Below the pieces are notes generated by a model. It was not told where the DNA came from, searched no databases, and was given only the letters and a program-made list of their open reading frames with translations. Positions 1-52,928 of a stretch of 52,928 bases of DNA are shown piece by piece. Made by a program: the position numbers and the translations under genes. Source of the stretch: Bacillota bacterium (GTDB lineage Bacteria; Bacillota; Sulfobacillia; JAJZYS01; JAJYTV01); the NCBI GenBank assembly GCA_021793215.1, contig JAJYTE010000016.1, forward strand, positions 1 through 52,928. Reading direction: 5' to 3'. The first letter of the stretch is position 1, and each line of letters opens with the position of its first letter.

Positions 1-108
1 GTGGAACTCGTCAAGACCCGCCTGATCACGGGGGGCGGGTACTGCCCGCACTGCGCGGAGGAACTCGTGCGCGCGATGGGGGGGCCCGTGCCCTTCCTGG
101 CCGTCTAG
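1..108 (+). CDS. C-terminal end of an unidentified protein (partial)
   Basis: An open frame runs from the first base to a TAG at 106-108 and encodes 35 residues. It contains a Cys-Pro-His-Cys pair (residues 15-18) that could be half of a zinc site or a redox CXXC motif, followed by a short hydrophobic tail. The GTG at position 1 is probably an internal codon, because there is no room to see a ribosome binding site. No family can be named from this fragment. Confidence 0.4.
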   Translation: MELVKTRLITGGGYCPHCAEELVRAMGGPVPFLAV

Positions 109-269
109 GACGGAGTCCTGCGGGCGACGCGCGCCCTCAGCCGGCAGAGCTTTTGGCGGAGGGGAGCGCGCGGAGCCCGCGCGTGGTAAACTGTGGGACG
201 CGGGTGGGTAGCCGCACCCTGACGGCATGGCGCGACAGTCCACCTCAACTGCTGCGGAAGGAAGAGCAC

Positions 270-866
270 GTGAACCCCTTTGACCTGAGAGTCTTCTTCT
301 GGTGGAACGGACTCGCGGGGCGCAGCGCAGCGGTCGATGCCCTCGCCGTGGCCGGCGCGCAGTACGCGATCTTCGCGGTGGCGGGTCTCCTGGTCGTGCT
401 ATGGTTCGCTCTGCCCCGCAAGGAGGAACGCATCCGTCGCCTGCTGCTCTTCTCCGCGGCCGCAGGGGTGCTGGGCCTCGTGATCAACTACGTCATCTCG
501 CACATCTACTATCGGCCGCGCCCGTTCGTCCTCTACCCGCATCGGGTGCACCTCCTGGCGCAGCACGCGCCCGATGCCTCCTTCCCATCCGACCACGCCG
601 TCGTCGCGGGGGCCGTGGCCTGGATCATGTCCGGGGCCGGTCCGGTCTGGCGCCTTGTGTTCTGGCTGCTCGCGGTGGTGATCATACTCGCGCGCGTCTT
701 CGTCGGAGTGCACTGGCCCACCGACGTGCTGGGCGGCGCGGTGGTGGGAGCGGTGAGCGGCGCGGTGATCCTCGGCGCGCAGGGCCTCTTCGAGCGCCCT
801 GTGCGATTCCTGCTGCGCCTCTTCCGCTACGGAGCGGGCGAGGGCGCGGCGCAGCGCGGGCGCTGA
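270..866 (+). CDS. PAP2-family membrane phosphatase (BcrC-like undecaprenyl-diphosphatase candidate)
   Basis: The 198-residue protein carries the three PAP2 phosphatase motifs: RPRP at 82-85 (end of the KX6RP motif), PSDH at 106-109 and the R142...GVH148WPTD motif, placed between hydrophobic segments. Family knowledge says such enzymes act at the membrane on lipid diphosphates; BcrC-like members recycle undecaprenyl diphosphate for wall synthesis. The GTG at 270 is chosen because GGAAGGAAGAG lies just upstream; an in-frame ATG at 153 would add a 39-residue non-homologous leader. Lipid substrate is inferred; phosphatidylglycerophosphate or another lipid phosphate is possible. Confidence 0.85.
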   Translation: MNPFDLRVFFWWNGLAGRSAAVDALAVAGAQYAIFAVAGLLVVLWFALPRKEERIRRLLLFSAAAGVLGLVINYVISHIYYRPRPFVLYPHRVHLLAQHAPDASFPSDHAVVAGAVAWIMSGAGPVWRLVFWLLAVVIILARVFVGVHWPTDVLGGAVVGAVSGAVILGAQGLFERPVRFLLRLFRYGAGEGAAQRGR

Positions 867-915
867 GCCCGGAGATCCGGGGAGTGAAGTCTCGGAGTGG
901 AGGTGTCCATGCAAC

Positions 916-1347
916 GTGATTACCGGAAGTGTCACATGGACGGAAGGCATGGCCGTCCTCGGTAGGAGCGCCAGCGGCCACGCGGTGCAGATGGATGCGG
1001 CGCCAGCAGTCGGAGGGAGCGGGAAGGGCGCGACGCCGAAGGAGCTGACGCTGCTGAGCCTGGGGGGCTGCACGGCCCTCGACGTCCTGTCGATCCTGCG
1101 CAAGATGCAGGTGCCGTTCGAGCGATTCCACATCGACCTCGAGGCGGACACGGCCGACGCGCACCCCACCGTCTTCACGGAGGTCCGGCTCGTCTACCAC
1201 ACCGAGGGGCCGGGGGTCGAGCGTGAGAAGGTCGACCGCGCGATCCGGCTCTCGCAGGACAAGTACTGCGGCGTGACCCACATGATCAACAAGACCGCGA
1301 GGATGGTCGTGATCAGCGAGGTGAACGGCGACCGCCAGGAGATCTGA
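916..1347 (+). CDS. OsmC/Ohr family protein
   Basis: The 143-residue product matches the OsmC fold proteins that reduce organic hydroperoxides or act as general thiol-dependent stress proteins. The two conserved cysteines are visible: C52 in the LGGCTALD motif and C118 in KYCGV. The N-terminus VTWTEGM is typical of the family. The start is GTG at 916, with a GGAGGTG about ten bases upstream; the nearby ATG at 909 is in another frame. It stands alone between the PAP2 gene and a hairpin. True Ohr and OsmC subgroups cannot be separated by eye. Confidence 0.88.
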
Positions 1348-1354
1348 CCCACGA

Positions 1355-1384
1355 GAAGGGCCACCCCCGGAGGGGCGGCCCTTC
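1355..1384 (+). terminator. Hairpin after the OsmC gene
   Basis: GAAGGGCC pairs with GGCCCTTC, with a nested CCCC/GGGG inside the loop, starting 8 bases after the OsmC stop codon. There is no T-run after it, so it may be a Rho-independent terminator of the T-poor kind common in GC-rich genomes, or only an mRNA 3' end stabiliser. Confidence 0.5.
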
Positions 1385-1486
1385 GCATGTGGCTCGCGGT
1401 GCGCTTTCTCCGTCCCAGCCGAGAGGCTACAATCGATGTGGGACATATGGCCGGCGGCGTCATCGCCGACAGCGGGAGGCGAAAGA

Positions 1487-2629
1487 ATGGATTTTGCGCT
1501 CGCACCAGAGGATCGCATGGTCGCCGAGACTGTACGCGACTTCGCGCAGACGGAGATCGCGCCGGGGGCGGCGGAGCGCGACCGGGACGGAATCTTCGAC
1601 CTCGAGATCTTCCGCAAGATGGGTGAACTCGGACTCCTGGGCCTGCCGATCGCGGAGCGCTACGGCGGGGCCGGCGGCACGTACCTGCAGTACGCCATCG
1701 CGGTCGAGGAGGTTTCGAGAGTCTGCGCCTCGACGGGCCTCAGCTTCGCGGCGCACGTCTCGCTGGGCGTCGGCTCGCTGAACCTCCTCGGCAGCGAGCA
1801 GCAGAAGGAGCGCTACCTCGTGCCGGCGGCGCGGGGCGAGTTCCTGGCCGCCTTCGGGCTCACCGAGCCGGGGGCCGGGTCCGACGCCGGCGGGACGCGT
1901 ACGGTGGCCCGGGCCGTGGAGGGCGGATTCGTGCTCTCGGGCGCCAAGAGCTTCATCACGAACGCCGTCTCCGCCGGCGTGACGGTCGTCACCGCCGTCA
2001 CCGATCCCGGCAAGGGGACGCGAGGCATCACTGCGTTCCTGGTGCCGCGCGGCACCGAGGGGTTCCATCCGAGCGCGGCCTACGACAAGATGGGCATGCG
2101 CGCCTCGGAGACGGCCGAGATCGAACTGCGGGACGTCTTCGTGCCGGACGACGCGATGATCGGTGGGCGGGGCGAGGGCTTGCATGGATTCCTCGAGGTG
2201 CTCGACGCGGGCCGCATCTCGATCGGAGCGATCGGCGTTGGCATCGCCCAGGCGTCGCTCGATGCCTCGCTACGCTACGCGGGAGAGCGCGAGCAGTTCG
2301 GCAGCAAGATCGGCAGTTTCCAGGCGATCCAGTTCAAACTCGCGGACATGGCGATGGAGGTCGAGATGGCTCGCACGCTCGTGCAGAAGGCGGCGTGGCT
2401 TAAAGACCAGCACCAGCCGTTCGGCCAGGTATCGGCGATGGCGAAGCTGTTCGCCTCGGAGGCGGCGATGCGCGCCGCCTCCCAGGCGATCCAGATCCAC
2501 GGCGGATCCGGCTACATCCGCGAGTACCCCGTGGAACGCTACCTGCGCGACGCGAAGCTCCTCGAGATCGGTGAGGGGACGTCGGAGATCCAGCGGCTTG
2601 TGATCGCCCGCGGCCTCGGGCTGCGCTGA
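1487..2629 (+). CDS. Acyl-CoA dehydrogenase (YngJ/isovaleryl-CoA dehydrogenase type)
   Basis: A 380-residue flavoprotein dehydrogenase that oxidises an acyl-CoA to the 2-enoyl-CoA and passes electrons to ETF. The family signatures [10 protein letters not shown] (substrate/FAD region) and the C-terminal [18 protein letters not shown] are present; the Glu of EGTSE (about residue 363) is the usual catalytic base. ATG at 1487 has GGGAGGCGAAAG upstream; an earlier ATG at 1436 lacks one. It heads a five-gene operon resembling the B. subtilis yng leucine/branched-chain catabolic cluster, so isovaleryl-CoA is a likely substrate (inference). A TACAAT at 1428-1433 could be its -10 box, but the -35 is poor. 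Confidence 0.92.
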
Positions 2630-2646
2630 CGTAAGGGGGAGGACGC

Positions 2647-2856
2647 GTGGAGATCGTGAGTCCGATGGCGGGTGTGCTCCTGCGCTGCGCCGTGTCGGTC
2701 GGGGACGAGGTCGAGTCGGGGCAGGAGGTCGCCGTGCTGGAATCGATGAAGATGGAGGTCCCAGTGACGGCGCCCGACGCCGGACGGGTGCGGGAGATCC
2801 GATGCACGACCGGCAGCTTCGTCCAGGAGGGCGACACGCTGGTGGTACTGGAATGA
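2647..2856 (+). CDS. Biotinyl-domain carrier protein (BCCP/YngHB-like)
   Basis: This is a bare biotin/lipoyl attachment domain of 69 residues. The biotinylation motif ESMKMEV is present with the acceptor lysine at K35. It would carry carboxybiotin from a biotin carboxylase to the carboxyltransferase encoded next. The GTG start at 2647 has AAGGGGGAGGA upstream. The stop overlaps the ATG of the next gene (ATGA), which indicates translational coupling. The matching biotin carboxylase is not in the operon. Confidence 0.93.
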   Translation: MEIVSPMAGVLLRCAVSVGDEVESGQEVAVLESMKMEVPVTAPDAGRVREIRCTTGSFVQEGDTLVVLE

Positions 2857-4376
2857 GCGACCGGGACGAGATCGCCGCGCGCCGCGCGGCGATCCGGTCG
2901 GGTGGAGCCGAGAAGTACCACGTGCAGGCGGCGGAGCGCGGCAAGCTGTTCGTGCGTCGCCGGCTGGAGCTTTTGCTCGACGAGGGGAGTTTCACCGAGG
3001 ACGGGCTCTACGCGAACGACCTTGCGGGCGACTTGCCGGCGGACGGCGTCGTGACGGGCATCGGTCGCATCGAGGGGCGGACCTGCGCCGTGATGGCGAA
3101 CGATTCGACCGTGAAGGCCGGATCCTGGGGGAGCCGCACCGTCGAGAAGATCCTGCGCATCCAGGAGCAGGCGGAGCGCCTCGAGGTCCCGCTCTTCTAC
3201 CTCGTCGACTCGGCGGGCGCCCGCATCACCGACCAGGTCGAGATGTTCCCCGGCCGGCGCGGGGCGGGACGGATCTTCTACAACCAGGTTCAGCTGTCCG
3301 GCCGCGTGCCGCAGATCTGCATCCTCTTCGGGCCGAGCGCTGCCGGTGGCGCGTACATCCCCGCGTTCACCGACGTGACGGTGATGGTCGAGGGCAACGC
3401 GAGCATGTACCTTGGGTCGCCGCGCATGGCCGAGATGGTGATCGGCGAGAAGGTGAGCCTCGAGGAGATGGGCGGCGCCCGCATGCACGCGAGCGTCAGC
3501 GGCCTCGGCGACGCGCTTTGCGCGAGCGAGGAGGAGGCGATCGCCTGGGCGCGGCGCTACCTCGCGCTGATGCCCCAGAACTTCCGCTCCGGGCCCGCGC
3601 CGGTACCGGCTTGCCCTCCTCCGCCGGCGGACGTGCCGGCGATCATCCCGCTGAACCAGAACCAGCCGTTCGACATGCACCTCCTGATCGACGCGCTCCT
3701 CGACGAAGGGAGCTTCCTCGAGATCAAGGAGCTGTTCGCGCAGGAGCTGATCGTCGGACTGGGGCGCATCGACGGGCAGGTGGTCGGTGTCGTCGCGAAC
3801 CAGCCGAAAGCGAAGGGCGGCGTTCTGTTCGTCGACTCCGCCGACAAGGCGGCGCGCTTCATCTGGCTCTGCGACGCGTTCAACATTCCGCTGATCTTCC
3901 TCTCGGACGTTCCGGGGTTCATGATCGGCACGAAGGTGGAGCGCCAAGGGATCATCCGCCACGGCGCGAAGCTAATCACGGCGGTCTCGGAGGCGACCGT
4001 GCCGAAGTACTGCGTCATCGTGCGCAAGGCGTACGGCGCCGGCCTCTACGCGATGGCGGGCCCAGCCTTCTCACCCGAAGCGACGATCGCGCTGCCCACG
4101 GCGCAGATCGCGGTGATGGGGCCGGAGGCCGCCGTGAACGCCGTCCACTTCAACCACATCCAGGAGCTGAGCGCTGAGGAGCGCCCGGCCTTCATCGCCG
4201 AGGAACGCAGGCGCTACCAGGAGGACATCGACATCCGGCGGCTCGCCGCCGAGCTGATCGTCGACCAGATCGTCCTTCCGGAAGAGTTGCGCCAGGAGCT
4301 GGTGCGCCGCCTGTCGGCGACGAGGTCCCGCCAACTGGCGCCACCTCCGAAGCGCCACGGTGTTCCCCCGGTATAG
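2853..4376 (+). CDS. Acyl-CoA carboxylase carboxyltransferase subunit (methylcrotonyl/propionyl-CoA carboxylase beta type)
   Basis: The 507-residue protein has the two crotonase-like halves of biotin-dependent carboxyltransferases. The N half contains DSAGARITDQVEMFPG and GPSAAGGAYIPA; the C half contains VANQPKAKGGVLFVDSADKAARF and DVPGFMIGTKVE. It transfers CO2 from carboxybiotin to an acyl-CoA. With HMG-CoA lyase and an enoyl-CoA hydratase alongside, 3-methylcrotonyl-CoA is the likely substrate (inference from leucine catabolism). It starts at ATG 2853, overlapping the biotinyl protein by four bases. Confidence 0.92.
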   Translation: MSDRDEIAARRAAIRSGGAEKYHVQAAERGKLFVRRRLELLLDEGSFTEDGLYANDLAGDLPADGVVTGIGRIEGRTCAVMANDSTVKAGSWGSRTVEKILRIQEQAERLEVPLFYLVDSAGARITDQVEMFPGRRGAGRIFYNQVQLSGRVPQICILFGPSAAGGAYIPAFTDVTVMVEGNASMYLGSPRMAEMVIGEKVSLEEMGGARMHASVSGLGDALCASEEEAIAWARRYLALMPQNFRSGPAPVPACPPPPADVPAIIPLNQNQPFDMHLLIDALLDEGSFLEIKELFAQELIVGLGRIDGQVVGVVANQPKAKGGVLFVDSADKAARFIWLCDAFNIPLIFLSDVPGFMIGTKVERQGIIRHGAKLITAVSEATVPKYCVIVRKAYGAGLYAMAGPAFSPEATIALPTAQIAVMGPEAAVNAVHFNHIQELSAEERPAFIAEERRRYQEDIDIRRLAAELIVDQIVLPEELRQELVRRLSATRSRQLAPPPKRHGVPPV

Positions 4377-4387
4377 GAGGGAACGAG

Positions 4388-5296
4388 ATGCAGCATGTCA
4401 CCCTGCGCGAGGTCGGGATGCGTGACGGCCTGCAGGCCGAGGATCGCACGCTCACGGCGGACGAGAAGCTCGAGCTGCTGTCCGCCCTTGGCCGCTGCGG
4501 CATCTCGCACCTCGAGGTCACCTCGTTCGTCCACCCGAAGGCGATCCCGCAGCTCGCCGACGCCGAGGAGCTCCTAGCGCGCGCCGAGAAGCCGGAGGGC
4601 CAGATCTGGTCGGCGCTCGTGCCGAACGCACGCGGCGCCGAGCGCGCTGCAGCTGCAACGCGAATCGACGAGTGGACGTTCTTCCTTTCGGCGTCGGAGC
4701 AGCACAACCAGGCGAACGTGCGGCGCTCCGTCAGCGAGTCGCTCGCGGAGGCGGAGGAGGTGGCGGCTCGCGCAGCGAAGGCGCAGCGGGCGATCTCGGC
4801 CGTCGTCGCGACGAGCTTCGTCTGCCCGTACGCCGGCGAGACGCCCGTCGAGGACGTCGTGCGCATCGCGCGCCGGCTGCGGGAGATCGGCTACCGCACA
4901 CTGCTGTTCGGGGACACGATCGGTGCGGCGTACCCAAGCATGGTGCGTCGCCTGGTGCGCGCGCTGCAGGACGCGCTTGGGGGGGATGCGCAGCTCGGGC
5001 TCCACTTCCACAACACGCGCGGTCAGGCTCCGGCGAACGCGTTGGCGGGTGCGGCGGAAGGCATCGCGCTCTTCGACGGGTCGGTCGGCGGCATGGGCGG
5101 GTGCCCCTACGCCCCCGGCGCGACCGGCAACGTCGCGACGGAGGACCTCGCCTGGCTTCTGCGCGCGGAGGGCATGGACACGGGCGCAGACATACCTGCC
5201 CTCGCGTCGGCTGCACTGCTCGCCGAGCGGCTCGTTGCCAGACGCCTGCCGGGCTCCGTGATGCGCACGTTCGAGGAGGGCTCTTGTGCCAGTTGA
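4388..5296 (+). CDS. Hydroxymethylglutaryl-CoA lyase (YngG/MvaB type)
   Basis: A 302-residue TIM-barrel lyase that splits HMG-CoA to acetoacetate and acetyl-CoA. Visible features are RDGLQ at 12-16, the metal-binding HFHNT at 206-210 and the HMG-CoA lyase signature GGCPYAPGATGN with C239 as the expected catalytic cysteine. ATG at 4388 is preceded by ATAGGAGGGAACGAG. It is the fourth gene of the operon and would complete leucine breakdown after carboxylation and hydration. The end overlaps the next start by 11 bases. Confidence 0.94.
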   Translation: MQHVTLREVGMRDGLQAEDRTLTADEKLELLSALGRCGISHLEVTSFVHPKAIPQLADAEELLARAEKPEGQIWSALVPNARGAERAAAATRIDEWTFFLSASEQHNQANVRRSVSESLAEAEEVAARAAKAQRAISAVVATSFVCPYAGETPVEDVVRIARRLREIGYRTLLFGDTIGAAYPSMVRRLVRALQDALGGDAQLGLHFHNTRGQAPANALAGAAEGIALFDGSVGGMGGCPYAPGATGNVATEDLAWLLRAEGMDTGADIPALASAALLAERLVARRLPGSVMRTFEEGSCAS

Positions 5297-6053
5297 CGTG
5301 ACGGTCGCCGAGATCTCCGAGGTGGTGCTGAACCGGCCCGAGCGCCGCAACGCACTCGATGACCAGAGCCTCAAGGACCTCGCCGAGGCGTTCTCGACGC
5401 TCGGGGGCGACCCCAAGGTGCGGGTCATCGTCCTGCGGGGCGCCGGGGGCCACTTCTGCGCGGGCGCCGATCTTTCGGAGGTGGCGAGGGCAGAGGACAT
5501 GGCAGCGCGCCGCGCGTACTTCGGCGGAGTCGCCGATGTGGTGCGTGCGATGCGGAGTGCGCCGCAGCCGGTGATCGCCGAGGTGCAGGGCTACTGCCTT
5601 GCCGGCGCGATGGGCCTTCTGGCCGCGGCCGACCTCGCGTACGCGGCCGAGGACTCCGCCTTCGGGCTTCCGGAGGTGCAGATCGGGCTCTTCCCGATGG
5701 TGGTGATGGCACCGCTCGCGCGCCTGATGGGCGTGCGCGCCCTCTCAGACCTCGCCCTCAGCGGGCGGCGCGCCAATGCGCAGGATGCGCTAGGCTACGG
5801 ACTGCTGAACGCCGTGCTGCCCGCGGCCGAACTGCACGCCGTGGTCCTTGGGAAGGCGGAGCACCTCGCGACCCTTAGCCCGTTCGCGCTCAGCTTGGGC
5901 AAGGAGGCGCTGGAGGCGGTCGGCGACCTGCCGTTCGAGAGCGCCCTCGGCTACCTTCGCGGCATGATCGCACAGGTGGCCTCGAGCGAGGATGGCCAGG
6001 AAGGCGTTCACGCCTTCCTGGAGAAGCGCAAGCCCCGCTTCACCGGACGCTAG
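5286..6053 (+). CDS. Enoyl-CoA hydratase/isomerase family protein (methylglutaconyl-CoA hydratase candidate)
   Basis: The 255-residue crotonase-fold protein has NRPERRNALD near the N-terminus, the oxyanion-hole motif GAGGHFCAGADLSE, and the second loop GYCLAGAMGLLAAADL. In this setting it most plausibly hydrates 3-methylglutaconyl-CoA to HMG-CoA, the step between carboxylase and lyase (inference). The GTG start at 5286 lies inside the end of the lyase gene, a coupling pattern. It is the last gene of the catabolic operon. Confidence 0.9.
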   Translation: MPVDVTVAEISEVVLNRPERRNALDDQSLKDLAEAFSTLGGDPKVRVIVLRGAGGHFCAGADLSEVARAEDMAARRAYFGGVADVVRAMRSAPQPVIAEVQGYCLAGAMGLLAAADLAYAAEDSAFGLPEVQIGLFPMVVMAPLARLMGVRALSDLALSGRRANAQDALGYGLLNAVLPAAELHAVVLGKAEHLATLSPFALSLGKEALEAVGDLPFESALGYLRGMIAQVASSEDGQEGVHAFLEKRKPRFTGR

Positions 6054-6075
6054 TGATGGGATGGAGGACAACTTC

Positions 6076-7359
6076 GTGCGCATAGCGGAACTCGGACAGG
6101 CGATCGGTCGGACGGTGGAGCTCGAGGGCTGGATCGTCAGCCTGCGCAAGAGCGGGGGCATCCGCTTCCTTGGACTACGCGACGGAAGCGGGCGCGTGCA
6201 GGTCGTGGCACGCGAGTCCGACCTGCGCGAGGACGACTGGGACCGTACGGCGGCGTGCAGCCAGGAGACCGCAGTGCGCATCGCGGGCGCTTGCCGTGCC
6301 GACGCGCGCGCGCCGGGCGGCGTGGAGCTCGATCTGCGCAAGATCGAGATCGTTGGCGCGAGCGCGGAGTACCCCATCCAGCCGAAGGAGCATGGAGTGG
6401 ACTTCCTGCTCGACCGCCGCCACCTCTGGCTGCGGGCGGACCGGCAGGCGGCCATCCTGCGCATCCGGCACGCCTTCACCCACGCCCTGCGCGAGTGGCT
6501 GGATCGCGAAGGGTTCATCGGCGCCGACACGCCGATCCTTACGCCGTCGGCCTGCGAGGGGACGACGACGCTCTTCGAGACGACCTACTTCGACGAGAAG
6601 GCCTACCTCTCGCAGAGCGGGCAACTCTACAACGAGGCGCTGGCGATGGCGCTCGGCAAGGTCTACTGCTTCGCGCCCGCGTTCCGCGCGGAGCGTTCGA
6701 AGACGCGGCGCCACCTGATCGAGTTCTGGATGGTCGAGCCCGAGATGGCCTTCTGCGATCTCGACGGTTGCCTTGAGACGGTGGAGGAGCTGCTCTCGAG
6801 CGCGCTCGCGGCGGTGGCCAGGCGTTGCCCCGAGGAGTTGCGGTTGGTGGGACGCGATCCCGCAGAGCTTGAGAAGGTTCGGCCGCCGTTCCCGCGAATC
6901 TCGTACGACGAAGCGATCGAGATCCTGCGGCAGGAAGGCCTGGAGATTCCTTGGGGCGAAGACTTCGGAGCGCCGCACGAGGCGGCCATCTCGAAGCGGT
7001 TCGAGTTGCCGGTCTTCGTGCATCGCTACCCCACCCAGGCCAAGGCCTTCTACATGAAGCCGGATCCCGACCGCCCGGAGGTTGTCCTGTCGGCGGACCT
7101 CCTCGCCCCGGAGGGGTACGGGGAGATCGTCGGCGGCGGTCAGCGGATCGACGACGGCGAACTGCTCGCGCAGCGCCTTCGCGAGCACGACCTTTCCGAC
7201 GAGGATTACGAGTGGTACATGGACCTTCGACGCTACGGATCGGTACCGCATTCGGGCTTTGGGCTTGGCATCGAGCGGACGCTTGCGTGGGTCCTGCGCC
7301 TCGAGCACGTGCGCGAGGCGATTCCCTTCCCCCGGATGCTCTACCGACTCCGGCCGTAA
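6076..7359 (+). CDS. asnS: Asparaginyl-tRNA synthetase
   Basis: Class IIb aminoacyl-tRNA synthetase that charges tRNA-Asn. The N-terminal OB fold begins with VELEGWIVSLRKSG; the catalytic core shows motif 2 (FRAERSKTRRHLIEFWMVEPEM region) and motif 3 (GFGLGIERTLAW). The GTG at 6076 gives 427 residues, close to the usual 430, and sits seven bases after GGAGGA. An in-frame ATG at 6061 has no ribosome binding site. AspRS is the main alternative, but the HSGFGLGIERT end and length fit AsnRS. It follows the catabolic operon by only about 20 bases. Confidence 0.93.
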   Translation: MRIAELGQAIGRTVELEGWIVSLRKSGGIRFLGLRDGSGRVQVVARESDLREDDWDRTAACSQETAVRIAGACRADARAPGGVELDLRKIEIVGASAEYPIQPKEHGVDFLLDRRHLWLRADRQAAILRIRHAFTHALREWLDREGFIGADTPILTPSACEGTTTLFETTYFDEKAYLSQSGQLYNEALAMALGKVYCFAPAFRAERSKTRRHLIEFWMVEPEMAFCDLDGCLETVEELLSSALAAVARRCPEELRLVGRDPAELEKVRPPFPRISYDEAIEILRQEGLEIPWGEDFGAPHEAAISKRFELPVFVHRYPTQAKAFYMKPDPDRPEVVLSADLLAPEGYGEIVGGGQRIDDGELLAQRLREHDLSDEDYEWYMDLRRYGSVPHSGFGLGIERTLAWVLRLEHVREAIPFPRMLYRLRP

Positions 7360-7383
7360 CACGCCAGGACGGGAGGTGGTCGA

Positions 7384-8214
7384 GTGCCGAGCATCGGTGA
7401 GCAGCTGCGCGCCGCGCGCGCCGCGCGCGGGCTGAGCCTGCAGGATGTCAAGGCGGAGCTGCGCATCCGTGAAAAGTACCTGCAGGCCATGGAGGCCGAT
7501 GACTTCGCATCGATCCCCGGCCTTGTCTACGCCCGCGGTTTCCTGCGCAGCTACGCCAAGTACCTCGGTCTCGACCCGGACGCCCTGACCGGCGCGTTGC
7601 CGATGGCCGCCTCTCCGACCGAACGCGACGCACCCGCTGCGCCCGAACCGGCGCGCTCCGCCCCGGTGGGGCCCAGGAAGCCGATCGCGCGCAGCAAACC
7701 AGCGCGCCAATGGCCTTGGGTCGTGCTTCCGATCCTCTTCCTCGTCCTGCTGCTCTACTACGTCGGTTCCCGCCGCCCGGGGATCGGTACGAGTGGCGGG
7801 ACGCCACCGACGCATCAGAAGAAGAAATCGACGAAGCCGCCAAGGGCGACGGGAAGCGGCCAGGGAGGCTCGGGCGGGACGACCGGCACCCAGGGTTCCC
7901 CGCCGGTGCTGACGGCCCAACCCGCGACGCAGGCGCCGCCGCCACTCGGCGGCCCGGAGGCCAACTACACGGCGGCGACGGGCCCCGTCAGCGCGACGCT
8001 GGTGCTCTCCGGGCGGTGCTGGGTCTACGTCACCCAGGACGGCAGTGTCGTGACGGAGGCGTTGGAGCCCTCCGGAACATACTCGTTCAGCGCCCAAAGC
8101 TCGCTGTTCATCAAGGTTGGCAATCCGCCAGCCGCACAGCTGACGATCGACGGTGAAAGCATTTCGCTGCCGGGCACTGCGGCGGAGTCCGTCGCCGTGA
8201 ACGTGCAAGGTTAG
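7384..8214 (+). CDS. RodZ-like helix-turn-helix membrane protein
   Basis: Residues 1-70 form a RodZ-type HTH_25 domain (IGEQLRAARAARGLSL, then RIREKYLQAMEADDF and the Y-A-R-G-F-L-R-S-Y-A-K-Y-L-G stretch). A Pro/Ala-rich linker leads to one membrane segment at about 111-127 and a 150-residue extracytoplasmic part with a DUF4115-like end. RodZ couples the cytoskeletal MreB filament to wall synthesis and shape. The GTG start at 7384 has GGGAGGTGG upstream. It lies just before a D,D-carboxypeptidase gene, consistent with a wall role. Confidence 0.85.
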   Translation: MPSIGEQLRAARAARGLSLQDVKAELRIREKYLQAMEADDFASIPGLVYARGFLRSYAKYLGLDPDALTGALPMAASPTERDAPAAPEPARSAPVGPRKPIARSKPARQWPWVVLPILFLVLLLYYVGSRRPGIGTSGGTPPTHQKKKSTKPPRATGSGQGGSGGTTGTQGSPPVLTAQPATQAPPPLGGPEANYTAATGPVSATLVLSGRCWVYVTQDGSVVTEALEPSGTYSFSAQSSLFIKVGNPPAAQLTIDGESISLPGTAAESVAVNVQG

Positions 8215-8255
8215 CCGACGCTCTGGCGCATGCTAGTCCACGGAGGTGGAGCGGC

Positions 8256-9344
8256 ATGCGCTGGTTGCCTTGGGTTCTCGCGCTGGTTCTGGGGCCTGCC
8301 GTGCCGGCCTTCGCCGCGCCGCCGCAGCTCGACTCGCAGGCAGCCATCCTGATCGAGGCCGGCAGCGGGCGGGTTCTCTACGCGAAGTCCGCGTACGTCC
8401 GCCGAGCGCCGGCGAGCACGACCAAACTGCTGACGGCCCTCGTCGCCGTGCGTGAGGGAAGGCTCGGCCAGGAGTTCGAGGTCTCGCGCCGGGCTGCGTC
8501 CGTCACAGGTTCCCGCGCGCACCTGCGGGCGGGAGATCGCTACACGCTGCACGAACTGCTCGAAGGCATGCTGCTGCGTTCGGGCAACGACGCCGCGCAC
8601 GCCGTCGCGGAGTCGGTCGCGGGCAGCGTTCCCGAATTCGCCGTCCGGATGAACGAGACCGCGGTACGGATCGGCGCGCGCCAGACCCACTTCGTCAACC
8701 CGCATGGGCTGACGGCGCCGCACCACTACTCGAGCGCCGGGGATCTGGCGAAGATCGCGCGGGTGGCGCTGCGCGATCCGGAGATCCGGCGGATCGTCGC
8801 ATCGAAAGAGCTGACCCTCACGCCCGTGGGGCGCGAGGGTCGACCGATCCGCAACACGAACGCGCTGCTCGGGGAGTACCTCGGCGCGGATGGTGCGAAG
8901 ACGGGCACGACGAGCGCGGCCGGCAAGTGCCTCGTCGCGTCCGCCACGCGCGGCAACGTCCACCTGATCGCGGTGGTGCTGAAGGGCGGGGATCGCTACG
9001 GCGACGCCCGTTCGCTGCTCGACTATGGCTTCTCCCAGGTCCATGGAACGCTTGCCATCCCCCGGGGGGCACGCTTCGGGAGACTGCCCGACGGACGCGA
9101 ACCGCGCCTCGCAGCGCCACTGCGCGCGCCGATGCTCCAGGACCCCCTGCGCGTGCGCGTGCGCCTGTCGCCCACGCCTTCGCGCGAAGGCGGCGTGGTC
9201 GGGGTCGCTTCGCTCGAGGAGGGTGGAGAGCCCGTCGCCGTCGCGCCGCTGCGGGTCGCCCCGCTTCCAGAGCGGTGGTACCTGCGGATCCTAGGGCGCC
9301 TAGGTTTTGCGCCCGTTGACCGCCATTCTCTACACTCCCTATAA
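8256..9344 (+). CDS. D-alanyl-D-alanine carboxypeptidase (DacF/DacB-type penicillin-binding protein)
   Basis: An exported 362-residue serine peptidase that trims the terminal D-Ala from peptidoglycan stem peptides. A signal peptide covers residues 1-20 (cleavage near AFA-APP). All three active-site motifs are intact: STTK at 54-57 (nucleophile S54), SGN at 109-111 and KTG at 215-217. A C-terminal beta domain follows. The start ATG has CGGAGGTGG upstream. The last codons contain the promoter of the downstream dnaK gene. Confidence 0.93.
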   Translation: MRWLPWVLALVLGPAVPAFAAPPQLDSQAAILIEAGSGRVLYAKSAYVRRAPASTTKLLTALVAVREGRLGQEFEVSRRAASVTGSRAHLRAGDRYTLHELLEGMLLRSGNDAAHAVAESVAGSVPEFAVRMNETAVRIGARQTHFVNPHGLTAPHHYSSAGDLAKIARVALRDPEIRRIVASKELTLTPVGREGRPIRNTNALLGEYLGADGAKTGTTSAAGKCLVASATRGNVHLIAVVLKGGDRYGDARSLLDYGFSQVHGTLAIPRGARFGRLPDGREPRLAAPLRAPMLQDPLRVRVRLSPTPSREGGVVGVASLEEGGEPVAVAPLRVAPLPERWYLRILGRLGFAPVDRHSLHSL

Positions 9345-9345
9345 T
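9316..9345 (+). promoter_or_regulatory. Sigma-A-type promoter of dnaK
   Basis: TTGACC at 9316-9321 and a perfect TATAAT at 9340-9345 are separated by 18 bases. It overlaps the 3' end of the preceding carboxypeptidase gene. No CIRCE element (TTAGCACTC/GAGTGCTAA) is present, so HrcA control is unlikely here. Confidence 0.8.
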
Positions 9346-9373
9346 CGGGGACGGAGTAGAGACCGCGAAGGCA

Positions 9374-9398
9374 GGGGGCCGCCGGCAGGCGGTCCCCC
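9374..9398 (+). promoter_or_regulatory. Leader hairpin upstream of dnaK
   Basis: GGGGGCCGCC pairs with GGCGGTCCCCC through a ten-base-pair stem with one bulged base and a GGCA loop. It lies between the promoter and the dnaK start, about 30 bases before the TTG. No T-run follows, so it is more likely an mRNA leader structure than a terminator. Confidence 0.6.
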
Positions 9399-9427
9399 AG
9401 TTCGCCAAGGGAAGGGGTTAGGGTTTC

Positions 9428-11329
9428 TTGGCGAAGATCGTCGGCATCGACCTTGGCACGACGAACTCGGTGATTGCGGTGATGGAAGGCGGACAGCCGA
9501 CCGTGATCGTGAACGCCGAAGGCTCTCGCACGACCCCGTCGGTCGTCGCGTTCCAGAAGACGGGCGAGCGACTTGTGGGCCAGTTGGCACGCCGCCAGGC
9601 GGTACTGAACTCGGAGAACACGGTGGCGTCGGTGAAGCGTTTCATCGGGCGCCGCTACGACGAAGTGGAGCAGGAGCGAAACCGCACTCCCTACAAGGTG
9701 ACATCCGGCGGCAATGGGGAAGTGCGCGTCGGCCTGCCGGCGCTCGGCAAGGACCTGACGCCGGAGGAGATCTCGGCTGCGGTGCTGCAGAAGCTCAAGC
9801 AGGATGCGGAGACCTACCTGAACGAGCCCGTACGCCAGGCCGTCATCACCGTGCCGGCCTACTTCAACGACGCGCAGCGCCAGGCGACGAAGGACGCCGG
9901 ACGCATTGCGGGGCTCGAAGTGCTGCGGATCATCAACGAGCCTACGGCCGCCGCGCTCGCCTACGGCCTTGACCGCAAGAAGGACGAGACGATCCTCGTG
10001 TTCGACCTGGGCGGCGGCACGTTCGACGTGTCGGTGCTCGAGGTGGGGGACGGCATCTTCGAGGTCAAGTCGACGAGCGGGGACACGCACCTCGGCGGCG
10101 ACGACTACGATGAGCGGATCGTGGACTGGATGGTCGGCGAGTTCAAAAAGCAGCAGGGCATCGACCTGCACCAGGACCGCCAGGCGCTGCAACGCCTGCT
10201 GGAGGCGGCGGAGAAGGCGAAGATCGAACTCTCGTCGATGACCGAGACGTCGGTGAACCTCCCGTTCATCACGGCTGACCAGAACGGCCCGAAGCACCTC
10301 GATCTGCGCCTGACGCGCGCGCACTTCGAGGAGTTGACGCGCGATCTCACGGAGCGCTGCGTCGGCCCGTTCCAGCAGGCGCTGAAGGATGCGGGGCTCT
10401 CCGCGAGCAAGATCGACGAGGTCGTGCTCGTGGGCGGATCGACGCGTATGCCCGTGATCCAGGAGCTCGTCAAGCGCCTGACCGGCAAGGATCCGAACCG
10501 CGGTGTGAACCCCGATGAGGTGGTGGCGGTCGGCGCGGCCATCCAGGCGGGAGTCCTGGGCGGCGAGGTGAAGGACATCGTCCTTCTGGACGTGACGCCG
10601 CTTTCGCTCGGGATCGAGACGATGGGCGGGGTGATGACCCGCCTGATCGAACGCAACACCACGATCCCGACGCGCAAGAGCCAGACGTTCACAACCGCCG
10701 GTGACGGCCAGACGTCCGTGGAAGTACATGTGCTGCAGGGTGAGCGCGAGATGGCCGCCGGCAACCGAACGCTCGGGAAGTTCCTGCTCGACGGCATCCC
10801 GGCCGCGCCGCGCGGCGTGCCGCAGATCGAGGTAACCTTCGACATCGACGCGAACGGCATCGTGAATGTCTCCGCCAAGGACCTCGGCACCGGCCGCGAG
10901 CAGCACGTCACGATCACGGCGTCGACGCAGCTCAAGCGCGAGGACGTCGACCGGTTGGTGCGCGAGGCGCAGGAGAAGGCGTCGGAGGACAAGCAACTGC
11001 GGGAGCTCGCCGAGGCGCGCAACCAGGCGGAGTCGCTGATCTACGCCACCGAAAAGACGATGACCGACCTAAAGGACAAGGTCAGCGAGGAGGACAGGAC
11101 GTCCGCCGAGCAGGCGATCGGCGAGCTGCGCGAAGCGCTCAAGGGCGACCAGAAGGAGCCCATCGAGCAAGCGACGACGAAGTTGCAGGAGATCTCCTAC
11201 AAGTTCGCCGCCGAGCTCTACAAGCAGGCGGCACCAGAGCAGCCGACGCAGGACGGCGGGGCCGGCCAGGACAATCCGGGCGGCGAGGGCGGCGACACGG
11301 TAGAGGGAGACGTCACAGACTCGAAGTAG
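9428..11329 (+). CDS. dnaK: Hsp70 chaperone DnaK
   Basis: A 633-residue Hsp70. The nucleotide-binding domain starts with [20 protein letters not shown] and includes the phosphate-2 motif [10 protein letters not shown] and the adenosine motif [12 protein letters not shown]; the substrate-binding domain and a Gly-rich acidic tail follow. It refolds client proteins in the cytoplasm with DnaJ and GrpE. The TTG at 9428 is the start because AKIVGID is the family N-terminus and AAGGGG lies upstream. Unlike the usual hrcA-grpE-dnaK-dnaJ operon, this copy stands alone between wall and thiamine genes; it could be a second paralogue or the only, relocated copy. Confidence 0.96.
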
Positions 11330-11437
11330 CGCACGGCGAGCGGAGTCCGACGACCTGGGGGTCGCTGTTCGCCCTGGGCCAGAACCTCATCCGAGTCGTC
11401 GTACTGCACCGGGATCCAGATGGTAATATGGAATCGT

Positions 11438-11525
11438 CTTCGCTAGGGGAGCCAACTTTGGCTGAGAGGCGCTTTAGGCGCCGACCCTTCGAACCTGATC
11501 TGGGTCATACCAGCGTAGGGAAGCG
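11438..11525 (+). promoter_or_regulatory. TPP riboswitch (THI box)
   Basis: The conserved THI-box blocks appear in order: AGGGGAGCC then GGCTGAGAGG, CGACCCTTCGAACCTGATC, and the closing TGGGTCATACCAGCGTAGGGAAG. The P1 ends CTTC and GAAG can pair. It binds thiamine diphosphate and here precedes a terminator and four thiamine genes, so high TPP should reduce transcription of the operon. Confidence 0.95.
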
Positions 11526-11543
11526 GCAGTCAGCAGGCCAGAG

Positions 11544-11581
11544 AGCCGCTGCCCTTCGACGGGTGGCGGCTTCGCTTTTTT
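11544..11581 (+). terminator. Riboswitch-controlled intrinsic terminator
   Basis: AGCCGCTGCCC pairs with GGGTGGCGGCT (with G-U pairs) around a TTCGAC loop and is followed by TTCGCTTTTTT. It lies between the TPP aptamer and the first start codon, so it is the natural expression platform. Confidence 0.88.
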
Positions 11582-11594
11582 GGAGGTGGGGTCC

Positions 11595-12653
11595 TTGGTC
11601 GAGTTGCCCGCAGTCGGCAAGATTTCGCCGGAGGTCTTCGAGTCGCTGATCTATCCCCGTCTGGGCAGAGCGCGGCAGGAGGTACTGGTCGGTCCCAGAT
11701 CGGGCGTGGATGTTGCGGTCGTCCGCACGGCACCTGGGCGCGTGATGGCGACGACCACGGACCCCGTCTTCGTCGTTCCGCAGTACGGCTTTCGGCGCGC
11801 GGCGTGGTTCGCGATCCACATCCTGGCCTCGGACGTCGCGACGTCCGGACTGCCGCCGGCGTACCTCTCCATCGACCTGAACCTGCCGCTGGAGATCGAA
11901 GAGCAGGAGATCGTCGAGCTCTGGGATGGGATGCACCAGGCCTGCGCGGAGCTCGGCATCGCCGTGATCTCCGGGCACACCGGGCGCTACGAGGGCTGTG
12001 CCTACCCGATGGTAGGCGGTGCCACGGTGATCGCGGTGGGTGACGAGGAGCGCTACGTCACACCGGAGATGGCGCGGCCGGGCGACGCCCTGATCTGCAC
12101 CAAGGGCGCCGCGATCGAAGCGACGGGCCTCTTCGGGGCGACCTTCCCCGAACGGCTCTCCGAGCGCATCGGCCCTGAACTCGCGAGCGCGGCCGAGGAG
12201 CTCTTCTATCAGATGAGTGTCGTCCGCGACGCGCTGGTGGCTGCCTCCGTGGGAGTGCGCCAGGACGGCGTCACCGCGATGCACGACGCCACGGAGTGCG
12301 GCGTGCTCGGGGGGGTGTTCGAGATCGCCCAGGCATCCGGGGTGGGCGTGCGGCTCGACGAAGGTGCCGTGATCGTGCGACCCGAGGTCGAAGCTGTCTG
12401 CCAGACGGTCGGCATCGACCCGCTCTCGGCCATCTCCGAGGGGACGCTGCTCGCCACGGTCCGCCCGCACCGGGCGGATGCGGTGATCGGGAAGCTGGGA
12501 GAGGCCGGCATCGCGGCAAGCGTGATCGGCGAGATCATGCCGCAGGAGCGCGGCATGGTGCGTACCGGCCGCGGCGGCGACCGTCCGCTCGTGCACCCTC
12601 GCGTGGATCCGTTCTGGGCCGCCTTCGGCCGGGCGGTCGAGAAGGGACTGTGA
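11595..12653 (+). CDS. AIR synthase/HypE-like (PurM-superfamily) protein heading the thiamine operon
   Basis: The 352-residue protein has the two PurM-type halves: an N-terminal ATP-binding part with GVDVAVV and TTDPVFVVPQYG, and a C-terminal half with DGVTAMHDATECG and the HypE-like RPEVEAVCQTVGIDPL. This superfamily includes PurM, ThiL, SelD and HypE. HypE itself is made unlikely by the C-terminus, which lacks the PRIC motif, and by the absence of hyp genes. Position directly under a TPP riboswitch suggests a thiamine-related job such as phosphorylating thiamine phosphate in place of ThiL, but this is inference. TTG at 11595 follows GGAGG by eight bases; earlier in-frame starts (TTG 11580, GTG 11586) overlap the terminator or the ribosome site. 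Confidence 0.75.
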   Translation: MVELPAVGKISPEVFESLIYPRLGRARQEVLVGPRSGVDVAVVRTAPGRVMATTTDPVFVVPQYGFRRAAWFAIHILASDVATSGLPPAYLSIDLNLPLEIEEQEIVELWDGMHQACAELGIAVISGHTGRYEGCAYPMVGGATVIAVGDEERYVTPEMARPGDALICTKGAAIEATGLFGATFPERLSERIGPELASAAEELFYQMSVVRDALVAASVGVRQDGVTAMHDATECGVLGGVFEIAQASGVGVRLDEGAVIVRPEVEAVCQTVGIDPLSAISEGTLLATVRPHRADAVIGKLGEAGIAASVIGEIMPQERGMVRTGRGGDRPLVHPRVDPFWAAFGRAVEKGL

Positions 12654-13450
12654 AGTACGCGCGGATCCTCACGGTCGCAGGCAGCGACTCGGGGGGTGGA
12701 GCGGGCGTCGAGGCGGACATCAAGACGATCGAGCGTCTCGGCGGCTACGGCATGGCCGCGATCACTGCGGTGACGGCGCAGAACACGCAGGGCGTTCTGG
12801 CCATCTGGGATCTGCCGCCGGAGGCCGTCTCGATGCAGATCGAGGCCGTGGCGGAAGACCTTGGCGTCGATGCGGCCAAGTGCGGCATGCTGGGGAGTGC
12901 CGCAACCGTGCGAGAGACGGCGAGGGCGCTCTCGGCGTACCCGAACCTACCGCTGGTCGTGGACCCTGTGATGCGCGCGAAATCGGGAGACCGGCTCTTG
13001 GCACCTGAAGCCGAAGCCGCCCTACGGGAGGAGCTGCTGCCGCTCGCGGCGCTCGTCACGCCGAACCTGCCCGAGGCGGAAGCCCTGGTGGGATCGCCCG
13101 TGCAGACGAGGTCGGAGCGCGAGGAGGCGGCGAGGCGCATCGTCGCGATGGGTGCGAGGGCCGTACTGATCAAGGGCGGACACGGACCCGGCGACGTCCT
13201 GGAGGATCTGCTCTACGACGGCGAAGCCTTCCATGTGTTTCGGGCGGAGCGCGTGGTCACGCGGCACACGCACGGCACCGGCTGCACGCTCTCGGCTGCG
13301 GCGGCGACGGGTCTTGGACAGGGGCTCGGCCTGCACGACGCCGTCGAGCGGGCGATCCGCTACGTCCAGTCAGCGATCCGCCACGCGCCAGGGTATGGTC
13401 ATGGACATGGTCCGCTCGGTCACCACGTGGGGGTGAGCCCGTGGATCTGA
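12650..13450 (+). CDS. thiD: Hydroxymethylpyrimidine/phosphomethylpyrimidine kinase
   Basis: A 266-residue ribokinase-fold kinase that phosphorylates HMP to HMP-P and HMP-PP for thiamine synthesis. Typical blocks are LTVAGSDSGGGAGVEADIKT at the N-terminus, KCGMLGS, VVDPVM and the anion-hole motif HTHGTGCTLSAA. The GTG start overlaps the preceding TGA by four bases (GTGA). A His/Gly-rich tail of about 20 residues is a little longer than usual. Operon with the PurM-like gene, thiE and tenA. Confidence 0.95.
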   Translation: MKYARILTVAGSDSGGGAGVEADIKTIERLGGYGMAAITAVTAQNTQGVLAIWDLPPEAVSMQIEAVAEDLGVDAAKCGMLGSAATVRETARALSAYPNLPLVVDPVMRAKSGDRLLAPEAEAALREELLPLAALVTPNLPEAEALVGSPVQTRSEREEAARRIVAMGARAVLIKGGHGPGDVLEDLLYDGEAFHVFRAERVVTRHTHGTGCTLSAAAATGLGQGLGLHDAVERAIRYVQSAIRHAPGYGHGHGPLGHHVGVSPWI

Positions 13451-14079
13451 CCCTGCATGCACTCGTCGATCACGGCCGCGTGCCCGCCGAGCGGTTGGAA
13501 ACCTTCCTGCGGGACGCCTCGGCCGGAGGCGTCAGCGTCATCCAACTACGCGAGAAGGATGTCGCCATCCGGGAGGCGCTCCGGTACGGGCAGCGGGCCC
13601 GCAGCATCGCCCGAGACCTCGGGATGCTCTTCGCGGTCGACGACCGGCTGGATCTCGCGCTCGCGCTGGACGCCGATATCCTGCACCTCGGCCAGGAGGA
13701 CCTGCCGCCAGAGGTGGCCAGGCGCATTGCTCCCGGACTTTCGCTGGGCCTGTCGGCGAGCAATCTGACGGAACTCGATCAGGCGCTCGCCGCGTCGCCG
13801 GCGTACATCGGGTTCGGACCGATCTTCACGACTGCCTCGAAGGCGGACAGCGCGCGGACGACGGGGCCGCGACGCCTCGCCGAGGCGGTGCGTCGCGCGG
13901 GTGACTGCCCGATCGTGGCGATCGGGGGAATCACGCGCGGGAATGCCCAGGAAGTCTGGCGCGCGGGTGCGAGCGGCATCGCCGTGATCGCAGCCCTCGT
14001 GGAGGCGTCGGACGTCCGCCGCGCTGCCGGGGCCCTGCGCGAGCGCACGGGGAGAGAGGGGGATCCACATGTTCCGTGA
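13441..14079 (+). CDS. thiE: Thiamine-phosphate synthase
   Basis: A 212-residue TIM-barrel enzyme joining HMP-PP and thiazole phosphate to thiamine phosphate. IQLREKD, the FAVDDRLDLA stretch, HLGQEDLPP, GFGPIFTTASKADS and AIGGI are all present. The GTG start at 13441 overlaps thiD by ten bases. With thiD and tenA it forms a salvage-oriented set; thiC, thiG and thiM are not in the window. Confidence 0.95.
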   Translation: MDLTLHALVDHGRVPAERLETFLRDASAGGVSVIQLREKDVAIREALRYGQRARSIARDLGMLFAVDDRLDLALALDADILHLGQEDLPPEVARRIAPGLSLGLSASNLTELDQALAASPAYIGFGPIFTTASKADSARTTGPRRLAEAVRRAGDCPIVAIGGITRGNAQEVWRAGASGIAVIAALVEASDVRRAAGALRERTGREGDPHVP

Positions 14080-14725
14080 CATGCTCTGGCGGTCGGTGGA
14101 GGACCTTTGGACGGAGATTCTTGGACATCCGTTCCTCGGGGAACTGCAGCGCGGCACCCTGCCGGAGGAGAAGTTCGCCTACTTCCTCGGCCAGGACTAC
14201 ACCTACCTCGAGGACTTCGCGCGCGTGCTGGCGCTGGGCGCCGCCCGCTCGCCGGACGGTCGGGAGCTCCGCATTTTCCTGGACGCGGCGAGCGGAGTCT
14301 TCGCGGTGGAGCAGGAGTTGCACGTCGCGTTGACGGGGGCGCTCGGAGCAGATCCCGACGCGCTCGGCAGAACGCAGCGCGGCAGCGCGACGCGCAGCTA
14401 CGTCGACTTCCTCTTGCGCCACGGCTTCGCCGGCGACTACGCGCGGTTCGCGGCCGCCGTGCTGCCATGCTTCTGGATCTACCGCGAGGTGGGCCTCGCC
14501 CTGCGGGATCGCGGTCCATCGCCCCAGCCGCTCTACCAGGCATGGATCGACACCTATGCCGGCGAGCCGTTCGGATCGGCGGTGCAGGCGCAACTCGGGA
14601 TCATCGAGCGGATCGCAGAGGAGACCCCCCGCCGACAGGGAGAACTTCGCGAGATTTTCCGCGAGGGCGTCGGTCATGAGTGTGACTTCTGGGACCAGGC
14701 GTACCAGTTGGGACGACGAGGCTGA
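14069..14725 (+). CDS. tenA: Aminopyrimidine aminohydrolase/thiaminase II
   Basis: An all-helical 218-residue TenA protein that hydrolyses aminopyrimidine products of thiamine breakdown (salvage to HMP). The catalytic cysteine is C134 in VLPCFWIY; E204 in HECDFWDQAY is in the place of the conserved C-terminal glutamate. The N-terminal DYTYLEDFARV is also typical. ATG at 14069 overlaps thiE by 11 bases and follows GGGGAGAGAGGGGG. It ends the TPP-controlled operon and faces the convergent glycosyltransferase gene. Confidence 0.93.
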   Translation: MFRDMLWRSVEDLWTEILGHPFLGELQRGTLPEEKFAYFLGQDYTYLEDFARVLALGAARSPDGRELRIFLDAASGVFAVEQELHVALTGALGADPDALGRTQRGSATRSYVDFLLRHGFAGDYARFAAAVLPCFWIYREVGLALRDRGPSPQPLYQAWIDTYAGEPFGSAVQAQLGIIERIAEETPRRQGELREIFREGVGHECDFWDQAYQLGRRG

Positions 14726-14770
14726 CGGCCGGCGGCCTGAGACATTACCAAACTTCAGGGGCGGACGCGT

Positions 14771-15916
14771 CTACGGCCCGCCGAGTGCCGCGAGGTCTGC
14801 CTCGAACGCCTGCGCCGCAGCGTCCGCGGAGTGATGGCGCGCGACGTAATCCCGGGCACTGCGGCCGAGGTTCGGACCGATCGGTGAGAGCGCCTCGCGC
14901 AGCCCGGCGGCGAGCGCGGAGGGATCGTCCGGCGGCACGAGGAGACCGTTCTCCCCTGACGTGATCAGCTCGCGCAGTCCGCCAATCGCCGAGGCGACCA
15001 CCGGCCTTCCAGACGCCATCCCTTCGAGCACGGAGATGGACGTCGCCTCCTCGACGCCTGCGACCGGCACCGAAGGCACCGCGACCGCGTCGGCCGCCGC
15101 GTAGTATACGGCCATACCGGCGTGGGGCTTCGCACCCTCGAAGCGCATGCGTCCCACGAGGCCCAGCTGTCCCGCCAGCGCCTTCAGGGCTTCCGTCTCG
15201 GGTCCGTCGCCCACCACGACGAGCACCGCCTCGGGCAGGTGCTCCATCGCCGCGACCGCGACCCGCACGCCGTTCTTGGGGGTGAGCCTCCGTGGGCAGA
15301 GCACGACCGGCGCACCTCCGAGACCGAGCGTCTCCCGCGCGGTCGCATGCACCGGCAGGGCCTCGGCCCAGCCCATGTCGATGAAGTTCGGCTGCACGCG
15401 GATGTCCTCGCGGCCGCTCATGGCGGTTACGTGTTCCTTCAGCCGATGGTCTACCGTGACGATGCGCTGGGCGCTGAGGTACCCCTCGCGTTCCAACCGC
15501 TCGAAGTAGCGTTGGCCCTTGGAGCCCTCGCGCATGCCGCGGCGCGAGAGCGCCTCGCGCGTAAGGTAGCCGTGCACGGTGAGAAGGCAGCGCAGTCCGG
15601 CCCGACGGGCGGCGATCGCTGCGAGCGCGTCCTCCGCGATGACGATCTGGTCGGGCGCGAGACGGCGCAGTCCGCCCGTGAGGATGGAGAGCCGTTCCCG
15701 ATGCGCCCATATGCGCCCCATGTCGCCGCCCAGCGGCTGGAGCAGCATGGACCCGCCCCGCGCCACGAACTCGAGGCGCGGAGCGGAGATGCGCCGCGGC
15801 GTCACGAACGCGATCTCGTGCCCCCGGCGCCGCAGCGCCTGGGAGAGTATGTCGACATGGGTCGAGAGGCCGCCCGGATGCGGGTACTCGAAGATCGTGG
15901 CGAACGCGATGCGCAT
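14771..15916 (-). CDS. GT4-family glycosyltransferase
   Basis: A 381-residue GT-B retaining glycosyltransferase. N-terminal GGLSTHVDILSQALRRRGHEIAFVTP binds acceptor; the C half has VVVGDGPETEALKALA and the nucleotide-sugar motif ATSISVLEGMASGRPVVASAIGG with the EX7E-type glutamates. Family knowledge places it on the cytoplasmic side of the membrane adding a sugar to a lipid-linked or envelope glycan. The ATG shares its last base region with the stop of the upstream glycosyltransferase gene, so both are co-translated. Sugar specificity cannot be read. Confidence 0.88.
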   Translation of the reverse strand: MRIAFATIFEYPHPGGLSTHVDILSQALRRRGHEIAFVTPRRISAPRLEFVARGGSMLLQPLGGDMGRIWAHRERLSILTGGLRRLAPDQIVIAEDALAAIAARRAGLRCLLTVHGYLTREALSRRGMREGSKGQRYFERLEREGYLSAQRIVTVDHRLKEHVTAMSGREDIRVQPNFIDMGWAEALPVHATARETLGLGGAPVVLCPRRLTPKNGVRVAVAAMEHLPEAVLVVVGDGPETEALKALAGQLGLVGRMRFEGAKPHAGMAVYYAAADAVAVPSVPVAGVEEATSISVLEGMASGRPVVASAIGGLRELITSGENGLLVPPDDPSALAAGLREALSPIGPNLGRSARDYVARHHSADAAAQAFEADLAALGGP

Positions 15917-16947
15917 CAGCTCCGCACCTCCCTGGCCTGGTGGAGCACGGCGAGCGTCTCCCGCGCCATGCGTTCAAGGGTGAACGAAGCCGCGCGCGCC
16001 TTCGCGGCGGCTGAAAGCGCCTCTCGCTCCCTAAGGGCGGTGCGGATCGCCGCCGCGAGCTCCGCAGGCCGCTCCGGCGGCGAGAGAACCCCCCCGTCTC
16101 CGATGAGCTCCGGCAGCCCGCCGACGCGGCTCGCCACGACCGGCACGCCCTGTGCCATCGCCTCGAGCGCGGCGAGTCCGAACCCCTCGGCGCGTGACGG
16201 CACGAGCAGGAGATCGGCGCCGCTGACGATCGCGGGGAAGTCCTGTCGGTAGCCGAGGAAGTGCACGCGATCCGCCACGCCGAGGTTCGCCGCGAGGTGC
16301 GAGAGCGCCGCGCGCTCCGGACCCTCGCCGAGCAGTGCGAGGTGGGCGGAGGGCAGATGCGGCAGAGCTGCGACGGCCGTGTCCACCCCCTTCGCAGGCT
16401 GGAAGCGCGCCGCGACGCAGAGCAGCGGGCGGTGGGGCACCAAGGCGGGCAGCGTCAGAGGGTCTGGCGGAGGCGGAGCGATGCCGCTCGGCACGACCCG
16501 CACGCTGTTCGCGAGGGCGCCGCGGGCGATGAGATCGTTGCGCAGCGCCGCGGAGATGGCGATCAGCCGGTCGCTCCACTGGAGGGTTGCGCCGTCCAGC
16601 TGAAGGGAAAGGGCGGCACGCAGCTCCGAGCGGTAGTCCTGGGCTAGGAAGCTATGGACTGTCGTCGCGACAGCGATGCCCTGAAGCCTCCCCAGCAGCC
16701 GACCGCGGAAGTTCGCACGCACGCCGTGGGTGTGCAGGACGTCCGGTCGCAGGCTTCGCACGAGGCGAGAGAGATCCGAAAGGCCTTTGGCGACGTGGCG
16801 CTGCGCGAGGTCGGGCGCGAGGTCGTCGCGTCCCAGGGAGACGTAGTGCACCTCCTCGCCCAGCGCGGAGAGCGCTGGCAGGAGGTCGCCGAGATGGCGC
16901 GCCGCGCCGCCGCCGGTACCGCCGCCGTAGAGTTCGATGATGCGCAT
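15916..16947 (-). CDS. GT4-family glycosyltransferase
   Basis: A 343-residue GT-B glycosyltransferase with GGGTGGGAARHLGDLLPAL at the N-terminus, VVPSGIAPPP between the domains, AARFQPAKGVDTAV, and the donor-binding EGFGLAALEAMAQGVPVVASRVGG. It is the third gene of the minus-strand series csaB, flippase, glycosyltransferase, glycosyltransferase, so it probably builds the repeat unit of a surface polysaccharide. The start ATG has AGGAGGAAC upstream on its strand. Confidence 0.89.
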   Translation of the reverse strand: MRIIELYGGGTGGGAARHLGDLLPALSALGEEVHYVSLGRDDLAPDLAQRHVAKGLSDLSRLVRSLRPDVLHTHGVRANFRGRLLGRLQGIAVATTVHSFLAQDYRSELRAALSLQLDGATLQWSDRLIAISAALRNDLIARGALANSVRVVPSGIAPPPPDPLTLPALVPHRPLLCVAARFQPAKGVDTAVAALPHLPSAHLALLGEGPERAALSHLAANLGVADRVHFLGYRQDFPAIVSGADLLLVPSRAEGFGLAALEAMAQGVPVVASRVGGLPELIGDGGVLSPPERPAELAAAIRTALREREALSAAAKARAASFTLERMARETLAVLHQAREVRS

Positions 16948-16962
16948 CGCGACATGTTCCTC

Positions 16963-18510
16963 CTATCCGCGCCGTCTGCGCCGAAGGATCCGCAGGAGCA
17001 CCCTCCCCAGAAGGGCCGTCGCGTCCTTGCCGCGCGCCCCGCCGATCAGTCGCAGCAGCGCGACGTAGAGGGCGAGCAGCAGGGCGCCGAGGCCGAGGAC
17101 GATCCCCGCCTCGGCCAGCCGCCCATGGCCGAAGGGGTTGCGGCTCAAGGCGAGCGCGATCAGTGTGAGCGGCAGGGCGGCGAGGAAGACCGGCAGGTAG
17201 GGGCGCAGGGCGATCACCCTGCGCCCGACCAGCATGCGCTGCACCAGCAGCAGTGAGGCCAGGAAGTAGAGCCCTCCGACGATCGTCGTGGAGAGCGCGA
17301 TGCCTGGACTGCCCATCAGGCGCATCAGCAGGTAGTCGAGGCCCGCGTTCAGGAGCATCGCCACCAGGCTGACCCTGGCGAGAACGCGCGTGTTCTTGTA
17401 GACGTAGAAGGCGCGAACGATGAACTGCTGCATTGTCCGGAAAACGAGCGATCCCGCATACGCCGCGACGATGCCGGCCGTCGCGGCGAGGACGACCGGC
17501 TGCGCGTACCGTCCGTAGCCGTAGACAACGGCTGTGACGGGCCGGCTGAAGCCGATCAGCAGCGCGGCGATCGGCAGCGTGGCGACCCAGGTCAGGTAGA
17601 GCGCGCGGTCGACGGACGCGAGGAGTCCCACCGCATCGCCCCGCTTCGCGTGGTCGGCGAAGTCTGGGAAGAGCACGGTGGCGAGGGACTGGCCGAACAA
17701 ATTGACGGGCAGCTCGAGGAAGCTGCCGGCGTTCGTCAGCTCGAAGATGCTACCAGGAGCGATGGAGCCGGCGAAGCCCTGGTCGACGAGGAAGTTCACC
17801 TGGCCGACGATCGATGACGTGATTTGTCCCGGGATCAGGCGCAAGGCGCTCGCGACCCGGCGCCAGCTCTCGGCTGTGGGCCGCTGGAAGGGGGCGGTCG
17901 ACGGCAGAAGGTACAGGAGCTGCAGCAGTGCACCGCCCAGGAACGCGGTGCCGATGCCGATGAGCCCGAGGTTCAAGAGCCTGGCCAGCGCGAGGATCAG
18001 CAGCAGCGTACCACCGGAGCGCACGAGATTTGCCGAAGAGAGTGGAACGAAGCGGCGTGCGGCGTTGAGGCGGCCGGTCCAGACGGACGCCAGGGCGAGC
18101 GGCACGAGCCAGAGGTCGAGGAACCAGCTGAGCTGCGAGGCATCCCGCACACCGGCAGGCATCAACCGCAGGCTAAAGAGGTGCACGTAGAGTGGCGCGG
18201 TCGCTGCGAGCAGCAGGGTCAGCGGCAGCAGGACGGCGAGAACCACGCGGGAGAGGGCTGAGAGCAGTTCGGGCGCCTCGTCGGGCCGCTCGTGGAAGAA
18301 CGGCACGGTGATCGTCGAGAGTGCCTGGTTCATCAATGAGAAGAGGGCGTTCGGCAGGGCGAAGGCGGCGGCGTACGCGTCGCCCCAGACGCCGGCGCCG
18401 AGCAGCGCCGCGATCACCGTGTTGCGCACCGCGCCCGCGAGATTGCCGGCGAGCGTCCACGACATGACGCGCATCGTGTTGGAGGTACGGCTGCCTTCGC
18501 CCCTAACCAT
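16963..18510 (-). CDS. MurJ/MviN-family lipid-linked glycan flippase
   Basis: A polytopic protein of 515 residues with about 14 hydrophobic segments. Family traits include a GAGVWGDAYAAAFALPN loop early on and FLVDQGFAGSI in the middle, as in MurJ-like MOP exporters. It would flip lipid II or another undecaprenyl-linked glycan. Its ATG at 18510 overlaps the csaB stop, so translation is probably coupled. Between a pyruvyl transferase and glycosyltransferases, export of a secondary wall polysaccharide unit is the likelier role (inference). It ends with an Arg-rich tail. Confidence 0.82.
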   Translation of the reverse strand: MVRGEGSRTSNTMRVMSWTLAGNLAGAVRNTVIAALLGAGVWGDAYAAAFALPNALFSLMNQALSTITVPFFHERPDEAPELLSALSRVVLAVLLPLTLLLAATAPLYVHLFSLRLMPAGVRDASQLSWFLDLWLVPLALASVWTGRLNAARRFVPLSSANLVRSGGTLLLILALARLLNLGLIGIGTAFLGGALLQLLYLLPSTAPFQRPTAESWRRVASALRLIPGQITSSIVGQVNFLVDQGFAGSIAPGSIFELTNAGSFLELPVNLFGQSLATVLFPDFADHAKRGDAVGLLASVDRALYLTWVATLPIAALLIGFSRPVTAVVYGYGRYAQPVVLAATAGIVAAYAGSLVFRTMQQFIVRAFYVYKNTRVLARVSLVAMLLNAGLDYLLMRLMGSPGIALSTTIVGGLYFLASLLLVQRMLVGRRVIALRPYLPVFLAALPLTLIALALSRNPFGHGRLAEAGIVLGLGALLLALYVALLRLIGGARGKDATALLGRVLLRILRRRRRG

Positions 18511-19573
18511 GTTGGTGCAGCCGGGCGAGCAACTCGCGCGCCGCGGCTGCCGCCTCGCGCTGCCGGTCCCCGGCGTACGCCCGAAGGCGCTGGGACCAGC
18601 CCGTGCGGCGGGAGAGGGCATCTGCCAGAAGCCCTGGCGCGGTGCCCGCTAGGGCGATGGGCACAAAGAGCCCGTCGTCCCCCAAGGAACGGTGCAGTTC
18701 AGAAACCTTCGCGTCGTAGGCGATGCCGATGCTCGGGATCCCCTGGGCGGCGGCCAGAAGGCCTGCGTGCAGCCGCATGGCGACGATGCCGGCGCACTGT
18801 CCAAACTGGTCGACCGCACCCGCGAGCGTGGGCAGGCGGTCGGGCACCTCCAGGCTGTCCGCTCCCAGTGCCTCCTGCAGCATGTGACCGACCTCGAGGT
18901 CTGGCTCCTCCATCGCGATGAAGAGCGCCGGACGGTGAAAACGCCCCTGCACCGCGCGCAGGCCGCGCGCGACGGCGCCGACGTCGAGTCCCTGCCAGTG
19001 TCGCAGCGAGATGCCGAGCCGGTCGCCGGCGTCGCGTGCGGGCAGCGGCAGGGCCCAGGCGTGGTCCGGGACGAGCCGAGCCTCGACGCCGAGTTCCGCG
19101 CACAGCGACTGCGACGCCTCGTCGCGCACCGCGACGATCGCGGCGCTTCGCAGCGCGCGGGCGACGAGCGGGATCGCCCGTGGACGGAGGGGGCCCACGC
19201 CCACGCCCCAGAAGACGAGCGGCACGTGCGCACGCCGCGCCCAGTTGGCGAGCGACAGGGTGCGGCCAAGGGTGCCGCGGATGCCCCGGCGACCGGAGAT
19301 GTCCTGCAGGAGGCCGCCGCCGCCGAGGATCAGCGCGTCGCTACGTCGAAGTTCAACGGCGCGCGCCAGCATATCACGCGCCAGCGCGCGCGACATGGCG
19401 CGGACGCCATGCGTTTGGGCGGTCAGCTCCGGGTTGCCGGACAGTACCGTAAGGTCGACGTGGCAGGGGGCTTCCCGCATGAGGCGGAGGAGGCCGGCCA
19501 GCACGGCCTCGTCTCCCAGGTTGAAACCTCCGTAAAAGCCCGAAGCGAGAAGCCTTAGGCCGCGTTCGCTCAT
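18503..19573 (-). CDS. csaB: Polysaccharide pyruvyl transferase CsaB-like
   Basis: The 356-residue protein matches CsaB: ASGFYGGFNLGDEAVLAGLL at the N-terminus, LILGGGGLLQD, FWGVGVGPL, and the C-terminal RLHAGLLAAAQGIPSIGIAYDAKV. CsaB adds pyruvate ketals to the secondary cell wall polysaccharide, creating the anchor for SLH-domain proteins. ATG at 19573 begins the product right where homology begins. It is the first gene of a four-gene minus-strand operon and is divergent from the DUF4330 gene. Confidence 0.9.
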   Translation of the reverse strand: MSERGLRLLASGFYGGFNLGDEAVLAGLLRLMREAPCHVDLTVLSGNPELTAQTHGVRAMSRALARDMLARAVELRRSDALILGGGGLLQDISGRRGIRGTLGRTLSLANWARRAHVPLVFWGVGVGPLRPRAIPLVARALRSAAIVAVRDEASQSLCAELGVEARLVPDHAWALPLPARDAGDRLGISLRHWQGLDVGAVARGLRAVQGRFHRPALFIAMEEPDLEVGHMLQEALGADSLEVPDRLPTLAGAVDQFGQCAGIVAMRLHAGLLAAAQGIPSIGIAYDAKVSELHRSLGDDGLFVPIALAGTAPGLLADALSRRTGWSQRLRAYAGDRQREAAAAARELLARLHQHG

Positions 19574-19580
19574 GGGGCTA

Positions 19581-19589
19581 TGGTATAAT
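19581..19589 (+). promoter_or_regulatory. Extended -10 promoter for the DUF4330/O-antigen-ligase-like operon
   Basis: TGGTATAAT is a perfect extended -10 (TGN-TATAAT). No good -35 is visible, as is allowed for extended -10 promoters. It lies about 45 bases before the TTG start at 19634 and eight bases from the csaB start on the other strand. Confidence 0.65.
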
Positions 19590-19633
19590 AAATGACGCTT
19601 GTCTGCACCGCAATTCCGCCGGAGGTGTCCCGC

Positions 19634-20104
19634 TTGCGCAGACGGTTCAACGGCTTCGACATCCTGATCGCGGTCATCGTCGTGGTCGGACTCGTGTTGC
19701 TTGCGCGGCGGGGGTTGCATCACACCGGAACACTGACCGTGACGCACCCCGTGCTGTTCTCCGTCACCTCGTTGCCCACCCAGAACGCAGCCGCGATCGC
19801 GGCGCACATGACGGTGGGCGGAGCGGTGACCGTTTCGGCATCCGGCACGTTCGTCGCCTTCGGGGAGCTCGAGTCGGTACAGGTCGTTCCGTACTACACC
19901 GTGGTATCCGATGGCCACGGTGGGATCACGAAGGCGATCGACCCGACCGAGGAAGAGGTCCAGTTCACCGTGCTCGGTCAGGCCACCGTGAGCGGGCAGA
20001 CGGTCAAGATCAACGGCAACCCGTTCCTCGTCGGCCAGGAGTCGACGTTCCAGGAAGGCGGGTCGCAGCTGACGGGCATCATCAGCGACGAGAAGGTGCG
20101 CTAG
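19634..20104 (+). CDS. DUF4330-domain membrane-anchored protein
   Basis: The 156-residue protein has a short positively charged N-terminus, one membrane segment (about residues 8-24, DILIAVIVVVGLVLLA) and a beta-rich outer domain in which a PVLFSV strand, an AHMTVGGAV strand and a closing LVGQESTF resemble DUF4330. Function of that family is unknown. TTG at 19634 is selected because GGAGGTG ends eight bases before it; an ATG at 19592 is too close to the -10 box to be on the mRNA. It is followed after three bases by a polysaccharide ligase/polymerase-like gene, so a role in surface glycan assembly is plausible. Confidence 0.7.
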   Translation: MRRRFNGFDILIAVIVVVGLVLLARRGLHHTGTLTVTHPVLFSVTSLPTQNAAAIAAHMTVGGAVTVSASGTFVAFGELESVQVVPYYTVVSDGHGGITKAIDPTEEEVQFTVLGQATVSGQTVKINGNPFLVGQESTFQEGGSQLTGIISDEKVR

Positions 20105-20107
20105 CCT

Positions 20108-21604
20108 GTGGAGCGTTTCTTGCAGACGGTCGAGGAGAGCGCCATCTTCCGGGTCCTCGCCGCGCTGAACGCAGACCTTTGGGCGCTGTGGCAGGGTTCC
20201 GCGGTCGGCGCCGCCTTCGAGGCGCTGGGCGCAGCGATCCGTCGCAGCTTCCTCGCGGGCCTGTTCGTCGGTGCCGGCGCCGCGCCGCCGTCAGCGATCG
20301 GGGGCTACCTGCGCCGCTCCATCGGTGCGGAGCGTGAGATCGCGCCCGCGCACCCGGTGGAACGATTCCTGCTGTACTTCGTCGTCATGTTCGTCCCGAT
20401 CGAACTTTGGCTCTTGACGCGCCTGCCGTCGGAGACGAAGTACCTCGGGGACGCGGCGGTCGTCCTACTGCTCCTGAGCGCGGCGATCCGGCTGAACAGG
20501 GCGGGATGGCCGCTGCGGCGGACTGCGGCGGATCTTCCGGTCGCCCTGCTTTTGGGCGCCTGCGTCCTCTCGACGCTCTGGAACTTCGTGCCGCTGCACA
20601 TCGCGTTCTTCGGCACGCGCGCCTACCTCGAGTACTACGCCCTCTACGCGGCGGTCGTCTACATTCCATTCGCGGAGGGCGATCGGCGTCAACTGATCCT
20701 CTGGCTGCTCGTGCTGGCGGGTGCCATCGCGCTCCTGGGAGACGCCCAGAAGTTCCTGAACGTAGCGACGCCGCGCCAGTGGCTCTCCGCTGCGGAGACG
20801 GCGACGACGCGCGCCTTCGGCACGATGGACAACCCGAACACCTTCGGAGGGTTCCTTGTTCTCACCCTCTCGCTGATGACGGCGATGCTATTCACCAAGG
20901 TGCGGGGCGGCCTGCGGACGCTCGCGCTGCTCGGGCTCGTGATCGGGCTGCCGGCGCTCCTCTTCACGCTATCGCGAGAAGCGCTGCTCGCCTTCGGCGC
21001 AGCGGCGCTGATCATCGCGGTGGTCACCGACCGGCGCTTCCTGCTCGTGCTTGTGGCCGGGGTGCTTTTGCTGCCGATCGCGGACCCGCACCTCGTCAGC
21101 CGATTCACCTTCGCGCTCAGCTCGAACTACCTCGCGGCCTCCAGCAGCTACGGCCGACTGCTCTTCTGGGAGAAGGGCCTGCACGCCTTTTGGCTGAACC
21201 CGCTGCTCGGATGGGGTCCGGGCCGGTTCGGCGGCAGCGTGGCGCACCTCTACGGCTCACCGGTCTTCACCCTTCTGGGCCTTGGCTATAACCCGATCAT
21301 CGACTCGCAGCACATCCAGACGCTCGTGGAGCTCGGCGCAGTGGGCTACATCGCCTACCTCTGGCTCGGTTTCGCCGCCGTCCGCGCCGGACTCAGACTC
21401 TACAAGCAGGACCTGGACCCCTTCTGGCGGGCTGTGGGCCTCGGCCTCGCCGCCGGAACGGTTGGCCTCTACATCCAGTCGTTCTTCGCGTCGCTGCTTG
21501 AGACCCACCAGGTGATCATCGTCTTCTGGCTGCTGTTCGCCATGGTCGCGTGGCGCCTGCGGGCGGCGCAGTCCGCCGCAGCGGCGCCTGCGCACGATTC
21601 CTGA
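20108..21604 (+). CDS. O-antigen ligase/polymerase-like membrane protein (Wzy_C/WaaL family)
   Basis: A 498-residue polytopic protein with about 11-12 membrane segments. The central region ETATTRAFGTMDNPNTFGGFLVLTL and the large outer loop containing LLFWEKGLHAFWLNPLLGWGPG are hallmarks of O-antigen ligase-like enzymes, which move a lipid-linked glycan onto an acceptor or polymerise it. The GTG at 20108 has AGAAGGTG upstream. It pairs with the DUF4330 gene and ends at a strong symmetric terminator. Confidence 0.87.
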   Translation: MERFLQTVEESAIFRVLAALNADLWALWQGSAVGAAFEALGAAIRRSFLAGLFVGAGAAPPSAIGGYLRRSIGAEREIAPAHPVERFLLYFVVMFVPIELWLLTRLPSETKYLGDAAVVLLLLSAAIRLNRAGWPLRRTAADLPVALLLGACVLSTLWNFVPLHIAFFGTRAYLEYYALYAAVVYIPFAEGDRRQLILWLLVLAGAIALLGDAQKFLNVATPRQWLSAAETATTRAFGTMDNPNTFGGFLVLTLSLMTAMLFTKVRGGLRTLALLGLVIGLPALLFTLSREALLAFGAAALIIAVVTDRRFLLVLVAGVLLLPIADPHLVSRFTFALSSNYLAASSSYGRLLFWEKGLHAFWLNPLLGWGPGRFGGSVAHLYGSPVFTLLGLGYNPIIDSQHIQTLVELGAVGYIAYLWLGFAAVRAGLRLYKQDLDPFWRAVGLGLAAGTVGLYIQSFFASLLETHQVIIVFWLLFAMVAWRLRAAQSAAAAPAHDS

Positions 21605-21619
21605 AGACCGCCGCTCGCA

Positions 21620-21655
21620 GCGAGGACCCGGCCGGATCTCCGGCCGGGTCCTCGC
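21620..21655. terminator. Bidirectional terminator
   Basis: A perfect 16-base-pair inverted repeat beginning GCGAGGACCC with a four-base ATCT loop lies between two convergent genes, 15 bases after the plus-strand stop and one base before the minus-strand stop. T-runs are minimal (TT). Confidence 0.85.
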
Positions 21656-21656
21656 T

Positions 21657-22376
21657 TCACGATCCCCGCAGTACGGCGCGCACGAGGAAGATCGGCAGCG
21701 CCAGCATACGGCCGATCCGCCGCGGTTCGCGCCACAGCCGGTAGAGCCACTCGAGTCCCAGCGCACGCATGGCCTGCGGGGCGCGAGGGACGCGCCCCGC
21801 CAGCACGTCGAAGGAGCCGCCGACGCCCATCAGCACGCGCGCTCGGGTCGCTGGCCCGTGCTGGCGCAGGAATGCCTCCTGAAGCGGCGAGCCCAGCGCG
21901 ACGAACAGGAGGTCGGCGCCGCTCCTCGCGATCTCCGAGGCGACCTCGACCGCATCGGAACGGGCGAAGTACCCGTCTCGCAGGCCGACCACCGAGATGC
22001 CGGGCAGGCGGCGAGAGAGTTCCTGCGCCGCGGCGTGGACCACCTCGCTGCGCGCACCGAGCAGGTAGACGCTCCAACCTTCCTGGCGCGCGCGTCCGCA
22101 GAGCCCGAGGAAGAGGTCGATACCGGTGACGCGCTCGCGCAGTCGGCCGCCGCGCAGCCGGCTCGCGACCAGGAGGCCCACCCCGTCGGCGATCCGCAGT
22201 CCGGCAGCCTCGATGAAGGCGCGCAGTTCGGGATCGCGCTGCGCCTTGACGACCTTCTCCGGGTTCACGGCCACGATCAGCAGGGGAGGGCCCTCGGCGA
22301 CGGCCGCGGCGGCCGCCCCGAGGGCGTCCTCCGTCGTCGTGACGTCGACCGGGATGTCGAGGAAGGTCTCCGTCAT
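21657..22376 (-). CDS. WecG/TagA/CpsF (GT26) glycosyltransferase
   Basis: The 239-residue enzyme matches GT26: NPEKVVKAQRDPELRAFIEAAGLRIADGVGLLVASRL, YLLGARSEVV, DGYFA, and LLFVALGSPLQEAFL with GVGGSFDVLAGRVPRAP. TagA adds ManNAc to undecaprenyl-linked GlcNAc, the first committed step of wall teichoic acid or a related linkage unit. It starts two bases after the stop of the dehydrogenase gene, so the two make one operon. A ManNAc-containing linkage for the polysaccharide made by the neighbouring genes is inferred. Confidence 0.92.
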   Translation of the reverse strand: MTETFLDIPVDVTTTEDALGAAAAAVAEGPPLLIVAVNPEKVVKAQRDPELRAFIEAAGLRIADGVGLLVASRLRGGRLRERVTGIDLFLGLCGRARQEGWSVYLLGARSEVVHAAAQELSRRLPGISVVGLRDGYFARSDAVEVASEIARSGADLLFVALGSPLQEAFLRQHGPATRARVLMGVGGSFDVLAGRVPRAPQAMRALGLEWLYRLWREPRRIGRMLALPIFLVRAVLRGS

Positions 22377-22377
22377 C

Positions 22378-23697
22378 TCAGATCTTCCAGTACGCGAGAC
22401 CCAGCGGTGCGAGGAGTTCGTCGCCATGCGGCAGCCAGTTGCGCGCGTCCACGACGATCGCGCCGGGGTGCATGGCGCCAAGGCGTGGGACGTCCTCAAG
22501 CCACGATTCGAGCGCCGTTTGGCGGGAGAGCAGCAGGAGCGCGTGCGCCCCCTCGATCGCCCAGGCGGGCTCGTCCCTCTGGAAGGCGAACTGCGGCGGC
22601 ACCGCCGGGTCGACCGCGCGCACCTCGGCGCCGAGCCCGCGCAAGGTCTCGCAGACCTCGACGGCGGGCGAGAGGCGCGCGTCGTTCGAGTAGTCCTTCA
22701 TCGCGAGGCCGAAGACGGCGACGCGCGGCGCGGCGTCCCCCGCAAGCGCCCGCGCGTGCGAGAGCGCGCGCTCCGCCAAAAGCGGCGGGACTTCGGCGTT
22801 CGTGCGCCGGGCGGCGAGCAGGGTGGGCGTCACGACGCCGTGTTCCTGCGCGAAGGGCAGGAAGTACGAGAGGGCGAGCGGCAGGCAGAAGCCACCGACG
22901 CCGGGACCGGGCTCCAACAGATGCACGCGCGTGTGGGTGTTGGCGAGGCGGATCACCTCGAACACGTCGATGTCCGCGGGTTCGCAGGCGCGCGCGAGCT
23001 CCTGGGCGACGGCGATGTTGACATCCCGCTGCACGTTCTCGATCACCTTGGAGAGTTCGGCCGCCTCCACCGACGCGGAAGTGGTGACGCTGGCCCGCGT
23101 TACCACCTCGACGACCGCCCTGGCGCGCGCGAGCGATGCCTCGTCGAATGCGCCGAGGATCACGGGCATTTCGCGGAACTCGCGGAACGCCCGCCCCTCG
23201 GCGATGCGTTCGGGGCAGTAGGCGATGAAGATGTCCTCGCCAACGTTTCGCCCGCGCGCGCGCGCGAGTGCAAGGAGGCTCTGGCGCGTGGTGCCGGGCG
23301 GCACCGTGCTGCGCAGGAGGACGAGGTGACCGGGCGGCGCAGCGTCCACGACTTCCTGCAGGGCGCCGCGCAGCGGTCCAAGGTCAAGGCCCGTCGGTCC
23401 ATGGGGAATGCCAACGGTCACGATCGTCGCATCCGCCTGGCGCGTCGCCTCGGCGGCGCTCCCCACCAGGTGGTAGCGGCCAGATGCGAGGGCAGCGGAT
23501 AGGATCGCAGCGATCGGCTGACCATCATCGGACTCCAGGTGGTGCGTAACGCCGCGCTCAAGTTCCGAGCGCAGCCGCGGGTCGTTCTCCGCGCCGAACA
23601 CTTCGGCGCCCTGCTGCCAGTAGGAGAGGGAGAGGGGGAGTCCGACAAAGCCGAGTCCGACGACTGCGATGCGCCGGTCTTGGGAGCTCGAAGGCAC
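22378..23697 (-). CDS. UDP-N-acetyl-D-mannosamine dehydrogenase-type nucleotide-sugar dehydrogenase
   Basis: A 439-residue UDP-sugar 6-dehydrogenase. The Rossmann motif VVGLGFVGLPL is at the N-terminus, and the catalytic cysteine is about C271 in GPGVGGFCLP. The central helix shows the family's EAAELSKVIENVQRDVNIA. It oxidises a UDP-sugar to the uronic acid, probably UDP-ManNAc to UDP-ManNAcA because of the adjacent TagA-type gene (inference); UDP-GlcNAc is the alternative. GTG 23697 is preferred over GTG 23706 because GAGGAG ends eight bases before it. Confidence 0.88.
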   Translation of the reverse strand: MPSSSQDRRIAVVGLGFVGLPLSLSYWQQGAEVFGAENDPRLRSELERGVTHHLESDDGQPIAAILSAALASGRYHLVGSAAEATRQADATIVTVGIPHGPTGLDLGPLRGALQEVVDAAPPGHLVLLRSTVPPGTTRQSLLALARARGRNVGEDIFIAYCPERIAEGRAFREFREMPVILGAFDEASLARARAVVEVVTRASVTTSASVEAAELSKVIENVQRDVNIAVAQELARACEPADIDVFEVIRLANTHTRVHLLEPGPGVGGFCLPLALSYFLPFAQEHGVVTPTLLAARRTNAEVPPLLAERALSHARALAGDAAPRVAVFGLAMKDYSNDARLSPAVEVCETLRGLGAEVRAVDPAVPPQFAFQRDEPAWAIEGAHALLLLSRQTALESWLEDVPRLGAMHPGAIVVDARNWLPHGDELLAPLGLAYWKI

Positions 23698-23779
23698 GCT
23701 GTTCACTCCTCGTCGCGCGGGCCGCTGTCAGCATGTGCTGCTGACAGTGTAGCCAAAGCGACCCGCGCGGTCGAGCGCG

Positions 23780-24550
23780 CTACGCGGCGGGCGTTGGCGC
23801 CTGCGCGGCCTGCGCGTCCTTGAGGAGCTGGTCGACCGTGACGAACGTGTAGCCTTTCTCCCGTAGACCGGAGAGGATCGCGGGCAGCGCGATGTCCGTC
23901 TGCTTGCAGGTGTCCGACGCGTGCAGGAGGACGATGTCGCCGGGATGCGCAAGGCGCAGCACGCGGTTCGTGATCGCGGCGACCCCGGGGTTCATCCAGT
24001 CGCGCGAGTCGGTTCCCCAGAGCACGATGGTGTAGCCCATGGACTCCGCGACCGCAAGTGTTCGCTTGTCGTAGTCCCCGTTCGGCGGCCGAACCATGTC
24101 CGTCTTCGTGCCGGCGACCTGCTCGAGAATGGTCTGCGCCTTCTGGATGTTGTCGCGCACCTGCGCGTCCGAAAGCCCGGAGTAGTTCACGTGCGCCTGG
24201 CCGTGGCTCTCGATCTGGAAGTGGTCGCGCTTGAGCAGCGCGACGAGCTCCGGATGGTGGGCGGACCAGGGTCCGGATAGGAAGAAGGTCGCGGGGACCT
24301 TGTCCTTCGCGAGGATCGCGATCACCTTGGGCGGCATCACCGTTCCCCAGCTGATGTCGAAGGTGAGGGCAAGTTCCTTCTTGGACAGCGCGACGGTTCG
24401 CAGCGGGGGCTTCGGTGCTGCGCTCGGCGTGGCGGAAGGGGCAACGGTACCGCCCGGCGACAGGAAGTAGAGCGCCGCCGCGATCACGACGAGCCCTCCG
24501 CCGATCGCAAGCCGTCGCCCCACCGTCCGGTCGGGGCTGATCGTCCACAT
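23780..24550 (-). CDS. Polysaccharide deacetylase, PdaB-like
   Basis: The 256-residue NodB-fold protein has an N-terminal membrane anchor (about residues 14-31) and the PdaB-type first motif LTFDISWG, then FFLSGPW, ESHGQAHVNY, RPPNGDYD, WGTDSRDWMNPG and VLLHASD. The single Asp in TFDISWG instead of TFDDG is normal for the PdaB subgroup, which is linked to spore wall or cortex maturation in Bacillus. ATG 24550 follows GGAGG by eight bases; the ATG at 24556 is too close. It diverges from fabF. Confidence 0.87.
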   Translation of the reverse strand: MWTISPDRTVGRRLAIGGGLVVIAAALYFLSPGGTVAPSATPSAAPKPPLRTVALSKKELALTFDISWGTVMPPKVIAILAKDKVPATFFLSGPWSAHHPELVALLKRDHFQIESHGQAHVNYSGLSDAQVRDNIQKAQTILEQVAGTKTDMVRPPNGDYDKRTLAVAESMGYTIVLWGTDSRDWMNPGVAAITNRVLRLAHPGDIVLLHASDTCKQTDIALPAILSGLREKGYTFVTVDQLLKDAQAAQAPTPAA

Positions 24551-24707
24551 ATGCATCGCCTCCGATGGCTGGTCGTCAATGGCTATGGTGCGCGGGGCGT
24601 GCTGAGCACACCCGCCCGTCCCAAGCGGAAGGCGCTGCGGGTTGGCGCAGCGAACTACCCAGAAATCCCCGGGGGGACAAAGAGCCAGGGGCGTAGGAGG
24701 GGACCGC

Positions 24708-25913
24708 TTGGCGAACGTAGTCGTGACCGGGATGGGCGCCCTGACGCCGTTCGGGACCGGTGTGGAGAGCCTTTGGCAGGGCGTGATGCAGAAGCGGACG
24801 GCCGTTCGGCGCATGGATGGCAGCTTCGGCCTCCCCGGACCCTCGCTCGGCGCACCGGTAGGTGACCTGCCGATTGAAGACGTGCTCGCGAAGTCCGAGA
24901 TCCGCCACTACGACCGGTTCATCCACCTGGCGCTCGTCGCGGCGCAGGAGGCGCTGATCGCATCGGGAGTTCTGGAAGTCGTCGACCGCGAGGGGATCGG
25001 CGTGTACATGGGCTGCGCCCTCGGCGGCGTGGAGACGATGTCGGCCGACACCGTCTCGCACGCTGCGGGAGCCCGCGTCGGCCCGCGCCTTCTGCCGAAG
25101 ACGATCCCGAACATGGCGGCGGCTGCGATCGCCGAGCATTGGGGTCTGCGCGGACCGAACATCACGTTCTCTACGGCCTGCTCCTCCGCGAACAATGCGA
25201 TCGGAGAGGCCTTCCTCGCCGTCGCGTCCGGCCGCGTCGAGGTCTGCCTCGCCGGGGGCGCCGAGTCGCTGTTCGCCGATGTCGTCATGTCCGGTCTGGA
25301 CGCCGCGCGGGCCCTGAGCCGGCGTTTCGACGACCCGCAAACCGCGTCCCGCCCCTTCTCCGCGGGGCGGGACGGCATGGTGATGGGGGAGGGCGCAGCA
25401 GTGCTTGTGCTCGAGGACGAGGCGCACGCCGCACGGCGCGGGGCGCAGGTGCTCGGCAGGGTGAGCGGCTACGGGCCCTCGGCCGACGCCCACCACCCGA
25501 CGCAGCCGCACCCCGAGGGCCGGGGCGCGGAACTCGCGATGCGGCGGGCGCTCGAGAGCGCGGGCCTTTCGCCCGGCCAGATCGACTACATCAACGCGCA
25601 CGGCACATCCACGCCGATCGGCGATGAGGTGGAGAGCATCGCAGTGCAGCGCGTGTTCGCCGCCGTGCCCCCGGTCAGTTCCCAGAAGGGCGCGATCGGC
25701 CATCTGTTGGGCGCCGCGGGCGCCGCGGAGGCGGTCATCACCTTGCTTGCGCTCGCGCGCGGCGTCCTCCCCCCGACGGTCAACTACCTCGGAGGCGGTC
25801 CGCAGGGCATCGACTTCGTGCCCGAGCCCAGGGCGGCGCAGATCCGTCGGGCGCTCTCAAACTCCTTCGGCTTCGGGGGCCAGAACGCCAGCATCGTTCT
25901 GGAGCGCGTGTGA
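24708..25913 (+). CDS. fabF: Beta-ketoacyl-ACP synthase II
   Basis: The 401-residue thiolase-fold enzyme condenses acyl-ACP with malonyl-ACP. The nucleophile is C158 in FSTACSSANNAIGEA; the histidines are in NAHGTSTPIGD and KGAIGHLLGAAGA. TTG 24708 gives the family N-terminus ANVVVTGMG and has TAGGAGGGG upstream. It begins an operon with plsX, a fakB-like and a fakA-like gene, tying elongation to phospholipid synthesis and fatty-acid uptake. Confidence 0.95.
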   Translation: MANVVVTGMGALTPFGTGVESLWQGVMQKRTAVRRMDGSFGLPGPSLGAPVGDLPIEDVLAKSEIRHYDRFIHLALVAAQEALIASGVLEVVDREGIGVYMGCALGGVETMSADTVSHAAGARVGPRLLPKTIPNMAAAAIAEHWGLRGPNITFSTACSSANNAIGEAFLAVASGRVEVCLAGGAESLFADVVMSGLDAARALSRRFDDPQTASRPFSAGRDGMVMGEGAAVLVLEDEAHAARRGAQVLGRVSGYGPSADAHHPTQPHPEGRGAELAMRRALESAGLSPGQIDYINAHGTSTPIGDEVESIAVQRVFAAVPPVSSQKGAIGHLLGAAGAAEAVITLLALARGVLPPTVNYLGGGPQGIDFVPEPRAAQIRRALSNSFGFGGQNASIVLERV

Positions 25914-26902
25914 GTGCCCAGATGGTGCGCGTCGCCGTCGACGCCCTCGGCGGGGACCACGCCCCGCACGCCGCGATCGAGGGGGTGCGGATCGCGCTCT
26001 CGGAGGATCCTGCGCTGCACGTGCGGCTGGTCGCGACGCCGGCGGTCCTGCGGACCGCCGAGGGCCTGCTTCGCGACGTCGCATCCCAGGTGACGTTCGT
26101 GCCGTCTGGCGAGGGGGTGCCTGACGGACACCATCCGGCCCCCTACCTGCGGCGCCACCCCGACGCCTCGATCGCGGTCGCGGTCCGCGAAGTGAGGGAC
26201 GGCCATGCCGACGCCGCGCTGGGCGTCGGCCACACCGGCAGCGTGATGATCGCGGCGCGGTGGATTCTCGGTACCCTGCCTGGCGTCTTGCGCCCGGTCG
26301 CCGCTGGCGTGCTGCCGATCGGAGCGCAGCCGGTGCTCGTCGACCTCGGGACGAGCGCGGAGTGCGACGCGCGGGAACTGCTGACCTTCGCCGCGCTCGG
26401 TGCGGCCTACGCCCGTGCGATGCGGGGCATCTCGGCACCGCGCATCGCACTCGTCTCGAACGGCCGCGAGCCCGGCAAGGGAACGAGGGTGGTGCAGGAG
26501 GCCTACGCGCTCTTCGAGGAGCGCGTGCCGAACTTCATCGGCTACCGTGAGGGCACCGACATGGTCGACGGCGACGCCGACGTCCTGGTGGCGGACGGCT
26601 ACATCGGCAACGTGATCATCAAGTGGATGGAGGGTATCGCCCACCAGCTCGCCGCGCTTTCCGGGGCTACCCGCGAACTCGCGGAGCAGATCGAGCGCAT
26701 GCGCGACGTCACCCTCTCCAGACTGCCGATCTCGCTGCTCGGTGTACCGGGCGTGGTGCTCCCTGGACACGGCCGCTCCCAGGCGGCGGATATCGGGAGG
26801 CTGCTCGCCAGGTCCGCCGACGCTGTGCGAGGCAGGCTCGCGGAACTGGTTCGGCAGGAAATCGCGCACTTCGTTGGAGAAGTTTCGGCGGAGCGGGAGT
26901 AG
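25910..26902 (+). CDS. plsX: Phosphate acyltransferase PlsX
   Basis: A 330-residue acyl-ACP:phosphate transacylase that makes acyl-phosphate for glycerol-3-phosphate acylation by PlsY. The family N-terminus AVDALGGDHAP, DGHADAALGVGHTGS, the phosphate loop near NGREPGKG and GLxPGHGRS-type LPGHGRSQAAD are visible. The GTG start overlaps the fabF stop (GTGA). It sits between fabF and the FakB/FakA pair, which feed acyl-phosphate into the same step. Confidence 0.95.
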   Translation: MSAQMVRVAVDALGGDHAPHAAIEGVRIALSEDPALHVRLVATPAVLRTAEGLLRDVASQVTFVPSGEGVPDGHHPAPYLRRHPDASIAVAVREVRDGHADAALGVGHTGSVMIAARWILGTLPGVLRPVAAGVLPIGAQPVLVDLGTSAECDARELLTFAALGAAYARAMRGISAPRIALVSNGREPGKGTRVVQEAYALFEERVPNFIGYREGTDMVDGDADVLVADGYIGNVIIKWMEGIAHQLAALSGATRELAEQIERMRDVTLSRLPISLLGVPGVVLPGHGRSQAADIGRLLARSADAVRGRLAELVRQEIAHFVGEVSAERE

Positions 26903-26915
26903 AGGGGGAGAACGC

Positions 26916-27782
26916 TTGACGCAGAAGGTCGCCATCGTGTCGGACAGCACGCTAGACCTGCCGGACGAGATGATCGAGCGCCTGAAGATCTCCGTCGCGC
27001 CGGTCCATGTGCTGGCCGGCGGCAAGGATTACCGCGACCGGATCGACATCAGCATTGAGGAAGCCAACCGGATGATGGTGGAGGGGAGCGTCCGGCTCAC
27101 GACCGCCGCCGCTTCGGCGGCCGACTTCCTCCTGGCGCTTGAGCAGGCGCAGGAGATCGCCCCGTCGATCATCGTGCTCTCGGTCTCGCCGACCCTCTCC
27201 GCCACCTACAACTCGGCGCGGACGGCGATCGAGCTCTTGGAAGGCGATTCGGACGTCACGCTGTTCGAGACCCACACGGTGACCGCGTCGCAGGGCCTCG
27301 TCGTGCGCCACCTCGCGGAGATGGCGCACGACGGTGCCGGCAAGGACGAAATCTGCAGCGCGGCGCCGCGTCTGATCGACCGCGTGCGGATGGTCGTGAC
27401 GACCCAGACGGCGGCGTTCACCAAGCAGGGCGGACGCTACACGTCGGAGGCAGAGGCCGCGGACGTCGAAGCCGGCAACCCGGTGCTCAGGGTCTGGGAG
27501 AAGGGATGGCGCGAACTCAGCCGCGCGAACAGCCGCGCGGAGTCGCTCGAGCGCCTGCTCGACGTGATGCGGTCGGACCTCGAGGAGATGGGGTTCCGGC
27601 CGGGCGACAGCCTGCGCGTCGCGGTGGACCACGTGGTCTGCCCCGAAGACGCGGCGACGCTGGAGCGTCGGCTGAAGGAGATCTACGCCCTCGACGAGGT
27701 GGATATCTGGCAGATGGCCCCGACGGCGGCCGCGCATCTCGGCCCGGGCACCATCGGCATTGCCTATTTGGCCGAAGGCTAG
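26916..27782 (+). CDS. DegV/FakB-family fatty-acid-binding protein
   Basis: A 288-residue EDD-fold protein with the DegV opening KVAIVSDSTLDLPDE, a TTAAASAADFL segment where the lipid carboxylate-binding TSxPS loop normally lies, and the C-terminal GPGTIGIAY. FakB proteins hold a fatty acid while FakA phosphorylates it. TTG 26916 follows GAGGGGGAG. Gene order plsX-fakB-fakA supports a role in incorporating exogenous or recycled fatty acids. Confidence 0.9.
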   Translation: MTQKVAIVSDSTLDLPDEMIERLKISVAPVHVLAGGKDYRDRIDISIEEANRMMVEGSVRLTTAAASAADFLLALEQAQEIAPSIIVLSVSPTLSATYNSARTAIELLEGDSDVTLFETHTVTASQGLVVRHLAEMAHDGAGKDEICSAAPRLIDRVRMVVTTQTAAFTKQGGRYTSEAEAADVEAGNPVLRVWEKGWRELSRANSRAESLERLLDVMRSDLEEMGFRPGDSLRVAVDHVVCPEDAATLERRLKEIYALDEVDIWQMAPTAAAHLGPGTIGIAYLAEG

Positions 27783-27819
27783 TCCGGGCAGATCTCACGT
27801 ACTACGTAGCAATGGGGGG

Positions 27820-28770
27820 GTGGTCGCGCTGTACGAGGGCACGGTGCTGGCGTCTTTGTTCGAGGCGGCTTCGGTGCGTCTCGCAACATCGCAGGACCGG
27901 ATCAACAAGATCAACACGTTTCCGATCCCGGACGGAGACTCCGGAACGAACATGTGGTACACCTGGCAGGCGGCAGCCCAGGCCGCCCAGGGGAGCGCGC
28001 AGTCGGTCGGCCTATTGGTCAAGAAGGCGTCGCGGGCGGCGCTCCTGGCAGCGCGCGGCAACTCCGGAATCATCCTTTCGCAGATCGTCGCGGGTCTTGC
28101 GAGGCGCCTCGGGGAGCTCGAGACATTCACCGTCCGCGATCTCGCGGACGGGCTCGAGAGCGCGGCGGAGCAGGCGTACCGGAGCGTCGCGGAGCCGGTC
28201 GAGGGGACGATCCTGACCGTGATGCGCGCGGCTGCCGAAGCCGGCCGCAGGGCGAGCGAGCAGACGGCTGACCTCCACCGCTTCCTTGAAAACGTCGTCG
28301 AGGCGGCGCGCGACGCGCTCGCACGCACGCCGGAACTCCTGCCGCGCCTGAAGGAGACCGGTGTGGTGGACGCCGGGGGCCTCGGCCTGCTGACGATCCT
28401 CGAGGCGATGCGCGATGACGTCGACCACGGTCACGAAACTTCCACCGGCGTCAACTTGACGTCGCGCGGGCAGACGGTCGCGCGCGGCAGCAGCGTCATG
28501 GCGCCGCCGATGCAGCCGGGTGCGCGCTACGGCCTCGAGGTGCAGTGCCTCGTGCTGGGAGAGGGACTCGACATCCCTGCGATGCAGCGCGCGCTCGGCG
28601 AGATGGGCGAGTCCCTGCTGGTCGTCGGCGACGAGCAGGAGGCCAAGGTGCATGTCCACACGGTCGTGGCGCAGCAGGTCGTCGACTACCTGGTGACGCT
28701 CGGTGACCTGACGCAGCTGACCTTCGAGAACCTCGACGAGCAGGCCCGGGACTTCGGCCAGAAGTCCTGA
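27820..28770 (+). CDS. FakA-like DAK2 (DhaL) fatty-acid kinase, short form
   Basis: The 316-residue protein has the complete N-terminal DhaL ATP-binding domain (INTFPIPDGDSGTNM with the Mg-binding aspartates near D38 and D40, ARGNSGIILSQ, GVVDAGGLGLLTI) and a middle domain ending in KVHVHT...FENLDEQ. Family FakA/YloV proteins are about 550 residues and carry a further C-terminal domain that contacts FakB; that part is absent, and no frame continues it because a hairpin follows at once. GTG 27820 follows a run of Gs acting as ribosome site. It probably phosphorylates FakB-bound fatty acid. Confidence 0.85.
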   Translation: MVALYEGTVLASLFEAASVRLATSQDRINKINTFPIPDGDSGTNMWYTWQAAAQAAQGSAQSVGLLVKKASRAALLAARGNSGIILSQIVAGLARRLGELETFTVRDLADGLESAAEQAYRSVAEPVEGTILTVMRAAAEAGRRASEQTADLHRFLENVVEAARDALARTPELLPRLKETGVVDAGGLGLLTILEAMRDDVDHGHETSTGVNLTSRGQTVARGSSVMAPPMQPGARYGLEVQCLVLGEGLDIPAMQRALGEMGESLLVVGDEQEAKVHVHTVVAQQVVDYLVTLGDLTQLTFENLDEQARDFGQKS

Positions 28771-28773
28771 GCG

Positions 28774-28815
28774 AGGCATGGGCCGCTCCGCTGCACAGCG
28801 GGGCGGCCCATGCCT
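28774..28815. terminator. Bidirectional terminator hairpin
   Basis: AGGCATGGGCCGC pairs perfectly with GCGGCCCATGCCT, extended by TCCGCT/AGCGGG around a GCAC loop. It starts three bases after the fakA-like stop and lies before the convergent DUF2508 gene. No T-run. Confidence 0.82.
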
Positions 28816-28826
28816 AGGTGCCCATC

Positions 28827-29081
28827 CTAGCCGGTCAGCCAGGGCAGCGACTGCGGCGCCTGGGGCGGCGCCGACGCTGGATGTGTAAGGTAATCCAGGC
28901 GCATCTCGGCGATGCGGATGCGATGGATCGCCTCGTCGATCAATCTCGGGTCCGTAGTCCAGTTGAAGAGGCGGTACGCGTCTGCGAGCTCAGCTCGCGC
29001 CGCGACCACTTCACCGCGTTCCAGCACGCGCTGCCCCCCCCTCGCTGCAACGCTATGCAAGTGAGATGGCAGACGCACCAT
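28827..29081 (-). CDS. Small DUF2508 (YaaL-like) protein
   Basis: The 84-residue product has the DUF2508 core: ELADAYRLFNWTTDPRLIDEAIHRIRIAEMRLDYL (seen as residues 31-65), with the Phe-Asn and Asp-Pro-x-Leu-Ile-Asp pattern of YaaL. It is predicted helical and cytoplasmic; function unknown. In Bacilli yaaL lies next to recR, but here it lies between the fak operon and an FtsH-like pair. ATG 29081 has CAGGG upstream. Confidence 0.65.
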   Translation of the reverse strand: MVRLPSHLHSVAARGGQRVLERGEVVAARAELADAYRLFNWTTDPRLIDEAIHRIRIAEMRLDYLTHPASAPPQAPQSLPWLTG

Positions 29082-29111
29082 CGGTTGCCCTGTAGGTTAG
29101 GCGATGCCGCA

Positions 29112-29120
29112 TGCTATAGT
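29112..29120 (+). promoter_or_regulatory. Extended -10 promoter before the small membrane protein/FtsH-like operon
   Basis: TGCTATAGT matches TGN-TATAAT with one mismatch; the start codon is 36 bases downstream with GGGGAGG in between. No convincing -35. Confidence 0.5.
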
Positions 29121-29155
29121 TGCTTATGTAATTTGGCAGCGGGGAGGCTTGCGCC

Positions 29156-29665
29156 ATGCGTGTCCCGGTGCGGCGCGTCGCGGTATTGGCGCTCGCTCTG
29201 GCGCTGACCTTGGGCGCGCTGTTCGGAGCCCAGCACTGGCTCTTCCTCACGCAGACGAAGGCTCCGCTGCAGACCGAAATCCGTCGACTTCCTGGTGTGA
29301 CGGCCGTGACGCTCAACCTGACGGCTTCCTCGCCAAGCGTGACGGTGCGGCTCGGTAACGTATCGAACCTCCAATCGACCTACCAAACGATTTCGCAGAA
29401 GATCCAATCGCTCGCGCCCGGCGCCACGTTGAAGGTTCAAAGCACGTCCGATGCGGCGCTCGCGAACGCTGCACAGGTGCTCAGTTTCGCGATCGAGCAA
29501 GGCATCGCGACCGGGCAGTTCGTTGAGATGCGCAAGGACGTTTTGAGCGACGCGGCGAAACTGCACATCACCGCCAAGGTCTACGTCGACAGCAAATACG
29601 TGTACGTTGCCCTCTACGACCACTCTCGATCCGCGTACTTCGTTTACTCCCGGGGGGCCAGCTAG
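29156..29665 (+). CDS. Uncharacterised secreted or membrane-anchored protein
   Basis: A 169-residue protein with an arginine-containing N-terminus and one hydrophobic segment (about residues 8-25, no clear cleavage site), so most of it would lie outside the cytoplasm. The outer part mixes Thr/Ser-rich strands and a helical middle (SDAALANAAQVLSFAIEQGIA). I recognise no family. It is followed after one base by an FtsH-like protease gene that lacks the usual periplasmic domain, so the two may act together (inference). ATG 29156 has CGGGGAGG upstream. Confidence 0.75.
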   Translation: MRVPVRRVAVLALALALTLGALFGAQHWLFLTQTKAPLQTEIRRLPGVTAVTLNLTASSPSVTVRLGNVSNLQSTYQTISQKIQSLAPGATLKVQSTSDAALANAAQVLSFAIEQGIATGQFVEMRKDVLSDAAKLHITAKVYVDSKYVYVALYDHSRSAYFVYSRGAS

Positions 29666-29666
29666 G

Positions 29667-31184
29667 ATGTGGAAGTGGGCTGCCGGCGGCGTTGCTGGAG
29701 GCGTGCTGCTCTTCTTGCTCGCGCAGGGCATTGACCTCCTCCCGATCGTGCTCATGCTCGCTCTGCTCGCCCTGGTGCTGAACGTCCCCGCCCTGCGCGG
29801 CATGTCACGTCACTTCGCCCATCCGGTCAAGACGGGCGCGGTCGGCGGCATCAGCTTCCAGGACATCGGGGGCCAGTCGTCCGCGAAGAAGGAGATCCTC
29901 GAGGCGCTCGACTTCATCCAGGACCCGGACGCGGTGCAGAGCCTCGGCATCCGGCCGCTCAAGGGCATCCTGCTCACAGGGCCTCCGGGAACCGGCAAGA
30001 CACTGCTCGCGAAGGCCGCGGCGCAGTACACCGGCTCGGCGTTCATCGCCGCGGCGGGCTCTGAGTTCATCGAGATGTACGCCGGCGTCGGCGCGCAGCG
30101 CGTGCGCGATCTGTTCGCACGGGCCAGAGAGGCGGCCCACCAGCAGGATCGCACGTCCGCGATCGTCTTCATCGACGAGATCGAGGTGCTTGGCGGCAAG
30201 CGCGGCCAGAACCACGGCCACCTCGAGTACGACCAGACGATCAACCAGCTGCTCGTCGAGATGGACGGTCTTCGATCTGCTCGCGACGACGTCAAGGTGC
30301 TTGTGATGGCAGCGTCAAACCGCGCGGACCTCTTGGACGAAGCGCTCACGCGGCCAGGCCGCTTCGACCGCATCATCCGCGTCGACCTGCCGGACCGCGA
30401 CGCGCGACGCGAGATCCTCACGCTGCACACGCGCAACAAGCCGCTTGCTCCCGACGTCGACCTCGACCGCATCGCGCGCGAGACGTTCGGCTTCTCGGGG
30501 GCGCACCTCGAGAGTCTCGCGAACGAGGCGGCGATCGGTGCCTTGCGCGCGGGAGAGCGCACGATCGCCCAGGCGCACTTCGTGGAAGCGGTCGACAAGG
30601 TGATCATGGGCGAGAAGCTCGACCGGCGTCCGAGCTCGGATGAACTGCGGCGCGTCGCGCTGCATGAGGCCGGCCACGCGCTCGTGGCAGAGGTGCTGCG
30701 GCCGGCGTCCGTCGCTTCGATCACGATCACCTCGCGCGGTGGCGCCCTCGGGTACGTCCGCCAGGCGCCGGACGACGACCGCTACCTGCACACGGCGCAG
30801 GAACTCGAGTCGGATATCGCGATCGCGCTCGCCGGGATGGTCTCCGAGGAGTTGACGCTCGGCGGGCGCAGCACGGGTGCGGCGCAGGACTTCGAGCAGG
30901 CGTTCCAGCGCGGCCGCCTGCTGATCTTCTCCGGCATGTCGCCGCTCGGGGTCGTCAGCGAACAGACGCTGCCGGAGGCGGAACTGCACTCCGCGCTGAC
31001 GCAGATCGTGCGCGGCGTGGAGGAGCGCGTGCGGGACGTGCTCTCGGCGCACGTCGACGGGCTTCGCCTTGCGGCGGATCGGCTCGTCGAGTCCGAGCGG
31101 CTGGGCGGCGCCGAGCTGCGCGCGCTGTGCGGACTTGCGCCGCTCGACGCGCAGGAGCCGCAAGTGGAGGCCACGACGGCGTAG
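29667..31184 (+). CDS. FtsH-like AAA ATPase/M41 metalloprotease with minimal membrane domain
   Basis: A 505-residue protease. The N-terminus has two close hydrophobic segments (about residues 5-20 and 23-41) with almost no outer loop, whereas standard FtsH (about 600-650 residues) has a periplasmic domain of roughly 75 residues there. The AAA module has Walker A GPPGTGKT at 105-112, Walker B IVFIDE, pore loop MYAGVG and the SRH NRADLLDEALTRPGRFDR. Zinc ligands H333 and H337 (HEAGH) and D408 (GAAQDFEQA) are present. It likely degrades membrane or cytoplasmic proteins. ATG 29667 begins one base after the upstream stop. Confidence 0.86.
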   Translation: MWKWAAGGVAGGVLLFLLAQGIDLLPIVLMLALLALVLNVPALRGMSRHFAHPVKTGAVGGISFQDIGGQSSAKKEILEALDFIQDPDAVQSLGIRPLKGILLTGPPGTGKTLLAKAAAQYTGSAFIAAAGSEFIEMYAGVGAQRVRDLFARAREAAHQQDRTSAIVFIDEIEVLGGKRGQNHGHLEYDQTINQLLVEMDGLRSARDDVKVLVMAASNRADLLDEALTRPGRFDRIIRVDLPDRDARREILTLHTRNKPLAPDVDLDRIARETFGFSGAHLESLANEAAIGALRAGERTIAQAHFVEAVDKVIMGEKLDRRPSSDELRRVALHEAGHALVAEVLRPASVASITITSRGGALGYVRQAPDDDRYLHTAQELESDIAIALAGMVSEELTLGGRSTGAAQDFEQAFQRGRLLIFSGMSPLGVVSEQTLPEAELHSALTQIVRGVEERVRDVLSAHVDGLRLAADRLVESERLGGAELRALCGLAPLDAQEPQVEATTA

Positions 31185-31194
31185 GGGGCACGGC

Positions 31195-32412
31195 ATGCGC
31201 GGTGAGATCCTTTCGGTCGGCACGGAGCTGCTGCTCGGCCAGATCACGAACACGAACGCCCGCTATCTCGCCGAACGACTCGCGGCGGCGGGCGTATTCG
31301 TCTATCATCAGGTAACGGTGGGCGACAACAGGGAACGCCTACGCGCCGCCTACCAGCTCGCCTTGTCGCGGGCCGACGTGATCGTCGCGACCGGAGGGCT
31401 CGGTCCGACCTACGACGACCTGACCAAGGAAGTGCTCGCGGAAGTGCTCGGTCAACCTCTGGTGCAGGACGACTTGGCGCTCAAGACGCTGGAGGACTTG
31501 TTCGGGGCCAAAGGCCTCGCGTTCGGCGATGTCCAGCGCAAGCAGGCCATGCGGCCCGCGGGCGCGGAGCTGCTGCCGAACCCTCGGGGCACGGCGCCTG
31601 GCGTCCTCTGGCAGGCAGGCGAACACTGGGTTGTGCTGCTGCCAGGACCGCCGCATGAGATGCGTGCCATGTTCGAGGCATCCGTCTTCCCTCGGTTGCG
31701 CGCGGCCAGCGGAGAGCACCTGGTCAGTACGAGCCTGCGGGTCGTGGGCATCGGGGAGGGCGCCCTGCAGGAGCGGCTCGAGGACCTGATGGCCCTCGAG
31801 AATCCCACGGTCGCGCCGTACGCGAAGCTCGCCGAGGTGGAGCTAAGGGTCTCGGCGAGGGCCGAAAGCGATGCGGCCGCCGAGGCGCTGATCGGGCCGG
31901 TTGCCCTCGAGGTGCGCCGCCGCCTGGGGTACCATGTGTACGGGGAAGGCGCGACGCAGCTGCACGACGCGTGCGGCGAAGCGCTGCACGCGCGCGGGCT
32001 GACGGTAGCGACCGCGGAATCGGTCACCGGCGGGCTCGTTGCGGAACGACTGACCCGCACGCCCGGTGCGAGTGCGTACGTGCGCGGCGCCTGTGTCGTC
32101 TACGCGCTGCAAGAGAAGGAGCGCCAGCTGGATGTCGATCCCCGCAAGGTGGGGGACGGTGTCTCGGGGGAACTCGCGCTCGACATGGCGAGGTCTGTGC
32201 GTGCAAGGCTCGCTGCCGACGTCGGGATCGCGACATGCGGCTTCGCCGGTCCGGAGGGACGAGAGGTCGGTCTGGCGTACGTCGCCATCGCCGGAGCGCT
32301 CGGCGAGAAGAGTCGGGAGCTGCACGCGCACGGTGACCGTCAGGAGATTCGGGAACGCATTGCCCAAGCAGCGCTTACGCTCCTCTGGGAGCGGCTGCGA
32401 CGGAAGGAGTAG
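31195..32412 (+). CDS. cinA: CinA-family protein (nicotinamide-nucleotide amidase domain)
   Basis: The 405-residue protein combines an N-terminal MoaB/MoeA-like domain (GEILSVGTELLLGQITNTNARYL, ATGGLGPTYDDLT, LPGPPHEM) with a C-terminal PncC-type domain (TVATAESVTGGLVAERLTRTPGAS, VVYALQEKERQL). CinA pairs with recA in many Bacillota; the domains handle ADP-ribose pyrophosphate and NMN deamidation. The usual TAESCTGG motif has Val in place of Cys. ATG 31195 is ten bases after the protease stop, with GTAGGGGG upstream. Confidence 0.92.
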   Translation: MRGEILSVGTELLLGQITNTNARYLAERLAAAGVFVYHQVTVGDNRERLRAAYQLALSRADVIVATGGLGPTYDDLTKEVLAEVLGQPLVQDDLALKTLEDLFGAKGLAFGDVQRKQAMRPAGAELLPNPRGTAPGVLWQAGEHWVVLLPGPPHEMRAMFEASVFPRLRAASGEHLVSTSLRVVGIGEGALQERLEDLMALENPTVAPYAKLAEVELRVSARAESDAAAEALIGPVALEVRRRLGYHVYGEGATQLHDACGEALHARGLTVATAESVTGGLVAERLTRTPGASAYVRGACVVYALQEKERQLDVDPRKVGDGVSGELALDMARSVRARLAADVGIATCGFAGPEGREVGLAYVAIAGALGEKSRELHAHGDRQEIRERIAQAALTLLWERLRRKE

Positions 32413-32417
32413 AGCCA

Positions 32418-34037
32418 TTGTCGGAAGTGAATGAGCAGAGTGAGGCCGGTCAGGAGAACCAGACCGGGTTCGCCGCGCTGGGATTGTCATCGCGCGTTCT
32501 GAAGGCGATCGAGGAGATGGGGTTCGAGGAACCGTCCCCGATCCAGGAGCGCACCATACCGGCCGCCATGGAGGGGCGGGACGTGATCGGTCGCGCCCAG
32601 ACCGGAACGGGCAAGACGGCTGCCTTCGGCATACCGATCGTAGAGCGGCTCGACCGCACGATCGGCGTGCAGGCGCTCGTGATCACGCCGACGCGCGAAC
32701 TCGCGCTGCAGGTTTCGCAGGAGATCGCGCGCATCGGGAAGTTCCGCGGCGTCAAGACGCTGCCCGTCTACGGCGGCCAGCCGTACGACCGCCAGATCCG
32801 CTCGCTGCGGATGGGCGTGCCGATCGTGATCGGCACACCGGGACGCCTCCTCGACCACCTTGGGAGGGGCACGCTCGACCTCAGTCGGCTGCGTACGCTC
32901 GTCCTGGACGAGGCGGACGAGATGCTCGACATGGGATTCATCGAGGACATCGAGAAGATCATGTCTAGCGCGCCGCCGGAGCGGCAGACGATGCTGTTCT
33001 CGGCGACGTTCCCGCCGGAGATCGAACGCCTTTCCCGCCGGTACCTGCGCGACCCGGCCCGCATCGCGATCGCGCCGGAGCAGGTGACCGTGCCGCAGAC
33101 CGAGCAGCTCTTCTACGAGGTGCGCGGCCATGACCGCATCGAGGCGCTCTCTCGCGTGCTGGACATGGAGAGCGTCGAGCGCGGCATCATCTTCTGCCGC
33201 ACGAAGAAAGAGGTCGACGAGCTGGCGGAGGGCTTGCGGGCTCGCGGCTACCTTGCAGCGGGCATCCACGGGGACCTGACGCAGCGCGAGCGCGAGCGCG
33301 TGCTCGGCCGTTTCCGCCAGGGTGACGTGGAACTGCTGGTCGCGACCGACGTTGCGGCGCGCGGACTCGACATCGAGCACGTCAGCCACGTGATCAACTA
33401 CGAGATCCCCCAGGACGCCGAGGCGTACGTGCACCGCATCGGGCGGACCGGCCGCGCGGGCCGTTCCGGCGTCGCGATCACCCTGATCGAGCCGAAGGAG
33501 TTCCGCCAGTTGCGCGACCTCGAGCGCGGCATCGGACAGCGCATCCAGCGCCGCGAACTGCCATCACTCGACGACCTGTGGGACAAGCGGCGCGAGCGGG
33601 TGAAGACCGAACTGCGCGGCGTGCTTCGATCGGGGCGTCCGCTTGGCGAACTTCGTGAACTCGTTCGCGAGCTTCTGGAGGACGAGGCCGAGATCGACTC
33701 GCTGGACGTGGCGGCTGCGGCGCTCCACCTGCACGTTGCAGGCGCGGAGGCCCCGCCGATCGAGGAGGACTTCGGCGACACCGGCGCCGAACCGGGCATG
33801 GTCCGACTGTTCATCAACGTGGGGCGGGCCCAGGGGATCCTGCCGGCCGACGTCGTGCGTGCGGTCGCGAACCTCTCCGGCGTCGCCGGCAACGTGATCG
33901 GCGTCATCGACATCTACGACCGATTCACCTTCGTCGAAGTGCCGAAGACCGAGGCGAGCCGGGTGATCCATGGTCTGCAGACCGGTCAGATCAAGGGACG
34001 CTCAGTGAACGTCGAGCCCGCCCGGCGCCGCAACTAG
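32418..34037 (+). CDS. DEAD-box RNA helicase (CshA/DbpA-like)
   Basis: A 539-residue ATP-dependent RNA helicase. Motifs in order: Q motif (PSPIQERTIPA), AQTGTGKT, PTRELA, DEAD, SAT, ARGLDIEHV and HRIGRTGRAGR. A DbpA-type RNA-binding domain occupies about 460-539 (MVRLFINVGRAQGILPADVVRAVANLSGV...). Such enzymes help ribosome assembly or mRNA turnover with RNase Y, whose gene lies downstream. The TTG start at 32418 has AAGGAG in the end of cinA. A perfect hairpin follows. Confidence 0.94.
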   Translation: MSEVNEQSEAGQENQTGFAALGLSSRVLKAIEEMGFEEPSPIQERTIPAAMEGRDVIGRAQTGTGKTAAFGIPIVERLDRTIGVQALVITPTRELALQVSQEIARIGKFRGVKTLPVYGGQPYDRQIRSLRMGVPIVIGTPGRLLDHLGRGTLDLSRLRTLVLDEADEMLDMGFIEDIEKIMSSAPPERQTMLFSATFPPEIERLSRRYLRDPARIAIAPEQVTVPQTEQLFYEVRGHDRIEALSRVLDMESVERGIIFCRTKKEVDELAEGLRARGYLAAGIHGDLTQRERERVLGRFRQGDVELLVATDVAARGLDIEHVSHVINYEIPQDAEAYVHRIGRTGRAGRSGVAITLIEPKEFRQLRDLERGIGQRIQRRELPSLDDLWDKRRERVKTELRGVLRSGRPLGELRELVRELLEDEAEIDSLDVAAAALHLHVAGAEAPPIEEDFGDTGAEPGMVRLFINVGRAQGILPADVVRAVANLSGVAGNVIGVIDIYDRFTFVEVPKTEASRVIHGLQTGQIKGRSVNVEPARRRN

Positions 34038-34042
34038 AAAAC

Positions 34043-34084
34043 CGCAGAGGCGGCCGCTCGCACCAGCGAGCGGCCGCCTCTGCG
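34043..34084. terminator. 18-bp perfect inverted repeat after the helicase gene
   Basis: Each arm begins or ends in CGCAGAGG/CCTCTGCG, with a CACCAG loop. It is five bases after the stop codon. There is no T-run downstream on the plus strand, while an A-run precedes it, and the ribosome site of thpR follows immediately, so it may separate rather than fully terminate the two transcripts. Confidence 0.75.
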
Positions 34085-34099
34085 TAGGAGGCGTGCGAA

Positions 34100-34648
34100 T
34101 TGCCAAGGATGCGCAGGCTCTTCTTCGCGCTCGCAGCGCCGACGCTCCCGTCACCGCTCGAGGCGCGGATCGAGGCGCTGGTGCGCGAGTTGGGCGCTCG
34201 ACCGAGCGCCCTGGCCTCGCGCCACATCACGCTCGCTTTCCTCGGGGACGTGGAAGAGGCGCGCGTCGCGGACGTCCTGCGCGCCGGGCAGGCGGCTGCC
34301 CAGAGGGCGCGGCGCAGCGAGTACGCGCTCGACCGGCTGGGCGGGTTCCCAGTTGGGGTCGCGCGCATCCTCGCGCTCTCGGGATGGGCGCCGCCCGAAC
34401 TCGCATCGCTCGCCGCGGAGCTCGGCCGGGAGCTTTTGGCCCGCGGCTTCACAGTGGACCGAAAGCCTTTTCGGCTGCACGTCACCGTGGCGCGCCTGCG
34501 TACACCCCGGGCCGTCCCGCCGCACGACATCGACAAGCTTCACGGCCCCGCAGAGGAGATTCGCCTCTACGAAAGCGAACTTCTGTCTGCAGGAGCGCAC
34601 TACACGGTACTGGAAACATGGCGCGCAGGAGACGGGCTCCGAGCGTAG
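34100..34648 (+). CDS. thpR: RNA 2',3'-cyclic phosphodiesterase (2H family)
   Basis: The 182-residue 2H phosphoesterase has the two HxTx motifs, HITLAFLGD near residue 42 and HVTVARL near residue 135. Family members open 2',3'-cyclic phosphate RNA ends and ligate tRNA halves in vitro. The TTG at 34100 has TAGGAGGCG upstream; ATG 34109 is an alternative. Location before recA is common in Bacillota. Confidence 0.9.
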
Positions 34649-34679
34649 AGCCCCGAGACTAGTGAAGGTGGGGATTAGG

Positions 34680-35708
<1,029 letters not shown>

Positions 35709-35713
35709 GGTAG

Positions 35714-36175
35714 ATGGAGGCGGCCTGGGAGGACCTCCTGCAGATGCTCTCGCGCCGCGACCTGAGCGCGGCGGAGGCACAGCAGGCCCTCGTGCTCAAG
35801 GGTCACGCGAAGACGAACGCGCTGCGGGCCGTGCGGCGCGCGCGACGCCTCGGCCTGCTGGATGACACGCGGGTCGCGCAGTCGGTCGTCGATGGTGGCG
35901 CGCAGGGTGTGCGCCACGGCGCGCTCCGGATCGCAGCGGACCTCTCGCGGCGCGGCGTGGACGAGCGTCTCGCGAGGCAGGCGCTTTCTGGACTCGACGA
36001 CGCCGCACGATGCAAGGAGGCGCTCTCTGCCTACCTCGCCCGCCGCGGGCGGCCGGAGGGGCAGCGCGAACTCCGCCGACTGCTCTCCTTCCTGGTGCGC
36101 CAGGGATACACGGAGGAATCTGTGCGGACCGCACTGGCGGGGGAAGGCATCGACCTGCCCGATGGTGCTGCTTGA
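35714..36175 (+). CDS. recX: Regulatory protein RecX
   Basis: A 153-residue three-helix-repeat protein that inhibits or modulates RecA filaments. Recognisable parts are LLQMLSRRDLSAAEAQQAL, the GLLDDTRVAQ segment and the C-terminal LLSFLVRQGYTEESVRTAL. It begins five bases after recA, so they share an operon. Its end contains the -35 of the next promoter. Confidence 0.9.
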   Translation: MEAAWEDLLQMLSRRDLSAAEAQQALVLKGHAKTNALRAVRRARRLGLLDDTRVAQSVVDGGAQGVRHGALRIAADLSRRGVDERLARQALSGLDDAARCKEALSAYLARRGRPEGQRELRRLLSFLVRQGYTEESVRTALAGEGIDLPDGAA

Positions 36176-36201
36176 CACCTTCTGAGCCGCTCTGCGAGAA
36201 T
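36172..36201 (+). promoter_or_regulatory. Candidate promoter upstream of the tmRNA-like segment and rny
   Basis: A perfect TTGACA at 36172-36177 overlaps the recX stop. GAGAAT at 36196-36201 (18-base spacer) matches four of six -10 bases. Transcription would start near 36208, about 60 bases before the tmRNA-like block. Confidence 0.5.
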
Positions 36202-36269
36202 CAGATGAGAATGTGCGTTGCTAAGCCGCTGATGCGGCGCTTCTTTCGAGATTAAGCGAGATAGGTACA

Positions 36270-36300
36270 GGGGCACAGCGGATTCGACGGGGGTGGCGAC
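36270..36300 (+). other. Segment closely matching the conserved 5' end of tmRNA
   Basis: GGGG, six bases, then GGATTCGACGGGGGT reproduces the universal start of ssrA RNA (GGGG-N6-8-GGATTCGACGGG). Nothing resembling the rest of tmRNA (tag reading frame, T arm, CCA end) follows; the rny reading frame takes over directly. The GGGGGTGG inside it can also serve as the rny ribosome binding site. It may be a truncated ssrA remnant, an assembly junction or coincidence. Confidence 0.45.
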
Positions 36301-36327
36301 ACGGGAACACCGGTCATCCTCCTCGTC

Positions 36328-37836
36328 GTGTTGGTCGTGATCGTCGCAGGTTTGGCTGGCTACTTTGGGCGGCGCGTCATCGGGGAAGGCGGCTTTCGGG
36401 CGGCAGAAGAGGCCGCGAAGCGCATTCGTGAAGAGGCGCAGCGCAATGCGGAAGCCCACTTGCGCGAAGCGATCCTACAGGCGAAGGAGGAAGCGCATCG
36501 ACTTCGCGGCGAGGTCGAGCGCGAGCTGCAGCAGCAGCGCAGCGAAGTCCAGGAGATCGAACGCCGACTGATCCAGCGGGAGGAGAACCTCGACCGACGC
36601 ACCGAGCAGCTGGACCACCGTCAGGCGGTCCTCGACGAGGACGAGCGTCAGCTCCAGAAGACGCGTGTGGATGTCGAAGAGGTTAGGCAGCGCGCGCTCG
36701 GGGAACTCGAGCGCATGGCCAACCTGTCGGCGGACGAGGCGCGCCGCATGGTCATGGCGCAGGTCGAGCAGGAGATGAGCCGTGAGATCGCGCTGCGCAT
36801 CCGCGAGACGGAGCAGCGTGCGAAGGAGGAAGCCGAGAAGCGGGCGCGCAACATCATCGCGCTTGCTGTCCAGCGCTACGCGGCGGACCATGTCGCCGAG
36901 TCGACGGTGTCGGTCGTGGAGCTGCCGTCCGACGACATGAAGGGGCGGATCATCGGACGCGAGGGACGCAACATCCGCGCGCTCGAGAACGCGACCGGCA
37001 TCGACCTGATCGTCGACGACACGCCGGAGGCCGTTCTGATCTCCGGTTTCGACCCGATCCGTCGGGAGATCGCCCGCATGTCGCTTGAGCGGCTGGTGGC
37101 CGACGGCCGGATCCATCCCGCGCGCATCGAGGAAGTCGTCGAGAAGGTCAAGAAGGAGATGGAGGAGCGGATCTTCGAGCAGGGCGAACAGGCCTGCTTC
37201 GATGTCGGCGTGCACAACCTGCACCCCGAACTCGTGAAACTCCTCGGCCGGCTGCGCTACCGCACGAGCTACGGCCAGAACGTCCTCAAGCACTCCGTCG
37301 AGGTGGCGGTCGTCGCAGGCATGATCGCCGCCGAGCTCGGTGCCGACGTGCAGGTCTCGAAGCGCGGCGGCCTGCTGCACGACATCGGGAAGGCCCTCAC
37401 CCACGAGATGGAGGGCACCCACCTCGAACTCGGGATCGACCTTTTGCGCAAGTACAAGGAGACGCAAGAGGTCATCTGGGCGATGGAGGCGCATCACGGC
37501 GGCGATCCCCGCTCCGTGGAGGCGGTCATTGTCACGGCGGCGGACGCCATCTCCGCAGCGCGTCCCGGGGCGCGTCGCGAGAGCCTCGAACTGTACATCA
37601 AGCGGCTTCGCAAGCTGGAGGAGATCGCCGACTCGTTCGAGGGCGTGGAGAAGACCTACGCCATCCAGGCAGGGCGCGAGCTGCGCATCATCGTCAAGCC
37701 GGAACGCGTCGATGATCTCGCGGCGGCGCGCATGGCCCACGACATCGCTCGGCGCATCGAGGAGGAACTCACCTACCCGGGCCAGATCAAGGTGGCCGTC
37801 GTGCGCGAGACGCGCGCCGTCGATTACGCCAAGTAG
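36328..37836 (+). CDS. rny: Ribonuclease Y
   Basis: RNase Y, the membrane-anchored endoribonuclease that starts mRNA decay. After the anchor come a long coiled coil (about residues 20-180), the KH domain ([15 protein letters not shown]) and the HD domain ([13 protein letters not shown]), ending in the normal ETRAVDYAK. The coordinate given is the first in-frame GTG, giving 502 residues, but similarity to other RNase Y N-termini (a Thr-Pro then a full hydrophobic stretch) extends upstream in frame to about 36301. There the codon is ACG, with GGGGGTGG four bases before it; no ATG, GTG or TTG is in frame between the TAG at 36262 and 36328. GTG 36328 would cut the membrane segment and lacks a ribosome site. 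Confidence 0.93.
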
Positions 37837-37879
37837 CGACGGCCGCCTCTTCGCGACCGTCTGAGGAGGAAGCAGACCG

Positions 37880-39283
37880 TTGCAGCCCTTGGAGCGGTTC
37901 GTCAGCAACATGGACCGCGATGTCTACGCGATCCTGAACCTGCCCGAGGAAGTCGTCGCGGTGATCTTCGCCTACGTCTCGCGCAGCTCGCTCTCGTTTC
38001 GTGAGAACCTTGCGAAGCTGATCGCCGGCGACGAGCTGGCGATCAGCCCTTGGCTTCAGGCCAGCGCACCGGCCGCACACGAGGCGGCCGCGACGGCGGC
38101 CGCCTTCCACGAGAAGTGGGTCGTCGGCTACGGCCACGCCTCCGTGGCCGAGCACGCCTGCGTTCATCTGGGCGTCGAGCGCGTCTCCCGCCTCGCGTCG
38201 GCGGCGCTGGAACTCGCGAGCCCGTACCTCAGCTTCACGGAGTACTCGCAGCGCTACCAGCAGCCGCAGCGAGGCGCGTACTACCTGCCGCGCCTCGCCC
38301 CTTCGGCGGAAGCCGTCTACGCGCAGGCGATGGACGACCTCTACGATGCCTACGAGGAGATCAAGGAGATCGTGGTGCAGCACCTCGCCGCGAGCGAGGG
38401 ACTCGACCTCGCGGATCCCAAGGTGCGAAAGCGCCTCGAGCGCCGGGCGTTCGAGGACGCGCGCTACGCGCTGCCGCTCGGGATGGAGACGAACGTCGGT
38501 GTCACAGGGAACGCGCGCGCGCTCCGCGATGCGATCGTGCTGCTGCGCTCCTCCCCGCACGCGGAGGAGGTGGAGCTCGGCGAGGCTCTGCTGCGCGAGG
38601 CGGGTGCCGTCACGCCCACGCTCCTTCGCCATTCGGACCCGTCGCCCGCCGTGGGCGCGCGCCCTCAGGGAGGCAGCCCGGCGCGTTACGTCACGACGCC
38701 GGTGCGTCTCCTGAGCGCGCCGCCGGCAGGCGCCGCGCTGCGGCGCATCGCTTCAGCGGCGTTGCCGGGCGAAGACCTCTCGCGGCACACTGATCCGGAG
38801 CTCCTCAAGATCCTTCAGTCGATCACGCCGTACGGCCCGTACGATGCGCCGCCGCCCGCCTACCAGATCGTGCGCTACGAAGTGGCGTTCGACATCTCGG
38901 AGGCAGCCTGGCACCAGCTCCTGCGCCACCGGCGCCGGGTCGATTTCACCTGGTCGGAACCCGGCTTCGAGGGCGGCATCGTCGTGCCGCCGCTCGTGGC
39001 GGCCGCTGACGCCGGTGCCGTGCTGCGGGGCGCGGAGGAGACCGCGAAGGGGGCTGCCGAGCGCCTTGGGCTCTCGCACCCTGCAGCGCGCTACCTCGTC
39101 CTGAACGCCCACCGACGCAGCGTGCAGGCGTCGCTCGATCTCGCGGAGATTTGCCACCTCGTGCGCCAGCGCGGAAAAGCTGATGCACAATGGGAGATCC
39201 GTCAGGCGATCCTGCTGCTCAGGGGCCTCGTGCAGGGGGTGCATCCGTTCGCCTGGCTGCCTGAGCCCGAAGGAGGCGAGTAG
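37880..39283 (+). CDS. Tandem ThyX-like protein (two FAD-dependent thymidylate synthase domains)
   Basis: The 467-residue protein contains two diverged ThyX domains. Domain 1 (about 80-240) has GHASVAEHACVHLGVERVSR, keeps the SFTEYSQRY half of the ThyX signature (S118-Y126) but has no RHR. Domain 2 (about 328-465) keeps RHR at 349-351 and the dUMP-site AQWEIR at 436-441 but lacks the SxRY half. ThyX makes dTMP with FAD and methylene-THF as a tetramer with shared active sites, so one chain might supply complementary halves (inference). It lies between rny and ymdB. TTG 37880 follows GAGGAGGAAG. Thymidylate synthase activity is unproven. Confidence 0.78.
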   Translation: MQPLERFVSNMDRDVYAILNLPEEVVAVIFAYVSRSSLSFRENLAKLIAGDELAISPWLQASAPAAHEAAATAAAFHEKWVVGYGHASVAEHACVHLGVERVSRLASAALELASPYLSFTEYSQRYQQPQRGAYYLPRLAPSAEAVYAQAMDDLYDAYEEIKEIVVQHLAASEGLDLADPKVRKRLERRAFEDARYALPLGMETNVGVTGNARALRDAIVLLRSSPHAEEVELGEALLREAGAVTPTLLRHSDPSPAVGARPQGGSPARYVTTPVRLLSAPPAGAALRRIASAALPGEDLSRHTDPELLKILQSITPYGPYDAPPPAYQIVRYEVAFDISEAAWHQLLRHRRRVDFTWSEPGFEGGIVVPPLVAAADAGAVLRGAEETAKGAAERLGLSHPAARYLVLNAHRRSVQASLDLAEICHLVRQRGKADAQWEIRQAILLLRGLVQGVHPFAWLPEPEGGE

Positions 39284-39284
39284 A

Positions 39285-40064
39285 CTGCGCATCCTGATGG
39301 TCGGCGACATCTGCGGGCGACCCGGTCGCCACATGCTGCGCGAGCGGCTCGGACCATTGCGGCGTGAACACTCGGTCGACCTGGCGATTGTCAACGGCGA
39401 GAACGCGGCGGCCGGCTTCGGCATCACCGGGCCGACCTACCAGGAGATCCTGGAAGCGGGCGCGGACGTCGTGACGCTCGGGAACCACACCTTCGACAAG
39501 CGCGAGGCGGTCGCGCTGCTCGACGAGGAGCCTCGTCTCCTGCGGCCGCTGAACTACCCGCCGGGGGCGCCGGGGCGGGGGCACTGCATCATCGAGGCGG
39601 GCGGGGCGCGCGTCCTCGTGGCGAACGCGATGGGCCGCGTCTTCCTGCCGATGAACCTTGACTGCCCGTTCCGCGGGGTCGACGACCTGCTCGCGCAGGA
39701 GGCGGGGCGCTACGACCTCTTCTTCCTGGACTTCCACGCCGAGGCCACCTCTGAGAAGGAGGCGATGGGCTGGCATCTCGACGGGCGGGCGACGGCAGTC
39801 GTCGGCACCCACACGCACATCCAGACGGCGGACGATCGCGTCCTGCCATCGGGCACCGCCTACCTCACCGACGTCGGCATGACCGGTCCGTCGGAGTCTG
39901 TGCTCGGCATGGACCGCAAGGGGGTCGTGGGCCGCTTCCTGAGCCAGGTTCCCGCGCGTTTCGAGGTGGCCGAGGGTAAGCGCCAGCTCAGCGCGCTGCT
40001 CGTCGACGCGGACCCCTCTACCGGATTGGCCAAGGAGGTGCAGCGGATCTTCATCCGCGAATGA
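39285..40064 (+). CDS. ymdB: YmdB-family metallophosphoesterase (2',3'-cAMP phosphodiesterase)
   Basis: A calcineurin-like phosphoesterase of the TIGR00282/YmdB type. MVGDICGRPGR, the NGEN metal-ligand motif, LGNHTFD, FLDFHAEATSEK and GTHTHIQTAD are all present. YmdB influences sporulation/biofilm decisions and RNase Y activity in Bacillus, and its gene often follows rny, as here. The CTG at 39285 gives the family start MRILMVGD and sits eight bases after AAGGAGG; ATG 39297 would drop the first beta strand residues and be 20 bases from that site. Confidence 0.88.
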   Translation: MRILMVGDICGRPGRHMLRERLGPLRREHSVDLAIVNGENAAAGFGITGPTYQEILEAGADVVTLGNHTFDKREAVALLDEEPRLLRPLNYPPGAPGRGHCIIEAGGARVLVANAMGRVFLPMNLDCPFRGVDDLLAQEAGRYDLFFLDFHAEATSEKEAMGWHLDGRATAVVGTHTHIQTADDRVLPSGTAYLTDVGMTGPSESVLGMDRKGVVGRFLSQVPARFEVAEGKRQLSALLVDADPSTGLAKEVQRIFIRE

Positions 40065-40065
40065 C

Positions 40066-41016
40066 ATGGCGATCGCACCGATCGCAGACGCCCATTGCGA
40101 CACCTTGATGCTGCTCGTCGGCGAGCGTCCGAAGGGCACGTCGCTGACGTCGCTGCCCGGACATCTCGACCTTGAACGGCTGCTCGCCGCGGGAGTCGGA
40201 TTGCAGTTCTTCGCGCTGTTCACCGTGCCCGCGTTCGGCGAGGCGCTTGGCCTGCAGCGCATCCTGGAGATGATCGCCCAGTTCGACCGGTCCGTCGCGT
40301 CGAGCGAGGGCCGCCTCTACCCCGTGCTCACGGCGGCCGACGTCGCCCCGCAGGCCGGCCGCGTCGGCGGCCTCCTCGCCGTCGAGGGACTCAGCCCGCT
40401 GCGGGGCTCCGTCGAGATCCTCGAGGTACTGCACCGGCTGGGCGTGCGCAGCGCCATGCTCACGTGGAACGAGCGCAGCAGTCTCGCGGATGGCGCGATG
40501 AGCCAGGCCTCGCAGGGTGGGCTGGGCGACGATGGGCGTCGGATCGTCGCAGCGATGCAGCGCCTCCGCATGGTGCTCGACGTATCCCACCTGGGCGAGC
40601 GCGGCTTGTGGGACCTCCTCGAGATGACCGAGGGACCCGTGATCGCGTCGCACTCCAACGCGCGGGCGGTGCGTGAGCATCCCCGCAACCTGCGCGACGA
40701 ACAGATCAAGGCGCTTGCCACGCGCGGCGGCGTGATCGGCATGAACTTCTACACCGAGTTTCTGGTGGACGGCGAGCAGGCGACGATCGGGGATCTGCTG
40801 CGCCACATCCGCCATATCTCTGATCTTGTCGGACCGCAGCACGTAGGGCTCGGATCGGACTTCGACGGCATCTCCGCGTCGCCGGAGGGCCTGAAGACCG
40901 TCTCCGACTACCCGAACCTGCGGTCGGCTCTTGATGCGGCAGGATTCAGCCCCGCGGAGTCTCAAGGCATCCTCGGGGGGAACCTGCGCCGCGTGCTGCA
41001 GGAAGTACTCGCGTAG
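40066..41016 (+). CDS. Membrane dipeptidase (peptidase M19)
   Basis: A 316-residue zinc dipeptidase of the renal dipeptidase family. Metal-binding and active-site motifs include DAHCDTL near the N-terminus, the carboxylated-site glutamate in AVEGLSPL, VSHLGERG, ASHSNARAV and GSDFDGI. It hydrolyses dipeptides, often with D-residues. No signal peptide is present, so it is cytoplasmic. ATG 40066 starts one base after the ymdB stop, so translation is probably coupled; no strong ribosome site is seen. Confidence 0.9.
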   Translation: MAIAPIADAHCDTLMLLVGERPKGTSLTSLPGHLDLERLLAAGVGLQFFALFTVPAFGEALGLQRILEMIAQFDRSVASSEGRLYPVLTAADVAPQAGRVGGLLAVEGLSPLRGSVEILEVLHRLGVRSAMLTWNERSSLADGAMSQASQGGLGDDGRRIVAAMQRLRMVLDVSHLGERGLWDLLEMTEGPVIASHSNARAVREHPRNLRDEQIKALATRGGVIGMNFYTEFLVDGEQATIGDLLRHIRHISDLVGPQHVGLGSDFDGISASPEGLKTVSDYPNLRSALDAAGFSPAESQGILGGNLRRVLQEVLA

Positions 41017-41029
41017 GAGGAGTGTTCCC

Positions 41030-42493
41030 GTGGAGCTTTCGTTGCACCTCGGCGGACTGCAGAGTTACGAGGGGGACGCGATCGTCGTCGGCGTATTCTC
41101 GGACGGCGACCTCACGGCGGTCGCGCAAGCCGTTGACGGCCTTTGCGGTGGCGCGATCGGTCGGCTGCGGGGCGGCGCCTTCCGCGCCGCGCTCGGCGAG
41201 GTGTTCTCGCTCCCGCTCGCGGGCTCCTCGGCGCCTGTGGCGCTCGCGGTCGGCCTCGGCCCTCGCGCGGGCTTCAGCCATGCGCGGGCGAAGAAGGCGG
41301 CCGCCCTCGCGGCGCGCCATGCGAAGCAGATGCGACTTGGTCGCGTCGGCCTGGCCCCCCTGGAGCCAGCCGACGCACCGAGCGGCGGGTGGGCGCTCGA
41401 GGCGACGCTGATCGGCGCCGCGCTGGGCGGGTACGGTTTTGACCGGTTCCAGAAGGAGAAGGGCCAGGGGCCGCACACGCTCAGCCTGATCTGCGCCGAA
41501 GCGGACGCGCCCCAGGGGCGGGCAGCCCTCGCGGCGGCCCAGGCGATCACCGCGGGCGTGCAAGCGGCGCGCGACCTCGTCAACACCCCGCCGAACGAGA
41601 AGACTCCCGAGAAGCTCGTTGCCACGCTGCAGGCGATGGCACTGGAAGAGGGGCTCGACTGCCGCGTGATCGGCCGCGACGAGCTTGCGGGCATGGGAGC
41701 GGGCGGCATCCTCGCGGTGGGGCGCGGGTCCGCGCATCCGCCCGCGATCGTCGTGCTGCGCCACGACGGTGGCGCGGGGCCGTGGCACGGATACCTCGGC
41801 AAGGGGATGACCTTCGACTCCGGCGGCATCGACCTCAAGACCGCCCCGGGCATGCTGTGGATGAAAAGCGACATGTCCGGAGCCGCAGCGGTCGTGGGGG
41901 CGATGCTCTCGATCCACCGGCTCGGGGTGAAGGGCCGCTTCGTCGGTGTCCTCTCGATCGCCGAGAACATGACGGGCGCCGACGCCTTCCGCCCGAGCGA
42001 TGTGCTGCAGATGCTCTCTGGGACGACGGTGGAGGTTTCGGACACCGACGCCGAGGGCAGGCTTGTGCTGGCGGACGGGCTTGAGCTGCTGCGCCGCGAG
42101 CAGGTCGCGGACATCATCGACCTCGCGACGCTGACGGGCGCGGTCGTCATTGCTCTTGGCAAGGAGCGCGCGGGCCTGTTCAGCAACGACGATGCCCACG
42201 CCGAGCAGGTGCTGGCGGCCGGGGCCCGGGCCGCAGAGCGCTACTGGCGCCTTCCGCTCGATGAAGAGCACAGCGAGTCGCTCAAGAGCCCCACGGCGGA
42301 CATGAAGAGCACTGGCGGTCGCGACGGCGGCGCCTCCAAGGCGGCCGCGTTCCTGCGCCACTTCGCGCAGGACACCCCCTGGGTGCACCTCGACATCGCC
42401 GGCACTGCGTTCGAGGAGGAAGGCGGACCGCTCGGACACGGGGCAACGGGCTTCGGCGTCGAGACGCTGGTCCGCTTCGCACAGGGTGGTTGA
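41030..42493 (+). CDS. Leucyl aminopeptidase (M17)
   Basis: A 487-residue cytosolic dimetal aminopeptidase. The C-terminal catalytic domain has the metal-binding KGMTFDSGGIDLK, MKSDMSGAAAV and the signature DTDAEGRLVLADGL. It removes N-terminal residues in peptide turnover. GTG 41030 is preceded by TAGGAGGAG. It forms an operon with the dipeptidase and the PHP gene. Confidence 0.94.
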   Translation: MELSLHLGGLQSYEGDAIVVGVFSDGDLTAVAQAVDGLCGGAIGRLRGGAFRAALGEVFSLPLAGSSAPVALAVGLGPRAGFSHARAKKAAALAARHAKQMRLGRVGLAPLEPADAPSGGWALEATLIGAALGGYGFDRFQKEKGQGPHTLSLICAEADAPQGRAALAAAQAITAGVQAARDLVNTPPNEKTPEKLVATLQAMALEEGLDCRVIGRDELAGMGAGGILAVGRGSAHPPAIVVLRHDGGAGPWHGYLGKGMTFDSGGIDLKTAPGMLWMKSDMSGAAAVVGAMLSIHRLGVKGRFVGVLSIAENMTGADAFRPSDVLQMLSGTTVEVSDTDAEGRLVLADGLELLRREQVADIIDLATLTGAVVIALGKERAGLFSNDDAHAEQVLAAGARAAERYWRLPLDEEHSESLKSPTADMKSTGGRDGGASKAAAFLRHFAQDTPWVHLDIAGTAFEEEGGPLGHGATGFGVETLVRFAQGG

Positions 42494-43307
42494 CCCAAAG
42501 CCACCCAGGCGCACAGACCTCCACCTGCACTCGACTGCGTCCGACGGCCTGCTCTCGCCGACTGAGCTCGCTGCGGCCTGCTGCGCAGCGGGGATCAGGA
42601 CGGCGGCGCTCACAGACCACGACACCACCGTTGGCTACCCGGAGTTCTCGGCCGCCGCGACGCCGCTCGGAGTGTTGCCCATCGTCGGGGCGGAGATCGC
42701 GGCGCAGCACCAGGGCGAGGAGGTCCATCTCCTCGCCTTCTTTCCAAAGCTGCCTCGGGGCGTGTTCGCCGCCCTGCTGGCGCGGCTCACGGGCGAGCGG
42801 AGGGCTCGGGCGGAGGAGATGCTCTCGCGTCTTGCGGCCCTTGGCATGCCGCTGCCCGGCGCAGGAGAAGTCCTCTCGCACCCGCAGGTCGGCAGGCCGC
42901 ACGTCGCGCGCGCGCTCGTGCGCCAAGGTTTCGTCCGGGACACGGGGGAGGCGTTTCGGCGCTACCTCGTGCCGGGCGCTCCGGCCTACGTGGAGCGTTG
43001 GCGCCCCGAGGCCGCGGACGCGATCGCGCGCTGCCATGACGAGGGCGGCATCGTCTCCCTCGCGCACCCGGCGAACTACCGGTCTCCGCACCTCGGGGAG
43101 CTGGCGGCCGAGGGCCTCGACGCAGTCGAGGTGAACCACCCGAGCGCCACGCGCAGCCGGCGGCAGCTGCTGCGGCGCGAGACGCTCTCGCTGGGTCTCC
43201 TACGCACCGGCGGCAGCGACTTCCACGGCGGGACGGAGTCTGGGCCGGGCGCCGTCGGTCTTGGGCCCACGGACGCCCGGCACTTCCTCGAGCGACTCCT
43301 GGCGTGA
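42486..43307 (+). CDS. PHP-domain phosphoesterase (RNase AM/YciV-like)
   Basis: The 273-residue protein has the PHP metal motifs DLHLHSTASDG, LTDHDT, the Glu of VGAEI, LAHPANY and GGSDFHG. Relatives are 5'-3' exonucleases acting on short RNA or nucleotide 3',5'-bisphosphates. The GTG start overlaps the aminopeptidase stop by eight bases. Exact substrate is not readable. Confidence 0.88.
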   Translation: MVDPKPPRRTDLHLHSTASDGLLSPTELAAACCAAGIRTAALTDHDTTVGYPEFSAAATPLGVLPIVGAEIAAQHQGEEVHLLAFFPKLPRGVFAALLARLTGERRARAEEMLSRLAALGMPLPGAGEVLSHPQVGRPHVARALVRQGFVRDTGEAFRRYLVPGAPAYVERWRPEAADAIARCHDEGGIVSLAHPANYRSPHLGELAAEGLDAVEVNHPSATRSRRQLLRRETLSLGLLRTGGSDFHGGTESGPGAVGLGPTDARHFLERLLA

Positions 43308-43368
43308 TCCTGCGGCGCGTGCCGCATAGTTCGGGCGGACGACTCGTACATGTAGACCAGGTGATGGC

Positions 43369-43527
43369 ATGGACGAGGAGACGCGCCTACTGCGCCTCGA
43401 GCGGGATCTTCTTCGACTGCGCCGCAGCCGCACGCTGCTCCTTCGCCTTCTCGAGGAGTCCCTCGACGAGTGCCGCCTCCTGCGCAGCGCGCTGCAACAG
43501 GCGCGCCGCGCGCATGTCGAACGCTAG
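43369..43527 (+). CDS. Small Leu/Arg-rich coiled-coil protein
   Basis: A 52-residue ORF starting at ATG 43369 with CAGGTG six bases upstream. Composition is dominated by Leu, Arg and Glu in a heptad-like pattern (LLRLERDLLRLRRS, then LLLRLLEESLDE), predicting one long helix. No known family. It lies just upstream of a HTH/coiled-coil protein gene, so the two helices could interact (inference). Confidence 0.5.
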   Translation: MDEETRLLRLERDLLRLRRSRTLLLRLLEESLDECRLLRSALQQARRAHVER

Positions 43528-43596
43528 TCAGGACCTGCCACGATCCGCGCAGGAAGGGTCGCGACGGCCTGCGAAGGCATCGGCAGAGGTGTTGAG

Positions 43597-44226
43597 ATGG
43601 AGGGCCGCGTGATCGATCGGCAGGAGCTCGCGCGCCAGCTTGGGCTACCGCCGAGGACGGTGCGCCGCCTCGTGGAGAACTACCGCGAGTGGCTGAGCTC
43701 CCCTGGCAGCGGACGCTTCTCCGCGCTCGACCTGGCGAGGCTGCAGATCGCTTCGCGCATGACGCTGGCGGGACGGCCGCGCACCGCGATCCTCGACGCC
43801 TTGGCGACGACGAAGCCGGCAGGGGAGCGACAGGAGGACGGCCCGCAAGTGGATCTCGGAGGAGAGCGCGGGCGAGGTGCGCTTTCGGGCAGCCGAACGT
43901 CCAGCCCGCCGCGCGCGAGTGACCGCCCGGTTCGCACCTTCGAGGCGGTCTCGCTGGACCATCCGCCGGCGCTGCCGGGCGGAGAGCCTGCGGCGGCGCG
44001 CGGCGACGCAGAGGTGGCGGTGTCGACCGAGCCGCTGGCCACTGAGATCGGGAGGCTGCGCGACGTCATCCTGGAGCACGCCGCGCGCGAGCGGCAGGAT
44101 CGCGACCGCGTTCTGATGGCGCTCGTGCGCACGCAGCAGGAGGTGAGCCACCTGCGCAGCGAGATCGGCACGCTGCGGTCGCGCAAGGATCGCAAGCGCG
44201 GCATGCTGCGCCGCTTCTTCGGCTGA
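43597..44226 (+). CDS. MerR-type HTH protein with C-terminal coiled coil (RacA-like architecture)
   Basis: Residues 1-70 form a winged HTH of MerR/RacA kind (DRQELARQLGLPPRTVRRLVENY...). A Pro/Gly/Ser-rich linker follows, then a helical segment at about 145-200 (TEIGRLRDVILEHAARERQDRDRVLMALVRTQQE as seen) and a basic tail RSRKDRKRGMLRRFFG. RacA of Bacillus has the same order and anchors the chromosome at the pole during sporulation; the basic amphipathic tail could bind membrane. This assignment rests on architecture only. ATG 43597 is the start; ribosome site is weak. Confidence 0.65.
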   Translation: MEGRVIDRQELARQLGLPPRTVRRLVENYREWLSSPGSGRFSALDLARLQIASRMTLAGRPRTAILDALATTKPAGERQEDGPQVDLGGERGRGALSGSRTSSPPRASDRPVRTFEAVSLDHPPALPGGEPAAARGDAEVAVSTEPLATEIGRLRDVILEHAARERQDRDRVLMALVRTQQEVSHLRSEIGTLRSRKDRKRGMLRRFFG

Positions 44227-44384
44227 CGCCGAACTCACGGCCGGCGAAGGGTGCGCGGTGCACCTTGGCGTCGGCCGTCGGCTCGCGCCCAGGCATTCGT
44301 GTCCCTCCGGTACCCGAATTTCCCGGCAGGACTCGCGAAGGCTAGGCCGAAGAACGAGAAGCGTAAGCAGCCCAGGGGGACACC

Positions 44385-45581
44385 ATGCGCGCACGCCTCA
44401 GACAGTTGGCTTCGGCCGCGCTGCTTCTCAGCCTCTGCGTCTTGCAACCCGGGCCGAGCGTCCAGGCCGCGTCCGGCCTGCCATCGGTCAAGGGGATCGG
44501 CTACGAACTGATGGACGCGACGACGGGCCAGGTGCTCCTCTCGCACAACGCGAACCGCCGACTGCCGCCCGCGTCGACGACGAAGATCATGACGGCGCTC
44601 CTCACGGTCATGCGCGGCGACCTTTCACGCACAGTGACGGTCTCGCCCCAGGCGGCTGGAGTGGAGGGCAGTTCGGCCTACCTCAAGGCGGGCCAGCGCC
44701 TAACCATCAAGGATCTTCTGTATGGCCTGCTGCTCGTCTCGGGCAACGACGCGGCGACGGAACTCGCGATCGCGGAGGCGGGGTCGGTTCCCGCGTTCGT
44801 CCAGCAGATGAACAGCGAAGCGAAGGCGCTCGGCGCGACCCATACGACCTTCCTGAACCCGGACGGGCTCTACCTGTCGGGTCACTTGACCACGGCGCAC
44901 GACCTCGCGCTCTTCACCCGCGCAGCGCTGGTCTACCCTGCGTTCCGTCAGGTCGACGGTACGAAGACCTTCCGGTTTCCGGGGGATCCGAAGCCGTTCA
45001 CGATGCAGAACCAGAACATCCTGCTGTGGAACTACCCCGGCACGATCGGCGGCAAGATCGGCTACACGATCCAGGCGAAGCAGTCGATCGTGACGGTGGC
45101 GACGCGCAACGGCGTCACGCTGATCGCTGTCGTGCTGCACTCCGACTTCTACCACATGTGGACCGATCCGCAGAACCTCCTGAACTGGGGCTTCTCGCAC
45201 TTTCGTCAGGTGGCGCTGGTGAAGCCCGGCGACGCTTTCGGACATACAAGGGCCAACGCGCGGGCGGAGGCGACCGCCGGCTACGACTGGCTCGTCGGTC
45301 CAGGGCAGCCGCTGCCCCAGATCTCCGCGAAGGTTCGCTGGCCCGCCGCCTGGCGCAGCGATCAGCCGGTCGGTCAGGTGAAGGTGGCGCTCGGCGGCCG
45401 CGACCTCGCGACGATTCCGCTCGCGGCCAGCGCGGCGTCCCCCGCGCCGCCACCGCCGCGCAGCCATCTCTTGGGGCCCGCGCTCGCAGCCTTCGGCGCT
45501 GTCGGCCTCGTCGGCATCGTTTGGCGACGGAGACGGCGCCGTCGCAGGGTGCGTTACCGCCTGCGGATCCGCCGCCGCTAA
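44385..45581 (+). CDS. D-alanyl-D-alanine carboxypeptidase family protein (DacF-like) with KIG motif
   Basis: An exported 398-residue low-molecular-weight penicillin-binding protein. Signal peptide about 1-28, STTK at 64-67 and SGN at 119-121 are normal, but the third motif is KIG at 224-226 (GGKIGYTIQ) instead of KTG. A C-terminal beta domain is followed by a proline stretch, a membrane segment near 370-388 and an Arg-rich cytoplasmic end, unlike the amphipathic helix of classical enzymes. ATG 44385 has CCAGGGGG upstream. It trims peptidoglycan peptides, possibly in spores. Confidence 0.88.
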   Translation: MRARLRQLASAALLLSLCVLQPGPSVQAASGLPSVKGIGYELMDATTGQVLLSHNANRRLPPASTTKIMTALLTVMRGDLSRTVTVSPQAAGVEGSSAYLKAGQRLTIKDLLYGLLLVSGNDAATELAIAEAGSVPAFVQQMNSEAKALGATHTTFLNPDGLYLSGHLTTAHDLALFTRAALVYPAFRQVDGTKTFRFPGDPKPFTMQNQNILLWNYPGTIGGKIGYTIQAKQSIVTVATRNGVTLIAVVLHSDFYHMWTDPQNLLNWGFSHFRQVALVKPGDAFGHTRANARAEATAGYDWLVGPGQPLPQISAKVRWPAAWRSDQPVGQVKVALGGRDLATIPLAASAASPAPPPPRSHLLGPALAAFGAVGLVGIVWRRRRRRRRVRYRLRIRRR

Positions 45582-45877
45582 ACGTCCTCACCCGTCCTGG
45601 CGCACCTGCCGCAGGTCGAGCACGGCACCACGAGAACGGCCAGCGCATCACCTGCCACAGGGGGCTGCGTTGGCGTACGGCCCGTGCGGTGCAGGCCGTG
45701 TGTCGCGGGGCCCGTCCAAAGCGTCAACGCTGCCGCGTGAAATCTTCGCTCGTCGCGGCCGCGGCGGCGACCTTCGCACGCCCTCCTTCTGGTGAACCGT
45801 GAGACCGTGGCTCGCGTTCGCGGGGCTACCGCCCGGCGAGCGCGCATAGGCCACCCCTGTACGTGGCCGCAACCGCT
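45582..45877. other. Intergenic region without recognisable gene
   Basis: This 296-base gap lies between two convergent genes. Frames on both strands are open only through high GC content and show no family motif or good ribosome site. No RNA gene or clear terminator was recognised. Confidence 0.6.
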
Positions 45878-47062
45878 TTACCCGGCCCGTTCAAGCGCAC
45901 GGGCCAAGTCGTCGACGATATCTTCTATCTCCTCGAGACCTACCGAGATGCGGACGAGGCTCGGCGTGATGCCACCCAACTCGCGGAAACTTGCTGGAAC
46001 ATTGTAGTGCACCGCCGCGACCGGTTGAGTGATCAGTGACTCCACGGAGCCGAGGCTGACGGCGCGCGAGAAAAGCTGCACGCTGTCGAGAAAGCGGTCC
46101 ACCGCCTGCGGCCCGCCTCTCAGTTCTACGCTCATGACGCCGCCAAAGCCACTCATCTGGGATCTTGCAAGCTCGTGCTGGGGGTGGGTGGGGAGTCCTG
46201 GGTAGTGCACGCACTGCACCGCAGGATGCGTAGAGAGATATTCCGCCACCTTCTGGCCACTCTCGTTGTGCTGCCGCATCCGCAGCCCAAAAGTCTTCAT
46301 GCCACGGATGAGCAGCCAGGCATCGAACCCGTTGAGGTTGCCGCCCAACTTGCGGAATACGTTGACGCACTCCGCGATGTAGCCTGCGGTCCCGGCGATG
46401 GCCCCCGCCATCAGGTCGCTGTGGCCGTTGAGGTATTTGGTTCCGCTGTGAACCACTACGTCGGCACCCAAATCCAGCGGCCTCTGGTTGTAGGGCGTGG
46501 CGAATGTGTTGTCTACGACGAGTCTGATGCCATGGCGGTGCGCGACTTCTGCAATCGCTTGCAGGTTGAAGACGCGTAGCGTCGGATTGCTTGGCGTTTC
46601 GATGAAGATGACTGTCGTGTTACTGCGGATCGCTTGTTCCACCGACCCGAGGTCGGTCATGTCAACGAAGTCGGTTTCCACTCCAAAGCGAGGCAAAATC
46701 TCGTGAAAGAGGCCGAAACTGCCACCGTAGATGTCGGCGTGGGTCAGAAGATGGTCGCCGGCTCTCGTCAACGCCATGATCGCTGTGCTTGTCGCAGCCA
46801 TGCCCGACGCGAGCACGAGCGCGCTTTCGGCACCTTCCAGATCGGCGATCTTGGCCTCCGCCATCGTGAAGTTCGGGTTGCCATAGCGCGTGTAAATGTA
46901 GCCACTTGTCCTTCCTTCCATGAGATCCAGCATGCTCTCGTTGGTCGGGAAGGCGAAGGTCGTGGTCTGGTAAATAGGGGGAATCGCCGCACCTGTCGCA
47001 GGATCTGGCTTCTCCCCCACGTGCACGAGGCGTGAATTCAAACCTTTGAACGCTGCGGCCAT
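45878..47062 (-). CDS. PLP-dependent Cys/Met metabolism enzyme (cystathionine gamma-synthase/methionine gamma-lyase family)
   Basis: A 394-residue fold-type I PLP enzyme. The N-terminal IYQTTTFAF, YTRYGNPN, ASGMAATS and the PLP lysine K209 in VVHSGTKYLNGHSD identify the family. ETPSNPTL and SLGSVESLI are also typical. Members either build cystathionine or release methanethiol/H2S. Nearby SQR-like, DsrE and desulfurase genes favour a sulfur-releasing gamma-lyase, but sequence alone does not decide. GGGAGGACTGCCG precedes the ATG. Confidence 0.92.
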   Translation of the reverse strand: MAAAFKGLNSRLVHVGEKPDPATGAAIPPIYQTTTFAFPTNESMLDLMEGRTSGYIYTRYGNPNFTMAEAKIADLEGAESALVLASGMAATSTAIMALTRAGDHLLTHADIYGGSFGLFHEILPRFGVETDFVDMTDLGSVEQAIRSNTTVIFIETPSNPTLRVFNLQAIAEVAHRHGIRLVVDNTFATPYNQRPLDLGADVVVHSGTKYLNGHSDLMAGAIAGTAGYIAECVNVFRKLGGNLNGFDAWLLIRGMKTFGLRMRQHNESGQKVAEYLSTHPAVQCVHYPGLPTHPQHELARSQMSGFGGVMSVELRGGPQAVDRFLDSVQLFSRAVSLGSVESLITQPVAAVHYNVPASFRELGGITPSLVRISVGLEEIEDIVDDLARALERAG

Positions 47063-47121
47063 CGGCAGTCCTCCCTATCTTCGAGTCTACGTACAGGCAG
47101 CAGGCAGGCTTCGTGGGATAC

Positions 47122-47135
47122 GGCATGCAGCACGC
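47122..47135 (+). repeat. Direct repeat copy 1
   Basis: GGCATGCAGCACGC, containing the palindrome GCATGC, recurs exactly at 47203-47216. Both lie upstream of the Cys/Met enzyme gene. Confidence 0.75.
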
Positions 47136-47202
47136 CATGGATCCAAGGTGGATCAAGTCCCTCGTTCGTGCCCGGGCGACCCTGCACCTGCCGGCCAGGA
47201 GA

Positions 47203-47216
47203 GGCATGCAGCACGC
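47203..47216 (+). repeat. Direct repeat copy 2
   Basis: Second exact copy of GGCATGCAGCACGC, 81 bases from the first, in the same 215-base intergenic region between the PLP enzyme and the flavoprotein gene. Confidence 0.75.
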
Positions 47217-47277
47217 AACAGCGGGTGCTCCGGGCGGAAGAGTCGTTGCCACGGTCATCGCACGGCGGCACATCGGA

Positions 47278-48432
47278 TCAGAACCAGGTACGCCACCAGT
47301 TCTTCTCGAAAGCCACCTTCGCGACATGCCAGTGGCGACCCGTGCGGAACATCTTCACCTCGGGAGCAGGCTCCGCGTAGAAGTTCCCGCGCGCGAATCC
47401 GGCAGCGCCAGATCCCATCTCGATGAAGCACTCGCCGTTACCTGTGAAGCGACCCTCTTCTCCCTTGCCCGTCCACCTCGTCGCGATCGTCCTCGCCACC
47501 GCTTCCGCCTGCGCATGGGCGAATACCCCCGCTTTGGGGAGCGGCTTCCCCATCGGGAGCATCACACCCGTCACGTCCCCGATCGCGAAGACGTTCTCGA
47601 AAGGCGTTTCGCAGGTCTCACGGTCGATCTGCACCCATCCCCCGGGCGCTGCGAGCCCTGCCTCCTGCACGACAGCCGGCGGCGCATGCGGCGGGACGAC
47701 AGCCAGCACGTCGTAGGAGACTTCGTCCCCGCCCTCAAAGTGCAGCCGCTTGCCTGGCGCATCCACCCGCGCGATCTGGCGGCTCGGGTGGTAGGCGATG
47801 CCGCGATCCGCGACCAGATCTTTTACCCCCTGCGAAACTGCCGGACCCGCAACCCCCATCGGGGCAGGCTCAGCGGCCCAGACTTCCACCTCCACCCGTT
47901 CGCGCACACGGCGCTTCCTCAGGAGATGGTCGATCAGCATGGCGGCCTCGTAGGGGGCAGCCGGACACTTGAACGGTACACCCGCGATCAGGACGACAAC
48001 GCGTCCCTCACGCAAGGACTGGAGGTCCTCGTAGAGCTGCGCAGCGCCCTCCACCGTGTAGAAATTGTGTCCAGCCTCGGCGAGTCCGGGGATCCGCTCG
48101 GGGACGAGTTCCGCCCCGAGGGCGACAACCAGTGCGTCACCCTGCACCGAGTCATCTCCCGTGTACACGGTGCGGGTGGTCGAATCGATCCTCGTTACCT
48201 CGCGCTTCAGCACGTTGATGCCGGGCTCCTTCAGGGCGGCGATGTCGCGCTGCACATCTTGCGCGTTCCGCGTACCGGTCATCAGCCAGAGCAGGGACGG
48301 CCAGAACACGTGCCGCCCCGAGCGTTCAATCAGGACAACGCGATCCTGCTTGGGAAGGAGCCGCCGCAGGTTACTCGCTGCAACAACACCGCCCACTCCG
48401 CCACCAAGCACGATGGCTGTCTTCCCGGACAT
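47278..48432 (-). CDS. Sulfide:quinone oxidoreductase-like flavoprotein
   Basis: The 384-residue two-dinucleotide-binding flavoprotein starts with VLGGGVGGVVAASNLRRLL and has PFKCPAAPYEAAMLIDHLL (C156) and the FAD-binding VFAIGDVTGVMLPMGKPLPKAGVFAHAQAEAVA. These are SQR/FCSD-family features. SQR oxidises sulfide and reduces quinone at the membrane. Fewer redox cysteines than the classical three are visible, so a related persulfide or NADH dehydrogenase role is possible. ATG 48432 has an AAGGGGGGG site; it follows the dsrE-like gene by 33 bases. Confidence 0.87.
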   Translation of the reverse strand: MSGKTAIVLGGGVGGVVAASNLRRLLPKQDRVVLIERSGRHVFWPSLLWLMTGTRNAQDVQRDIAALKEPGINVLKREVTRIDSTTRTVYTGDDSVQGDALVVALGAELVPERIPGLAEAGHNFYTVEGAAQLYEDLQSLREGRVVVLIAGVPFKCPAAPYEAAMLIDHLLRKRRVRERVEVEVWAAEPAPMGVAGPAVSQGVKDLVADRGIAYHPSRQIARVDAPGKRLHFEGGDEVSYDVLAVVPPHAPPAVVQEAGLAAPGGWVQIDRETCETPFENVFAIGDVTGVMLPMGKPLPKAGVFAHAQAEAVARTIATRWTGKGEEGRFTGNGECFIEMGSGAAGFARGNFYAEPAPEVKMFRTGRHWHVAKVAFEKNWWRTWF

Positions 48433-48465
48433 GAAGATGCCCCCCCTTACTCCCCGGGAAACTCT

Positions 48466-48816
48466 CTAGTAGACGATCACCTTGTCCGCCCAGAGCGTCC
48501 ACTCCGTCAGTTCCTCCATGGAACTTCGGTGGATGCCCTCGATCATTTCGGCCTCGGCTAGACCTCTGGCGTCGAGGCACGTGCCGCAGGCGCCGATCTC
48601 AGCTCCCCGGCGGATGGCGGCGCCGAGCATGCGTTCCAGGAGATAGTAGCCGTTGGGTACCTTCTGGCCCTTCTTTCCAGCCGCTGTGGCGTCGGCCATC
48701 AGGAAGACCCGCACCCGGATGTCTTCTTTCGAGGCGAGCGCGACGGCATGCCGCATGCCGTTGTAGGTTCGCTCGGTGCCGTAAGGCGGGTCATTCAGGA
48801 TCAAGAGGACGTTCAT
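48466..48816 (-). CDS. DsrE-family sulfur-relay protein
   Basis: The 116-residue protein begins MNVLLILNDPPYGTERTYNG, matching DsrE/YchN-like folds, and has cysteines at ACGTCLDARGL that would carry persulfide. ATG 48816 is the homology-supported start; an in-frame ATG at 48870 is longer but unlike the family. It forms an operon with the SQR-like gene. Proximity to selD and a cysteine desulfurase also suits a sulfur or selenium carrier. Confidence 0.87.
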   Translation of the reverse strand: MNVLLILNDPPYGTERTYNGMRHAVALASKEDIRVRVFLMADATAAGKKGQKVPNGYYLLERMLGAAIRRGAEIGACGTCLDARGLAEAEMIEGIHRSSMEELTEWTLWADKVIVY

Positions 48817-49192
48817 CTCGACCAACCTTTCGTTCGCGATCCTGGGCCTGGGGTTTTCGCATTCTGCCATGAGCTTGCCGGCGTTACGGTGACTTCACGA
48901 CGACTGTGCCATACATGCCCTGCTGCGCAGTGCCTCAGAGCGGGTTACACGCGGAACTGGCGCCCCCGAGAGAACCGTCCCTATCATCCGGCCCATCGCG
49001 TCGGCTCCGGCGAAAGGGCCGCTAGCCCTCATGCCGTACGGCCCGCATGAACGGGAGTGGCCAGATCGTGGTACGGGAACGACCGGTGACCCCAACCAGG
49101 AGCATGACCAAACCGAGCCATGCGCGGTTGCGGATCCTGTTCACCCCCTTTCAAGCCTTCACCGCAACGTGCCCGATCTCCGCAGCTCATCC
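48817..49192. other. Intergenic region between the DsrE and cysteine desulfurase genes
   Basis: A 376-base gap. On the minus strand, 49144-49022 encodes a 40-residue product with one hydrophobic stretch (WLGLVMLLVGVTG), but its GTG abuts the AAAGGGGG site without spacing, so it may be a decayed membrane-protein fragment. No tRNA, terminator or riboswitch was recognised. Confidence 0.4.
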
Positions 49193-50335
49193 CTATCGCT
49201 TGCGCAGCCTGTGAACTCCTCGCACGAGGTCGCGCGCGGCCTCGTCCACCTCCGCCTCTGCGGTGTAGCGTCCAAGGCTTAGCCGGACGGCGCCGAGCGC
49301 GACATCCGTGCTGAGTCCCATCTGCGCGAGCACCGGGGACGGGGCAGTACTGCCCGCGTGGCACGCGGAGCCTGTGGAGAAGGCTACCTCCGGCACCGCG
49401 TCGAGGAGATCGCTGCCGATCAACCCTTGGAAGCTCAGGTTGAGCGTGTTGGGAAGGCGCGCGTCGGGATGCCCGTTGAGGTGCACCCCCTCGAGCCCTT
49501 CGGCCAGAAAGCTTTGCAGGCGGTCACGCAGCCAGCGCTGACGCTTCCCCTCCTCAAGCAGGAGGTCGGCCGCGACCGCGCAGGCTTCGCCGAGCGCGAC
49601 CATGTAGGGGACGTTCTCCGTACCCGCCCGCAGCCCGCGCTCCTGACCGCCGCCGAGGATGATCGGCTGGAGTTCGATGCTCCCTCGTACGTAGAGGGCG
49701 CCGATCCCCTTCGGGGCATAAACCTTGTGGCCGGCGATCGTGAGGAGATCGATGCCCAGGTCCCCCACCCGCGTTGGGATCTTCCCCACCGACTGAGAGG
49801 CGTCGGTGTGGAAAGGAGTCCCCGCCTCGCGTGCGATGTCGCCAATCTCCTCGATCGGCTGGATTGTGCCCGTCTCGTTGTTGGCGTGCATGATGCTGAT
49901 GAGCAGCGTGTCGGGACGGATCGCTCGCCGCACCGCCTCCGGGTCGACTCTGCCATGCCCGTCGACAGTGACGTAGGTCACTTCGAATCCGTGCTGTTCC
50001 GCGAGATACCTGCAGGTGTTGAGCACCGCCGGGTGCTCGATGGTCGACGTGACGATGTGCCGCCCGCGCGTACGGTTTGCGAAGGCGATGCCCTGGATTG
50101 CGAGGTTGTCGCTCTCGCTACCGCCGCTCGTGAAGACGACTTCCTCCGGTGCGCATCCGAGGAGGTCCGCGACCTGGCGGCGGGCGCGTTCCACCGCGGT
50201 CCAGGCTGGGCGGCCGAACACATGGGTGCTGGACGGATTGCCGAACTGATCGCCGAGGTACGGCAGCATCGCCGCCCGCACGCGCGGGTCGATCGGCGTC
50301 GTCGCGTTGTAGTCGAGGTAGATCGGGACCTGCAT
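49193..50335 (-). CDS. Cysteine desulfurase (NifS/IscS type)
   Basis: The 380-residue PLP enzyme transfers sulfur from cysteine to an active-site cysteine. PIYLDYNATTPIDP, HANNETG, the PLP lysine K204 in AGHKVYAPKG and catalytic C325 in STGSACHAGSTAPSPVL are visible. ATG 50335 follows GGAGGTGAAAGC. It lies 45 bases after selD on the same strand, so it probably supplies selenium to SelD or serves a shared Se/S pathway (inference). Confidence 0.93.
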   Translation of the reverse strand: MQVPIYLDYNATTPIDPRVRAAMLPYLGDQFGNPSSTHVFGRPAWTAVERARRQVADLLGCAPEEVVFTSGGSESDNLAIQGIAFANRTRGRHIVTSTIEHPAVLNTCRYLAEQHGFEVTYVTVDGHGRVDPEAVRRAIRPDTLLISIMHANNETGTIQPIEEIGDIAREAGTPFHTDASQSVGKIPTRVGDLGIDLLTIAGHKVYAPKGIGALYVRGSIELQPIILGGGQERGLRAGTENVPYMVALGEACAVAADLLLEEGKRQRWLRDRLQSFLAEGLEGVHLNGHPDARLPNTLNLSFQGLIGSDLLDAVPEVAFSTGSACHAGSTAPSPVLAQMGLSTDVALGAVRLSLGRYTAEAEVDEAARDLVRGVHRLRKR

Positions 50336-50380
50336 GCTTTCACCTCCGTTGCGCTCAAACTTGTGTTCGGACGTGACGCA

Positions 50381-51427
50381 TCAGTCCGCAAGCACGGTGA
50401 TGTGGCCCGCGTCTCCCGCCTCCAAGTACCCGATCTCTGCCCAGGTGTGGCACCCCTCCTCTTGCAGGGCGGCGCTGAGCGCGTCTCTCTTCTCCTGCGC
50501 GACTGCGATCAGGAGTCCGCCGGAGGTCTGGGCGTCGGAGAGCAGAACCCGATCTTCGCTTGGGGTCTCCTCCGGCCAGTCCACCCACCGCTGCAAGTGG
50601 CGCAGATTGTTCTGGGTGCCCGTCGAGATGGCGCGTGCCGCGAACCGCTCCGCGGCCGGAAGAATCGGGACGGCGGGCAAGCGCACGCGCGCGCTGAGAC
50701 CGCTCTTCCAGGTCAGCTCATGCAGATGGCCGAGGAGGCCGAATCCCGTGACGTCCGTGCAGGCATGGGCTCCGACGCGCTCGATCGCGCGGGCGGCGCC
50801 CCTGTTGAGCTGAAGCATCACCGGCAGCACCAGAGCCTCAAGGTCTACGCTTGCAAGGCGCTGATCGAGTGCTGTGGTCAGCACGCCGACCCCCAGCGGC
50901 TTCGTCACGAAGAGGGCGTCCCCTGGCTTTCCGCCCGACTTGCGGATCAGCCGATCCGGGTGGACGAATCCGGTGACAGCCATCCCATACTTCGGCCCCG
51001 GATCGTCGATCGTGTGTCCGCCGGCGATGTCGACTCCAGCCTCGCGGGCCTTGTCCGCACCTCCTCGCAGGATCTCGGAGAGATACCCGAGCGGCAGGCT
51101 GCGCACGGGGAAGCCGACGAGGTTCAGGGCGAAGGACGGCTTCGCGCCAACTGCATAGATGTCGCTCAGCGCGTTGGCCGCAGCCACCTGACCGAAGAGA
51201 TAGGGATCGTTGAGCACCGGCGTGATGTAATCGACCGTCTGTACAAGGGCAAGGTCGTCAGAGAGCTTGCGGCAGGCGACGTCGTCACCGATGCTCGCAA
51301 GCCATGCGGGGTCCTTGGGAGGCGAAAGGTGGCGCAGGACCTGCGCCAGGTCGCGCGGGCCGACCTTACAGGCTCAGCCGGAGCCAGGTGAGTAGGAAGT
51401 AAGTCGAATCTCGGGAGGAACTCCCAC
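50381..51427 (-). CDS. selD: Selenide, water dikinase, selenocysteine-containing
   Basis: SelD makes selenophosphate from selenide and ATP. The frame reads from GTG 51427 through an in-frame TGA at 51376-51374 (codon 18) to the stop at 50381, giving 348 residues, the usual SelD length. The upstream part encodes IRLTSYSPGSG-Sec-ACKVGPRDL, matching the conserved N-terminal active site in which Cys or Sec precedes the Gly/Ala-Cys-Lys motif; GDDVA, QTVDYITPVLNDPY and ALSDIYAVGAKP follow. GGAGG lies eight bases before the GTG. A gene caller using the standard code would start at 51217 and lose about 70 residues including the active site. This implies that selA, selB and selC exist elsewhere. Confidence 0.92.
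51340..51372 (-). promoter_or_regulatory. Candidate bacterial SECIS element in selD
   Basis: Just after the TGA, AGGTCG and CGACCT form a six-pair stem around a seven-base loop (51366-51348), extended by CCTG/CAGG across an internal loop. Position and size suit a SelB-binding SECIS hairpin. Confidence 0.6.
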
Positions 51428-51489
51428 GCCGGGCACCTCCGTATGCGGTGGTTGATTGGCGCGAGTGTACCCCAAACGGTACTATGATG

Positions 51490-51515
51490 ACGGTGCAACC
51501 ATTGCATAGCACCGT
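51490..51515. promoter_or_regulatory. Palindromic LysR-type operator between selD and lysR
   Basis: ACGGTGC and GCACCGT are perfect inverted arms, with a nested TGCAA-CCA-TTGCA inside (51494-51506) that fits the T-N11-A LysR motif. It lies in the divergent region 45 bases before the regulator start and about 65 bases from the selD start. A TATGAT at 51483-51488 could be a -10 box for the regulator. Confidence 0.65.
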
Positions 51516-51559
51516 TGCGCGCGTCGCATGGCACACTTCAGCATTCAGGGGGGAGTCGT

Positions 51560-52492
51560 CTGGATCTCTACCAGCTCAAGACGTTTGCGGCGGCCGCGGA
51601 CGCTCGTAGTTTCTCCGGTGCCGCGCGCCGGCTTTCTCTGAGTCAGTCCGCCGTGTCGCGGCAGATCGAGGCGTTGGAGGAATCATTCGGGCTTCCGCTT
51701 TTCACGCGCGGACGTCGCACGGCCGAGTTGACGGAAGCTGGAGAGCGCCTCCTCGTCTATGCGCAAGCTATTCTCGCGCAGGCGGACGAGGCGCGGGAGG
51801 CGCTACGCGAGCTGCGAGAACTCGAAGCCGGGGAGCTCGTTCTCGCTGCGACGACCACGCCGGCCCGGTATCTCGTGGCGCCAACCATGGTTCAGTTCTC
51901 CAGCGAACACCCTCGAGTCGCATTGCGTCTGGTCATCGGGGACCAGAATGAGATCGCGGCTGCGCTTTCCGATGGCAGGGCGCACCTAGCGGTGATCAGC
52001 GGTCCAGGCACTCCAGAGCAGCACCTCTTCCTTGAGCCTTGCATGGGTGACCGACTGGTGCTCATTGCCCCTGCGGGCCACCCGTGGATCGCTCGGCGCA
52101 GCGTCGAACCTCGCGACCTTCTCCGTGAGCGCCTGATCGTCCCGGCCATTGGCGGGTGCGAACGCGCCGCAGTCGACGCATTTCTCGAACTGCATGGCCT
52201 CACGGAGGGGCTCAGGATGTGGGAACTCGACGATACGGAGGCGATCAAACAGGCAGTGGCGGCCGGTGGTGGACTTGCATTCCTATCTGAACTCGCGGTG
52301 GAAGCCGAGGAACGCGTCGGCCTGATCGCGCGAGTCCAAGGTGCTGACCTTGAGATCTCCCGCCAGTTCTACCTCGCGTATAGCAAGGCGCACCACCAGT
52401 CGCCGGCAGCGCTCTCGTTCGCGTCACTTGTCCGCAAGTCGAGGACGAGAATCCCCTCCCAGCTCGGGAGGGTTTGGACAGAGCGGGAATAG
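51560..52492 (+). CDS. LysR-family transcriptional regulator
   Basis: A 310-residue LTTR. The N-terminal winged HTH reads DLYQLKTFAAAADARSFSGAARRLSLSQSAVSRQIEALE; an effector-binding domain follows from about residue 88 (GELVLAATTTPARYL). The CTG at 51560 gives the normal family start MDLYQLKTF and lies four bases after GGGGGGAG; the alternative TTG at 51515 adds 15 unrelated residues and overlaps the operator. Divergent placement suggests it regulates itself and the selD-desulfurase genes (inference). Confidence 0.9.
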   Translation: MDLYQLKTFAAAADARSFSGAARRLSLSQSAVSRQIEALEESFGLPLFTRGRRTAELTEAGERLLVYAQAILAQADEAREALRELRELEAGELVLAATTTPARYLVAPTMVQFSSEHPRVALRLVIGDQNEIAAALSDGRAHLAVISGPGTPEQHLFLEPCMGDRLVLIAPAGHPWIARRSVEPRDLLRERLIVPAIGGCERAAVDAFLELHGLTEGLRMWELDDTEAIKQAVAAGGGLAFLSELAVEAEERVGLIARVQGADLEISRQFYLAYSKAHHQSPAALSFASLVRKSRTRIPSQLGRVWTERE

Positions 52493-52577
52493 AAGACGTG
52501 TTGACCTCGACGGAACGGGCTGCGGGGCGTATGAGGTGAGTGGTAAGGGCACCCGGCATCGGCAAGGTTTGATCGCA

Positions 52578-52605
52578 TTGACACATTGCAAGATTGCAAT
52601 ATAAT
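52578..52605 (+). promoter_or_regulatory. Consensus sigma-A promoter of the SEC-C gene
   Basis: Perfect TTGACA (52578-52583) and perfect TATAAT (52600-52605) with a 16-base spacer. The spacer contains TGCAAGATTGCA, a near-copy of the inner LysR operator palindrome (two-base instead of three-base centre), so regulator binding there is possible. Confidence 0.85.
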
Positions 52606-52635
52606 GAGCCCGAGTCCCTTGGGGAGTTGAACAGT

Positions 52636-52761
52636 GTGAGCGAGACGCCACGTCCCAACGATGCGTGTCCCTGCGGTTCTGGCCGCCCTTACGGGAAGTG
52701 CTGCGCGAAGATGAGGAAGGCGGAGGCGAACGCCGAAAGCCGCGGTTGCGGCTGCCGCTAG
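52636..52761 (+). CDS. Tiny SEC-C zinc-motif protein
   Basis: A 41-residue ORF with GTG 52636 and GGGGAG upstream. It consists almost wholly of the SEC-C zinc-binding motif CPCGSGRPYGKCC (residues 11-23), a Lys/Glu-rich helix and a terminal CGCR. SEC-C motifs occur at the end of SecA and in many small proteins, where they bind zinc and SecB or ribosomes. A strong promoter and the cysteine-rich tail suggest a real metal-binding protein; its role is unknown. Confidence 0.75.
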   Translation: MSETPRPNDACPCGSGRPYGKCCAKMRKAEANAESRGCGCR

Positions 52762-52773
52762 GAGCGGTCCCCA

Positions 52774-52809
52774 CCCGAGGCACCTTCCCCTTTTGGAGGG
52801 CGCCTCGGG
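52774..52809 (+). terminator. Hairpin after the SEC-C gene
   Basis: CCCGAGGC pairs with GCCTCGGG around a 20-base loop that includes a CCTTCCCC/TTTTGGAGGG inner pairing region. It is 13 bases after the stop codon; no T-run follows. Confidence 0.55.
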
Positions 52810-52924
52810 TACCGTCCCAGAGCGCGGGTGATATCCGACTTCAACGTCTGTGATGCGTGGTACCGAGACACCATTGATGCCAATTGTTCAGCGACAGCGC
52901 GACGGGGATTGGAGGTGACCTGCA

Positions 52925-52928
52925 ATGG
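52925..52928 (+). CDS. Start of a gene running off the window
   Basis: An ATG at 52925-52927 is preceded by GGAGGTGA at a seven-base distance, an excellent ribosome binding site. Only the first codon is in the window, so the product is unknown. Confidence 0.45.

Follow-up and report, generated by a model that had tools for sequence, protein, structure and literature searches.

Two questions were raised by the selD locus of a 52,928-nucleotide stretch of DNA from a member of the Bacillota (contig JAJYTE010000016.1 of assembly GCA_021793215.1; the whole stretch is referred to below as the window): whether an in-frame TGA close to the 5' end of the gene is read as selenocysteine (Sec), and what part the encoded protein would play in its organism. 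Sec-containing SelD is a well-known arrangement, SelD being surpassed in distribution by only one other selenoprotein family of prokaryotes, and gene finders take its UGA codon as a stop.

The selD frame and its in-frame TGA

Under the standard code (translation table 11), the selD open reading frame (ORF) started only at GTG 51217 and encoded 278 residues, which meant that the active-site loop was lost. Translation of the minus strand from 51427 to 50384 in a single frame yielded VGVPPEIRLTSYSPGSG-U-ACKVGP..., a product of 348 residues interrupted by one TGA, at codon 18 (Table 1). The nearest in-frame stop upstream of GTG 51427 was TAG 51484, and the two closest relatives had a GTG start codon at the same position. 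A 677-aa ORF on the plus strand (49358-51391), opposite selD and nifS, ranked above the true genes when ORFs were called simply by GC3; it was rejected as a real gene and is probably a GC-rich shadow ORF. Elsewhere in the window, a thiamine pyrophosphate (TPP) riboswitch (RF00059; 80.6 bits) was detected at 11435-11538 of the plus strand, upstream of an ORF at 11580.

Table 1. Coordinates of the selD gene, its signals and its neighbors in the window
Feature	Position	Strand	Basis or remarks
FAD/NAD(P) oxidoreductase, sulfide:quinone reductase (SQR) type	47278-48432	-	Pyr_redox_2, 91.8; FCSD_central, 41.6
DsrE-family protein	48466-48816	-	PF02635, 74.9 bits
Decayed sulfocyanin-like cupredoxin gene remnant, between nifS and dsrE	48931-49194	-	Broken frames
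NifS/IscS-type cysteine desulfurase adjoining selD	49193-50335	-	Active-site loop STGSACHAG
selD (selenide, water dikinase)	50381-51427	-	348 aa; Sec at codon 18; start GTG; stop TGA
Predicted bacterial SECIS hairpin	51330-51348	-	8-bp stem; 3-nt loop, G first; overlaps LAQVLR codons
In-frame TGA read as Sec, catalytic position	51374-51376	-	Alignment to E. coli C17; kept in relatives
Shine-Dalgarno sequence GGAGGT	51435-51440	-	Sequence; 7 nt before GTG 51427
Divergent LysR-family regulator	51515-52492	+	Best model NF040786 (selenium metabolism-associated LysR)

The full-length protein scored 350.7 bits against the curated model TIGR00476 (cut-off, 125) and 314.5 bits against PRK00943 (cut-off, 299), and E. 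coli SelD (3u0o) matched it with an E value of 7e-71. U18 was aligned with C17 of the E. coli enzyme (SPGSG-U-ACKVGP versus SHGAG-C-GCKISP), and the catalytic Sec/Cys-x-x-Lys motif was present as U18-A-C-K21 on C17-G-C-K20. In the homologues compared, this position was occupied by either Sec or Cys. SelD needs Asp residues and an Asn (PMC4210487); D49, D66, N85, D89 and D225, which we assigned as metal/ATP-binding positions, were invariant among nine SelDs. These results bore out the original prediction of an active-site region lying 5' of the standard frame and joined to it without a frameshift through the TGA, together with the predicted total length, the ribosome-binding site ahead of GTG 51427 and the resemblance to SelD on both sides of the TGA.

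The TGA was retained in G001 and G004, relatives whose selD genes exhibited 89 to 90% identity. Comparison of the genome containing the window (G000) with G001 detected seven differences in the 17 codons 5' of the TGA, all of which were silent third-position changes, while the differences over the whole gene numbered 26, 20 and 125 at the first, second and third codon positions, respectively. This third-position bias is a mark of translation on either side of the TGA. When relatives were checked for a true stop followed by a start farther downstream, TGA or Cys was found instead. A survey of the class covered 136 genomes, 97 of which had a SelD at an E value below 1e-45, giving 112 copies. Exactly one in-frame TGA was present in 110 of the 112, its location at the catalytic codon having been seen in the copies that were fetched and aligned and the TGA being simply counted in the others. 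A relative of the window SelD with 57% identity (L185; G084:C132:27228-28250), located beside LysR and NifS genes, had no in-frame TGA, probably due to a Sec-to-Cys change.

The hairpin after the TGA and the Sec machinery

The predicted hairpin (UGGCGCAGGUCCUGCGCCA, 51348-51330) has its loop 33 nt 3' of the UGA, and the fold of its 17-nt core had an energy of -11.3 kcal/mol (z, -3.45). The published model of the bacterial SECIS (bSECIS) calls for a loop of 3 to 9 nt with a G in the first two positions, a stem of 4 to 16 bp, a location 16 to 37 nt from the UGA and a minimum free energy of at most -7.5 kcal/mol (PMC13188914), and the window hairpin lies within all four of these constraints. No SECIS match was obtained at the hairpin with Rfam, even at a loose threshold. 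When the window selD gene was considered by itself, this hairpin was not reached in any of 200 codon shuffles; a stricter control, in which synonymous codons were redrawn according to the codon usage of the gene, gave a P value of 0.074, and hence the hairpin taken singly is a suggestive SECIS signal. The strong evidence came from the set of relatives rather than from the window gene alone. The median P value in the synonymous control was 0.026 for 103 SelDs with a TGA and 0.40 for 18 SelDs with Cys, such hairpins being far commoner after TGA-containing SelDs (Mann-Whitney P value of 2e-8, which overstates independence because the SelD sequences are related, although the contrast is large all the same).

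The genome is represented by 87 contigs (2.74 Mb; 97.7% complete), and selA, selB and tRNA-Sec were all detected above their cut-offs. The selA gene (C69:7759-9081) scored 524.8 bits (cut-off, 267.9), selB (C12:74646) scored 330.5 bits when counted with its neighbor (cut-off, 242.25), and tRNA-Sec (C12:1693) scored 69.3 bits (cut-off, 47), with a TCA anticodon according to ARAGORN. A family search for in-frame TGAs in other genes, which covered FdhA and SelD, detected one in the formate dehydrogenase alpha chain (L158; C32:9669-11540), which is likely to be a further selenoprotein. A piece matching the first 50 positions of the FdhA model was present downstream of L158, at C32:13947-14102. Neither mnmH (ybbB; selenouridine synthase) nor yqeC (a marker of Se-Mo hydroxylases) was found in the genome, leaving Sec, by way of Sec-tRNA, as the sole selenophosphate sink present among those tested.

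The original prediction that this SelD is itself a selenoprotein whose true N terminus is hidden by a TGA was thus upheld by the position of the TGA on catalytic C17, the Sec machinery and the conservation of the TGA. A hairpin of SECIS size does follow the TGA, as anticipated, and the search for selA, selB and tRNA-Sec that had been proposed found all three in the same genome. Two points required amendment. The interval suggested for the hairpin scan, 51340-51380, cuts off the 3' arm of the predicted hairpin. Likewise, the statement that the organism uses selenocysteine holds by virtue of the full machinery and the TGA-containing formate dehydrogenase, while SelD by itself does not prove it.

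Three other accounts of the TGA were weighed against this reading. A standard-code ORF caller yields the 278-aa ORF, as expected if the TGA were a true stop and the working protein started at GTG 51217, or if the gene were a pseudogene. This shorter form is without the catalytic loop and Lys21, the silent third-position changes indicate that the 17 codons 5' of the TGA evolve as coding sequence, which argues strongly against a stop, the TGA is conserved at the same codon in distant relatives, and the Sec machinery is present; we regard a true stop as very improbable. Even less credence is given to a sequencing or assembly error for TGC or TGT. The window is one contig of a fragmented assembly and some SelDs do have Cys at this position, but the same TGA occurs in the two relatives at 89 to 90% identity, in a second SelD copy of the genome and in almost all copies of the class. 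Reassignment of TGA throughout the genome, for example to Trp or Gly, could also leave one in-frame TGA open. As TGA terminates 20 of the 48 mechanically called ORFs of the window, there is no wholesale reassignment; TGA also terminates selD itself, the tRNA with the TCA anticodon is tRNA-Sec by its model, and the homologues compared have Cys or Sec at this position, so that reassignment appears as remote as an error. The window selD very probably encodes a selenocysteine-containing selenophosphate synthetase (probability of approximately 0.96), and a Sec-containing SelD of this type is of an ordinary, already known kind. In comparison with the Sec-SelD/SPS2 family, the window SelD has the same family membership, Sec position and type of SECIS after the UGA, and nothing essential differs, except that it is the second, diverged copy in one genome.

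A second Sec-SelD and the neighborhood of the window copy

Beyond the single SelD considered in the original prediction, the genome was found to contain a further selD with an in-frame TGA directly 3' of selA (L128; C69:9176-10102). The two proteins were 44% identical. A maximum-likelihood tree built from 121 SelDs placed the window copy among the eight members of one clade (SH-aLRT, 99) and the family's selA-linked copy in a different clade (SH-aLRT, 100), indicating that the two SelDs are not the product of a recent duplication. The second SelD has a SECIS-like hairpin that is placed differently, with its loop 20 nt after the UGA. At least two SelDs were present in 14 of the 97 SelD-bearing genomes of the class, and at least two with a TGA in 12 of the 97. 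Binning contamination was rejected as the source of the pair, as G132, a chromosome in one contig, has two TGA-containing selD genes and the sister genome G001 has the same SelD pair as the genome examined here. A bacterium with two Sec-SelDs was not described in the literature covered by a narrow search. The closest likeness is Photobacterium profundum, which has two selD genes, one of which adjoins selA; one encodes Sec and the other Cys, and the Cys copy adjoins ybbB, which is linked to selenouridine (PMC1273633). In the genome examined here, by contrast, both SelDs contain Sec and no ybbB/mnmH was found. As mnmH and yqeC are lacking, a function of the second SelD in selenouridine synthesis or for Se-dependent Mo hydroxylases was discounted.

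Nearly every genome carrying a window-type SelD also keeps another SelD, and these genomes include a chromosome in one contig. G004 is an exception, with the window-type SelD alone having been seen and selA being represented only by a fragment at a contig edge. A split between housekeeping and specialized SelDs is hence not universal. The selA-linked SelD is probably the housekeeping enzyme.

The genes around the window selD were compared with curated models and with those of relatives. The desulfurase scored 470.7 bits against TIGR03402, below the cut-off of 530.75, and 261.8 bits against Aminotran_5. The start of dsrE was placed according to relatives, whose proteins begin with MNVLLILND, while the ORF finder had placed it at 48870. 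The cupredoxin remnant, which no longer has its frame or the greater part of its 3' half, was 75% identical to L154 over 266 nt and 72% identical to L049; relatives have the gene in intact form (214 aa in L153/L049; also L154), and an intact relative matches SoxE (PF06525). The LysR regulator scored 197.9 bits against NF040786, under the cut-off of 250, and its relatives scored 179.9 to 225.2. The SQR-like flavoprotein matched TIGR03169 ("Nterm_to_SelD") weakly (71.6 bits; cut-off, 310), and by this similarity appears to be related to the domain that is N-terminal to SelD in fusion proteins. Against NF049943 (SQR_III_seleno) it scored 227.6, far below the cut-off of 525; its 384-residue ORF, which covers positions 2 to 385 of the 406-position model, is a complete frame containing no in-frame TGA, and the possibility that it is a selenoprotein was therefore rejected.

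The extent to which this neighborhood is shared was examined in 15 window-type copies that were at least approximately 56% identical to the window SelD. LysR was adjacent in 14 of the 15, a DsrE gene was near in 11, a NifS-type desulfurase was beside selD in 8, and an SQR-like flavoprotein was near in 7 or 8. The gene order varied: DsrE and the flavoprotein follow nifS in the window lineage and are found on the LysR side in G083, G086, G085 and G082. Retention of linkage despite this reshuffling argues for a functional tie. The LysR/DsrE/NifS/flavoprotein set was absent beside the selA-linked L128 and beside the SelDs L179 and L156. Runs of two or three consecutive DsrE-family genes (DsrEFH/TusBCD-like) were observed beside LysR-selD in G077 and G132 (L180:6588-7757 and L178:6311-7061).

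Parts of this arrangement have precedents. SelD fusions with NifS and with an NADH-dehydrogenase-like protein are known (PMC4561486); the same two partner types lie beside the window SelD, and the sub-cut-off match of the flavoprotein to TIGR03169 fits these fusions. The window differs in having separate genes, clustered with LysR and DsrE, and in its SelD keeping Sec, while the fusions nearly always have Cys (PMC4561486). LysR_Se and YedF (SirA-DsrE) are known as selenium-linked genes (PMC5322559), and the window selD likewise has a selenium-type LysR and a DsrE-domain protein as neighbors, although the window DsrE stands alone without a SirA domain and the window LysR scores under the NF040786 cut-off.

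Possible role of the window selD cluster

From the sequence and the gene neighborhood, we infer the following mechanism. At the UGA of codon 18, SelB would deliver Sec-tRNA-Sec (anticodon UCA), with the hairpin just 3' of the UGA directing Sec insertion. Sec18 and Lys21 would then form the catalytic loop in which selenide and ATP are converted to selenophosphate. NifS may act on selenocysteine to free selenium (or on cysteine to free sulfur), DsrE may relay the selenium, the flavoprotein may set its redox state, and SelD would activate it, with LysR controlling the selD cluster. The neighborhood and the known fusions suggest, as the likeliest role though at a little under even odds, that the cluster is a regulated selenium-supply unit. 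Our proposal for the clade as a whole is a tentative one: its members may be a second, specialized Sec-SelD that has LysR, DsrE, NifS and the SQR-like flavoprotein as a selenium-delivery module and that is set apart from the selA-linked housekeeping Sec-SelD.

Two alternatives concern this role and leave the identity of the protein as it stands. The window SelD may be a redundant copy, acquired horizontally or by duplication, with incidental neighbors. Its distribution in the family is sporadic (G000, G001 and G004 have it, whereas searches of G002, G003, G006, G007 and G009 did not detect it) and two-SelD genomes exist outside the window clade (G005 and G032), both of which would be expected of such a copy; the near-constant adjacency of LysR, the recurrence of DsrE, NifS and the flavoprotein in varied orders across families, and the retention of another SelD by almost all carriers are not, and we consider redundancy plausible but on the doubtful side. 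A role in making thiophosphate, or in sulfur metabolism otherwise, has been proposed for archaeal SelD-like proteins (PMC4210487) and would suit the sulfur-type neighbors of the window gene (DsrE, SQR-like, NifS and sulfocyanin). Those archaeal proteins have only a distant relationship to SelD, whereas the window protein is a true SelD by the curated model, keeps Sec rather than Cys and has a LysR neighbor closest to the selenium-linked family, making a sulfur role improbable.

For the selD gene itself, these results correct an annotation in which the standard code strips the enzyme of its catalytic loop; as the feature is of a known kind, it is the putatively specialized second Sec-SelD cluster that is of interest to specialists. 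A 2026 review described the in vivo selenium donor of SelD and its delivery system as incompletely elucidated (PMC13188914), and the conserved cluster of a Sec-SelD with a desulfurase, DsrE and a flavoprotein provides specific candidates for this question, in genomes already equipped with a housekeeping Sec-SelD. If the proposed specialization is correct, the presence of two Sec-SelDs per genome would represent a division of labor.
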